Source: Nitrospiraceae bacterium (GTDB taxonomy: Bacteria > Nitrospirota > Thermodesulfovibrionia > UBA6902). From it: a stretch of DNA of 41,507 nucleotides. The notes below the pieces were generated by a model, which saw only the letters and a list, made by a program, of their open reading frames with translations, had not been told where the DNA came from and made no database searches. Positions within the stretch are counted from its first letter, which is position 1, and each line of letters starts with the position of its first letter. This document shows, one piece after another, positions 1 to 41,507 of the stretch. The stretch spans positions 1 through 41,507 of the forward strand of contig QZJG01000027.1 of the NCBI GenBank assembly GCA_003599275.1, in the 5' to 3' direction. The translations under genes were made by a program, and so were the position numbers.

Positions 1-706
1 ACTCCCGGCAGGCGTCGATAAGATAACCCTGGCGCAGATATCCGATCTGCATCTGAGCGTAGTTTCGGGGACCGTGATCCTGGAGAAGATTATAAGAGAA
101 GTCGAAAAGGCGGGGCCGGATTTAATAGTCTCCACGGGGGACCTCCTTGACGGAGTGGTAAACCACGTAGACCACCTTGCGGGCAAACTGAAGGGACTCC
201 ATGCGCGATTGGGCAAGTTTGCCGTAATTGGGAACCACGAATCTTACGGAGGGCTGAAACACGCTCTGAAATTTACCGAAGACTCCGGATTTACCTTACT
301 GAGGGACAGGGGGCTGACCGTAGAAGGGGTGATCAATATTGCAGGCGTCGACGATCTCGCAGAGTACAAAAACGGAGAAAAAAGAGAGGCCCGTTTGCCG
401 GAAAGAGAGATGCTCTCCGGACTTCCCGCGGGAAAGTTTACATTGCTGCTGAAACACCGGACAAATGTGGACGGCGCAAGCCTCGGGCTTTTTGACCTTC
501 AGCTCTCCGGGCATACGCACAAAGGCCAGATATTCCCTATCAATCTTCTTACTCCGTTCATCTTCTATCATCACGCGGGGCTGAAGAGATTGCCAAAAGG
601 GTCTTTGCTGTATGTAAGCCGGGGCGCAGGCACCTCCGGTCCTCCGGTCCGCCTGCTTTCCCCGCCGGAGCTGACGATTGTAGAAATTGTTTCAGAAAAA
701 GTATAG
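1..706 (+). CDS. Metallophosphoesterase, calcineurin-like (5'-truncated by window edge)
   Basis: The reading frame is open from base 2 with no start codon that makes sense inside the window, so the gene begins upstream; the GTG at 74 lies after the first metal-binding motif and is not the true start. Visible metallophosphatase motifs in order are QISDLHL (D-x-H), STGDLLD, IGNHE, LLKH and SGHTHKGQ, which together build the di-metal centre of the calcineurin-like fold. The C-terminal part GHTHKGQIFP is typical of YkoQ/YaeI-type membrane-associated phosphodiesterases acting on lipid-linked phosphates such as UDP-diacylglucosamine. No transmembrane segment is visible in the part present, but such proteins carry theirs in the missing N-terminus. 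The exact substrate cannot be told from the sequence. Confidence 0.9.
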   Translation, partial: LPAGVDKITLAQISDLHLSVVSGTVILEKIIREVEKAGPDLIVSTGDLLDGVVNHVDHLAGKLKGLHARLGKFAVIGNHESYGGLKHALKFTEDSGFTLLRDRGLTVEGVINIAGVDDLAEYKNGEKREARLPEREMLSGLPAGKFTLLLKHRTNVDGASLGLFDLQLSGHTHKGQIFPINLLTPFIFYHHAGLKRLPKGSLLYVSRGAGTSGPPVRLLSPPELTIVEIVSEKV

Positions 707-747
707 AGTTAATGACGATATGATTATGGATACCGGGACTGCAATCC

Positions 748-778
748 GTCATTCCCGCTTACTACCTGCGGGCATGAC
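748..778. repeat. Intergenic palindrome (GTCATTCCCGC type)
   Basis: The arms GTCATTCCCGC and GCGGGCATGAC pair with one mismatch around a 9-nt loop. It sits between the phosphoesterase stop and the HlyD-type gene. There is no T-run on the plus side, so a REP-like dispersed repeat is more likely than a classical terminator, although it could act as a 3'-end stabiliser. Similar palindromes are common in intergenic DNA of many environmental genomes (general knowledge, not checked here). Confidence 0.55.
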
Positions 779-811
779 AAACGTATCTTCGATTAGTAAT
801 CGGGAACAACC

Positions 812-1861
812 ATGAAAAAAAAGATAACGGTTTCATTGCTGATTGTACTTGCAGCCGCTGTTGCCTTATACTTTTCTTCCTATTTTAAAGGTGAGAAAAT
901 AGAGACTATCATCACAACAGGCATCGTGGAAGGCACCGAAGTAAATTTTGCGTCTAAAGTCCCGGGAAGGATCTCAGAGATATGTTGCAGGGAAGGGGAC
1001 GCAGTCCCGAAGGGTTCTGTCGTTGTCCGCATTGAAAGCGAGGACATAAAGGCCTCGGTGGAACAGGCCGCAGCGTCGCTGGAAAGGGCAAAGGCGGACC
1101 TGAAAAGCTCCGGCGCGCTGGTGGAAAGCTCGAAGGCTGAGTTGAACACCGCAGAGGCCGATGTAAGGAACGCCTCGGCGGATGTGGAGAAATCAAGGGT
1201 CCAGATGGAAGAAGCAGAAAGGCAGATGGAGCGGATGACCTCGCTCTTCAGGGAAAACCTGGTCTCAAAGTCCGAGGAAGACAGGGCGGTCACGGAATTT
1301 GGATCTTTGAAAGCGGCATATGAGGCATCGAAGGCAAGGCACGGTGCAGCCCTCTCCCGTGTTGAACTGTCGGCGTCCCAGTTGAATTATTCCCGGAACC
1401 AGGTTGAATCCGCAAAGGCAGGTCTGAAAGAGGCAGAGGCCGCGCTGTCTTTTCAAAAGGCAAAGCTCGATGACACGGTGATAATAACGCCCATCTCCGG
1501 CACTGTCGCATTCAGGGCCATGGAGCCCGGAGAGTTTGTTTCACCGGGGATGACCATAGTTACATTAATGGATATGAAAAATTTATGGGTCAGGACCGAC
1601 GTCGAAGAAAGCCTTATAGGCTATGTTGCCATAGGCAGTGAAGCAGACATAACGATCGACAGCCTGCCGGGCAAGACGATAAAAGGCAAGGTATCGGAAA
1701 TAAGCCGGTACGCAGAATTCGCAACACAGAGAGACGTCAGGCACGGGATACAGGACATTAAGACCTTCCGCGTGAAGATAGGGACCGGGGACACTGAAAA
1801 CATATTGAAGCCCGGTATGACGGTAAATGTGGAGATACCCGTCAGACAATTAACGGACTAA
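812..1861 (+). CDS. HlyD-type periplasmic adaptor / membrane fusion protein
   Basis: A 349-residue protein with an N-terminal membrane anchor (about residues 5-22), a lipoyl-like half motif (GIVEGTEVNFASKVPGRISEI), a long alanine/glutamate-rich coiled-coil hairpin (about 75-225), the second lipoyl half (DTVIITPISGTVAFR) and a beta-barrel region with VKIGT...LKPGMTVNVEI. This is the standard order of EmrA/HlyD/YbhG-type adaptors, which link an inner-membrane ABC or MFS exporter to an outer-membrane channel. The start has only a weak ribosome site (GGGAAC). No exporter or TolC gene follows; the next gene is convergent. The partner must lie elsewhere or upstream of the phosphoesterase. The family call is firm; the transported substrate is unknown. 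Confidence 0.9.
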   Translation: MKKKITVSLLIVLAAAVALYFSSYFKGEKIETIITTGIVEGTEVNFASKVPGRISEICCREGDAVPKGSVVVRIESEDIKASVEQAAASLERAKADLKSSGALVESSKAELNTAEADVRNASADVEKSRVQMEEAERQMERMTSLFRENLVSKSEEDRAVTEFGSLKAAYEASKARHGAALSRVELSASQLNYSRNQVESAKAGLKEAEAALSFQKAKLDDTVIITPISGTVAFRAMEPGEFVSPGMTIVTLMDMKNLWVRTDVEESLIGYVAIGSEADITIDSLPGKTIKGKVSEISRYAEFATQRDVRHGIQDIKTFRVKIGTGDTENILKPGMTVNVEIPVRQLTD

Positions 1862-2148
1862 TCCCTGTCTTCGGGGAGCTTGTAACCGACGCCCGCAAAC
1901 TGTATGTTGGCAGAGTCCTCGCAACGCGGTGGAGATACCGCGTGTACACCGCCGCACTTCGGACATTTCCCGACAAATGTTTTTAATGTAAAGGACGCTC
2001 CGCAGCCCTGACATTTTGTATTTAAACCGCCGTTCGGGACCGGCTGGTCCTTTATGGCCCCACCGTGAGCGTTATACACAAATTCTACAAGCGCCCTGCC
2101 TTCCGAGAAAGGTCCGTCGCCGGAGCCGCAGCTTCCGCATGATCCCAT
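1858..2148 (-). CDS. Small zinc-ribbon protein
   Basis: A 96-residue protein. The start at 2148 is chosen because a perfect GGAGG lies 7-8 bases upstream; a longer reading frame to 2241 lacks this. The N-terminus MGSCGSCGSG is cysteine/glycine rich, and a central CQGC...CPKC pair (about residues 49-70) forms a zinc ribbon, with one more cysteine near PPRCEDS. Overall size and motifs match small soluble zinc-ribbon proteins found in anaerobes, whose role is not known to me. Its stop overlaps the HlyD-type gene stop by 4 bp in convergent orientation. Function is not assignable; a metal or Fe-S related role is inference only. Confidence 0.8.
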   Translation of the reverse strand: MGSCGSCGSGDGPFSEGRALVEFVYNAHGGAIKDQPVPNGGLNTKCQGCGASFTLKTFVGKCPKCGGVHAVSPPRCEDSANIQFAGVGYKLPEDRD

Positions 2149-2349
2149 TTGAATACCTCCAGTCAAAGTTCTTAAATACAATTGTAGACAGCCGCAATGA
2201 ATTTTTGCAATAAGCCACTTGACCCGTCTCCCTGCGATCAATATAATAATCGGGTTCAGGGGACATGGCGTACACTCCCATCTTTATTCTTTAACCGACT
2301 CCAATCTGTGGGGACGTATCTTTTTTGTGAGGGGAAAGGAGATTTGCGT

Positions 2350-3978
2350 ATGAGGGGACATCGCATTTCTTTAGTCGCAGCAGTCTGTTTATTTTTTCAT
2401 CTTGCAGCAGCTTCAACAGTAAACGCGGTCTTGCCGGAGACGGTCTGGGAAGGCGCAAATGACGGCATCAGGGACACCGATCTTCAGAGCGCGGCTGTTA
2501 GTCCGGTCAATCCGGACACAGTCTACGTAAGCTCCGTCAATACTGTTTACAAGACCTCCGACGGCGGTAAAAAGTGGGACGAGGTACTGTCATTCAGAGG
2601 CACGGGCAACTCCATCAATATCATTGACGTCAGCCCTGAAGATATAAAGACCGTCTATGCCGGCACTCAGGAAGGGCTTTACAGAAGCAGTGACGGAGGA
2701 CGGAAGTGGGAAAAGATATTCAGGGGCGTTGGAGGACTGGAAGGCTCGGTGCTTTCGATTGTTGTCGATCCGGCAAATCCGGAGGTTGTTTTTATAGGCA
2801 CAGGGAAAGGCCTTTTTCGCTCCGACAATAGCGGAAAAGAGTGGAACAGGGAACACGATGTTCCGGCCGATACCAGGGTAACATCTCTGGCAATAGACCG
2901 TACCAAACTTCATGTTTATGCAGCAACGGAGAGAGGGGTGTATAAAGGCATTAACGGAGGAAATGACTGGCAGAGGGTTTTTACAACAAACCCTTCTGAA
3001 GAAAAATATGAAGTGCAGATCATAAATGAAGGGACTATAACCGTCGGTAATGTATCCGTAAAAAATATCGTCGCCGCAGATCCATCGGGGACAATTTATG
3101 TGAGCTCGTCAAAAGGAATTCTTATGAGCACAGACGGAGGGGACACCTGGAAAACCGCCGGCAGGCCAGGGCTTTCAGGGACCGATATCCGCCACCTGTC
3201 GGCAGTAGAAAAAGATGTTGTTTATGCCGCCACGGGAAGGGGCGTGTACAGATATTCAAAGACGACCGATGACTGGGAAGAACTCTATAACGGCATCATC
3301 ACTAAAGACATAAATAATATTGCCGTCACACCGGACCAGACAGACAATCCTGTCTTGTGGGCAGTCACAAAAAAAGGGGTATTCAAAACATCGTCATCAA
3401 TACGCCGCGTCACCTCCGGCAACGACATGAGAATAGAGGACATAAGCTCAAAGTTCGACTCCGAACCCACAATAGAGGAGATCAGGGAGGCTGCTGTAGC
3501 ATACGCCGAGGTATCGCCGGAGAAGATAAACGGCTGGAGAGAAGCAGCCGCAAAAAGGGCCTGGATGCCGGACCTGACGTTCAGATACGATAAAGGCCGC
3601 GCATTGCATAATGACGCTTATTATTATTCCGGAGAATATGTTGATGACACCACCTCAAGAGATAAAGACAGCGGCTGGTACATATCCCTGACCTGGGAGC
3701 TGGGGGAACTTATCTGGAATAATGATCAGACATCGATTGACTCGAGATCAAAGCTCATGGTTGAGCTCAGGGACGATGTGCTCAATGAGGTCACGAGGCT
3801 CTATTTCGAGAGGAGAAAGCTCCAGATCGAAATGCTGCTTGCCGCTCCCGTTGATATAAGGGGGATGATTGATAAAGATCTCCGGCTGCAGGAGCTGACC
3901 GCCGGTATTGACGCCCTGACAGGCTCTTATCTTTCGAAAAGACTCTCACAGACAGGGAATGCAACGGCGCGACGATAG
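2350..3978 (+). CDS. Exported BNR/YCF48-like beta-propeller protein with TolC-like C-terminal helical region
   Basis: 542 residues from the ATG at 2350, which has AAAGGAGA about 8 bases upstream; a longer frame back to 2197 has no ribosome site and would place the signal peptide internally. Residues 1-27 form a signal peptide. Then come repeated units of the form DTVYVSS...KTSDGGKKW, YAGTQEGLYRSSDGG, FIGTGKGLFRSDNSG, YAATERGVYKGINGG, YVSSSKGILMSTDGG and YAATGRGVYR: BNR/Asp-box propeller blades as in photosystem assembly factor YCF48 and sortilin. After about residue 375 a helical region follows with WREAAAKRAWMPDL, WELGELIW and a long hairpin EVTRLYFERRKLQIE, resembling the periplasmic helices of outer-membrane efflux proteins. 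Periplasmic or outer-membrane scaffold is the likely location; a ligand is not visible. Confidence 0.85.
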   Translation: MRGHRISLVAAVCLFFHLAAASTVNAVLPETVWEGANDGIRDTDLQSAAVSPVNPDTVYVSSVNTVYKTSDGGKKWDEVLSFRGTGNSINIIDVSPEDIKTVYAGTQEGLYRSSDGGRKWEKIFRGVGGLEGSVLSIVVDPANPEVVFIGTGKGLFRSDNSGKEWNREHDVPADTRVTSLAIDRTKLHVYAATERGVYKGINGGNDWQRVFTTNPSEEKYEVQIINEGTITVGNVSVKNIVAADPSGTIYVSSSKGILMSTDGGDTWKTAGRPGLSGTDIRHLSAVEKDVVYAATGRGVYRYSKTTDDWEELYNGIITKDINNIAVTPDQTDNPVLWAVTKKGVFKTSSSIRRVTSGNDMRIEDISSKFDSEPTIEEIREAAVAYAEVSPEKINGWREAAAKRAWMPDLTFRYDKGRALHNDAYYYSGEYVDDTTSRDKDSGWYISLTWELGELIWNNDQTSIDSRSKLMVELRDDVLNEVTRLYFERRKLQIEMLLAAPVDIRGMIDKDLRLQELTAGIDALTGSYLSKRLSQTGNATARR

Positions 3979-4084
3979 AAAGAGGACATGAAAAAACTCT
4001 GGCGGCACATAAAATATTGTGTTAAAATTGACCTGTTCTTGACTTGTCCAATTTTTGTCAAATTACAGAACCGGGAGGAATTTT

Positions 4085-5296
4085 ATGGAGATCAAAAGGA
4101 TAGGCATAATAACGAGCGGTGGTGACGCCGGAGGACTGAATGCTGTGATCAAGGGAGTGGCCCGCGAGGCATATGCTCACGGGATCGAATCGGTAGTTAT
4201 TCCAAACGGATATGCAGGTCTCTACAACCTCGTTGAAATGGAAAAGGTTGTTGTGCTCAATGCGGAAAGGGTAAGCCGCATCGAGGCGTCTCTCGCAGGC
4301 TCGGAGGCAGGGCACTCAAGGGTCAAGATAAGCAAGATATCAGACCCTGACACATACGCAAGAATAAAAGAGGGGTTGAAAAAGTTCGGCATAGACGCCC
4401 TGATAATAAGCGGCGGAGATGACACGGGGAGCGTAGTTGTGGACCTCGGCGGGCAGGGCATTCCCTGCGTACATGTTCCAAAGACGATGGACCTCGACCT
4501 TCAGCCGTACAGCGTGGGAGGCGATTCGGCGATCAACAGGATATCGGTCATGACACGCGACCTCAAGACAACAGGCATGAGCCATAACCGAGTCATGGTA
4601 ATTGAAGTGTTCGGAAGATACGTTGGTCATACCGCATTCCGTGGCGGCATCGGCGCGGAGGCCGACTGCATATTGATACCTGAAATCCCCGTTGACTTTG
4701 ACATTGTTTACGAGCATATCAAGGCCACCTATTTCAGCAGGATTGAACGAAGCGATGTCAAGGCGGGCACCTATATGATGGTTGTAGCAGAGGGAATCAA
4801 GACAGCTTCCGGCGAGCTGCTTTATGACGAATCCGCAGGGGTGGATGCGTTTGGCCACAAGAAACTTGCGGGCGCTGGGAAATACGTCAGGCAGCAGGTA
4901 GAGAAGAGAATGAAAGCGGACCCCGCCATAAAAGAATTTATGAAGAAGGTCGGCATGTTTGCGCCGGGTGTGTATGAAATACCGGAGGTAAGAGAAATAG
5001 CCCCAAGCCATCTGGTGCGTTGCGGCCAGACTTCCGCCTATGATGTGAACTTCGGTTACAGGGCCGGCGCTGCCGGTGTGCTGCTGCTGCTGCAGGGAAA
5101 GACAGGCAATACGGTTGTTGACGTGAGCGGCAGGAAAGTATTATATATCCCGACAACAGAGGCGATTAAACGCAGGGAAGTCGATATCAGCGAGATCGCC
5201 CTCTTTGAAAGCCTCGGGGTGTGCTTCGGCAGAAAGCCGCAGGAATATGAATTTGATTGCGAAGTAGCGACAATACCGATAGACAGACATGCATAA
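4085..5296 (+). CDS. 6-phosphofructokinase, PPi-dependent type by active-site residues
   Basis: 403 residues; the ATG at 4085 follows GGGAGGAA at good spacing. The N-terminal nucleotide/PPi loop reads TSGGDAGGLNAV, where most relatives have GGDxPGxN. The diagnostic motif is GGDDT (D112-D113), and PKTMDLD carries K133. In E. coli PfkA the matching residues are Gly104 and Gly124 for ATP use; Asp plus Lys at these positions is the signature of pyrophosphate-dependent enzymes, and the D113-K133 spacing of 20 matches exactly. It therefore probably catalyses the reversible phosphorylation of fructose 6-phosphate by PPi in the cytoplasm. Later motifs MGYR-like EVFGRYVGH and EGIKTASG fit. It is followed 32 bp later by a second paralog, probably in one transcript. 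Phosphodonor is inference from known residue rules. Confidence 0.9.
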   Translation: MEIKRIGIITSGGDAGGLNAVIKGVAREAYAHGIESVVIPNGYAGLYNLVEMEKVVVLNAERVSRIEASLAGSEAGHSRVKISKISDPDTYARIKEGLKKFGIDALIISGGDDTGSVVVDLGGQGIPCVHVPKTMDLDLQPYSVGGDSAINRISVMTRDLKTTGMSHNRVMVIEVFGRYVGHTAFRGGIGAEADCILIPEIPVDFDIVYEHIKATYFSRIERSDVKAGTYMMVVAEGIKTASGELLYDESAGVDAFGHKKLAGAGKYVRQQVEKRMKADPAIKEFMKKVGMFAPGVYEIPEVREIAPSHLVRCGQTSAYDVNFGYRAGAAGVLLLLQGKTGNTVVDVSGRKVLYIPTTEAIKRREVDISEIALFESLGVCFGRKPQEYEFDCEVATIPIDRHA

Positions 5297-5328
5297 AGTC
5301 TTTATTAGAGTATGCCGATAACAGCTTT

Positions 5329-6579
5329 ATGGTAAAGTCCAGGAAGAAAAAAGAGATAGTCGGAATAATAGTCGGCGGAGGACCTGCCCCCGGAATCAAC
5401 GGCGTAATCAGCTCGGCAACCATCGAAGCGGTCAACGAAGGCAAAAAAGTTGTCGGCATAATGGGCGGGTTCAAGGCCCTTTTCGCAGGAGACCTGAATT
5501 GTACAATTCCGCTTACCATTAAAGACGTTTCGATGATCCATGCGGAGGGCGGCTCAATCCTAAGGACGTCCCGTGAATATCCCGACAAGGTGAAGCAGAG
5601 ATTCAAGGTCCTGATGTCCACACTGAAGAAACTCGGCATCAAATATCTCATTACCATCGGCGGCGAAGGCACGCTTTTCATGTCGAACTGGATTGAGAAG
5701 GAGGCAAGAGGCTCCATCAATGTAGCGCACGTCCCCAAGACTATCGATAACGATATCCCCCTGCCGGGAGGCGCCTGCACCTTCGGATACCAGACAGCCC
5801 GCCACCGCGGAGTGAGCATCGTCGACAACCTCATGCAGGACGCAAAGACAACAGGCAGATGGTATTTCGTGACCACGATGGGCAGATACGCCGGTCATCT
5901 TGCATTAGGGATCGGGAAAGCTGCCGGGGCAACAATCACCCTCATATCGGAGGAATTTGAAGACGACGTCTCATTCAAAAAGGTCGCTGATGTGCTTGCC
6001 TGCTCGATTATAAAAAGACTCTCGATGGATAGGGATTACGGCGTCGCAATTCTTGCCGAAGGGATTTCAGACAAATTCGACCATGAGGACCTCTGCAACC
6101 ATGAGCACCTGGAAAAAGATGAGACGGGGCGCGTAAGGCTATCCGAGATCCAGTTAGGGAGAATTTTGAAAAACTTCGTAAAAAAGACCCTTGATCCCCT
6201 CGGTATAACAATAACGATTGTAGACAAGACCATCGGGTACGAATTAAGGGCCTCGGCTCCGATACCGTTCGATATTGAATACACAAGAGACCTCGGTTAC
6301 GGGGTAATTCAATATTTGCTGAAGGGCGGCACAGGCGCGATGATAGTGTTTGACGAAGGGCGGCTGAGACCGATACCGTTTGTCGAATTGATGGACTACA
6401 ACACCGGGAAGGTGAAAATGCGGCCAGTTGATCTGACTTCCGAAACTTATAAGGTTGGAAGAGAGTATATGATACGCCTCGAGAAGGAAGACCTCGCAGG
6501 AGAGAAGCTCGCCCGTCTCGCAAAAACGGCAAACATGACGCCTGAAGAATTCAGGCAGAGATTCGGATATATTGTCTAA
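5329..6579 (+). CDS. 6-phosphofructokinase, second divergent paralog (Gly/Lys active-site type)
   Basis: 416 residues from the ATG at 5329; the frame is open further upstream to 5257, overlapping the first gene, and no start has a strong ribosome site, so the N-terminus is uncertain and translational coupling is possible. Motifs: VGGGPAPGING (phosphate loop), GGEGT (E113, G114), PKTIDND (K137), TTMGRYAGH and AEGISDKFD. Glycine at the Gly104-equivalent with lysine at the 124-equivalent is the combination seen in trypanosomatid ATP-using members of the PPi-PFK-like clade. So this copy may use ATP where its neighbour uses PPi. The pair would allow separate control of glycolytic and gluconeogenic flux. 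Substrate could alternatively be another phosphosugar. Confidence 0.88.
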   Translation: MVKSRKKKEIVGIIVGGGPAPGINGVISSATIEAVNEGKKVVGIMGGFKALFAGDLNCTIPLTIKDVSMIHAEGGSILRTSREYPDKVKQRFKVLMSTLKKLGIKYLITIGGEGTLFMSNWIEKEARGSINVAHVPKTIDNDIPLPGGACTFGYQTARHRGVSIVDNLMQDAKTTGRWYFVTTMGRYAGHLALGIGKAAGATITLISEEFEDDVSFKKVADVLACSIIKRLSMDRDYGVAILAEGISDKFDHEDLCNHEHLEKDETGRVRLSEIQLGRILKNFVKKTLDPLGITITIVDKTIGYELRASAPIPFDIEYTRDLGYGVIQYLLKGGTGAMIVFDEGRLRPIPFVELMDYNTGKVKMRPVDLTSETYKVGREYMIRLEKEDLAGEKLARLAKTANMTPEEFRQRFGYIV

Positions 6580-6618
6580 GGGGCCGTTGCACAGCGGTCC
6601 AATCATCGGAAATCACCC

Positions 6619-7158
6619 ATGAACAGCCGGAGCTTCTCCCTGAAGCCATTCACAACAGCAGGACCCTTGCCTGATTTAAAAATAACGGGTAATGTTCACA
6701 GGCGTCCTGATTCATTCTCCATCAGATACTTACTTGCAGGCCGTCTTCAGGAACTTGTAATTCCTTCCCCCGCGGCCAGGCCGGAGCGCAGGAATGCTCT
6801 ATGGGAAGAAACCTGTTTTGAGTTCTTTTTAGCAATGAAAGACTCCGGCCCCTATTGGGAATTCAACCTTTCCCCGGCCGGGCACTGGAATGCTTTCCGC
6901 TTCGAATCATACCGGCAGGGTATGCGGGAGGAAACCGCCGTTGATTCACTTCCGTTCATGGTTGAGCGCAGTGCGGACGCCTTATTGCTGTCCCTTGAGC
7001 TCGACCTGGGCCGGATCGTCCCGGCACATGTGCCCATGAATGCGGGCATCAGCGCTGTAATCAAACATACGGACGGCTGCCTGACCTTCTGGGCCTTGTC
7101 CCATCCGGGGACGCACGCGGATTTTCACAGGCGTGAGAGTTTTATTATCGGGATGTAA
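6619..7158 (+). CDS. DOMON-like domain protein
   Basis: 179 residues, no signal peptide or membrane segment. The pattern of LWEETCFEFFLA (about 56-67), YWEFNLSPAGHWNAFRFESYR (read as two adjacent motifs around residue 80-95), LDLGRIVP and FWALSHPGTHADFHRRESF is that of the bacterial DOMON-like family, a beta-sandwich fold related to carbohydrate or haem-binding DOMON domains. In many bacteria the gene occurs singly beside housekeeping genes, and its role is unknown. It lies 40 bp after the second phosphofructokinase, on the same strand, with a small hairpin (GGCCG...CGGTCC) near 6582-6600 between them, so it may or may not be cotranscribed. A carbohydrate-related role is guesswork from the fold and neighbours. 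Confidence 0.75.
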   Translation: MNSRSFSLKPFTTAGPLPDLKITGNVHRRPDSFSIRYLLAGRLQELVIPSPAARPERRNALWEETCFEFFLAMKDSGPYWEFNLSPAGHWNAFRFESYRQGMREETAVDSLPFMVERSADALLLSLELDLGRIVPAHVPMNAGISAVIKHTDGCLTFWALSHPGTHADFHRRESFIIGM

Positions 7159-7199
7159 ACCGGCTGTACTGGATCATCAGCTTCACTGAAACACGCTCT

Positions 7200-7313
7200 A
7201 TGAAAATCGTCCCAACTTATATTATTCACAAAAAAAATTACCTGCTCTGCCTGTTCGTCTCATTCTTGACAGGCATCCTGCCCGCAATAGTTGAAGCCGC
7301 TGCTCAACTCTAA
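7200..7313 (+). CDS. Possible micro-ORF with signal-peptide-like sequence (37 aa), perhaps a gene remnant
   Basis: In the 305-bp gap between the DOMON-like gene and the ATPase operon there is an ATG frame at 7200 ending in TAA at 7311-7313. The product has a basic start (MKIVPTYIIHKKN), a hydrophobic stretch (YLLCLFVSFLTGILPAIV) and an AxA-like end, so it looks like a bare signal peptide or short membrane peptide. No Shine-Dalgarno is visible. It could be the surviving 5' end of a decayed exported-protein gene, or chance. Weak support. Confidence 0.25.
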   Translation: MKIVPTYIIHKKNYLLCLFVSFLTGILPAIVEAAAQL

Positions 7314-7389
7314 TGGACAGAAAGACAAAACCAATCGTCCATTCAGCAGGAGCGGTTTTACGGTACTTCTCATGATATTAGCCACTCCC

Positions 7390-7418
7390 TTGACAATATA
7401 ACAGTTCTGTTGTATAAC
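7390..7418 (+). promoter_or_regulatory. Near-consensus sigma70 promoter of the two-ATPase operon
   Basis: TTGACA at 7390-7395, a 17-bp spacer and TATAAC at 7413-7418. All six -35 bases and five of six -10 bases match consensus. Start of transcription is expected near 7425, leaving a leader of about 40 nt before the GGAGGGG ribosome site (7450-7456) and the ATG at 7464. This is the strongest promoter-like sequence I find in the window. Confidence 0.75.
7396..7415. promoter_or_regulatory. Palindromic operator candidate in the promoter spacer
   Basis: ATATAACAG-TT-CTGTTGTAT is a 20-bp palindrome with one mismatched pair, filling the spacer and touching the -10 box. A second, outer pair ACAAT (7393-7397) / ATTGT (7422-7426) is symmetric around nearly the same region. 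A dimeric repressor binding here would block the polymerase. Which regulator binds is unknown; the wHTH in the second ATPase is a possible autoregulator (inference). Confidence 0.5.
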
Positions 7419-7463
7419 ATAATTGTTGTAAATTAAATCTGCTATACATGGAGGGGCGGCTCA

Positions 7464-8675
7464 ATGGAAAAACCGGGATTTGTTATAGGCAATATAGCAA
7501 AAGGGAAAGATTTATGGGACAGGAAGAATGAAATAAACAGCCTCTGGCAGGCACTCGCAAAAAGCTCTGTCCTGTTAAAAGCGCCAAGACGCTTCGGCAA
7601 ATCCAGCATCATGTATCATCTTTATGAAAACCCTCAGCCTGATTGCACCGTCTTCTTTCATGATACGGAAGGAATGAAGTCTCCGGAAGATTTTATAACC
7701 GGAATTATGACAAGCGCGTTAGTGGACTCCCGTTTTAAAAAGTTTCTTAAAAGCACCTCAAAGTGGGTAAAAAATATTTTCAGGCAAGTCGAGGAAGTAG
7801 ATATTGCCGACATAAGGATCAAAATAAGAGACGGGATAAAGGAGAACTGGCAGGATAAGGGACGTGAGCTGATTTCAACCCTGAAAGAATTCGACGGCAG
7901 GATTATTTTTATTCTCGATGAACTTCCGATGCTTGTCCAGAACATTGAAAGGAAGCATAATCCTCAAACGGCATTTGATTTTCTTCATTGGTTCAGAGGT
8001 GTTCGACAAATGCCTGACATGGAAAAAATCCGCTGGGTGGTTGGCGGCTCCATAGGCATCGAGCATATCCTGGAAAGGATCAAGGCAGGCACAAAAACTA
8101 TAAATGATTTCCACATCATCAGTGTGGGGGCATTTTCTGCCGAAGACGGCGCGGCCTATGTTAAGGCGCTTTTGAAAAATGAAGGACAACTTACCCGGAT
8201 ACAGCCTGCAATAATTGAAAAGATGATCGAGGCAGTCGGCGCTCCGGTGCCTTATTTTCTGCAAATACTCGCCTATGAGAGTCTCAATGAAATGAGAAGG
8301 CGCAAACAAAGAACGCTTAACAAGGAAATTATTGACAACGCATATTATGAAAAAGTCTTAGGCCCGGCCAGCAGGACCTACTTCGAACATTACTTTACAA
8401 GATTGAAAGATTATTACGATGAACACTGTGAACATGTTGCCAAGCGGCTGATTCTTGAAGTAGCGAGAAAAGGGAGGGTTGATAAAACTCACCTGTTTAA
8501 ACTGTTTCGCCTAACATGCAAAGGCAAACTGACCGACGAGACCTTCGGGCATCTAATGACCGATATTGAAAATGATTTTTACGTTTCCTATAGCGTTAAG
8601 GCAAAAACCTATAGCTTCACCACTAATGTCCTTCGTGACTGGTGGCTAAGGTATTATGATTTGGTGGAGGAATAA
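7464..8675 (+). CDS. Archaeal-type/STAND-like AAA ATPase, first gene of ATPase pair
   Basis: 403 residues, start supported by GGAGGGG. An N-terminal DRKNEI motif (about 19-24) precedes Walker A APRRFGKSS (40-48) and Walker B IIFILDELP (about 147-155, D152-E153). A sensor-like VVGGSIGIEHIL and a GAPVPYFLQILAY segment, similar in place to the STAND GxP motif, follow. The C-terminus (about 310-403) looks like a winged-helix with a DHLM-like FGHLMTDIENDF stretch and a final WWLRYYDL. This layout matches the archaeal ATPase (PF01637-like) group of prokaryotic P-loop proteins, many of which are signalling or defence related. The gene ends 2 bp before the next ATPase. Both genes are visibly more AT-rich than their neighbours, suggesting transfer. 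The cellular role is unknown. Confidence 0.8.
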   Translation: MEKPGFVIGNIAKGKDLWDRKNEINSLWQALAKSSVLLKAPRRFGKSSIMYHLYENPQPDCTVFFHDTEGMKSPEDFITGIMTSALVDSRFKKFLKSTSKWVKNIFRQVEEVDIADIRIKIRDGIKENWQDKGRELISTLKEFDGRIIFILDELPMLVQNIERKHNPQTAFDFLHWFRGVRQMPDMEKIRWVVGGSIGIEHILERIKAGTKTINDFHIISVGAFSAEDGAAYVKALLKNEGQLTRIQPAIIEKMIEAVGAPVPYFLQILAYESLNEMRRRKQRTLNKEIIDNAYYEKVLGPASRTYFEHYFTRLKDYYDEHCEHVAKRLILEVARKGRVDKTHLFKLFRLTCKGKLTDETFGHLMTDIENDFYVSYSVKAKTYSFTTNVLRDWWLRYYDLVEE

Positions 8676-8677
8676 CT

Positions 8678-10516
8678 ATGAGATTTTATAAATATACGCC
8701 CGCATTGCTTGATCCAAAGACGCTTGAAGATACCCTGATCGGCAGGGATTTGGAGCTTGATAACATAAAGCGGATATTAAAGAGCGCCTCGTCAGGCAAG
8801 AGTTTTTCCCATCCGGTTCTCATTGGTCCGAAAGGAATCGGGAAAAGTCATATGCTGCGGATCATTTACTATGGGGTAAAAGGAGAAATAAAAGCTAAGG
8901 GAATAAACGCATTCAAAAATAAGTTTGTCCCTGTTATCTTATCTGAGGAAGAATATCCGGGAAATGTAACTAAATTTTTTAAGCTGGCCCTGCAATATCT
9001 CAAGGAATCAAATACAAAGGAAATTCCTCCAATTCCTGAAGAATTAATGAAAGCAGTGACGTTAAATGTAAAAGAGCGGGAAATTGCGCTTGATTATATA
9101 AAAACATTCAGGAAAAAGTCCGGGAAGATCTTGCTCCTTCTCGTTGATAACCTGAATGATATTCTTGAGCGATTCACCTCGGAAGACCAGTCGGCGATGA
9201 GGGACTTGCTGATGACGTGCGACAGCTTACTTCTTATAGGCGCCGCGCCCACACTCTTTGATTCAATAATCAATCATGACAAACCTCTCTACAACTTCTT
9301 TGAGATTATCTGGCTCAAAGACTTGCCTTTTGATGAAACCATTTTACTTCTTAATAAATATGCAGAGCTTGGCCAAAGAAAAGATCTGTTAGAAAAGTTC
9401 AAAAAAGAAGAGGCAAAACTTCGGGCGATTCATGAACTGGCAGGCGGCAATCCGCGACTAATATTGAGTTTGTACCATATCATAGTTGAGGGGGACATAA
9501 CATCTGTTGAAAATACGTTTCTCAAGCTACTTGATGAGCTTTCGCCTTATTTCCGGGAAAGGATGAAAGACCTTTCCGAGCAGCAGAAAGAGATCATTGA
9601 TGTAATGGCAAGGGCTGAAGGATTACTGACCCCAACCGAAATTGCCGGTCGCTGTTACATGCCTGTCAATATTGTACTATCTCAAATTAAGAGGCTTGAA
9701 AGAGCAGGCTACATCAAAATTTCCAAGAAACATGCAAGGAAAGTTTTTTATGATTTCAACGAAAGACTCTTTAGCCTGTGGAGACAGATGCGAGTGGAAG
9801 CTGGAAGGAAGAGGCTTGGATTTATTGTAAGGTTTTTGGAATTGTGGTTCACGAAGGACGAATTAATTGAAGAGTTCAGGAGCACAGTAGATAAGATATA
9901 CAAGCTTTTATTAAAAGGCGATGTAGATAGGATGAAGTTGTTCGGTAATAAATTATGGTATATAGGAGAAGCGGCTTCAAAGATTAAGCCAAGAATCAAA
10001 GAGCAGTCTGAAGAGGTGCTTAAGATAATTAGTGATGTTCAAGAAGCATTCAAAGAAATATCGCACCAGATAGAGGCAAATTTAACGATCGCAACCGAAG
10101 GTGCAAAAACAGTTTCCGTTTTATTATGGCAAATTTCAAAATTGAGGGCAGATGAGGCAGATAAAGCTAATGAAGTTTCTAAAGAGCTCTTATCAATAAT
10201 AATGAATATTAAAAATATTGACAAATTCCTCCGCGCCCTATCAGTCATAATGGAGGTCATTGTAATATACAAACAAATAAATTCTATTAAATGTATTCTG
10301 CATGAACTAAGCAAGTTAGATCGGCAAGAAATTCTCGCCTTTTTATCTCCTTATTTAACACTCGTAAAATACCTCGAAACCAAAGACCCTGAAATCATCG
10401 ACAGGCTGCGGCATGAAGAGCGGATAGTGATTGAAGATATGATAAGGATAGTCGAGGGGAAGGCAGAGGCGAAAACAATTGGTGGGAAGATTAAACCGAA
10501 TAAAAAGAAAAAATGA
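8678..10516 (+). CDS. STAND-like P-loop ATPase with winged helix and long helical C-terminus
   Basis: 612 residues; GGAGG at 8665-8669 sits in the end of the previous gene, 2 bp spacing, so translation is coupled. A GRDLELDNI box (22-30) precedes Walker A GPKGIGKS (50-57). Walker B is ILLLLVDNLND with D157 followed by N158, so the usual catalytic Glu is replaced. A GAAPTLFD sensor-like segment and AGGNPRLIL (GxP-type) follow. Around 300-365 a winged helix (LTPTEIAGRCYMPVNIVLSQIKRLERAGYI as two adjacent parts) resembles MarR/ArsR-type domains. Residues 370-600 are almost all alpha-helical, with a lysine-rich tail ending in KKKK. The combination fits a STAND-type switch ATPase with a helical sensor region. 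It is likely the partner of the preceding ATPase. Function is not known. Confidence 0.8.
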   Translation: MRFYKYTPALLDPKTLEDTLIGRDLELDNIKRILKSASSGKSFSHPVLIGPKGIGKSHMLRIIYYGVKGEIKAKGINAFKNKFVPVILSEEEYPGNVTKFFKLALQYLKESNTKEIPPIPEELMKAVTLNVKEREIALDYIKTFRKKSGKILLLLVDNLNDILERFTSEDQSAMRDLLMTCDSLLLIGAAPTLFDSIINHDKPLYNFFEIIWLKDLPFDETILLLNKYAELGQRKDLLEKFKKEEAKLRAIHELAGGNPRLILSLYHIIVEGDITSVENTFLKLLDELSPYFRERMKDLSEQQKEIIDVMARAEGLLTPTEIAGRCYMPVNIVLSQIKRLERAGYIKISKKHARKVFYDFNERLFSLWRQMRVEAGRKRLGFIVRFLELWFTKDELIEEFRSTVDKIYKLLLKGDVDRMKLFGNKLWYIGEAASKIKPRIKEQSEEVLKIISDVQEAFKEISHQIEANLTIATEGAKTVSVLLWQISKLRADEADKANEVSKELLSIIMNIKNIDKFLRALSVIMEVIVIYKQINSIKCILHELSKLDRQEILAFLSPYLTLVKYLETKDPEIIDRLRHEERIVIEDMIRIVEGKAEAKTIGGKIKPNKKKK

Positions 10517-10579
10517 TTTATAATGCACAGCAAAAAGCGGGCACAGGATTAACACCCGGACCCGCTTCTCTATCCCTAA

Positions 10580-10599
10580 CCCCTCTTGTTATAGAGGGG
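10580..10599. terminator. Stem-loop between convergent genes, possible terminator
   Basis: CCCCTCT (10580-10586) and AGAGGGG (10593-10599) form a perfect 7-bp stem with a 6-nt loop, midway between the ends of the ATPase operon (10516) and the aldolase (10607). There is no good T-run on either strand. A second perfect pair, AAGCGGG (10535-10541) / CCCGCTT (10561-10567), lies just before it. Confidence 0.4.
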
Positions 10600-10606
10600 A
10601 ATAATG

Positions 10607-11965
10607 TTACCCTAAAATATCATCCGGCACTTTCTTCCCGACAACCACAGGCTTTACCGTTTTATCGACAAGCGGCCTTGAACCAACGACCTTAAGCTCC
10701 CTGAAAAGGAGATCAAACTTATCTGCAAGCTCCTTCATGATTGGGCCTTTTACATCTGCCGGGAGGTCCCACCACTTTTTCTTCAGCGTGCCATAGCCTT
10801 TCTTGCGCGTACTGTAGAAGAACTGTTCGTCGGTCTGACCTTCTTTCCTCTCCTTTGCGCATTCCTGCTTCAGATAGGCATAAACCTCGTCTCTGAATGA
10901 AGCGGACATCGCCTTGCTGTCATACATGATGTTCTGAAATCCTGTCGCAAGATGGACTTCGGATGTAGTTGTTTCAGGGAAAGTATGGAACGCTTCGTCG
11001 GGCAAAGTTGACGCGCCGTGCTGGACCGCGCCGGAAAGTCCATATTCCTTTCTCGCTGCATCTGAAATCTGTCTGAGCGTGTCAAAGTCGATTTTGACTT
11101 TTGCGAGTGTGCCGTCAGGAAGAACGACGCCGCCGTGCGCAGTGCCAGTCTGAACGCTCATCTTGCTTATACCTTTGCCTTTGTAAGTTTCCCTGAATCC
11201 GTCAAGATATGCCCTCAGTTCTTCGGGCGTGCTGTTCTTGCCGCCGATCTCTCCGATCTCTCCGCCTACCGATACCGTGACGCCCCTGGGCTCAAGGCCC
11301 CTGATATATTCAGTCAGCTCCGCGGCGTTTTCAAAGTTGGGCCTCTGCTGTTCTTTCAGCGTCGGCTTTTCAAGGTCAACGAGCGTGGATGAGTCAATAT
11401 CAATGTTGTAAAATTCCGCTTCGATTGCCTCTTTAATGAGTCCCTTGATATAGTTCTTTTCAAGATCGGGACCGGACAGGTAGTTCTTTCTTATGAGCTG
11501 GAAATGGTCGCCCTGAATGAACACTGGACCGACATAGCCCTCCTTTACCGCAGCGGCAAGCACAACCGCGGAATATTCGAGCGGTTTCTGTTTTGTATAT
11601 CCTATCTCCGAGCGGGCTATTTCAAATATGAAGGCCCCGACATTTTTCTCAATTGCCTTTTTGAAGACGACCCTGGAAGTGTCATAGGTGAGGCCCCTGA
11701 TGTTCATTGCGGGCACGGTGAATCCGGGATAATTCCTCCCCATCTCTTCATACAGCGACTGGATTGATGAAGGCACTGCGCCCATCTGTTTGGCTATCTC
11801 AATGACAAGCCGCTGGAGGGATTTCCTCCGCTCCTCATCGGGATTAAAAACAGCCTCGTAAATCAGTTCGTCTATGAGACCTCTTACTGCTGCCGCGTCC
11901 TTGACCTGCACCATGCCGCCTGCGATATTTACGCAATCCTTCAGCTTCACCATAACATCCGCCAT
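10607..11965 (-). CDS. fba: Class II fructose-bisphosphate aldolase family protein
   Basis: 452 residues, long for the family (usually 280-360) because of extensions at both ends. Metal and substrate motifs of the class II fold are visible: IQGDHF (the zinc-site His region), IDSSTL, GGEIGEIGGKN, QTGTAHGG (second zinc His) and VQHGAST for phosphate binding. Reaction: reversible cleavage of fructose 1,6-bisphosphate (or tagatose bisphosphate) to triose phosphates in the cytoplasm. The start has GGAGGAGGC 7 bp upstream. It faces the ATPase operon convergently, and the two phosphofructokinases lie beyond that operon; together these are upper-glycolysis genes interrupted by the ATPases. The extended form is seen in several anaerobic phyla; sugar specificity is not certain. 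Confidence 0.88.
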   Translation of the reverse strand: MADVMVKLKDCVNIAGGMVQVKDAAAVRGLIDELIYEAVFNPDEERRKSLQRLVIEIAKQMGAVPSSIQSLYEEMGRNYPGFTVPAMNIRGLTYDTSRVVFKKAIEKNVGAFIFEIARSEIGYTKQKPLEYSAVVLAAAVKEGYVGPVFIQGDHFQLIRKNYLSGPDLEKNYIKGLIKEAIEAEFYNIDIDSSTLVDLEKPTLKEQQRPNFENAAELTEYIRGLEPRGVTVSVGGEIGEIGGKNSTPEELRAYLDGFRETYKGKGISKMSVQTGTAHGGVVLPDGTLAKVKIDFDTLRQISDAARKEYGLSGAVQHGASTLPDEAFHTFPETTTSEVHLATGFQNIMYDSKAMSASFRDEVYAYLKQECAKERKEGQTDEQFFYSTRKKGYGTLKKKWWDLPADVKGPIMKELADKFDLLFRELKVVGSRPLVDKTVKPVVVGKKVPDDILG

Positions 11966-12261
11966 ATTGATGCCTCCTCCATATAATTTGGTTTGACGTC
12001 TAATAAAAAAAGCAAAAGTTCAGAAACCTGAACCGGCCGCCTTTTAATCTTATCGGCAGTAGAATGAAAAAATCAAATCACCCTGCTGCATGCATGCAGT
12101 TAAGCTGTGAAAATCATAGCAGAACCATTTCAATGAATCAACGGAAAAAAGCTCTATTACGGGAAAAAATTCAGACCCGGTACCGTTACAGTCTTGATAT
12201 AGTTTGGGAGCAGGTTTAAAATTACAGGGCTTATCAGTTTCAAAATCTTTGAGGGGACCTA
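11966..12261. other. Divergent intergenic region between aldolase and comEC
   Basis: About 296 bp that should hold both promoters. No clear pair of -35/-10 boxes could be assigned with confidence. It contains a perfect 14-bp palindrome CTGCATGCATGCAG at 12086-12099. No gene of convincing quality is seen. Confidence 0.5.
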
Positions 12262-14709
12262 ATGAAGAAATTACCGGCAACCGGCATGCCTGTTCTTACC
12301 GCCTGTTTCATATCGGGGACCGCCGCGTTCAGATTCTTTACCTTCTTCCCCGTGTCCATCTCTGCTCTATGTATCGCGGCGATCTTTTGGCCGTTCAGGA
12401 AGCAGAGAGACCTGGGAAAGACCTTCACAATCATATGCGCGTTTTCTTTCGGGTTATTCTACAGTCATATAAGGCAAGAGACTATCCAGGCGCCGGCGCT
12501 GCCCGATGCCGGGGTTTCCCTTGAAGGCAATATCATCGATGTCCCTGAAGTGTCAAACGGGAAGCTCCGGTTTACACTCGGCGAGGTTTTCTCGGACGGG
12601 GTAAAAATCGAAGGCAAAGTCAGACTGTTTGTATCTCAGGGACTGGATGTGTCAACAGAAAAGCCGCTGTCATGCGGCGACAGGATAAGCGCCTTTGCGA
12701 AATTAAAGGCGCCGACTGTACTCCATAATCCGGGCGTTTATTCATATGATCCGGCAGGGGCCGGGATTGCAGCCAACGGCACTGCAAAATATATAAGAGT
12801 CATCAGGAGAGGGGAAGGTCCGGCATCACTCATAAACCAAAAACGCCGTTTGACCGGGGACATTATCGACCACAGTCTTTCGATGAAAAGCGCCGCGTTT
12901 CATAAGGCCATAATAGCGGGACTTACAGGCGGCATAACACAGGAGATGCGGGACTCTTTCAGCGCGACAGGCCTGGCGCACCTTCTCAGCATATCAGGCA
13001 CACATTTTGGGCTCCTCGCCTTTATCATATTTAAAGCAGTCAGGACGTCGGTAAAATGTCTGCCGGTCAGGCCCTTCACAAGGATGACCCTGTATCTTGC
13101 TCCCACACAGCTTGCGGTTTTAGGCACGCTGCCAGTATTACTGCTGTATGCGGCGCTTTCCGGGATGAGCATCCCGACGGTGCGCTCCCTTGTAATGGTC
13201 TTCATTTATATGATCGCCCTTTTTCTGGGAAGGAAGGGCCAGTGGCTGAACTCCCTTTCAATCGCCGCCCTTATAATACTCATGTGGCAGCCGGAGGCCC
13301 TCTTCGAACTTTCCTTTCAACTGTCTTTTATTGCGGTGCTCTCGATAGGGCATGTTGCCGGGACCGTAAAAGAACAGGCAAAGCAAAATACAGGCGAAGA
13401 CATGAGGTCCCTCACCACGAAAATTATTGATAAATTAAAACCGGCCACACTCATGACCGGGGCCGCGATAATAGGGACCGCGCCCCTTGCAGCCCTTGCC
13501 TTCCAGCAGTTTCCGGTGATTTCCCCGGTCACCAATTTATTACTGACCCCTTTTGTATGTTTCATCATCCTCCCGCTCGGATTTTTTACGGCCTTTTACG
13601 CGCTCATGTTCCGGCTTTCAGTCATGCCGCTGAGCGGTCTGACTGACGCGATTACGCTTTTTGCCCTGAGGGCCATCGACTTGTTTTCTCAAATTCCATA
13701 TTCCAGCATACATGTTCCAGGCCCGTCAATCGCTTTGGTCCTTTTCTACTTTCTTTCATTACTGTTTGTTATCAAAAATCCATCACGATGGAAGCTGTTT
13801 CCTTTTGCACTTGTCATCATCACATACTTGACGGTCCCCCATCTCCCGGGCAACGGCCTGCGGATCACTTTCCTCGATGTGGGGCAGGGAGATTCATCCG
13901 TGATAAGGCTGCCTGATAAAAAAACCATGCTGATTGACGGAGGGGGGCAGGAGCCGGACATGGGGCGAAGGGTCGTCGCGCCGTATTTATGGTCTCAGGG
14001 GACAGACAGCATCGACTACCTTGTCCTGAGCCATCCGGATTCCGACCATTACGGAGGGCTTATTTTCATTATGGACAATTTCAGGATCGGCGAAGTATGG
14101 ACAAGCGGCAGGAAGCCCCCCGGGGCAGACAGGTTCTTCCGGAAGGTGTCAGAGGAAAAAATTCCATGCAAAACACTGAAACGGGGAGACTTCCTCGAGG
14201 CGGACGGCTACAGTATTTACGTGTTTCATCCTTACGATGATTTTTACGCGGATTCTCCGAGAGGCGAAGCTTCCGCCGAGAACAGCGAATCCCTCGTCAT
14301 GAAAATTGTCTACGGGGGAGCGTCGGTCCTATTTACCGGCGACATAGAGGAAGAGGCGGAATGGGACATGTTAAATCTGGGCCAATGGCTTAAAAGCGAC
14401 ATTATAAAAGTCCCTCATCACGGAAGCAGGACGTCAAGCTCTCCGGATTTTCTAAAAACCGTCAAACCCCGGATAGCGATAGTCAGCGCAGGCCAAAACA
14501 ATTCGTTCGGGCATCCCCACACGGAAACAAACGTAAGATACAAAGACGCCGGGGTGAAATTATTCAGGACCGACATCGACGGCGCGGTCACGATAATTCC
14601 AGTGAATAAAACCTATGAAGTCAAAACCTACAGAGACAGTACATTCAAGAAGGTGGGGGAACTGAGGGATGAAATCCGAAACCTGAAAATATTTTTTATG
14701 GGGAGTTAA
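12262..14709 (+). CDS. comEC: ComEC/Rec2 family DNA-uptake channel
   Basis: 815 residues, the full three-part ComEC plan. An N-terminal DUF4131-like soluble/OB region with two hydrophobic helices; a multi-helix Competence domain (about 210-530) beginning at KAIIAGLTGGITQEMRDSF with HLLSISGTHFGLLA; and a C-terminal metallo-beta-lactamase domain with FLDVGQGDSSVI, LSHPDSDHYGGL (metal site near residues 591-600), FTGDIEEEAE and VPHHGSRTSSSPDFL. It forms the inner-membrane channel carrying single-stranded DNA during transformation, with the C-terminal domain probably degrading the other strand. The start follows GAGGGG. The presence implies potential natural competence, though no comEA or pilus gene is in the window. 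Confidence 0.95.
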   Translation: MKKLPATGMPVLTACFISGTAAFRFFTFFPVSISALCIAAIFWPFRKQRDLGKTFTIICAFSFGLFYSHIRQETIQAPALPDAGVSLEGNIIDVPEVSNGKLRFTLGEVFSDGVKIEGKVRLFVSQGLDVSTEKPLSCGDRISAFAKLKAPTVLHNPGVYSYDPAGAGIAANGTAKYIRVIRRGEGPASLINQKRRLTGDIIDHSLSMKSAAFHKAIIAGLTGGITQEMRDSFSATGLAHLLSISGTHFGLLAFIIFKAVRTSVKCLPVRPFTRMTLYLAPTQLAVLGTLPVLLLYAALSGMSIPTVRSLVMVFIYMIALFLGRKGQWLNSLSIAALIILMWQPEALFELSFQLSFIAVLSIGHVAGTVKEQAKQNTGEDMRSLTTKIIDKLKPATLMTGAAIIGTAPLAALAFQQFPVISPVTNLLLTPFVCFIILPLGFFTAFYALMFRLSVMPLSGLTDAITLFALRAIDLFSQIPYSSIHVPGPSIALVLFYFLSLLFVIKNPSRWKLFPFALVIITYLTVPHLPGNGLRITFLDVGQGDSSVIRLPDKKTMLIDGGGQEPDMGRRVVAPYLWSQGTDSIDYLVLSHPDSDHYGGLIFIMDNFRIGEVWTSGRKPPGADRFFRKVSEEKIPCKTLKRGDFLEADGYSIYVFHPYDDFYADSPRGEASAENSESLVMKIVYGGASVLFTGDIEEEAEWDMLNLGQWLKSDIIKVPHHGSRTSSSPDFLKTVKPRIAIVSAGQNNSFGHPHTETNVRYKDAGVKLFRTDIDGAVTIIPVNKTYEVKTYRDSTFKKVGELRDEIRNLKIFFMGS

Positions 14710-14729
14710 ACGCTGATCAAAAGCTTCTG

Positions 14730-14748
14730 TAACACATGGTGTTATAAT
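14730..14748 (+). promoter_or_regulatory. -10 box with overlapping palindrome upstream of lipoprotein
   Basis: TATAAT at 14743-14748 is a perfect -10 element 42 bp before the lipoprotein start, but no good -35 is found. TAACAC-ATG-GTGTTA (14730-14744) is a perfect 6-bp-armed palindrome overlapping its left edge, so a regulator-assisted promoter is possible. Confidence 0.4.
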
Positions 14749-14790
14749 TATCCTTAAGACAACCGGTCATCTGATCAAGGAGGTAACGCA

Positions 14791-15519
14791 ATGAAAAAAA
14801 TATCCATCACATGTCTTGTTTTTTTGCTCCTCGTCCCCTTTGCATGCAGCACGGGCTACAAGGCAAAACCGCTTCCCTTCAAGGCGCCGTCGGCTTACCC
14901 GAATGCTCAGGAAATATCCGGGGCAGTGGTGGCTGCAAAGGCGTACGCAGACCCGGCCGAGGCAAAAGAGGCGTTTGGATTTGATGTCCGTGAAGCAGGG
15001 ATGTTGCCCATCTCTGTAGTATTTGACAATAAAGGACATCATACTCTTGAAATAGACGCTTCCCAGACCTTCCTCGAGGACGGCGAAGGGGACCTCTGGC
15101 CGGTGCTCGAAAAAAATTTCGCTTATGAGCGGGCCACCCGGTATGCGCAGACGAAACAGATATTTAAAGAAGGCGCTTATCACGGCTTCATCGGGGCGGC
15201 GGCCGGCGCCCTGATAGGCGCAGCCGTAGGAATCGTATCCGGTCAGAATGTGGGCGAAGCAGCCGGTAAAGGCGCGGCAGTCGGGGCGGCGGGCGGAGGC
15301 ATCCTGGGAGGAATAAAGGGCGCTACTTCAAATGAGGCGAGCCGGGCTGTAATGGAAGATTTCAACAACAAATCTCTACAGTCCAAATCGATCGGGCCCA
15401 ACAGCCTTACATATGGGTTCATATTTTATCCGGGAGAAGCGAAATCGGCAAAACAGCTCCGTCTGAAGATAGTTGAAAAAGATACAGGCCTGTCCCATGT
15501 TATCTTTTTAAATTTTTGA
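14791..15519 (+). CDS. Putative lipoprotein with glycine-zipper segment
   Basis: 242 residues; AAGGAGGT is ideally spaced before the ATG. The N-terminus is a lipoprotein-like signal with a single cysteine after LLLVPFA; the -3 residue is proline, so the lipobox is not canonical. Residues about 130-175 form a glycine/alanine-rich zipper (FIGAAAGALIGAAVGIVSG then GKGAAVGAAGGGILGG), as in outer-membrane SlyB/Rcp-type proteins. The last part predicts beta strands (SLTYGFIFYPGE). Likely in the cell envelope. It has its own promoter-like region and no clear operon partner. No known family beyond glycine-zipper lipoproteins. Confidence 0.75.
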   Translation: MKKISITCLVFLLLVPFACSTGYKAKPLPFKAPSAYPNAQEISGAVVAAKAYADPAEAKEAFGFDVREAGMLPISVVFDNKGHHTLEIDASQTFLEDGEGDLWPVLEKNFAYERATRYAQTKQIFKEGAYHGFIGAAAGALIGAAVGIVSGQNVGEAAGKGAAVGAAGGGILGGIKGATSNEASRAVMEDFNNKSLQSKSIGPNSLTYGFIFYPGEAKSAKQLRLKIVEKDTGLSHVIFLNF

Positions 15520-15554
15520 GAACTGAAATCCGGCACGTATCCTGACCGCTGTTT

Positions 15555-15995
15555 TCACTGCTCGTACTGTTGCGCTTTGACAGACAGGTAGTAAGCAGCC
15601 ATCAGGACTATAATTACCCCTGCGCCTAATCCCATCTCATACAGCTTCTCGACAGGCGTATGGTCCATGAGCGAGGTCTGGGCCTCTATCAGGAGGATCC
15701 TCCTGACGGCGGCTATTATGCCGATGGCAAGAAAGGGGCCGAGTGAGAACTTCTGTTTTTTCAGAAATCTTATGACCGTCCACAGCAGCTCAAGGACAAT
15801 CAGGGCGAGGAGCACATCATTCACCAGAGCTATCATCGAAGCCCTCGAAGGACTAAGTATATTTGCAAAGGCATAAAAAATTATAAAGCCGCAGGCCACA
15901 AGAAGCAGCAGTGCGGCCAGCACGTGGAATACTATGTCTACCTTTACGAGCAGCGTCCGTATCGAGTCGGTCAGGTCTGTTTTTTCTTGTTCCAT
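15555..15995 (-). CDS. PsiE family membrane protein
   Basis: 146 residues from the ATG at 15995 (MEQEKTDL); a longer frame to 16061 has no ribosome site. Four hydrophobic helices are visible: VFHVLAALLLLVACGFIIF, VNDVLLALIVLELLWTVI, FLAIGIIAAVRRILLIEA and GLGAGVIIVLMAAYYLSV. The sequence between helices 2 and 3 (FLKKQKFSLGPFLAIGIIA, about residues 80-98) and the RRILLIEAQ stretch are typical of the PsiE/YphA phosphate-starvation-inducible family (DUF-type PF06146). Function in the family is unknown; it is an inner-membrane protein. It is convergent with the glycine-zipper lipoprotein and divergent from the peptidase gene. Confidence 0.8.
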   Translation of the reverse strand: MEQEKTDLTDSIRTLLVKVDIVFHVLAALLLLVACGFIIFYAFANILSPSRASMIALVNDVLLALIVLELLWTVIRFLKKQKFSLGPFLAIGIIAAVRRILLIEAQTSLMDHTPVEKLYEMGLGAGVIIVLMAAYYLSVKAQQYEQ

Positions 15996-16129
15996 ATTGA
16001 TAAGAACAATTATCTCAATACGGGAAAGAAAATTCAACAATAAATCTGCATAGACCGGCATTTCTTGACAAGCGAGATATTTTTTGATAGTTAGACCCTA
16101 TAAACAATGGAGCAGAGAAAGGAGTAATT

Positions 16130-17725
16130 ATGTTTCCGGAGGAAAGTTTAAAAGGCAGGGCCAACAGGAACAATATTGACCGGCTTATCGGCGTGGCCCC
16201 GAAATCCACGCCCAAAAAGGTAAAGGTGTCTTCAGATATTATGAATGCTGGCAAGGAATTCCAGGGAAAACGCCCCGGTTCCATCATTGAATGGAATGAT
16301 ATGACAGGAACGCCCAAATGGCTGAAGGGAGACCTCTCAGTGCCTTCCGGGGGCACGGCGTCAGAGGCGGGCCGCAACTTCCTGATCGACAACCATGAAC
16401 TTATGGGGGTCAGCGAAGACCTGAAGAATATATACGAGACAGACACCTTCGAGTGGGGTGGAATGAGGCATGTCCGGTACCGGCAAAACTTTGAAAACAT
16501 CCCTGTCTTCGGGGGAGAATTGCTGATCAGCATGGAACAGAACAACAAGGTCAGAATGGTCGCAGGGGATATTTTCAGGAAAATTTCCTTCAGACCTGAA
16601 AGGGAGCCGATATCCGTAAAAGAGGCCATACGCGTCGCGATGGAAGACCTCGGAAAAGACAACTCCCTGCGCGGGAGAATAAGCCATGAGACAGTCCTTT
16701 ATCCCGTAGACGCCAACGGGTTTGCCAAGGTCTACCATCTCACAATCCCGATGCGGACGCCAATAGGCGATTGGGATTATTTTATCGACATCCAGAGCGG
16801 TGAAATCGTAGACAGCTTCAACTCCATGAGATTTTATTTTGCTGCCCGCGCACGGGTATATCCTGAAAATCCCGAAGACACAGCTCTTGCCACGCATGTC
16901 CTACGTAATCTGAAATGGCCGTACAAAAAACTGGAGGGACTTTATTGCAGGGTGTTCAACGAAGACGGGCCCGAGGCAATGGCAGGCGGCAACTACCGTT
17001 TTGATTTCCCGCCGGAGAACACGCACTTCGACGAATCCCAGGTGTATTTTGCGGCTGATGACGCTTATGCCTATTTCCGGGGACGCGGTTTTCGCGGCTT
17101 TACGGTCAACAATCCCTACGGCAAATCCCACGATGGGCAACTTGGCGCCAATGTGCATGTCGGAACGAGATACGATAATGCATTCTACAGCCCTGTCACG
17201 GGCATGATTTATTTCGGAGACGGAAGCTATGAATATGCCAGGAGCGGGTTCCGGGACATGGCAAAAGAGGTGGACATAGTCGTTCACGAATTCACACACG
17301 CGGTCATTGACGAATACAGGCCGGGGATAGCCGGGATTGACGGCGGGGCGCTCCATGAAGGATACGCGGACTATTTTGCATGCTCCCTGATGAATGAGCC
17401 GGAGATCGGGGAATACGTGGCGCCGGAACAGGAGATGAAAGGCATTGTCCGCACCTGCGATAACAGCGACAGGTATCCCGCGTCTCCTTACGAGCCTCAT
17501 GCAAGGGGGAAAGTCTGGGCCGGGGCGTGCTGGGACCTGAGAAAGGAACTGGGACAGGAGGTTACCGACTATCTCATCTTTGGAAGCATCATTTATCTGC
17601 CGAGGGTCCCTTCATTCAGGGACGCAAAAAATGCTCTTCTGATAATAGACGACCTATACTGCGGCCGCGAATACCGCTCTATAATCACAAACATCTTTGA
17701 AAATCAGCGCGGTATCCCGGTGTAG
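16130..17725 (+). CDS. M36/M4-type zinc metallopeptidase with FTP propeptide, no signal peptide visible
   Basis: 531 residues after AAAGGAGT. Residues about 85-235 hold an FTP/PepSY-like propeptide (RYRQNFENIPVFGGELLI, IPMRTPIGDWDYFIDIQSGE as adjacent blocks). The catalytic domain has HEFTH (386-390), GALHEGYADYF with E410 24 residues after H386 and D414, exactly the thermolysin spacing of zinc ligands, and HARGKVWAGACWDL, the fungalysin-style third histidine motif. It should hydrolyse peptides on the N-side of hydrophobic residues after loss of the propeptide. An in-frame stop at 16088 rules out an upstream N-terminus, and MFPEESLKGR is not a signal peptide, odd for a family that is normally secreted. 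Expression may be from a TTGACA at 16065 with a poor -10. Confidence 0.88.
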   Translation: MFPEESLKGRANRNNIDRLIGVAPKSTPKKVKVSSDIMNAGKEFQGKRPGSIIEWNDMTGTPKWLKGDLSVPSGGTASEAGRNFLIDNHELMGVSEDLKNIYETDTFEWGGMRHVRYRQNFENIPVFGGELLISMEQNNKVRMVAGDIFRKISFRPEREPISVKEAIRVAMEDLGKDNSLRGRISHETVLYPVDANGFAKVYHLTIPMRTPIGDWDYFIDIQSGEIVDSFNSMRFYFAARARVYPENPEDTALATHVLRNLKWPYKKLEGLYCRVFNEDGPEAMAGGNYRFDFPPENTHFDESQVYFAADDAYAYFRGRGFRGFTVNNPYGKSHDGQLGANVHVGTRYDNAFYSPVTGMIYFGDGSYEYARSGFRDMAKEVDIVVHEFTHAVIDEYRPGIAGIDGGALHEGYADYFACSLMNEPEIGEYVAPEQEMKGIVRTCDNSDRYPASPYEPHARGKVWAGACWDLRKELGQEVTDYLIFGSIIYLPRVPSFRDAKNALLIIDDLYCGREYRSIITNIFENQRGIPV

Positions 17726-17995
17726 AAGTGTAGAAATCCTGCCTGCCGTTCACCTGGACGGTGGAGCTTGTCCGGGCGGGAAACCCAATTTATCTGTCTC
17801 TCTTTCCGGCAATCCTGAAGCCGGAATCTATTTTTTCCAATGCCTTCCGGATGCCACTTTCGGGCATGATAAAGATAAAAAATGGCAGTTTTAAGGAAAC
17901 TCAGTGTGCATATAAGTTAAAAGCTAAAGTTCATTACAGGTAGTGTCGAATAGTAATCGTGACAAAAGCTATAATTAAGAAGCAAAGGAGAGGAT
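17726..17995. other. Intergenic gap, no gene recognised
   Basis: 270 bp between the metallopeptidase stop and the small lipoprotein. Short frames exist (for example 17761-17943) but lack ribosome sites and recognisable sequence. The only signal is TATAAT at 17970-17975. Confidence 0.5.
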
Positions 17996-18409
17996 ATGTC
18001 AGGGACCATTAAAATAACGTTTTTCTTTTTCTGCCTGTTGTTGTTAAGCTGCGCAACTCAGCAATCAAAAGGCGACAAGCCCGGCACAAAAGATACGGAT
18101 GCGGCCAAAAACCTGATTACAATCATGCCGGCGGGCTCTCATGAAGAATGCATGGCGCTTAAAAAGGGGCAGGTAATGGTTTACAGGTTCAGATCGTCCA
18201 AACCGGTTGATTTCAACGTCCACTATCACGGGACCGACAATGTGTACTATCCCGTTTCTCAAAGTGAAGTTACAGAAGATAACGGCATGATCGATACGAA
18301 GAAACACGCCTTCTATATAGAGACCCAGGAATTCTACTGCCTGATGTGGGACAACCCCGACATGAGACCCGTAAACGTCTCTTATGAATGTGTCGTAAAA
18401 GAAAAGTGA
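17996..18409 (+). CDS. Small lipoprotein, beta-rich
   Basis: 137 residues; AAAGGAGAGG before the ATG. The N-terminus has a strong lipobox (FFFFCLLLLSC, Cys about residue 20), so it is a lipoprotein. The mature part has a region GQVMVYRFRSSKPVDFNVHYHG and YIETQEFYCLMWDNP, in style like the GOLD/emp24 beta-sandwich used for ligand recognition, but the similarity is only by eye. Two cysteines (ECMAL and FYCLMW/YECVV) may form a disulphide. It has a TATAAT at 17970-17975 upstream without a clear -35. Stands alone between the peptidase and the DUF721 gene. Confidence 0.75.
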   Translation: MSGTIKITFFFFCLLLLSCATQQSKGDKPGTKDTDAAKNLITIMPAGSHEECMALKKGQVMVYRFRSSKPVDFNVHYHGTDNVYYPVSQSEVTEDNGMIDTKKHAFYIETQEFYCLMWDNPDMRPVNVSYECVVKEK

Positions 18410-18429
18410 TTGCTTCCCAGTCTGCCTGA

Positions 18430-18864
18430 CTACCTTTTCCCCCTGGTCAGCCCATGCACAATCAGCGTCCTGAAACTCTCCCTGAGCTCCTCGTCCCTGA
18501 CATTTCCAAGTGTATTTTCGATGTATCGCAAGTCATCATCGGTAAGCTCGCAGTTATTTTCCCTATGCTGATCTCCGTCGGACTGTTCCGGAAGGCTGCC
18601 GACCCTGAATCGTATATCGGTCACATTGAACGGCCTGAGTTTTGTGATAATTTCTTCCCTGAAGAAACTCAGATGGTGAAGCCACTGAGGGGAGTCTACA
18701 ATAACGGTGAGGACCTTGCTTTTCATCGTGTCGGGGGCGGTATGGGCCGCTATGGTTTGTCCGACGATGCCTGCCCACTGGTTTCTGAAGGCATTGAGCG
18801 CCACTCCGCCTTCCAGTCCGTAATCTTTGATGAAGGCCTTGAGGATGTTATGGAGGGACCGCAT
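18430..18864 (-). CDS. DUF721 (DciA-like) protein
   Basis: 144 residues. The block QWAGIVGQTIAAHTAPDTMKS, followed by VLTVIVDSPQWLHHLSFFREEIITKL, is the hallmark of the DUF721/DciA family. DciA is the loader or loader-like partner of the replicative helicase DnaB in most bacteria, and binds nucleic acid through a KH-like domain; this protein's C-terminal arm is basic (GLTRGKR). The start at 18864 lacks a good ribosome site, so the exact N-terminus is uncertain. It precedes rpmB on the same strand by transcription direction only loosely (85 bp gap, rpmB first). Family call by motif is good; the DciA role is inferred. Confidence 0.82.
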   Translation of the reverse strand: MRSLHNILKAFIKDYGLEGGVALNAFRNQWAGIVGQTIAAHTAPDTMKSKVLTVIVDSPQWLHHLSFFREEIITKLRPFNVTDIRFRVGSLPEQSDGDQHRENNCELTDDDLRYIENTLGNVRDEELRESFRTLIVHGLTRGKR

Positions 18865-18949
18865 CTGAAATCGTTATCCATTAATCGTCAATCGTTATTT
18901 GTACTTTGTCATGCCGAATAACAAACAACTTAATAACGTATAACGTTCT

Positions 18950-19138
18950 TTATACTGCCTTCTTGACTTTGCCTGAACGGAGACATCTTGTGCACACTTG
19001 CAATCTTCTTGTACCGTGAGAGGTCTGGACCCTCACCTTCTGCAAGTTCGGCAAAAATACGCGTTTGGTCCTGTTGTTGGCGTGGCTGACATTGTTGCCG
19101 GTCACCTTTTTCTTGCCGCAAACTGAACACATTGCCAT
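18950..19138 (-). CDS. rpmB: 50S ribosomal protein L28
   Basis: 62 residues, start at 19138 after [36 protein letters not shown] (two adjacent motifs) with the CxxC and C-x-x-C (CTRC) pairs makes this the zinc-binding form of L28, and [15 protein letters not shown] closes it. It is a constituent of the large subunit. Divergent from infB across a 187-bp region that includes a 9-bp inverted repeat. Confidence 0.95.
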
Positions 19139-19184
19139 CTTGACCTCCCTGTATTACTTTATGATATTGATATTTCGATTTCCG

Positions 19185-19209
19185 AATCAGACAGGACGTA
19201 TGTCTGATT
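19185..19209. promoter_or_regulatory. Perfect 9-bp inverted repeat between rpmB and infB
   Basis: AATCAGACA (19185-19193) and TGTCTGATT (19201-19209) pair perfectly around GGACGTA. It lies in the divergent rpmB/infB spacer, 47 bp before the rpmB start. No T-run on either side, so an operator or a leader hairpin of rpmB is more plausible than a terminator. Confidence 0.45.
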
Positions 19210-19325
19210 GCTTTAAAAAGAGAAGTTATGATAACATTAAACCAATCGAACTTACAACCCTTGGGTGACTCCGGAATTTTGCAGTTAACTGAACGTATTT
19301 TTGGGCTTTAAGGGTTTATAAAGAA

Positions 19326-21752
19326 ATGGAAAAAAAGACAATGGCTGGAATAAGAATATACGAACTGTCCAAAAAAATAAATATCGGCAACAAAGAGATT
19401 ATTGCCAGGCTTGCGGGCATGGGCATACAGGTAAAATCTCATATGTCCATCATAGATGACGAGACCCTGGCAAAGTTAATGGATATTTTCTCGAAAAAGG
19501 ACCAGGTAAAAATAGACGAAAAACCTGTTTTATCCGGGAAAGAAGTCCCTAAAGTAACGCCTTCATTACCCGAAAAAGACAAGAAAACTGAAGAGAAGGC
19601 AGGGGCCCCAACCGGGAAACTGCGTGAAAAGCCTGCAAGAGAAGTCGAGCCTGCAAAGACCGTCACAACGGCCATTGAAGGAAAAACAGGAGAACCTGTA
19701 CAACCCACAGTAAAAGAGGCCGGCGCGCTTCAGCCTCAGACGGAAACGCCTGTTGCGGCTGAAGAGGATGAAATAATCATCCCCGACAAATTCAAGAAGG
19801 AAGTGGAACGGGCGAAGGTAGCAAAATTCAAGACCAAGCCGGGAATGCAGCGGGCCTTTGATTCCATCAGACGTGTGGACGTAACGAAAAAGGCCCAGGA
19901 TTTCAAGTCCCATTTTAAAGGCAAATACGACAAAAAGCCGCTGGCCCATAAGGCCGAACAGGCCCCGGTTTCCCTCATAACCCAGCCGAGGAAGCGCATA
20001 CTTAAATTCCAGGAAGGCTCTACGGTAAAAGAATTCGCTGAACTTATCGGTCTGAAGATAAATGATGTCATCAAAAAATTTATGGAGCTCGGATACATGC
20101 CGACCATCAACCAGCCGGTGGATTCCGACGCTGCACAGATTGTTGCCGAGGCCTTCGGCGTAAAGATCGAACTTGCAAATATCGAAAGCGAAGAAGCGAT
20201 CCTCGAAAAAACGGAAGCGGATGAGTCCGCCCTCAGTCACCGTCCCCCGATCGTCACAATTATGGGTCACGTAGACCACGGGAAAACCACCCTGCTCGAC
20301 GCGATAAGAAAGACAAAGGTGACCGAAACGGAAGCGGGCGGAATAACACAGCATATAGGCGCCTATAAAGTAAAACTTAAAGACAAAGAGATAACATTCC
20401 TTGATACCCCGGGCCACGAAGCCTTCACGATGATGAGGGCCAGGGGGGCCAGGGTGACAGATATAGTGGTCCTTGTAGTTGCGGCCGATGACAGCGTTAT
20501 GCCCCAGACCATCGAGGCCATCAACCATGCCAGGGCGGCGAACGTTCCTATCGTGGTTGCGATAAACAAGATTGATAAACCCGAGGCGAATATTACAAGG
20601 GTCAGAAATGAGCTTTCACAGTACGGCGTGGTCTCCGAGGAGTGGGGCGGCCAGAATATATTTGTCGAGGTCTCCGCAAAGCAGAATACCGGGATTGAGC
20701 AGCTTCTTGAAATGGTCCTCCTTCAAGCGGACATGATGGAGCTGAAAGCAAACTACAACAGATCTGCAAAGGGCACGATTGTCGAGGCCAAACTCGACAG
20801 AGGCAGGGGACCTGTCGGCACAGTTCTTGTAAATACCGGCGTGCTGAAGGTAGGAGATCCTTTTCTCGTAGGTACGATTGCAGGCAGGGTAAGGGCGCTT
20901 ATTGACGATACCGGACACAAGATCGATCAGGCCGGTCCTTCAACCCCGGTGGAGGTCATCGGTTTCCCCGATGTCCCGCAGGCCGGCGATATCTTTATCG
21001 TTATGGAAGATGAGAGGAAAGCCAGGCAGATCGCCGTAAACAGGCTGCAAAAGCACAGGACAGAAGCGATTACGCGGATGAAGAAGGTCACGCTGGACCA
21101 GCTTTATGAAAAAGTGAAACAGGGCGAAATTCGCGAACTCAACGTCATCCTGAAAGCCGATGTCCAGGGCTCTGCGGAAGCAGTGAAAGACGCGCTTTCC
21201 GCTATCTCACATCCACAGGTCAAAGTCAATGTGATTCACGCCAGCGCGGGAGGCATAAATGAGTCCGACGTCATGCTTGCCGCTGCATCGAATGCGATAA
21301 TAATAGGTTTTAATATACGCCCCGACGCCAAGGCTTCCGCGCTTATGGAGAAAGAGGGCGTCGACGTCAGGCTTTACAACATAATCTACGAAGCTATTGA
21401 AGATGTTAAGAAGGCCCTCGAAGGCCTCCTCGCGCCTACCATCACAGAAAAGGTGTTAGGCAGGGCAGAGGTCAGAAACCTGTTCCATATATCGCGTGTC
21501 GGAACGGTCGCAGGCTGCCATGTGCTTGACGGAAAGATATCGAGGACAAGTACCGGCATCAGGATAATAAGGGACAATGTCGTAGTCTATGAAAGCAAAA
21601 TATCCTCGCTGAAGAGATTCAAGGAAGATATCAAAGAAGCGCAGGCAGGGTTTGAATGCGGAATAATGGTCGAGAATTTCAATGACCTCAAGGTCGGCGA
21701 CATACTGGAAAATTACGTCAAGGAAGAAGTCGCAGCCAAGTTTGAATCCTGA
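19326..21752 (+). CDS. infB: Translation initiation factor IF-2
   Basis: 808 residues. The N-terminal IF2N domain [21 protein letters not shown] is followed by a charged linker rich in Lys, Glu and Pro (about 60-160), a second IF2N-like stretch ([26 protein letters not shown]), then the GTPase domain from about residue 305 with GHVDHGKTT (G1), GITQHIGAY (G2), DTPGHEAF (G3), NKID (G4) and VSAK (G5). Domains II-IV follow ([33 protein letters not shown]). It positions initiator tRNA on the 30S subunit and promotes subunit joining. The first ATG has only a weak ribosome site; the second methionine (19341) is possible. It opens the infB-DUF503-rbfA-nrnA cluster, without the usual rimP-nusA upstream. 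Confidence 0.97.
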
Positions 21753-21762
21753 TTTTTAACGA

Positions 21763-22044
21763 ATGATCGTCGGTCTTCTTACTTTGGATCTGCATATACA
21801 CGAGTCACATTCCCTGAAAGAGAAACGCTTCGTAATCAAAAGCCTGACTGACAGGATCAAAAACAAGTTCAATGTCTCAGTGGCGGAAGTTGACGCCAAC
21901 GACCTCTGGCAGAGGGCCGTAATCGGGATAGCATTTGTCTCAAATGAGACAGTGATGATAAACAAGGTCTTCGAGCAGATCAAGAATCTGGTGATAAGCA
22001 TCCATTCAGTGGAATTGATAGATGCAAGGATGGAGCTGCTGTAA
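21763..22044 (+). CDS. DUF503 / YlxP-like protein
   Basis: 93 residues, 10 bp after infB. MIVGLLTLDLHIHESHSLKEKRFVI plus SVAEVDANDLWQRAVIGIAFVS are the typical blocks of the DUF503 (YlxP) family, a small alpha/beta protein nearly always coded between infB and rbfA in bacteria. It is thought to help ribosome or rRNA metabolism, but no biochemical role is certain. Cotranscription with infB is likely from the spacing; no own ribosome site is visible. Confidence 0.92.
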   Translation: MIVGLLTLDLHIHESHSLKEKRFVIKSLTDRIKNKFNVSVAEVDANDLWQRAVIGIAFVSNETVMINKVFEQIKNLVISIHSVELIDARMELL

Positions 22045-22061
22045 AAGAACCGCCGACCGGT

Positions 22062-22080
22062 TGTCATTGCAAAGCAATCT
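22062..22080. repeat. Short palindromic intergenic element
   Basis: ATTGC-AAA-GCAAT within TGTCATTGCAAAGCAATCT, in the 177-bp gap between DUF503 and rbfA. The GTCATTGC...GCAATCT flavour resembles a shortened form of a dispersed repeat common in environmental genomes. The rest of the gap shows AT-rich sequence that may hold a weak promoter. Confidence 0.3.
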
Positions 22081-22221
22081 CCTTTCCCCCTTTCTCAGAC
22101 ATACCTCACCCCCCATTTGGATAATTATGCTAAAATTAAACCACATTTATTCAAGTGTCCGGTTTTGGAAAAAGTCCGTATCCCCCGCTTTTGCGGTTAA
22201 TGACATAAAAAAGAGGAGACC

Positions 22222-22599
22222 ATGCACCCATACAAACGCTCGGCAAGGGTCGGCGATTTAATCAGGGAAGAAGTCGCCGACATAATAATGAACAGGATCA
22301 AACATAAATCCCTCGGTTTCGTCACGGTCACCGGCGCAAAGATAAGCGACGACCTCAGGAATGCGACGGTGTATATCAGTGTCCTCAACGTCGAGGAAGG
22401 CGACAAGACACTGAGGAAACTCAATTCAATGGCGTCATTTGTAAAAGGGGAGCTCGGCAGACGGCTGAAAATGAGATATGTGCCGACCCTTTCCTTCCGG
22501 ATAGATGAAGCGGTTGAATACGGCAGAAAGATCGACAAGCTGCTCGAGGGCATTAAAACGGAAAGGGGCCCACTTGAAGAAGACGAAGATCTCATCTAA
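22222..22599 (+). CDS. rbfA: Ribosome-binding factor A
   Basis: 125 residues with AGAGGAGA before the ATG. RVGDLIREEVADIIM, VTVTGAKISDDLRNATVYISVL and RYVPTLSFRIDEAVEYGRKIDKLL are the defining blocks of RbfA, a KH-fold protein needed for 16S 5'-end maturation and cold adaptation of the 30S subunit. Its last 26 bp overlap the start of nrnA. Cotranscribed with infB and DUF503 is likely. Confidence 0.95.
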   Translation: MHPYKRSARVGDLIREEVADIIMNRIKHKSLGFVTVTGAKISDDLRNATVYISVLNVEEGDKTLRKLNSMASFVKGELGRRLKMRYVPTLSFRIDEAVEYGRKIDKLLEGIKTERGPLEEDEDLI

Positions 22600-23563
22600 G
22601 CTTTTAAATATTTTAACGCGGAACAAATCTTTTGTAATAGCCGGACATATCAACCCTGAAGGTGACGCAATAGGCTCGATACTGGCGCTTGCGCTCGGGC
22701 TGAAAAAAACCGGAAGGAAAAATATTCATCTCCTGAGCAGAGACGGCGTCCCGGCAAATCTGAAGTTTTTGCCGTATGCAGGGCTGGTAAAACAGCTACC
22801 GCCGAAAAAAACAGTCGATGTCCTGATTATAGCGGATTGCAATACACTGGAAAGAACGGGTTTCAGGGAGGTGAAAGCAAAGAACACTGTAATTATAGAC
22901 CACCACATTCCTCCTGACAACGCCGGCGAGTCGGAATTATATAAAAAGCTGTCTGCGGGTCTCATTGACCCGAAGGCCGCCGCAACGGGAATGCTTATTT
23001 TTAAGCTTCTGACGGCGCTCAACATACCGATCGACAAAGACATGGCCACAAATCTGTACACCGCGATTCTGGTGGATACCGGCGGCTTCAGATATTCCAA
23101 TACCTCCCCCGAATCCCTGAGGATGGCATGTCATCTTGTAGAGGCAGGCGCAAGGCCGTGGGACATAACAAAAGAACTCTATGAAAGCATCCCTTATAAA
23201 TCGGTGAAGCTTTTAGGTCTTTCATTAGCGACCCTTGATAAAAAGGACGGCATAGCATGGATGACCGCTACCAGGGACATGTTCAAAAAGACAGGCACTA
23301 CATCTGAAGATTCCGAGGACTTTGTGGATTACCCGAGGAAGGTAAAGGAAAGCGAGGTTGCTGTCTTTTTCAGGGAAGACGAGAAAGACGTATTCAAGTT
23401 GAGCCTCCGTTCAAAAGGGAAAATCGATGTGCAGAAAATCGCGAACAGCTTCGGTGGAGGCGGCCATTTTGCCGCTGCCGGTTGCAAGCTGAAAGGAACT
23501 CTGCGGGATGTTCAGAAGAAGGTCTTTGCCGAGGTGAGAAAAGCTATCAAAAACGCCAAATAG
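22574..23563 (+). CDS. nrnA: Bifunctional oligoribonuclease / PAP phosphatase, DHH family
   Basis: 329 residues from the TTG at 22574, chosen because GAAAGGGG lies 5 bp before it and because the frame upstream adds unrelated residues; it overlaps rbfA by 26 bp. Motifs of the DHH-DHHA1 family: GHINPEGDAIGS, IIADCN, TVIIDHHIP (the DHH motif) and DTGGFRYSNT, then the DHHA1 domain ending SFGGGGHFAAAGCKL. NrnA degrades very short oligoribonucleotides and dephosphorylates pAp. Genetic linkage with rbfA and infB is the classic arrangement. Note PEGD where PDGD is usual. Confidence 0.92.
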   Translation: MKKTKISSKLLNILTRNKSFVIAGHINPEGDAIGSILALALGLKKTGRKNIHLLSRDGVPANLKFLPYAGLVKQLPPKKTVDVLIIADCNTLERTGFREVKAKNTVIIDHHIPPDNAGESELYKKLSAGLIDPKAAATGMLIFKLLTALNIPIDKDMATNLYTAILVDTGGFRYSNTSPESLRMACHLVEAGARPWDITKELYESIPYKSVKLLGLSLATLDKKDGIAWMTATRDMFKKTGTTSEDSEDFVDYPRKVKESEVAVFFREDEKDVFKLSLRSKGKIDVQKIANSFGGGGHFAAAGCKLKGTLRDVQKKVFAEVRKAIKNAK

Positions 23564-23642
23564 GACCGGCTGTCAGATTTTCCCCGTTATTCCATCTGCT
23601 CTTTGTTTGAGATTATTTCGGCAACGACTTCGTCTTAACGCA

Positions 23643-24059
23643 ATGAAGAAATATGAACAACTCGACATATCCGGAGACGTTGGCCTGAGGGTCCGGGGTG
23701 AAAACCTGCCGGAGCTTTTTGCAAACGCGGCGGAGGGGATGTTGGACCTTATTACAGATGTCTCAAAAGTAGTAAGAGAGCCTGAAGAGCGGGAAATTGC
23801 CGTCAGCGCCGAGGCACTTGAAGATTTGCTCATCAAATGGCTCAACGAGCTTGTCTTCCTGTTTGATACATACCGCTTTGCAGGGAAAACATTTGATATC
23901 GATATTGAAAATACCTCGCTGAATGCAAAAATCTCAGGCGGGATTTTTGATCCTGAAGTCAATGAGAGCAGGCTGCTGGTCAAGGCCGCCACATATCATG
24001 ATCTATCGCTGAGAAAAATCAATTCAAAGTGGGAGGCTGTGGTAATATTTGATATATGA
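23643..24059 (+). CDS. Archease
   Basis: 138 residues from the ATG at 23643 (MKKYEQLDISGDVGLRV); the upstream frame adds twelve unrelated residues. The three archease features are present: the aspartates of SGDVGLR, the acidic EALEDLLIKWLNELVFLFD helix, and the closing HDLSLRKINSKWEAVVIFDI. Archease is a calcium/metal-binding partner that speeds guanylylation of the RNA ligase RtcB and broadens its nucleotide use. It lies 18 bp before rtcB, so the partners are encoded together. No strong ribosome site is seen. Confidence 0.92.
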   Translation: MKKYEQLDISGDVGLRVRGENLPELFANAAEGMLDLITDVSKVVREPEEREIAVSAEALEDLLIKWLNELVFLFDTYRFAGKTFDIDIENTSLNAKISGGIFDPEVNESRLLVKAATYHDLSLRKINSKWEAVVIFDI

Positions 24060-24077
24060 CAATAGCGAGGTAACATC

Positions 24078-25523
24078 ATGACCATCGAAGGTTTACATAG
24101 AATTGACGGCACAAGACTCGAAGTCCCCAGGGGCTATAAGGCCGGCATGCGGACCAACGGAATTATTTATGTAGATGAAGAGCTCGAAAAAGAGCTCGAA
24201 AAAGGCGCCATAGAACAAGTTGCCAACGTCGCTGCCTTACCGGGCATTGTGGGTCCGTCTCTTGCGATGCCGGATATTCATACGGGCTACGGATTCAGCA
24301 TAGGGGGAGTGGCTGCCTTTGATTTAAAGGAAGGCATCATTTCTCCGGGCGGCGTCGGTTATGACATCAACTGCGGTGTCCGGCTTTTGAGGACCAACCT
24401 CGCAAAAGAAGAAGTCGCCCCGAAGATCAAAGAGCTTGTGGAAAATTTTTACAGGGACATCCCCACGGGCGTGGGTTCCAAAGGCAAACTGCGTCTGAAT
24501 TCAGAAGAGCACAGAAAGGTGCTCCTTCAGGGAGCGCGCTGGGCCGTTGAGCAGGGCTTTGGTGAAAAGGCGGACCTCGACCATACCGAATCACACGGCT
24601 GCATAGAAGGCGCAGACCCTGATCTGATAAGCAATAAGGCATATGAACGCGGCAGATCGCAGCTCGGCACTCTCGGCTCCGGGAACCACTTTACTGAAAT
24701 ACAGTATGTTGACGAGATTTACGACGAGAAAATCGCCAATGCACTCGGTCTGTTTAAAACCCAGATCACAGTGATGATACATACGGGTTCGCGCGGATTC
24801 GGACATCAGGTCTGCACGGACTTCCTCGAAGTGATGCAGAGGGCGGCGCAGAAATACAATATTGTCCTCCCTGACAGAGAGCTTGCGTGCGCTCCCTTTG
24901 ACAGCGATGAGGCGCGGGATTATCTTGCGTCAATGAAGGCCGCCGCAAATTTCGCGTGGGCCAACAGGCAGTTCATAATGCACTGGGTAAAGGAATCGTT
25001 CATGAATATTTACGGGACCGGACCGAAGACAATCGGAATGAGTCTTATATATGATGTGGCCCATAACATCGCCAAGGTTGAAGAACACATTGTGGACGGC
25101 CAGAAAAGAAGGCTCGTGGTCCATCGCAAAGGCGCAACAAGGGCCTTCCCGCCCGGACATCCGGAACTTCCGGAGGTGTATAAACATATCGGTCAGCCTG
25201 TTATAATACCCGGCGACATGGGCAGGGCGTCCTTTGTCCTCATAGGGACTGAAAGGGGGATGAAAGAGTCTTTCGGCTCTACATGTCATGGGGCAGGAAG
25301 GCTCATGTCAAGACATCAGGCGATAAGAAAGGCAAAGGGGCGCTCAATCCGCAGGGAGATGGAAGACCTGGGCATTGTTGTCAGATCTGCAGGAAGAGAA
25401 ACTCTTGCAGAAGAGATGCCGGAGGCATACAAAGACGTTTCCCATGTCGTGGATGTTGTCCACAATGCAGGATTATCGAAAAAGGTCGCGAAGCTGAGAC
25501 CGCTGGGAGTGATAAAAGGGTAA
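24078..25523 (+). CDS. rtcB: RNA-splicing ligase RtcB
   Basis: 481 residues, GAGGT before the ATG. Metal-site motif GGVGYDINCGVR (Asp and Cys ligands), GTLGSGNHFTEIQ, HTGSRGFGHQ, YDVAHNIAKVEEH, HRKGATRAFPPGH (the histidine that is guanylylated is in the HRKGA-AFPPGH neighbourhood), GDMGRASFVLIG and TCHGAGRLMSR. RtcB joins RNA 2',3'-cyclic phosphate or 3'-phosphate ends to 5'-OH ends using GTP and manganese, in RNA repair or tRNA splicing. All motifs are intact and length is standard. Encoded after archease; the pair follows the infB-nrnA cluster. Confidence 0.96.
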   Translation: MTIEGLHRIDGTRLEVPRGYKAGMRTNGIIYVDEELEKELEKGAIEQVANVAALPGIVGPSLAMPDIHTGYGFSIGGVAAFDLKEGIISPGGVGYDINCGVRLLRTNLAKEEVAPKIKELVENFYRDIPTGVGSKGKLRLNSEEHRKVLLQGARWAVEQGFGEKADLDHTESHGCIEGADPDLISNKAYERGRSQLGTLGSGNHFTEIQYVDEIYDEKIANALGLFKTQITVMIHTGSRGFGHQVCTDFLEVMQRAAQKYNIVLPDRELACAPFDSDEARDYLASMKAAANFAWANRQFIMHWVKESFMNIYGTGPKTIGMSLIYDVAHNIAKVEEHIVDGQKRRLVVHRKGATRAFPPGHPELPEVYKHIGQPVIIPGDMGRASFVLIGTERGMKESFGSTCHGAGRLMSRHQAIRKAKGRSIRREMEDLGIVVRSAGRETLAEEMPEAYKDVSHVVDVVHNAGLSKKVAKLRPLGVIKG

Positions 25524-25569
25524 GAAGAGTGACGAGTTGCAATCAAAATTATTATAAAAGGACAACGGC

Positions 25570-26385
25570 TTGAAAGACAAAAGACTGAAAATCGGCAGAA
25601 TTCCATATGCAAACCTTTTCCCCATATTTCATTATCTCGAAAAAGACTGTAGCGGTTCGGCGTATAAATTTGTAAAAGGGGTGCCGTCAAAGTTAAATAA
25701 AATGCTGCGGATGGGGCAGCTCGACATCAGCACGTCTTCATCGATAGAATTTTTGAGGAACAAAGACAAATACCGCATCCTGCCATGGTCTTCCATCAGC
25801 TCGGAAGGCGCCATAAACAGCATATTATTGTTCTCGAAATTCCCGATACACGAGCTCAACGGAAAAGAGATAGCGCTGTCATCGGAGTCCGAAACATCGA
25901 CTGTTCTTTTAAAGATCATCCTCAAAGAATTCATGTCTCTGAAATGCAGGTTTAAATTGACCGAACAGCGCAGCGTTAAAAACATCCTTTCCTCATTCTC
26001 CGCCGTCCTCCATATCGGCGATACGGCGATGAAGGAAGCAAAAAAAATAGAGACTCTCAACTCTGTTTATGTTTACGACCTTGGGGAGTTGTGGGACAAA
26101 TATACCGGCCTCCCGTTTGTATTTGCACTCTGGATCGCGAGAAAAGAATCTGTCGAGAATAAAAAGGAGCTCTTCAGCAAACTCTCTTCAGACCTGATCA
26201 ATGCAAAGAAGTGTGCCGGCAGGAAATTTCATTTGATAGCGCGGGAAGCGCCGCAGAAAAAATGGCTGAGTGAAAAAGAACTGGTTGCTTACTGGAAGAC
26301 CATCTCTTACGACTTTACCGAAAGGCATCTCGAAGGACTCAGGCTGTTTGAGAAGTATGCCAGGCAATTAAAAATCAGCGATTAA
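25570..26385 (+). CDS. mqnA: Chorismate dehydratase, futalosine pathway
   Basis: 271 residues, TTG start with AAAAGGAC about 8 bp upstream. GRIPYANLFPIFHYL, GVPSKLNKMLRMGQLDIS and STSSSIEF are MqnA signatures; the protein is a substrate-binding-protein-like fold that dehydrates chorismate to 3-enolpyruvoyl-benzoate, the first step of the futalosine route to menaquinone. YDLGELWDKYTGLPFVFALW is the characteristic C-terminal block. The other mqn genes are not in the window. Its stop overlaps the stop end of the convergent helicase gene by 4 bp. Menaquinone is the expected respiratory quinone in such organisms. Confidence 0.88.
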   Translation: MKDKRLKIGRIPYANLFPIFHYLEKDCSGSAYKFVKGVPSKLNKMLRMGQLDISTSSSIEFLRNKDKYRILPWSSISSEGAINSILLFSKFPIHELNGKEIALSSESETSTVLLKIILKEFMSLKCRFKLTEQRSVKNILSSFSAVLHIGDTAMKEAKKIETLNSVYVYDLGELWDKYTGLPFVFALWIARKESVENKKELFSKLSSDLINAKKCAGRKFHLIAREAPQKKWLSEKELVAYWKTISYDFTERHLEGLRLFEKYARQLKISD

Positions 26386-27683
26386 GGCTTTCTTCCCGGA
26401 GGACGGCGGCCGGTCTGACCGGGTCTTTGGGAAAAACCGCCCGGACGGGAGGATTTCCCTTTAGAATGGTGTTCCCGGGAATCTCTTCTTTGCGGGAGTG
26501 CCCCCTTCTTCTTAACATTCCTCGGCGGCCTTCGATACCCCGTGACGATCATTTCTTCCGTCAAAGACATAACCGGTATCTTGCGTTTGATGTATTCCTC
26601 AATATCGGGAAGAGAATGGACATATTCTTCGCAGGCAAGGCTGATCGCTTTGCCTGTGGCGCCGGCGCGCGCGGTCCTGCCTATCCGGTGCACATAGTCC
26701 TCCGGGTCCTGCGGCAGGTCGTAATTTATCACGTGCGTTACGCCGTCGATATGAAGACCCCTGCTCGCTACGTCCGTGGCCACAAGAATAGGCAATGTGC
26801 CTTCTTTGAACCTTGATAAGACCTTCATGCGCTTCCTCTGGTCAAGGTCTCCGGTGATTGAGGCGGTTGCTAAACCGTTGGCGTTCAGGATGCCCTCAAG
26901 TCTCTCAACCGCGGCCCTCGTATTACAGAATATGAGATAGCGGCCGTCGGGTTCACGTTTAAGAATTCCAAAGAGCAGGCCTGTCTTCTCCGACATCCCG
27001 ACATGATAAAGCTCCTGTTCGATCTGTTCCACTGTTACATTTTCCGGCGTCAACGAGAACCGCACCGGCATGTTCATATGTTCATAGCAGAGCTCAAGCA
27101 CACGATTGGACAGGGTGGCGGAAAAGAGCATGGACTGACGCTTGTCGTAAGGAGACATCCTCCTGAGCAGGAACCTGAGGTCGCTGATGAAACCCATGTC
27201 GAAAAGCCGGTCAGCCTCGTCAATGACGAGAAACTGGGTCTTCCTCAGGCTATATACCCTTTGCTTCAAATAATCGATGAGTCTGCCCGGAGTGCCTATA
27301 AGCACGTCAACACCCTCTGCGATCTCCTCGCGCTGCTTTAAATAATCGATGCCCCCGTATACCGGAACTATCCTGAAGCCCGCGGGACCGCCAATCAGTT
27401 TTGCCTCTGCAGCTATCTGGACCGCGAGCTCCCGGGTCGGAGCGATGATCAGCGCCCGTGGTGACGGGCCCCGTCCCGGGGAAGGCATCTCGAGCATGCG
27501 CGAGAATACCGCTATCAGAAAGGCAGCGGTCTTGCCGGTGCCTGTCTGGGACTGTGCAGCAATGTCCTTTCCTTGCAGCGCCACCGGCAGTGTCTGCTCC
27601 TGCACCTGCGTACACACGGTAAAGCCTGCGGCCCTGATTCCCTCAAGGACTTTTTCGGAGATAGGTAGTTCTTCAAATCTCAT
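26382..27683 (-). CDS. DEAD-box ATP-dependent RNA helicase
   Basis: 433 residues from the ATG at 27683 (MRFEELPISEKVLEGI); a frame 39 bp longer exists but neither start has a strong ribosome site. Motifs in order: Q motif (GFTVCTQVQEQTLP), AQSQTGTGKT (Walker A), APTRELA, TPGRLIDYL, VIDEADRLFD (DEAD box), FSATL, RYLIFCNTRAAVERL, VATDVASRGLHIDGV and HRIGRTARAG. The C-terminus is a basic, Arg/Pro/Gly-rich tail (RPGGFSQRPGQTGRRPPG), as in RhlE-type helicases that remodel rRNA and mRNA, especially at low temperature. Its presence near rbfA and two csp genes fits RNA cold adaptation, but this is inference. Confidence 0.95.
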   Translation of the reverse strand: MRFEELPISEKVLEGIRAAGFTVCTQVQEQTLPVALQGKDIAAQSQTGTGKTAAFLIAVFSRMLEMPSPGRGPSPRALIIAPTRELAVQIAAEAKLIGGPAGFRIVPVYGGIDYLKQREEIAEGVDVLIGTPGRLIDYLKQRVYSLRKTQFLVIDEADRLFDMGFISDLRFLLRRMSPYDKRQSMLFSATLSNRVLELCYEHMNMPVRFSLTPENVTVEQIEQELYHVGMSEKTGLLFGILKREPDGRYLIFCNTRAAVERLEGILNANGLATASITGDLDQRKRMKVLSRFKEGTLPILVATDVASRGLHIDGVTHVINYDLPQDPEDYVHRIGRTARAGATGKAISLACEEYVHSLPDIEEYIKRKIPVMSLTEEMIVTGYRRPPRNVKKKGALPQRRDSREHHSKGKSSRPGGFSQRPGQTGRRPPGRKP

Positions 27684-27829
27684 TTTTACTATTCTACTAT
27701 ACATTAAGTGCGCCCGACACATAAAGGATGATATAATTTACTTGAGATAAAAAGAGCGGCGTAATGTGTTCAGGAGTGTGTCTGTCCCGGTTATATACGT
27801 TGTGGACCGATACGAGAAAGGGGCACCCG

Positions 27830-28276
27830 ATGTTCAATAAATTAATTCATACAGATGACGACGCAGCGAGTTTACTGATGAGGGTTTTATTAGGGATTGT
27901 CTTTTTTCCGCATGGAGCGCAAAAACTCCTTGGATGGTTCGGCGGAGGCGGATTCAGCGCGACCATGTCGTCCTTTACTGACAAAATGGGGATACCGCCG
28001 GTCCTGGCTTTTCTTGCAATTATGGCTGAATCAATCGGGGCGCTCGCGCTCATCGCCGGATTCCTTACACGAATAGCCGCTCTGGGCATCGCAACAAATA
28101 TGACGGTTGCGATTTTTATGGTCCACCTGCCGTACGGTTTCTTCATGAACTGGTTCGGCAACAAAAAAGGCGAGGGATTTGAGTACCATATTCTTGCCAT
28201 TACCATCGCGGCAGTCCTGATACTTAAGGGCGGAGGCAAATGGTCAGTCGACAGGCTTATGTCGAAAAGGTCTTAG
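27830..28276 (+). CDS. DoxX family membrane protein
   Basis: 148 residues from the ATG at 27830, which has GAAAGGGGC before it; an upstream frame adds 22 unrelated residues. LLMRVLLGIVFFPHGAQKLLGWFGGGGF and the following helices (LAFLAIMAESIGALALIAGFL, then TNMTVAIFMVHLPYGFFM) are the signature of DoxX/YphA-type four-helix inner-membrane proteins. Members are implicated in redox and oxidative-stress defence, or serve as quinol oxidase subunits in archaea; the role here is unknown. Upstream TATAAT at 27732-27737 may be its promoter -10. Confidence 0.88.
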   Translation: MFNKLIHTDDDAASLLMRVLLGIVFFPHGAQKLLGWFGGGGFSATMSSFTDKMGIPPVLAFLAIMAESIGALALIAGFLTRIAALGIATNMTVAIFMVHLPYGFFMNWFGNKKGEGFEYHILAITIAAVLILKGGGKWSVDRLMSKRS

Positions 28277-28357
28277 GGTCCTTTCTGCTTTCGCAAGCTT
28301 TCCAAAACACCATATTCAACATATATAATCTTTGAAAACAGGAATCCGGAGATCTCA

Positions 28358-29722
28358 GTGACGGAACGGAACGGGGCGCTTAATCTTACAAGCGGGAGCA
28401 CGTGGGGAAACATATGGCATATGTCATGGCCTATGCTTCTCGTCATGTTCTTCAATTTTCTCGTCGGCCTTACCGACATATACGTTGCGGGATTCCTCGG
28501 CTCCGGGATACAGGCCATCGTGGGCTTCGTCAGCCAGCTTTATTTTTTCATCATTATTGTGGCGAACGCCATCAGCATCGGCACTGTGGCGATGGTTTCC
28601 AGGTCTGTCGGCGCAGGTAATTTCGAAGATGCGCTCTCTACGGCAAGGCAGTCCCTTATCTTCGGAATTGCATGTGCGCTGGCGCTTGCAGGCGTCTGTA
28701 TTTTCTTTAAGGAACAAGTCATATCGCTGGCGGGGTTCCCCGAAAACATCCGGCAAATCGCGGTGGATTTCTTTGTGATTTTCTCCTTTGCCCTTGCGCC
28801 TAATTATATTGTGCTGATATCCAACGCTATTTTCAGGGCCGGCGGCGAGGTGAAACTGACTCTGGTGGCGATGTTTTTTATAAGCCTCATAAATATCGCA
28901 CTGAATTTTCTTCTGGTCTTCGGGCTTTTTTCGTTCCATGGTTTCGGATACAGGGGCATCGCGCTCGCCACTGCAACCGCGATGTCCGCAGGCACGATCA
29001 TATGCCTTGTCCTTTTCAGACGAAGCCGGTGGAAGGACATCTTTTCGGATTCGTGGCGTGTGTCGGTTGATCTGGTCAAACGGATAGTTGTTTTGAGCTG
29101 GCCTGCAGCCCTTGTACAGATATCATGGAACGCCGGAAATATCTTTCTCTACAATATCCTGAGCCGTCTTCAGGAAGAAAGCATCACTGCCATGGCGGCG
29201 CTTACCAACGGCCTGAGGATCGAAGCGGTCATTTATCTGCCGGTATTCGCCCTTAATATGGCTGCATCGGTGCTTACAGGCCATAACCTTGGAGCGGGCG
29301 TGCCGGAGAGGGCGGAAAGGATAGGCTGGAAAATATCCCTCTCGGGGGTCGCTTTTGTCAGCCTCATGGCACTGCCTGTCTTCATTTGGGCCGGGACGAT
29401 TTCTGCGCCGGTGGCGAAGGACCAGCACGTGCTTGCCGAGACCATCCGGTATCTGAGGATCACAATGCTGTCGGAGCCGTTTATGGCGATCAGCGCTATT
29501 TTGGCAGGGTGTCTCATGGGCGCAGGCGATACTAAAGGGGCCATGCTTGTTATTGTGGGCACTCTCTGGATAATACGTTTGCCTCTTGCCTATCTCCTCG
29601 CGACTGTTGCAGGGTACGGCGCAGTCGGCGTCTGGCTGGCTATGGTCATCTCAATGTTCTTTCAGGGAATAGCAATGACTGTCCGGTTCAGAAACGGGCG
29701 ATGGAAGCACATGATGCCTTAG
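28358..29722 (+). CDS. MATE family multidrug/toxin efflux transporter
   Basis: 454 residues, GTG start with GGAG about 7 bp upstream. The 12-helix pattern in two halves is visible: WHMSWPMLLVMFFNFLVGLTD, FIIIVANAISIGTVAMVSRSVGAG, and in the second half WPAALVQISWNAGNIFLYNIL, FALNMAASVLTGHNLGAG and FMAISAILAGCLMGAGDTKGAML. These repeat the MATE signatures (VSR.VGAG and GHNLGAG at matching places). It is a Na+ or H+ antiporter exporting cationic drugs or metabolites. Ordinary length and no defect. Unlinked to other transport genes in the window. Confidence 0.93.
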   Translation: MTERNGALNLTSGSTWGNIWHMSWPMLLVMFFNFLVGLTDIYVAGFLGSGIQAIVGFVSQLYFFIIIVANAISIGTVAMVSRSVGAGNFEDALSTARQSLIFGIACALALAGVCIFFKEQVISLAGFPENIRQIAVDFFVIFSFALAPNYIVLISNAIFRAGGEVKLTLVAMFFISLINIALNFLLVFGLFSFHGFGYRGIALATATAMSAGTIICLVLFRRSRWKDIFSDSWRVSVDLVKRIVVLSWPAALVQISWNAGNIFLYNILSRLQEESITAMAALTNGLRIEAVIYLPVFALNMAASVLTGHNLGAGVPERAERIGWKISLSGVAFVSLMALPVFIWAGTISAPVAKDQHVLAETIRYLRITMLSEPFMAISAILAGCLMGAGDTKGAMLVIVGTLWIIRLPLAYLLATVAGYGAVGVWLAMVISMFFQGIAMTVRFRNGRWKHMMP

Positions 29723-29767
29723 GCTGCGGCATTGAGCGAAGTTAGCGATACCTGATAAACTGTACAG

Positions 29768-30544
29768 GTGACAGACTGGAAGCAAAACGTATATTTCGTC
29801 CTCGTTGAACCCAAAGAGCCGGGCAATATCGGCGCATCCGCAAGGGCCATAAAGAATATGGGTTTCAGAAATCTTTGCCTTGTGAATCCCCCGGCTGAAA
29901 TGTCGGAAGAAGGCAGGTGGTTTGCGCGCAATGCCCATGACGTCCTCGACTCAGCCGAGGTCTTTAATACCATTGAGGACGCAATCAGGGACAAAGCTGT
30001 AGTCGTGGGGACCACCCGGAGGAAGGGAAGGAACCGGGGGGTGATACTGCCCGTTGAAAAGGGCTCGGCGAGGATCCGGGATATAACGGAAAATAATAAG
30101 GTCGCGGTCCTCTTCGGCAGGGAGGCAAGGGGACTCTACAATGATGAGGTCGGTGAGTGCGGTTTTATGATCACTATACCGAGCAGCGAAATCCAGCCGT
30201 CTTTGAACCTTTCACAGGCGGTCCTGATCACCGCGTATGAACTTTCAAAACATGGACAAAAAGCAAAAAACCCGTGCCGCGGCGCGCGGAAGAAACTTGA
30301 CAACTCGGAGCTTTCAGATGCCCTTTTGACCCGTGGAGAAATTGACCCGCTTTACGGGAGGATGTCCCGTGTGCTGGAACTTCTTGAGTACATCCCGAGA
30401 GGCGAGAGCAATCTCATGAAAAAAATCATAACAAACCTGAAGCACTTCATCGGGAGGGCCGGGCTTACCGAGTGGGAATTGAATATGCTCTACGGGCTGT
30501 GCACACAGATAGAGAAGAAGGTTGAAAGACAGAATGACAGATAA
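29768..30544 (+). CDS. TrmJ/SpoU-type RNA 2'-O-methyltransferase
   Basis: 258 residues, GTG start at 29768, ribosome site weak. The SPOUT-fold motifs are VLVEPKEPGNIGASARAIKNMGF (motif 1), VAVLFGREARGLYNDEVGEC (motif 2), and IPSSEIQPSLNLSQAVLITAYEL (motif 3), the SAM-binding knot. TrmJ methylates ribose at position 32 of tRNAs. The C-terminal extension has YGRMSRVLELLEYIP, as in TrmJ. The gene end overlaps the next gene start by 11 bp, so translation is coupled. tRNA versus rRNA target cannot be settled from the sequence. Confidence 0.9.
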   Translation: MTDWKQNVYFVLVEPKEPGNIGASARAIKNMGFRNLCLVNPPAEMSEEGRWFARNAHDVLDSAEVFNTIEDAIRDKAVVVGTTRRKGRNRGVILPVEKGSARIRDITENNKVAVLFGREARGLYNDEVGECGFMITIPSSEIQPSLNLSQAVLITAYELSKHGQKAKNPCRGARKKLDNSELSDALLTRGEIDPLYGRMSRVLELLEYIPRGESNLMKKIITNLKHFIGRAGLTEWELNMLYGLCTQIEKKVERQNDR

Positions 30545-31646
30545 CACCCACGGCAAGCCGGCCGCTGCTGCAGAGCGGTTCAGATCATCGGGCAACATTA
30601 TCGGCATACGGGAATTCGGTAACGGCAATATCAATCAAACCTTTCTGGTGACCCTGAATGCCGGAGGAGAAAAACACTTTGTCCTGCAGCGCATCAACAC
30701 GCGGGTGTTCAGCCGGCCGGAGCTTATCATGAGCAATATGCGCATCGCCACCGGGCATATGCGTCAGCATCTTCAGCGCGCTCCACTCGGTGAAGGCCGC
30801 AGATGGGAGGTCCCGCAAGTGCTGTTGACAAAAAGAGGCGAGGACCACTGGACAGACCCCGAAGGGTCATTCTGGCGGGCAATAAGCTATATCGAAAATG
30901 CTCAGTCTTTTGATACCGTCAAAGATATCGGGCACGCAGGGGAAATCGGCTATGCGCTCGGCATATTCCACAACCTCCTGAGCGACCTGCCTCCGGGTTT
31001 ATTGGCTGATACCCTGGAGGGCTTTCATATTACGCCGCGCTACCTCCGGCACTTTTACAAAGTCATGGAGAAATACAGCGGCCGCAAATCGCCTGAAATA
31101 AATTATTGCCTGAATTTTGTGAATGCCCGAAACGCATGGGCGCATGTCCTCGAAAATGCCAGGGCGCAAGGCAAACTCAGCCTTCGCACGATCCACGGCG
31201 ATCCAAAGGTCAACAACTTTATGATCGATATTACCACCGGACAGGCCGTCGGCATTGTTGACCTGGACACTGTCAAGCCCGGACTGGTCCATTATGATAT
31301 AGGCGACTGTCTCCGCTCCGGATGCAACCCAGCCGGGGAAAGGACTGAAAACGGAGAAACGGTCCGTTTCGACACTGATTTTTGTCGGGCCATACTGCAG
31401 GGCTATCTCCTGACGGCAAAGAAGTTCCTCACCGGCAGTGACTTTGACTATATGTTCGACTCGGTCCGTCTTTTGGCCTTCGAGCTTGGATTGAGATTTC
31501 TTACAGATTATCTCGAAGGCAATGTCTACTTCAGGGTCGGACATCCGGAACACAATCTCGCGAGGGCGCTCGTGCAGTTCAAGCTCACAGAAAGCATTGA
31601 ATCGCAGAAAAAAACCATTCACAACATTATCGGGGACATGAGATAA
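30534..31646 (+). CDS. APH/NahK-like sugar kinase family phosphotransferase
   Basis: 370 residues from the ATG at 30534; a TTG 12 bp earlier is also in frame. The APH fold is shown by FGNGNINQTFLV (glycine loop), FVLQRIN (the ATP Lys region), RTIHGDPKVNNFM (H221-G-D223 catalytic loop with N228) and GIVDLDTV (D243, D245 metal site). Length and N-terminal sequence resemble N-acetylhexosamine 1-kinase (NahK) and similar sugar kinases rather than antibiotic kinases. Overlap with trmJ implies cotranscription, but no shared pathway is obvious. Substrate unknown. Confidence 0.82.
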   Translation: MTDNTHGKPAAAAERFRSSGNIIGIREFGNGNINQTFLVTLNAGGEKHFVLQRINTRVFSRPELIMSNMRIATGHMRQHLQRAPLGEGRRWEVPQVLLTKRGEDHWTDPEGSFWRAISYIENAQSFDTVKDIGHAGEIGYALGIFHNLLSDLPPGLLADTLEGFHITPRYLRHFYKVMEKYSGRKSPEINYCLNFVNARNAWAHVLENARAQGKLSLRTIHGDPKVNNFMIDITTGQAVGIVDLDTVKPGLVHYDIGDCLRSGCNPAGERTENGETVRFDTDFCRAILQGYLLTAKKFLTGSDFDYMFDSVRLLAFELGLRFLTDYLEGNVYFRVGHPEHNLARALVQFKLTESIESQKKTIHNIIGDMR

Positions 31647-31750
31647 AAAAACCGGAGTTTTTCACTTAAGCCATTCCCTTCAGCCGGTCCTCCACCTGAT
31701 TCATAGGAGAAAGCCTCAGGAGCTTCAATCAGTCTTTTTTCTTTGGCGGT

Positions 31751-32026
31751 TCAGTACTCCTGCCATTCAAACGGAAGGGAGTGTTTCTTTTTGCTATTAC
31801 ATTCCTTACAGGCCGGAACAACGTTATTCTTTACTGATCTCCCTCCCCGTATGATTGGGACGATATGGTCCATGGTCAAACCTCCGGGCTGGACTTCTCT
31901 CCCACAGTAATAACATTTCCCTTCGGCACATTTTAGTTTCCACCACTGCGTCTTTCGAAGGTCCCGCGCCTTCTGTTTTTCCTTCCTGATGTCCTGATCA
32001 GTAACCGTCGAAATAAAATGATCCAT
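31751..32026 (-). CDS. Small HNH endonuclease-like protein
   Basis: 91 residues; GAGGT about 9 bp upstream. KCYYCGREVQPGGLTMDHIVPIIRGG (two adjacent motifs) and NNVVPACKECNSKKK form an HNH/ββα-metal fold: a zinc knuckle CxxC ... CxxC and the DH-I/P-N pattern of the nuclease. It has no additional domain. Such small HNH proteins are common housekeeping-like genes in this type of genome, of unknown target. It reads away from the csp region and its start is 27 bp from the left copy of the long inverted repeat at 32053. Confidence 0.88.
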   Translation of the reverse strand: MDHFISTVTDQDIRKEKQKARDLRKTQWWKLKCAEGKCYYCGREVQPGGLTMDHIVPIIRGGRSVKNNVVPACKECNSKKKHSLPFEWQEY

Positions 32027-32052
32027 TATGCTCAGACCTCACTTATTGATCT

Positions 32053-32125
32053 TCCCTGCAGCAGAAACCGCAGGGAATCTAATGTAAGGAATTTCCTTTT
32101 ATTACATTCGCTCGCTATTCATTTA
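32053..32125. repeat. Left copy of long inverted repeat flanking the first csp gene
   Basis: This 73-bp stretch from TCCCTGCAGC to ATTCATTTA returns in inverted orientation at 32661-32763. It contains a short hairpin (CCCTGCAG...CGCAGGG) and a TTACATTCGCTCGCT motif. Confidence 0.65.
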
Positions 32126-32210
32126 AAAAATATCATATGCAAAAACATTGATAAAGCACAACAGTTAAAAAAGTGTAAATATGAAGAGATGCGGGAAGCA
32201 GCCGGGGCAT

Positions 32211-32240
32211 TTGACTTTTTATAATAAAAGATGCCATGAT
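32211..32240 (+). promoter_or_regulatory. Promoter of the first csp gene (TTGACT-18-CATGAT)
   Basis: TTGACT at 32211-32216 and CATGAT at 32235-32240 with an 18-bp spacer. The second csp gene has the same -35 and the same spacer length, supporting the call. Transcription would start near 32247, giving a leader of about 110 nt. GGCAT (32206) and ATGCC (32231) form a flanking inverted pair. Confidence 0.5.
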
Positions 32241-32256
32241 TAACACGAAGTTTTAT

Positions 32257-32329
32257 GAGTTTTTGAAACGAGCCAGACCGCAAAGACTTCAAACTTTGCG
32301 GTTTTTTTACGAGTCAAATTTCAAAACTC
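32257..32329 (+). promoter_or_regulatory. Structured csp leader: terminator enclosed by long-range stem
   Basis: TGAGTTTTTGAAA (around 32256-32268) can pair with TTTCAAAACTCA (32319-32330) with one bulged T, enclosing the terminator hairpin at 32278-32301. The two alternatives suggest a folding switch that may set read-through into csp. Fold is predicted by eye only. Confidence 0.45.
32278..32308 (+). terminator. Intrinsic terminator in the leader of the first csp gene
   Basis: CCGCAAAG (32278-32285) / CTTTGCGG (32294-32301), a perfect 8-bp stem with an 8-nt loop, followed directly by seven T residues (32302-32308), 50 bp before the csp ATG. The position between promoter and gene is that of an attenuator. 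Confidence 0.75.
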
Positions 32330-32357
32330 AGTTAATCAAATAAGGAGGGAAATCAGA

Positions 32358-32561
32358 ATGGCAAAGGGAACTGTAAAATGGTTCAATGAGTCCAAGGGGT
32401 TCGGTTTCATTACCCAGGATGACGGTGGGCCGGATGTTTTTGCGCACTATTCCGAAATCAAGGGCGATGGTTTCAAAAGCCTGGCCGAAGGCGATGCCGT
32501 GAGCTTTGATGTAGTTAAAGGCGACAAAGGCCCGAAAGCAATAAATATCGTAAAGCTCTAA
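32358..32561 (+). CDS. Cold-shock domain protein (first copy)
   Basis: 67 residues, single cold-shock domain. AAGGAGGG precedes the ATG. The RNP1 motif KGFGFI and RNP2-like VFAHYSE (in place of VFVHFS) are visible, so it should bind single-stranded RNA/DNA through aromatic residues. Product is the CspA/CspB type RNA chaperone that melts mRNA structure. It is one of two copies 1.5 kb apart, both with a terminator in the leader, so expression is probably controlled by attenuation or temperature-dependent folding (inference). Confidence 0.95.
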
Positions 32562-32565
32562 CCCG

Positions 32566-32598
32566 GAAAGCAGTTCCCGGCAACCGGGAACTGCTTTC
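32566..32598 (+). terminator. Long perfect hairpin after the first csp gene
   Basis: GAAAGCAGTTCCCGG (32566-32580) and CCGGGAACTGCTTTC (32584-32598) pair over 15 bp around a CAA loop. Only a weak T/A stretch follows, so it is either a terminator of poor efficiency or an mRNA 3'-end protecting hairpin. Confidence 0.6.
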
Positions 32599-32660
32599 TC
32601 AATAGACCGCTGGATCTTCTTTCTTCTCAATCTTTGACCGCTCTTCAGTAATCGGGCTGT

Positions 32661-32763
32661 TAAATGAATAGCGAGCATATTCCCTGAAGCTTGCTGCAGG
32701 GTCAAGCGAGCAAATGTAATAAATATATCCTTACATTAGATTCCCTGTAGCAAGCTGCAGGGA
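32661..32763. repeat. Right copy of the long inverted repeat, with an internal duplication
   Basis: This is the reverse complement of 32053-32125, sharing TAAATGAATAGCGAGC, AATGTAAT and CCTTACATTAGATTCCCTG. It carries about 34 bp extra with a second CCCTGAAGC...GCTGCAGGG hairpin, so a unit was duplicated within it. Together the copies enclose csp and about 535 bp. Confidence 0.65.
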
Positions 32764-32814
32764 ATATCAATTTTCACCGTAAAATACGTTTATTAATTGT
32801 TCAGGGAGGCGACT

Positions 32815-33006
32815 ATGGCAATGCGTTCCGGCATGTACAAAAGCAATAAGCGAAAAAAAGAACTGCTGCGACAGAAAAAACAGGAAGAGAAAAGGCTGAA
32901 ACGACAGAATAACGTTAAGGGCGCTTCTCAGTCCCCCGAAGGAACAGACCCGACCGATATGGTCCCTGAATCTTCCGGAGATGCACCCGGAGCAGAAACC
33001 GATTAA
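32815..33006 (+). CDS. Small basic coiled protein of the cold-shock island
   Basis: 63 residues; GGAGGC before the ATG at 32815 decides the start over a longer frame. The N-terminal half MAMRSGMYKSNKRKKELLRQKK (two adjacent parts) is lysine-rich and helical, and the second half is acidic and disordered (GTDPTDMVPESSGDAPG). Proteins of this type occur beside csp genes in related genomes as far as I recall. RNA or ribosome binding is plausible from its charge but unproven. Confidence 0.65.
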   Translation: MAMRSGMYKSNKRKKELLRQKKQEEKRLKRQNNVKGASQSPEGTDPTDMVPESSGDAPGAETD

Positions 33007-33049
33007 TCTTTCAACCAATAACAATATTAAACTTTGGAAGGACAAGAAT

Positions 33050-33481
33050 ATGCTTAATAATTATTCGGCAGGTGGCTATATTGCAGCATGGTGTACAAAA
33101 TGCAGGCTGGAATTAGGTCATACGATTATTGCCATGCTCGATAATTCCCCTAAACGGGTTAAATGTAATACCTGTAACGGAGAACACAACTTTCGCACTT
33201 CTCCATCCGAGAAAAAACAGGCAAAACCGGAACACTCTGCAAAAAAAACAAAATCTCAGAAAACAAATTACAACGAATATATGATCCGGTTAACAAGTTG
33301 CAATCTTTCTACTGCTAAAAAATACAGCATAAAAGGAAATTTCGGAAAAGATGATCTGATAGACCATCCTGCGTTTGGAATCGGAATAGTTTTATCTGTA
33401 ATTCAGATCAATAAAATAAAAATCTTTTTTAAGGATGGACCCAGGCTGCTTATTCAAAACAGTGAAGCGGCAGCGCAATAG
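33050..33481 (+). CDS. Zinc-ribbon protein with a PcrA-C-terminal-like domain
   Basis: 143 residues from the ATG at 33050 with GGAAGGAC upstream. N-terminal zinc ribbon CTKC...CNTC (about residues 17-48) in a region with GYIAAWCTKCRLELGHTI; a lysine-rich linker (about 58-80); and a C-terminal DHPAFGIGIVLSVIQINKIKIFFKDG block that matches the HPxFGxGxV Tudor-like domain found at the C-terminus of PcrA/UvrD helicases and in small bacterial proteins. Probable nucleic-acid or RNA-polymerase associated function, by analogy with that domain. Between the two csp genes. Confidence 0.7.
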   Translation: MLNNYSAGGYIAAWCTKCRLELGHTIIAMLDNSPKRVKCNTCNGEHNFRTSPSEKKQAKPEHSAKKTKSQKTNYNEYMIRLTSCNLSTAKKYSIKGNFGKDDLIDHPAFGIGIVLSVIQINKIKIFFKDGPRLLIQNSEAAAQ

Positions 33482-33542
33482 CCCCAAGGCGCGGCAGCAG
33501 TGACAGACTTCAGTGTAGCCAAAAAGCAACGGAGAACAATGT

Positions 33543-33743
33543 ATGAATGGGACCAGACGTTCCGGTATAAGACCCGGGTTGCATGTTTCAATAGTCCTGA
33601 AAAAGGACCAGCTGTCAGGGAAACTGACTCAGGGAATTGTAAAAGATATTTTAACTAATTCACCTGTGCATCCACATGGCATTAAAGTTCGTTTGATTAG
33701 CGGTGAAATAGGACGGGTAAAAGAAATTATCGGGCTTCATTGA
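33543..33743 (+). CDS. YwbE family protein (DUF2196)
   Basis: 66 residues; GGAGAAC before the ATG. GIRPGLHVSIVLKKDQLSGKLTQGIVKDILTNSPVHPHGIKVRL is the near-invariant block of YwbE, a small beta-barrel protein of unknown function that occurs in many Firmicutes and deltaproteobacteria. The stop codon lies within the promoter of the second csp gene. Its place in the cold-shock island is consistent with an RNA-related role, not demonstrated. Confidence 0.88.
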   Translation: MNGTRRSGIRPGLHVSIVLKKDQLSGKLTQGIVKDILTNSPVHPHGIKVRLISGEIGRVKEIIGLH

Positions 33744-33769
33744 CTAAGCATGTTCGTACATGCTATGCT
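33740..33769 (+). promoter_or_regulatory. Promoter and palindrome before the second csp gene
   Basis: TTGACT at 33740-33745 and TATGCT at 33764-33769, spacer 18 bp. Filling the spacer is AGCATGT-TCGT-ACATGCT (33747-33764), a perfect palindrome with 7-bp arms, possibly an operator or a 3' hairpin of the YwbE gene. Confidence 0.55.
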
Positions 33770-33804
33770 TATACCAGAATTTTAGAAGTTTTTGCGCTAC
33801 ACAG

Positions 33805-33839
33805 GGCCACAAAGACTTTTTGACTTTGTGGCCTTTTTT
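33805..33839 (+). terminator. Intrinsic terminator in the leader of the second csp gene
   Basis: GGCCACAAAG (33805-33814) and CTTTGTGGCC (33824-33833), a perfect 10-bp stem with a 9-nt loop, followed by six T (33834-33839). It sits about 47 bp before the csp ATG, the same place as the terminator in front of the first csp gene. Confidence 0.8.
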
Positions 33840-33886
33840 CTTGAGACCTTCTGAGATTTAGTCTAAGAGAAAAGGAGGCAAAAGAA

Positions 33887-34087
33887 ATGGCACAAGGAAC
33901 CGTGAAATGGTTTAACGACAGCAAAGGTTTTGGATTCATTACGAGTGAAGACGGAAGTGAAGCTTTTGTTCACCATACGTCCATCCAGGGTAATGGCTTT
34001 AAGAGCCTTGCCGAAGGTGACAAAGTAAGCTTTGATACTGAAAAAGGCCCGAAAGGCCCCAAAGCTATCAATGTAGTCAAACTGTAA
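33887..34087 (+). CDS. Cold-shock domain protein (second copy)
   Basis: 66 residues, AAAGGAGGC before the ATG. KGFGFI and [14 protein letters not shown] are the nucleic-acid-binding strands; it is closely similar to the first copy (shared [20 protein letters not shown]) but not identical. RNA chaperone as above. The leader contains a terminator hairpin and a promoter with a palindrome, so this copy is likely regulated in the same way as the first. A strong terminator follows immediately. Confidence 0.95.
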
Positions 34088-34096
34088 AAACCGATG

Positions 34097-34133
34097 AAGG
34101 CCCTCTCTGTCTCTAAACGGAGGGGGCCTTTTC
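34097..34133 (+). terminator. Rho-independent terminator after the second csp gene
   Basis: AAGGCCCTCTCTG (34097-34109) pairs with CGGAGGGGGCCTT (34118-34130), a 13-bp stem with two G-T pairs, followed by TTTTC. The best formed terminator on the plus strand in this region. Confidence 0.75.
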
Positions 34134-34146
34134 ATTATGGAGGAAC

Positions 34147-34491
34147 ATGAACAATAGAAAAAATACGGCAAGGAGAGAATTACAGCAGCAGAGACTTGAC
34201 GCAGGCTTTGTATCTTCGCACTACCCTGAGGTTGCAAGCATCGTCATCAACATGATGTACGATCAGAGGGGGACAAAATCGCTGTCACGTATCGTTAATT
34301 TCTTTCCCGGCAGTTACGCCTTTTTTAAAGTAGCCTGTTTGAACAACGACTGTGTCGACGGCGGGTTTGACCTCACTCAGGTCATAACCTCGATGATCAG
34401 AAACCACAACAAGGCGTCAAACGGAAATCTCAGTTGTGAATCAGCCGAACACTCGACTATTGCCTACGAAATTGCGATACAATACGCGTAA
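34147..34491 (+). CDS. Uncharacterised small protein at the end of the cold-shock island
   Basis: 114 residues, GGAGGA before the ATG. No domain recognised. N-terminus is basic (MNNRKNTARRELQQQR), the central part has CLNNDCVDGGFDLTQVITSMI, and a third cysteine (GNLSC) follows, a possible metal site. Predicted mostly helical. It follows a strong terminator, so it needs its own promoter, or it relies on read-through. Confidence 0.65.
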   Translation: MNNRKNTARRELQQQRLDAGFVSSHYPEVASIVINMMYDQRGTKSLSRIVNFFPGSYAFFKVACLNNDCVDGGFDLTQVITSMIRNHNKASNGNLSCESAEHSTIAYEIAIQYA

Positions 34492-34582
34492 CGGCACTCG
34501 CGCCCCGAAAATCCTGTCGCATTCAAGTCGGAGACTCGACTCTTCGAGATGTTATTGAATCATGCCTGCCCGTATCAAAACA

Positions 34583-35572
34583 TTATGAATTCGGGCTAAA
34601 ATGACAGGCAGACGGCAAGGTCTGTAATTCTTCTATCAACCGCAACATTTCGTCCTGTGTGCCGACTGAGAACGCCCTGCCTTTCAGGTCCCTTACGGCC
34701 CTTCCCTTTGCATACCATGCGAAAAATTTACGGAAGTGTATGACACCGGTCTTCTCGCCATGAAATGCGACATTCCAAGCAAGATGCTCTCTCATGGTCC
34801 GCGCTATTTCATAAACATCAGGACTGAAAGGAACTGCTCCGTTCTTCAGATATTCCACCGTCTCAGTAAATATCCAGGGATTACCGAGTGCGCCCCTTGC
34901 TACGGCGACGCCGTCACACCCTGTTTCACAAAATAATTTATTTATAAGCTCCGGCGTCAGGGCGTCACCGCTTGCGATTACGGGTATTTTCAGGGACTCT
35001 TTTACTTTCCTGATTATGCTGTAATCGACCTGCCCGCAGTATTTCTGCGTCTTCGTCCTGCCGTGTATAAAAAGCCCGCTCACGCCTGCATCCTGCGCCC
35101 GGAGCGCTATTTCTGCCGCGTTTATGGATGTCTCATCCCAACCGGAGCGTATCTTGACAGTGACCGGCACGCGGGTATTTTCGACAATCACCTTCAGAAG
35201 CCTTTGCAGCTTCTCAGGTTCCCTGAGAAGACCCGACCCTTTTCCGCCTGATACAACCTTGCTTGCAGGGCATGCGGCATTAAAATCTATGACGTCGAAG
35301 ACATATTCCGACAGGATATCCAGCGCCCTTTTGATAATTTCCGGGTCTGCCCCGAGAATCTGGACGCCAAGAGGCCTGTCACCCGCAGTTGAGGAAAGCA
35401 TCTTCAATGTACCCTTGCTTTTGTGCGCAAGGGCGGTGGCGCTTATCATCTCGGTGAATGCGAGTTCGCAACCAAACGACCTGTTGATCAGGCGGTAAGG
35501 CAGATCGCTTATCCCTGCCATGGGGGCGAGGACCAGAGGAGAATCAAGTTTTACATTTCCGATTGATAACAC
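34583..35572 (-). CDS. dusB: tRNA-dihydrouridine synthase
   Basis: 329 residues, GTG start 8 bp after the stop of the upstream lipoprotein gene. TIM-barrel FMN enzyme: LAPMAGISDLPYRLI (FMN site), FNAACPASKVVSGGKGSGLL with the catalytic cysteine, VKIRSGWDE, FIHGRTKTQKYCGQVDYS and ASGDALTPE, GVAVARGALGNPWIF for the FMN phosphate. It reduces uridine in the D-loop of tRNAs with NADPH. No strong ribosome site is visible, so coupling to the upstream gene is probable. Which Dus subgroup (A, B, C) is by general resemblance to DusB. Confidence 0.92.
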   Translation of the reverse strand: MLSIGNVKLDSPLVLAPMAGISDLPYRLINRSFGCELAFTEMISATALAHKSKGTLKMLSSTAGDRPLGVQILGADPEIIKRALDILSEYVFDVIDFNAACPASKVVSGGKGSGLLREPEKLQRLLKVIVENTRVPVTVKIRSGWDETSINAAEIALRAQDAGVSGLFIHGRTKTQKYCGQVDYSIIRKVKESLKIPVIASGDALTPELINKLFCETGCDGVAVARGALGNPWIFTETVEYLKNGAVPFSPDVYEIARTMREHLAWNVAFHGEKTGVIHFRKFFAWYAKGRAVRDLKGRAFSVGTQDEMLRLIEELQTLPSACHFSPNS

Positions 35573-35579
35573 CGGGAGA

Positions 35580-36209
35580 TTATTTTTTCAGTGCAGTTGC
35601 AAATTTTGGGTCAGAGCTTACGCGCCTTATCAATTCGCCCAGTGCCCCTTCAAAAATACGTTCCATAATATTAGCATCAGGCTGAATATAACGCTTTTCA
35701 TTATTCTTGGCATAATAAGGCCCGAACATCTCGGACTTGCCTGTGCCGGCATTTACAATTTCAAGATATATCTTTATTTCTGCGGTTACATCCCAATCAC
35801 TTATGGTATGACCGTCCTCGGAATTGACTTCCGTTTTCAGCCAGAAATATCTCAGCTCGCCTCTAATTAGCATATCTTCATTCTGCTCGACAACATTATG
35901 CCCGCTGCGGGTCAGTTCCGCCTTCATCGCCTCACGAAGTATTTCGGAGACCGGTTGAGCAGACCTGACATCATGCCCGCCTATGTTTATCCCTGTCCGC
36001 TCCTCGCCGATCAAAACTGTGTCTTTCATGCTTTCGCGTTTATCGGCAAGATTTACAAGTTTTATCTTGACGGGAGGAATAGAAGCGAGATGATTATCGG
36101 GATTTTCCATCGGTCTGTATTTTATATTCAGGGCCGGAGCACAACCGGAGACGACAAAGGCCAAAAGTAAAGACATAACGACAAACGGCATCCTTAAATA
36201 GCGCTTCAT
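35580..36209 (-). CDS. YajG-like lipoprotein
   Basis: 209 residues; GAGGAGGG just upstream. A lipoprotein signal ending VVSGC, then a mature domain of about 185 residues with LVNLADKRESMKDTVLIGEERTG and an EILREAMKAELTRSGHNVV block, the style of the YajG (uncharacterised outer-membrane lipoprotein) family. Likely attached to the outer membrane from the periplasmic side. It precedes dusB in a probable two-gene operon, without an evident functional link. Confidence 0.78.
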   Translation of the reverse strand: MKRYLRMPFVVMSLLLAFVVSGCAPALNIKYRPMENPDNHLASIPPVKIKLVNLADKRESMKDTVLIGEERTGINIGGHDVRSAQPVSEILREAMKAELTRSGHNVVEQNEDMLIRGELRYFWLKTEVNSEDGHTISDWDVTAEIKIYLEIVNAGTGKSEMFGPYYAKNNEKRYIQPDANIMERIFEGALGELIRRVSSDPKFATALKK

Positions 36210-36297
36210 TTTCCCTCCTCATTTTTGAGAATCATATCAGTGTCTGATTATAAAGTCTTGTGCAGCTCAATGCAAGATATGTCCCGTCGGCTCACAT

Positions 36298-36882
36298 TTA
36301 TCGCTTCCCCGGAACATAAACCCCGAACTTTTTCAAACTCTCTGTCAGGGCGAACAGGGGAAGTCCCATTACGTTGAAAAAATCCCCGTCAATTCTTTTT
36401 ATGAAAACCGCTCCAAGCCCCTGAATTGCGTAAGCTCCCGCCTTATCAAGCGGCTCTTTTGTTCCGACATATGCGAGTATCTCTTCCCTGCCGAGCTTCC
36501 TGAAATATACCTTCGTTTCTGCCGAACGTGATATTTTTTTTGCGCTACCGGTATCCATAATGGTAAAACCCGTGATCACCGAATGTGCCTTTCCGCTGAG
36601 CATGCGCAGCATCTTTTCAGCTTCTTTGTCATTACGGGGTTTGCCTAACAGAGTGTTGTTCAGCAGAACAAATGTGTCAGCCGCAATAATTATCGAGTCT
36701 TTGTGTCTATGCGCTACGGCCTCCGCTTTTTTACGTGAAAGGTGTACCGCAAGAGCACGGGGTCTCAACGGCAGATTAAGATCTTCTATGTAATCGCTCA
36801 CGCAAACAGAAAAATTCAGGCCCGTTAGACTCAGTATCTCTTTTCTCCTCGGTGACGCCGAAGCAAGTATTATTTTCTTCAT
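36298..36882 (-). CDS. maf: Maf-like nucleoside triphosphate pyrophosphatase
   Basis: 194 residues. ILASASPRRKEIL (phosphate-binding N-terminus), IIAADTFVLLNN, GKPRNDKEAEKMLRMLSG, EPLDKAGAYAIQG and DGDFFNVMGLPLFAL make a complete Maf/YhdE protein, a house-cleaning dTTP/UTP pyrophosphatase also linked to septum control. The start lacks a strong ribosome site. Same direction as dusB and the lipoprotein; 88 bp before the latter. Confidence 0.92.
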   Translation of the reverse strand: MKKIILASASPRRKEILSLTGLNFSVCVSDYIEDLNLPLRPRALAVHLSRKKAEAVAHRHKDSIIIAADTFVLLNNTLLGKPRNDKEAEKMLRMLSGKAHSVITGFTIMDTGSAKKISRSAETKVYFRKLGREEILAYVGTKEPLDKAGAYAIQGLGAVFIKRIDGDFFNVMGLPLFALTESLKKFGVYVPGKR

Positions 36883-36999
36883 AATGTTGCGCTACCCTCT
36901 AAAACCGAATAGTTTCTGTTATATAAATATAATAGATAAATACTGGCAAAATCGATTTATTATGATATAAAATGACTTTAAAAAAGGAGGGAGAAATTT

Positions 37000-37800
37000 A
37001 TGAAGAGGGCACTTTTTCTATTGCTGGCAGTCTTTGTCATGGCAAGCGTAGCGGTTGCGCAACCCGTTGTAAAGAAAAAAAGACCATTACCGTATGAGTA
37101 TGGAAACATTATAATTAATAATTATTCTGAAAAAGCAGGCCTCTCTCCCGTGGTATTCAACCACTGGCTGCACAGGGCAAAGCATACATGCAGGCTCTGT
37201 CACGTGGACATAGGCTTTGCCATGAAAGCGGGGGCAACAGCCATTAAGGCTTCAGACAACATGAGTGGATACTATTGCGGCGCATGCCATAATGGAAAGA
37301 TGCTTTCTGATGACCGGAAAATATTTGAAGCATGTTCGACTCCGTCCAACCACGAAGACAGAACAAGATGTGTTCGGTGCCACTCTTCAGGAAAAAATGT
37401 GAAACCAGAGTATGACTTCAACAAATTTACCGCCGGCTTACCGAAAGGGCGCTTCGGGAACGGTGTAGACTGGGAAGAAGCTGAAGTTGGTGGACTTATA
37501 AAGCCTGTTAATTTCCTTGAGGGGATCTCTATCAAGAGAAAACCTTTTGGCGAACAAAAAGACCTTGCTTTTGAAGCAAAGTCGGGAGGAATGCCGGAAA
37601 TCATTTTCTCTCATAAAAAACATACGGTATGGAATGGATGTGAACTTTGTCATCCGGAAATATTCTTAAGTGTAAAGCAGGGGACGGCGAGGTATTCTAT
37701 GATCGAAATATTTGAAGGTAAATATTGCGGTGTATGTCATAGCACAGTCGCCTTCCCGTTAATTGATTGCCAGAGATGTCATACAAACCCGGTCCAATGA
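37000..37800 (+). CDS. Six-haem c-type cytochrome (first copy)
   Basis: 266 residues; AAAAGGAGGG precedes the ATG. Signal peptide (residues 1-20) directs it to the periplasm. Six CxxCH haem sites: CRLCH (64-68), CGACH (93-97), CVRCH (124-128), CELCH (214-218), CGVCH (243-247) and CQRCH (257-261). Histidines in FNHWLH and FSHKKH are candidates for distal haem ligands. The haems fall in two groups of three, as in duplicated cytochrome c7-type triheme domains, so it likely shuttles electrons in the periplasm. Upstream AT-rich DNA has TATAAT at 36928-36933 without a clear -35. Nearly identical plan to the copy at 38157. Confidence 0.9.
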   Translation: MKRALFLLLAVFVMASVAVAQPVVKKKRPLPYEYGNIIINNYSEKAGLSPVVFNHWLHRAKHTCRLCHVDIGFAMKAGATAIKASDNMSGYYCGACHNGKMLSDDRKIFEACSTPSNHEDRTRCVRCHSSGKNVKPEYDFNKFTAGLPKGRFGNGVDWEEAEVGGLIKPVNFLEGISIKRKPFGEQKDLAFEAKSGGMPEIIFSHKKHTVWNGCELCHPEIFLSVKQGTARYSMIEIFEGKYCGVCHSTVAFPLIDCQRCHTNPVQ

Positions 37801-37823
37801 GAATTCATCTGTTGAGAAGATTT

Positions 37824-38153
37824 ATGAAAAAGCACAAGATATTTCCGGCAATATTCGTCATAGGGGTAGTTTCATTGTGCGGCATCCAGATCATTCAGGA
37901 AAATGTTTCATTCAGTCCTGTTGTTGTATATGCGCAAGACGCCTGGAGAAATGAATTCGATGATATCTGTTCAAGGACCCAGGAAGCCATGCTAATTACA
38001 GAAGATGAATTGAGGACGCTCGTTGAGAGGTGTGACAAATTGAATCCGCTTATTCAACAGCTCTCCGAGACACAAAAAAAAATCTACTCAAAAAGGCTTC
38101 AGATGTGCAAAGAACTTTTCACCTTTATGCTCGAATCAAAACATACAAAATAA
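37824..38153 (+). CDS. Small exported protein between the two cytochromes
   Basis: 109 residues from the ATG at 37824 with a weak GAG ribosome site; an alternative start at 37797 overlaps the previous stop by ATGA. N-terminal signal or membrane segment (FPAIFVIGVVSLCGIQII), then a short helical domain with three cysteines (DDICSRT, ERCDKL, LQMCKEL). No haem motif and no family recognised. Placed between the two cytochromes with 24-bp and 3-bp gaps, so one transcript and a periplasmic partner role are likely by context. Confidence 0.7.
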   Translation: MKKHKIFPAIFVIGVVSLCGIQIIQENVSFSPVVVYAQDAWRNEFDDICSRTQEAMLITEDELRTLVERCDKLNPLIQQLSETQKKIYSKRLQMCKELFTFMLESKHTK

Positions 38154-38156
38154 CCT

Positions 38157-38951
38157 ATGAAGATAATAAAAAGCCTGTTTCTGGTGTTGCCTTTAATCCT
38201 TTTTCTGCCGGCCATATTGCATGCTGTAAGGGTACAGCCTCCCGACTACGGCATGGTAATAATTAATAAATATTCCGAAAGCGCCGGCCTTTCGCCAGTA
38301 GTTTTTGATCACTGGCTGCACAGGGCAATGTTTACATGCAGGCTTTGTCACGTTGATATAGATTTCGCGATGAAGGCAAATACCACCGATATAAAAGCAG
38401 AAAACAATAGCAGGGGTTACTATTGCGGGGCCTGTCACAATGGCAGGATGCTACATAACAGGAAGATTGTCTTTGCTGCATGCTCCAGTAAATCTTCGTC
38501 TGAAGGCGGCTCGCGCTGTGAACGATGCCATTCTCTGGGTAAAAATGTAAAACGTGAATATGATTTTGGCGTATTCACCAAAAGACTTCCCAAATCCGGT
38601 TTTGGAAATGGTGTAGACTGGGAGAAAGCCAGGGAACAAGGGCTTATAAAACCGGATGATTTTGTTGAAGGTATTTCCATGAAAAGAGCTCCTCTGCCGG
38701 TGCCTGAGGACTTTTCCATAGAAGCCAGGGTCAAGAACCTGAAGGGAATAGTTTTTTCACACAAGAAACATGCCCTCCTGTTTGGCTGCGAAGGCTGTCA
38801 TCCGGATATATTCCCGGTACTCAAAGGCTATGTCGCCTATTCAATGAGAGAAATTTATGTGGGACAATACTGCGGAGTCTGCCATACTTCGGTAGCCTTT
38901 CCGATTATTAATTGTGCCGGATGCCATCAGACGGCAGTTGATCTTCCATAA
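38157..38951 (+). CDS. Six-haem c-type cytochrome (second copy)
   Basis: 264 residues with a signal peptide (residues 1-22) and six CxxCH sites: CRLCH, CGACH, CERCH, CEGCH, CGVCH and CAGCH, in the same positions as in the first copy. Long stretches agree with it (PVVFDHWLHRA, GYYCGACHNG, GKNVKREYDF, FGNGVDWE, MREI-YVGQYCGVCH), so the two arose by tandem duplication and then diverged. A periplasmic electron carrier. Its stop at 38949-38951 abuts the frame of an insertion sequence remnant. Confidence 0.9.
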   Translation: MKIIKSLFLVLPLILFLPAILHAVRVQPPDYGMVIINKYSESAGLSPVVFDHWLHRAMFTCRLCHVDIDFAMKANTTDIKAENNSRGYYCGACHNGRMLHNRKIVFAACSSKSSSEGGSRCERCHSLGKNVKREYDFGVFTKRLPKSGFGNGVDWEKAREQGLIKPDDFVEGISMKRAPLPVPEDFSIEARVKNLKGIVFSHKKHALLFGCEGCHPDIFPVLKGYVAYSMREIYVGQYCGVCHTSVAFPIINCAGCHQTAVDLP

Positions 38952-38953
38952 GA

Positions 38954-39133
38954 AAAATAGAGCGGCACTGGGATGGTATTGCCGCTTACAGCAGACCTGA
39001 GAACAAAGTATCATTGGGGTTTGTTGAGGGACTGAATAACAAAATCAGGGTAATTCAAAGAAGAGCTTACGGGTTAAGAGATGAAGAGTATCTCCGTCTG
39101 AAAATTCTCACTTCTATGCTCAAGGAGATATAA
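38954..39133 (+). pseudogene. ISL3-family transposase, C-terminal remnant
   Basis: A reading frame without a start, closed by TAA at 39131-39133, spells WDGIAAYSRPENKVSLGF and VEGLNNKIRVIQRRAYG then LRDEEYLRLKILTSML. The EGLNNKIRxIQRRAYG block is the invariant C-terminal motif of ISL3/IS204-type transposases (DDE family). Everything upstream, about 350 residues, is absent; the cytochrome gene stop is adjacent. A disrupted element. Confidence 0.8.
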
Positions 39134-39135
39134 AA

Positions 39136-39161
39136 TGACCCACACTCTTACGCGAAGAGCC
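39136..39161. mobile_element. Probable right terminal inverted repeat of the ISL3 remnant
   Basis: Read in reverse it begins GGCTCTTCGCGTAAGAGTGTGG, a style of terminal repeat typical of ISL3 elements (GGCTCTT...GTGTGG), placed directly after the transposase stop as expected. No left end is visible. Confidence 0.5.
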
Positions 39162-39205
39162 AAAATAAATTATGACCGCTTATGCGGTTCTGTAGTTAAC
39201 AAGGC

Positions 39206-39481
39206 ATGATGATTGACCCGAATATTTGTTATAATAACCACGTGAAAATAACAGGCAATGAAATAGACCACATTAAAGAAATGCTCCCTAAGCTTTCCAG
39301 GACTGCCCTGCATGAGCTGAGGACTTTTACAGACTATCTCGCTGACAGGGAAAAAAGACGCAAGGCGCTGGTAGATCAAGTGCTGAAGGCTGAGAAAGAA
39401 CATGACTCCGTAATTTGCAACACTGCTGAAGAGGCTATGCACGCCATTCTCGATACTCCGGACGATGAAGATGAGGCTTGA
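39206..39481 (+). CDS. Putative antitoxin partner of the RelE/YafQ-type toxin
   Basis: 91 residues from the first ATG, but the start is uncertain: a GTG at 39242 is an alternative that begins after the extended -10 box at 39227-39235. The protein is helical, acidic at the end (DTPDDEDEA), and overlaps the toxin gene by 17 bp, the usual order antitoxin-toxin with coupling. No known DNA-binding domain was recognised, so the call rests on the neighbour, size and overlap. Confidence 0.6.
   Translation: MMIDPNICYNNHVKITGNEIDHIKEMLPKLSRTALHELRTFTDYLADREKRRKALVDQVLKAEKEHDSVICNTAEEAMHAILDTPDDEDEA
39227..39235 (+). promoter_or_regulatory. Extended -10 promoter of the toxin-antitoxin pair
   Basis: TGTTATAAT: the TGn extension followed by a perfect -10 hexamer. 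The -35 region is poor. If used, transcription would start near 39242 with the GTG at or beside the start site, leaving the ATG at 39206 outside the transcript. Confidence 0.45.
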
Positions 39482-39734
39482 GCTTGAGAAGCCTTTTCTC
39501 AAGAAATCAAAAAAACTCCTCCAGAAAAATCCTTCGCTGAAAACTACATTCGAAAGACTTTTAAATGCATTATCTGACAATCCGTTTGACCCTGCGCTGC
39601 ACACACATCCTCTTACAGGGAAACTTAAAGGCAAGTATGCCTGTTCTCTCACGTATGAGCTAAGAGTAGTTTTCAGGGTATATGACGACATCGTCCATCT
39701 CCTCGATATAGGCAGCCACGATGAAGTTTATTAG
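39465..39734 (+). CDS. RelE/YafQ-type mRNA interferase toxin
   Basis: 89 residues (an in-frame ATG at 39471 is also possible). LELEKPFLKKSKKLLQKNPSL, HTHPLTGKLKGKYACSLTYELRVVFRVYDD and LLDIGSHDEVY are the hallmarks of the YafQ/RelE ribosome-dependent endoribonuclease fold, with the typical HPLTGKLKG, RVVF and final GSHDEVY blocks that hold the catalytic residues. It is expected to cleave mRNA on the ribosome unless bound by the antitoxin encoded just upstream. Acquired-looking location right after an IS remnant. Confidence 0.85.
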   Translation: MKMRLELEKPFLKKSKKLLQKNPSLKTTFERLLNALSDNPFDPALHTHPLTGKLKGKYACSLTYELRVVFRVYDDIVHLLDIGSHDEVY

Positions 39735-39852
39735 CTGCGATCTTATGCCTTCCGATAAAGACATCGGGACAGGCCCGTCTGGGGAGGGAATCAATATAAA
39801 ACCGGAAAGGCAGGGGGCTTCCCCCTGCTCACCCAAAAGAAAACTATGCACG

Positions 39853-39881
39853 GTAAGGGCGGGTTTCAAACCCGCCCCTAC
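39853..39881. repeat. Palindromic repeat, copy 1 (downstream of PEP-CTERM gene)
   Basis: GTAAGGGCGGGTTT and AAACCCGCCCCTAC form a near-perfect hairpin. The same 29-bp unit, with one difference, returns at 40726-40754; the preceding ATGCAC is shared too. It lies 10 bp after the stop of the PEP-CTERM gene and could serve as its terminator hairpin. Confidence 0.7.
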
Positions 39882-39890
39882 AAACCCAAA

Positions 39891-40580
39891 TTACCCACGC
39901 CGTCTAAATAATTTCCTGTTCGGCACGAATCTCCGACGCGCTGCCAATACAACACCGCCTACGCCAAACAATACCATCGACACCGGCTCAGGCGCGACAG
40001 CGACGGAAACATCGCCGGGACGAACGGCAATGGCGTAGCTGGTGACGTCCTTATTGTATTTGGTCTGGTTACCGGTGTAGGTATTGAAGCCCCAGGCGTT
40101 GGTTGGATTGGCTGAATACTCCGTACCCGACCAGTAGTAGTTCGACAGCAACTTCTGAAAGTCCCCGGTGTTGGTTAATCCCCAACCGGATTGAGGGCCG
40201 CCTCCTGACGTATCATAATACGCCTTATTCCCAATCTCCGTATAAAACAGATGCCCCATCTCGCTGCTCGTTATGTTGAAACCGGCAGTGGTGCTGCCGT
40301 CATAACCCTCATCATTTGGTCCGTCCACCGTCGTCGGCAGACGCCAGTCATCAAAAATAGTTCCCTCGAAATCCACCGATAATCCGGACGCCCAGTTCAC
40401 CTGAGTCTGCCAATTAGAAGCAGAGTTCGAATAATCGTACCACGTGATATTGAGATCATTGTCGTAAATCAACCTGTTGCCAAGACTGTCCTCGCCGCGC
40501 AGCTCCAGCGCGGCTTGCGCCTGCATAGAAATTCCCAGAACCATCGCCAAGACGAACAGAAACGTAATTACCCTCTTCAT
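39891..40580 (-). CDS. Exported PEP-CTERM protein with DUF1566-like domain
   Basis: 229 residues; AAGGAGAAGG before the ATG. Signal peptide (1-23), then a DUF1566/Lcl-like region with DLNITWYDYSNSASNWQ, DWRLPT and SNYYWSGTEYS, usually found in fimbria- and envelope-associated proteins. At the end, VAPEPVSMVLFGVGGVVLAARRRF is a complete PEP-CTERM sorting signal: the PEP triad, a hydrophobic helix and a basic tail, to be cut by exosortase. The protein is thus destined for the outer surface or extracellular matrix. No exosortase gene is in the window. Confidence 0.88.
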   Translation of the reverse strand: MKRVITFLFVLAMVLGISMQAQAALELRGEDSLGNRLIYDNDLNITWYDYSNSASNWQTQVNWASGLSVDFEGTIFDDWRLPTTVDGPNDEGYDGSTTAGFNITSSEMGHLFYTEIGNKAYYDTSGGGPQSGWGLTNTGDFQKLLSNYYWSGTEYSANPTNAWGFNTYTGNQTKYNKDVTSYAIAVRPGDVSVAVAPEPVSMVLFGVGGVVLAARRRFVPNRKLFRRRG

Positions 40581-40725
40581 AATCCTTCTCCTTCTCGAAT
40601 AAAATTTTAAGATATCACCGCAAAGCGGTTATCATTTTGGCTGCTGGTTCAGGCTTGCAGCCTGAACCGTATATTTTAAAAAGGGTGGTAAAATCTGAAA
40701 GATTGAACCAGCTAAGGGATGCACC

Positions 40726-40754
40726 GTAGGGGCGGGTTTCAAACCCGCCCCTAC
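40726..40754. repeat. Palindromic repeat, copy 2 (upstream of PEP-CTERM gene)
   Basis: GTAGGGGCGGGTTT / AAACCCGCCCCTAC, a perfect hairpin, 145 bp before the start of the PEP-CTERM gene. Same element as 39853-39881. Confidence 0.7.
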
Positions 40755-40775
40755 ACCTATAAATTTTTTCGACAT

Positions 40776-40816
40776 AAAAAAACCCGTGTATCTGAAATCC
40801 TTCTCAGATATACGGG
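40776..40816 (-). terminator. Rho-independent terminator on the minus strand
   Basis: On the minus strand CCCGTATATCTGA pairs with TCAGATACACGGG (one mismatch in 13), followed by seven T. It could end read-through from the rRNA operon or a short transcript starting near 40950. Confidence 0.7.
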
Positions 40817-41082
40817 CGTTATTAATAAGACTTCCTGTTTCTCTTAATAGAGAATTTATGTGAGTGAGTGCAATTTAGATGCCATGTCCTTCTTATCTCC
40901 TGTCAACCGGAATTATGTGCAATACTATTTGTCAGATTTTGACCGGATAGTGAAAATATTATAATAATCAGTCACATTAAGTCTCCAATTAATATTATTT
41001 ATAAATCTTATAAGTTTTTAAAATTTGCATGGTTGCGCAAATAGGTATTATCTAAATCAAAGGAGAGTAAATAAAAATCTAT
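40817..41082. other. Gap between two minus-strand terminators, no 5S gene seen; possible short transcript
   Basis: 266 bp, AT-rich. No 5S rRNA features or tRNA are recognised on either strand. On the minus strand there is TATAAT at 40958-40963, about 140-175 nt before the terminator at 40776, and a tiny frame (MASKLHSLT) after a GGAG-type site. Weak evidence for a small RNA. Confidence 0.35.
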
Positions 41083-41118
41083 AAAAAAAGAGAGGCCATC
41101 TTTTGACGACCTCTCTTT
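41083..41118 (-). terminator. rRNA operon terminator
   Basis: On the minus strand AAAGAGAGG (from 41118 down) and CCTCTCTTT (to 41087) form a perfect 9-bp stem followed by a run of seven T. It stands about 30 bp after the end of 23S rRNA. Confidence 0.75.
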
Positions 41119-41146
41119 AACATTTAACTGCAGGATTCAGAATAAT

Positions 41147-41507
<361 letters not shown>

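Follow-up and report, generated by a model that had tools for sequence, protein, structure and literature searches.

Two cold-shock domain genes in the window, a 41,507-nucleotide contig (QZJG01000027.1) of a Nitrospiraceae bacterium that was analysed over its whole length, each have an intrinsic terminator between promoter and start codon, and the question raised by this arrangement is what a stop to transcription does in front of a gene. The preliminary description of this DNA took it to point to attenuation, perhaps through an RNA thermometer or an antiterminator system, and knew of no described class with this form. The genes, csp1 (32358..32561, 67 aa; Pfam CSD, E 7e-31) and csp2 (33887..34087, 66 aa; E 4e-28), lie on the plus strand, as do all leader features given below, and the order in both leaders is promoter, AGTTTTTG, a hairpin containing CAAAGACTT, T7 or T6, and ATG. 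The shared TTGACT, 18-nt spacer and leader sequence, already described for both genes, can be read off the DNA directly, as can the hairpins. The csp1 promoter spans 32211..32240, with an extended -10 CATGAT at 32235-32240, and that of csp2 33740..33769, with an extended -10 TATGCT at 33764-33769. The hairpin (P2) has an 8-bp stem in csp1 (32278..32308; arms CCGCAAAG/CTTTGCGG at 32278-32285/32294-32301, loop ACTTCAAA, T7) and a 10-bp stem in csp2 (33805..33839; arms GGCCACAAAG/CTTTGTGGCC at 33805-33814/33824-33833, loop ACTTTTTGA, T6). As expected from the earlier account, a short run to the ATG follows the U-tract, of 49 nt in csp1 and 47 nt in csp2, and contains a Shine-Dalgarno sequence, AAGGAGG, at 32342..32348 and 33872..33878, respectively.

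Within P2, CAAAGACTT (33810-33818 in csp2, and 32281-32289 in csp1, where it is a candidate antiterminator target) is complementary to AAGTTTTTG in the csp leaders. The pattern AGTTTTTGN{8,32}CRCAAAGACTT occurs at two sites only in the window, both of them csp leaders, and is matched in none of 100 shuffles. The two csp promoters are among 11 promoter-like sites in 4 kb, for which shuffles give 6.0 (sd 2.2). A crude hairpin scan of the sequence picked up neither csp hairpin, and the stem is supported by covariation across 76 leaders.

The 3.05-Mb genome holds six CSD matches and three matches to R1, a covariance model built from 25 leaders. The third csp with this leader (L003) has it on its own strand, and the leaders of the other three csp genes (L002, L005 and L006) are without either conserved block and without the hairpin. 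CSD matches were found in 60 of 61 genomes, namely the window genome and 60 relatives, and the survey that followed, drawn from the best matches listed, covered 115 csp ORFs in 114 loci, one ORF with a short upstream sequence being dropped. The preliminary description made its reading depend on a terminator in the leaders of orthologous csp genes; among the 114 csp ORFs with at least 120 nt upstream, a terminator-like hairpin is present in 85, accompanied by both conserved blocks in 56 of those, and all three features are absent from 27. Run on 99 sources, R1 gave 76 sense matches at E 1e-5 or better, 25 of which are the model's own sequences. Fifteen loci were withheld from it (L005, L006, L015, L018, L029, L032, L186, L187, L190, L195, L197, L205, L213, L224 and L243): L190 and L213 had the hairpin only, L205 the hairpin and one block, L029 was too short, and the survey found none of the three features in the rest.

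The search of related genomes with such a model, which had been proposed as a check, shows that the leader is common in the class of the window's genome, where 182 of 230 genomes are matched, with up to seven copies in a genome. Matches extend to 157 of 395 genomes sampled from the phylum, including three families outside the class, and to 9 of 118 genomes in a set made up of a Deltaproteobacteria-labelled MAG and its relatives and 3 of 60 in a set of a Schekmanbacteria MAG and its relatives, the MAG itself being counted in each. Among the nine, three matches are weak (E 6.7e-5 to 6.3e-4): L334 and L335 belong to a second leader family described below, and L333 is without a csp in the stretch inspected. 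R1 had no match in the ten f13 genomes listed, and the three of these that were in the csp survey have one csp each. Among the named matches listed (of at least 120 found), 74 of 80 bear Nitrospira, Nitrospirae, Nitrospirota or Thermodesulfovibrio-type names.

The leader can also be followed from its own sequence to the gene behind it. A gene-blind scan with R1 found at least 120 matches, and 112 of the 120 listed lead into csp; of the other eight listed, three lead into a family of 114-aa proteins, one into a PhoU_div/DUF47 gene (L129) and four to a contig end. A member of the 114-aa family lies 3' of csp2 in the window (34147..34491, plus strand). This unassigned family has no Pfam or NCBIfam match, is found in 149 of 229 genomes of the class, and occurs within 1.6 kb in 40 of the 93 csp leaders from the gene-blind listing that have enough sequence; its homologues elsewhere sit behind csp or immediately after the csp-type leader. 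The AlphaFold2 model of the protein has a pLDDT of 45.8 and a pTM of 0.33. Outside the class, a CSD lies within 600 nt of the leader in 25 of 30 loci, L310 and L316 being unjudged because the stretch inspected was without the leader, the match probably lying near a contig edge. Two divergent leader copies there precede RRM proteins (L307 and L313), and the leader of L320 precedes a 114-aa homologue. The targets of the leader are RNA-binding proteins, mostly csp and in two cases RRM.

Comparison of the leaders supports two helices. In the alignment of 76 leaders, which was fitted to that same stem, 94.9% of P2 cells are paired, two-sided changes occur in 8 of 12 pairs, and none of 500 shuffles did as well. 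An outer helix, P1, joins the first ~20 nt to the stretch before the Shine-Dalgarno sequence and so encloses P2 (in csp2, GAAUUUUAGAAG/CUUCUGAGAUUU). In the 91 leaders having all landmarks, cognate P1 arms score 15.03 against 13.36 (sd 0.30) for permuted arms, a value reached in none of 5000 permutations; all tests here ignore kinship. The csp2 arms, GAATTTTAGAAG (33777..33788) and CTTCTGAGATTT (33848..33859), form 12 contiguous pairs, and those of csp1 (32250..32268 and 32319..32336) come from a constrained fold only, the cut used for the csp1 leader in the permutation test having chosen a different pairing. In some leaders, judged by eye, a local hairpin seems to stand in for P1. A terminator that lies between promoter and start codon is one mark of an attenuator leader, and its conservation with covariation across the class and part of the phylum gives good comparative support to attenuation as first proposed.

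A third pairing would compete with the terminator. The near-invariant block AAGUUUUUG is complementary to the equally near-invariant CAAAGACUU of the terminator, and a complete P2 precludes their pairing. In the window the putative antiterminator strand is AGAAGTTTTTG in csp2 (33784..33794), which can form 11 contiguous pairs with CAAAGACTTTT, as good a pairing being found in 32 of 3000 dinucleotide shuffles, and GAGTTTTTG in csp1 (32257..32265), a U-rich candidate site for Csp, where the pairing taken alone is unremarkable (669 of 3000 shuffles equally good). Across the leaders, 91.4% of antiterminator cells are paired against 50-64.5% in slid registers, and two-sided changes affect 5 pairs against 2.4 in shuffles (5 of 500 as good). 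Loop columns complementary to the U-rich strand (67, 68, 70 and 71) are kept in 73, 73, 71 and 73 of 76 leaders, and the other loop columns (72, 73, 76 and 77) in 63, 32, 51 and 37; conservation in the loop thus drops where complementarity to the U-rich strand stops.

Covariation between the two blocks gives a different picture. Of 500 row shuffles, 107 equal the real alignment in cells paired and 233 in covariation score, with no excess in either; the cognate test on 25 variants from hand-listed family members was negative (15.50 versus 15.52); and, with 107 leaders, 881 of 5000 permutations were equally good. Ranked against 60 shuffles, each leader's best upstream complement outscores almost all of them in 51 of the 111 leaders (out of 141) that had a scored terminator, and fails to do so in the rest. 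Apparent compensatory cases do exist, GAGUAUUUUGU:GCAAAGUAUUC in L242 and CAAAAAC:GUUUUUG in L305, L307 and L313, and the whole set does not pass. The antiterminator system suggested earlier is plausible in view of the complementary, highly conserved blocks that would compete with the terminator, but covariation gives it no support. No conserved small ORF for a leader peptide was seen by eye in the leaders inspected.

The predicted energetics limit how such a competition could be decided. The pair or Shine-Dalgarno criteria selected 69 (energies), 74 (nascent chains) and 68 (Shine-Dalgarno access) of the 76 aligned leaders. The terminator fold is favoured over the antiterminator by a mean of 6.6, 6.0, 5.6 and 5.6 kcal/mol at 10, 25, 37 and 55 C, respectively. 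An equilibrium RNA thermometer was accordingly rejected on this equilibrium model, and the RNA thermometer of the preliminary description finds no support as an equilibrium device, though cold may act kinetically. As the terminator is the more stable fold throughout and does not flip with temperature, antitermination would need kinetics or a factor. In nascent chains at 37 C, 64 of 74 leaders pass through a length whose minimum free energy (MFE) fold includes the antiterminator, and in 68 of 74 the MFE fold reached when the U-tract is complete is the terminator; these predictions are much alike from 10 to 55 C. In the 68 full leaders, the mean unpaired probability of the Shine-Dalgarno sequence is 0.55 with P2 enforced versus 0.29 with the antiterminator enforced, access with the antiterminator being lower by more than 0.2 in 38 and higher in 2. 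For csp2 the predictions have the Shine-Dalgarno sequence paired with either fold, and because csp2 departs from the trend in this way we keep a translational role of the refolding as a suggestion.

These observations can be joined into a mechanism. We consider it probable that the leader, roughly the first 110 nt of csp mRNA, is a cis-acting attenuator, and Csp bound to the U-rich strand may set it. The nascent RNA would first form the antiterminator AAGUUUUUG:CAAAGACUU. Timely displacement of this helix by P2 would stop RNA polymerase after about 63-64 nt, and if P2 comes too late, csp would be transcribed. The full-length RNA could then refold to P1 and P2, with the Shine-Dalgarno sequence on average more open. 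The signal, in what is the least certain step, may be free Csp: bound to the single-stranded U-rich block, it would block the antiterminator and favour termination, and for that reason we prefer negative feedback. In the cold, Csp would be drawn to other RNAs and strand exchange would be slow, so that readthrough would rise. The leader motif GUUUUUG is one base off the B. subtilis CspB heptamer GTCTTTG/C reported in PMC7825780, a similarity that makes it a candidate site, and among 28 leader loci examined outside the class, five (L303, L308, L318, L322 and L324) carry GUCUUUG exactly. More tentatively, and with less confidence than in the attenuator itself, the leader could be a sensor of free RNA-chaperone activity, attenuation and then translational refolding setting the supply of Csp, of the RRM-type protein and of the 114-aa family.

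The sign of the feedback could also be the opposite one, with Csp binding the U-rich strand or the U-tract and melting the terminator, so that Csp produced in the cold would promote further Csp synthesis. The sign of the Csp effect on terminators differs between E. coli and B. subtilis and between sites, as far as the published excerpts go. According to PMC9765468, E. coli Csps oppose termination and act as antiterminators, which counts against negative feedback; at an internal terminator, CspA, CspC and CspE weaken intrinsic termination, and overproduced CspD interferes with the termination of sRNAs. In B. subtilis, according to PMC8307031, cells without CspB and CspD showed less readthrough in the pyr operon, which again fits positive feedback, and more at the man and lia terminators, where CspB and CspD thus favour termination, a point against it. 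An identical leader sequence is compatible with positive feedback too, although the conserved complementarity between the loop ACUU and upstream AAGUUUUUG is then left unexplained, and we regard this version as unlikely. A pure RNA cold sensor would dispense with the protein altogether, temperature setting how fast antiterminator and terminator exchange strands. It would suit a leader in which the antiterminator is mostly predicted to form first (64 of 74) and has to be displaced by the terminator within a short window; the predictions for equilibria and nascent chains, which barely vary between 10 and 55 C, and a near-invariant primary sequence that suggests recognition besides pairing, make it rather improbable.

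Two further readings need no switch. In one, P2 is a constitutive terminator that damps expression and P1 a helix that stabilises the mRNA by protecting its 5' end; P1 and P2 do have the strongest comparative support, and the antiterminator failed its covariation test, but the conservation of the inner stem, the loop and the U-rich block upstream goes beyond the needs of a plain terminator, and we give this reading a low probability. In the other, the hairpin ends the transcription of upstream genes and the csp promoter lies downstream of it. A same-strand gene (33543-33743) does closely precede csp2, and a candidate 68-aa plus-strand ORF (32018-32224) stops close to the csp1 promoter; the HNH gene upstream of csp1, however, is on the opposite strand, and P1 pairs flanks on both sides of the hairpin. 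Moreover, 75 of the 76 aligned leaders are immediately preceded by a sigma70-like site (at least 8 of 12), its -10 ending 4 nt before the element in 47 of the 75 and 3-5 nt before it in 61, whereas such a site lies between hairpin and gene in 10 of 76. With a promoter-like site upstream of the leader, transcripts should start at the 5' arm and cross the hairpin, and this last reading is extremely improbable. The csp leader lends itself to straightforward expectations, namely a terminated RNA of about 63-64 nt and an effect of Csp that is opposite in sign between the two feedback models.

The weak R1 matches L334 and L335, in another lineage, led to a csp leader of unrelated sequence at 15 of 30 csp loci there. 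This second family has a 5' arm, GUARGUUGUAAGRAG, and a 3' arm, UUACAACUUAC, with a terminator between them in the leaders read by eye. Its 3' arm has a second complement in the ribosome site and start region, where GUGAGUUGUA occurs in 10 of 15 leaders; blocking the 5' arm leaves the mean Shine-Dalgarno access unchanged (0.38 and 0.38, n=15). Because a csp leader unrelated in sequence shares the layout in another lineage, the design of 5' arm, terminator and 3' arm may have arisen more than once.

No Rfam family reached its gathering threshold over the window's csp genes or 8 other leader loci. In a lax search, RF01766 (cspA) scored 54.1 and 47.7 bits against a gathering threshold of 78, with alignments that span the csp coding region; an assignment of the leader to the RF01766 cspA thermoregulator was rejected, the sub-threshold score being attributed to that coding region. 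Searches of open-licence literature listed no csp leader of such form, and the earlier statement that no described class is known to have it holds as far as these two sources were searched. The cspA thermoregulator shares with the present case a structured 5' leader of a cold-shock gene, and in the E. coli cspA 5' UTR refolding is thought to open the ribosome site. We know of no leader terminator in that model, whereas the csp leader here is ~110 nt long and has one. Protein-controlled terminator/antiterminator leaders, such as B. subtilis pyr with PyrR and trp with TRAP, resemble it in having mutually exclusive terminator and antiterminator folds, one strand of which is a candidate protein site; the regulator proposed here, in contrast, is an RNA chaperone encoded downstream, and no metabolite link was seen. 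Most of what is known of Csp autoregulation comes from E. coli and B. subtilis. The E. coli CspA family is reportedly able to antiterminate at intrinsic terminators, a finding attributed to Bae in 2000 by PMC8307031 and PMC9765468, and an alteration of termination by Csp is what we propose here as well; the E. coli terminator lies inside another operon, whereas the present one belongs to a dedicated element before csp itself.

Other csp leaders offer partial likenesses. The Agrobacterium cspA leader is reported to contain an RF01766-like thermosensor found only within the full mRNA (PMC3738593), and E. coli cspB and cspG are among the fusions raised in a rho mutant (PMC7815308). The cold-shock boxes of B. 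subtilis cspB and cspC are likewise conserved blocks in csp 5' UTRs, and a point mutation in or near the box raised cspC-lacZ expression about twofold; the available text of PMC8307031 does not describe them as a terminator/antiterminator pair. Set beside these systems, the csp leader, which is short, matched in 182 of the 230 class genomes and often there in several copies, looks like an undescribed RNA switch for RNA-helper proteins, and its context names possible partners of Csp in the RRM proteins and the 114-aa family.

Six csp leaders (L230, L238, L245, L261, L264 and L265), in which no U-tract terminator was scored, retain by eye both the outer GAAG...CUUC pairing and a UAUAAGGAGG-like ribosome site, and are perhaps a derived form that acts on translation only. 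A second family of csp leaders, which belongs to another lineage and is unrelated in sequence, was observed at L339, L355 and 13 further csp loci. In these leaders a terminator stands between two arms: the 5' one resembles the ribosome site, and the 3' one can pair with either the 5' arm or that site.

The window also encodes a member (34147-34491) of a 114-aa family that has no match in Pfam or NCBIfam and is present in 149 of the 229 genomes of the class. Genes of this family often lie 3' of csp, or directly 3' of the leader, and their cysteines (a CLxxxC spacing and a third Cys further on) are invariant across 12 aligned members. At another leader locus (L129:3620-4370), a PhoU_div/DUF47 gene takes the place of csp 3' of the leader.

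In the window, a DUF2196 gene (33543-33743, forward strand) has its 3' end right at the csp2 promoter, and an HNH endonuclease-like gene (31751-32026, reverse strand) lies upstream of csp1. Near-perfect inverted repeats at 32045-32126 and 32660-32771, comprising four arm pairs of 17-20 nt each that are 94-100% complementary and separated by 533-691 nt, flank csp1 and its leader, so arranged that the whole resembles a small csp-bearing cassette of a mobile or MITE type.
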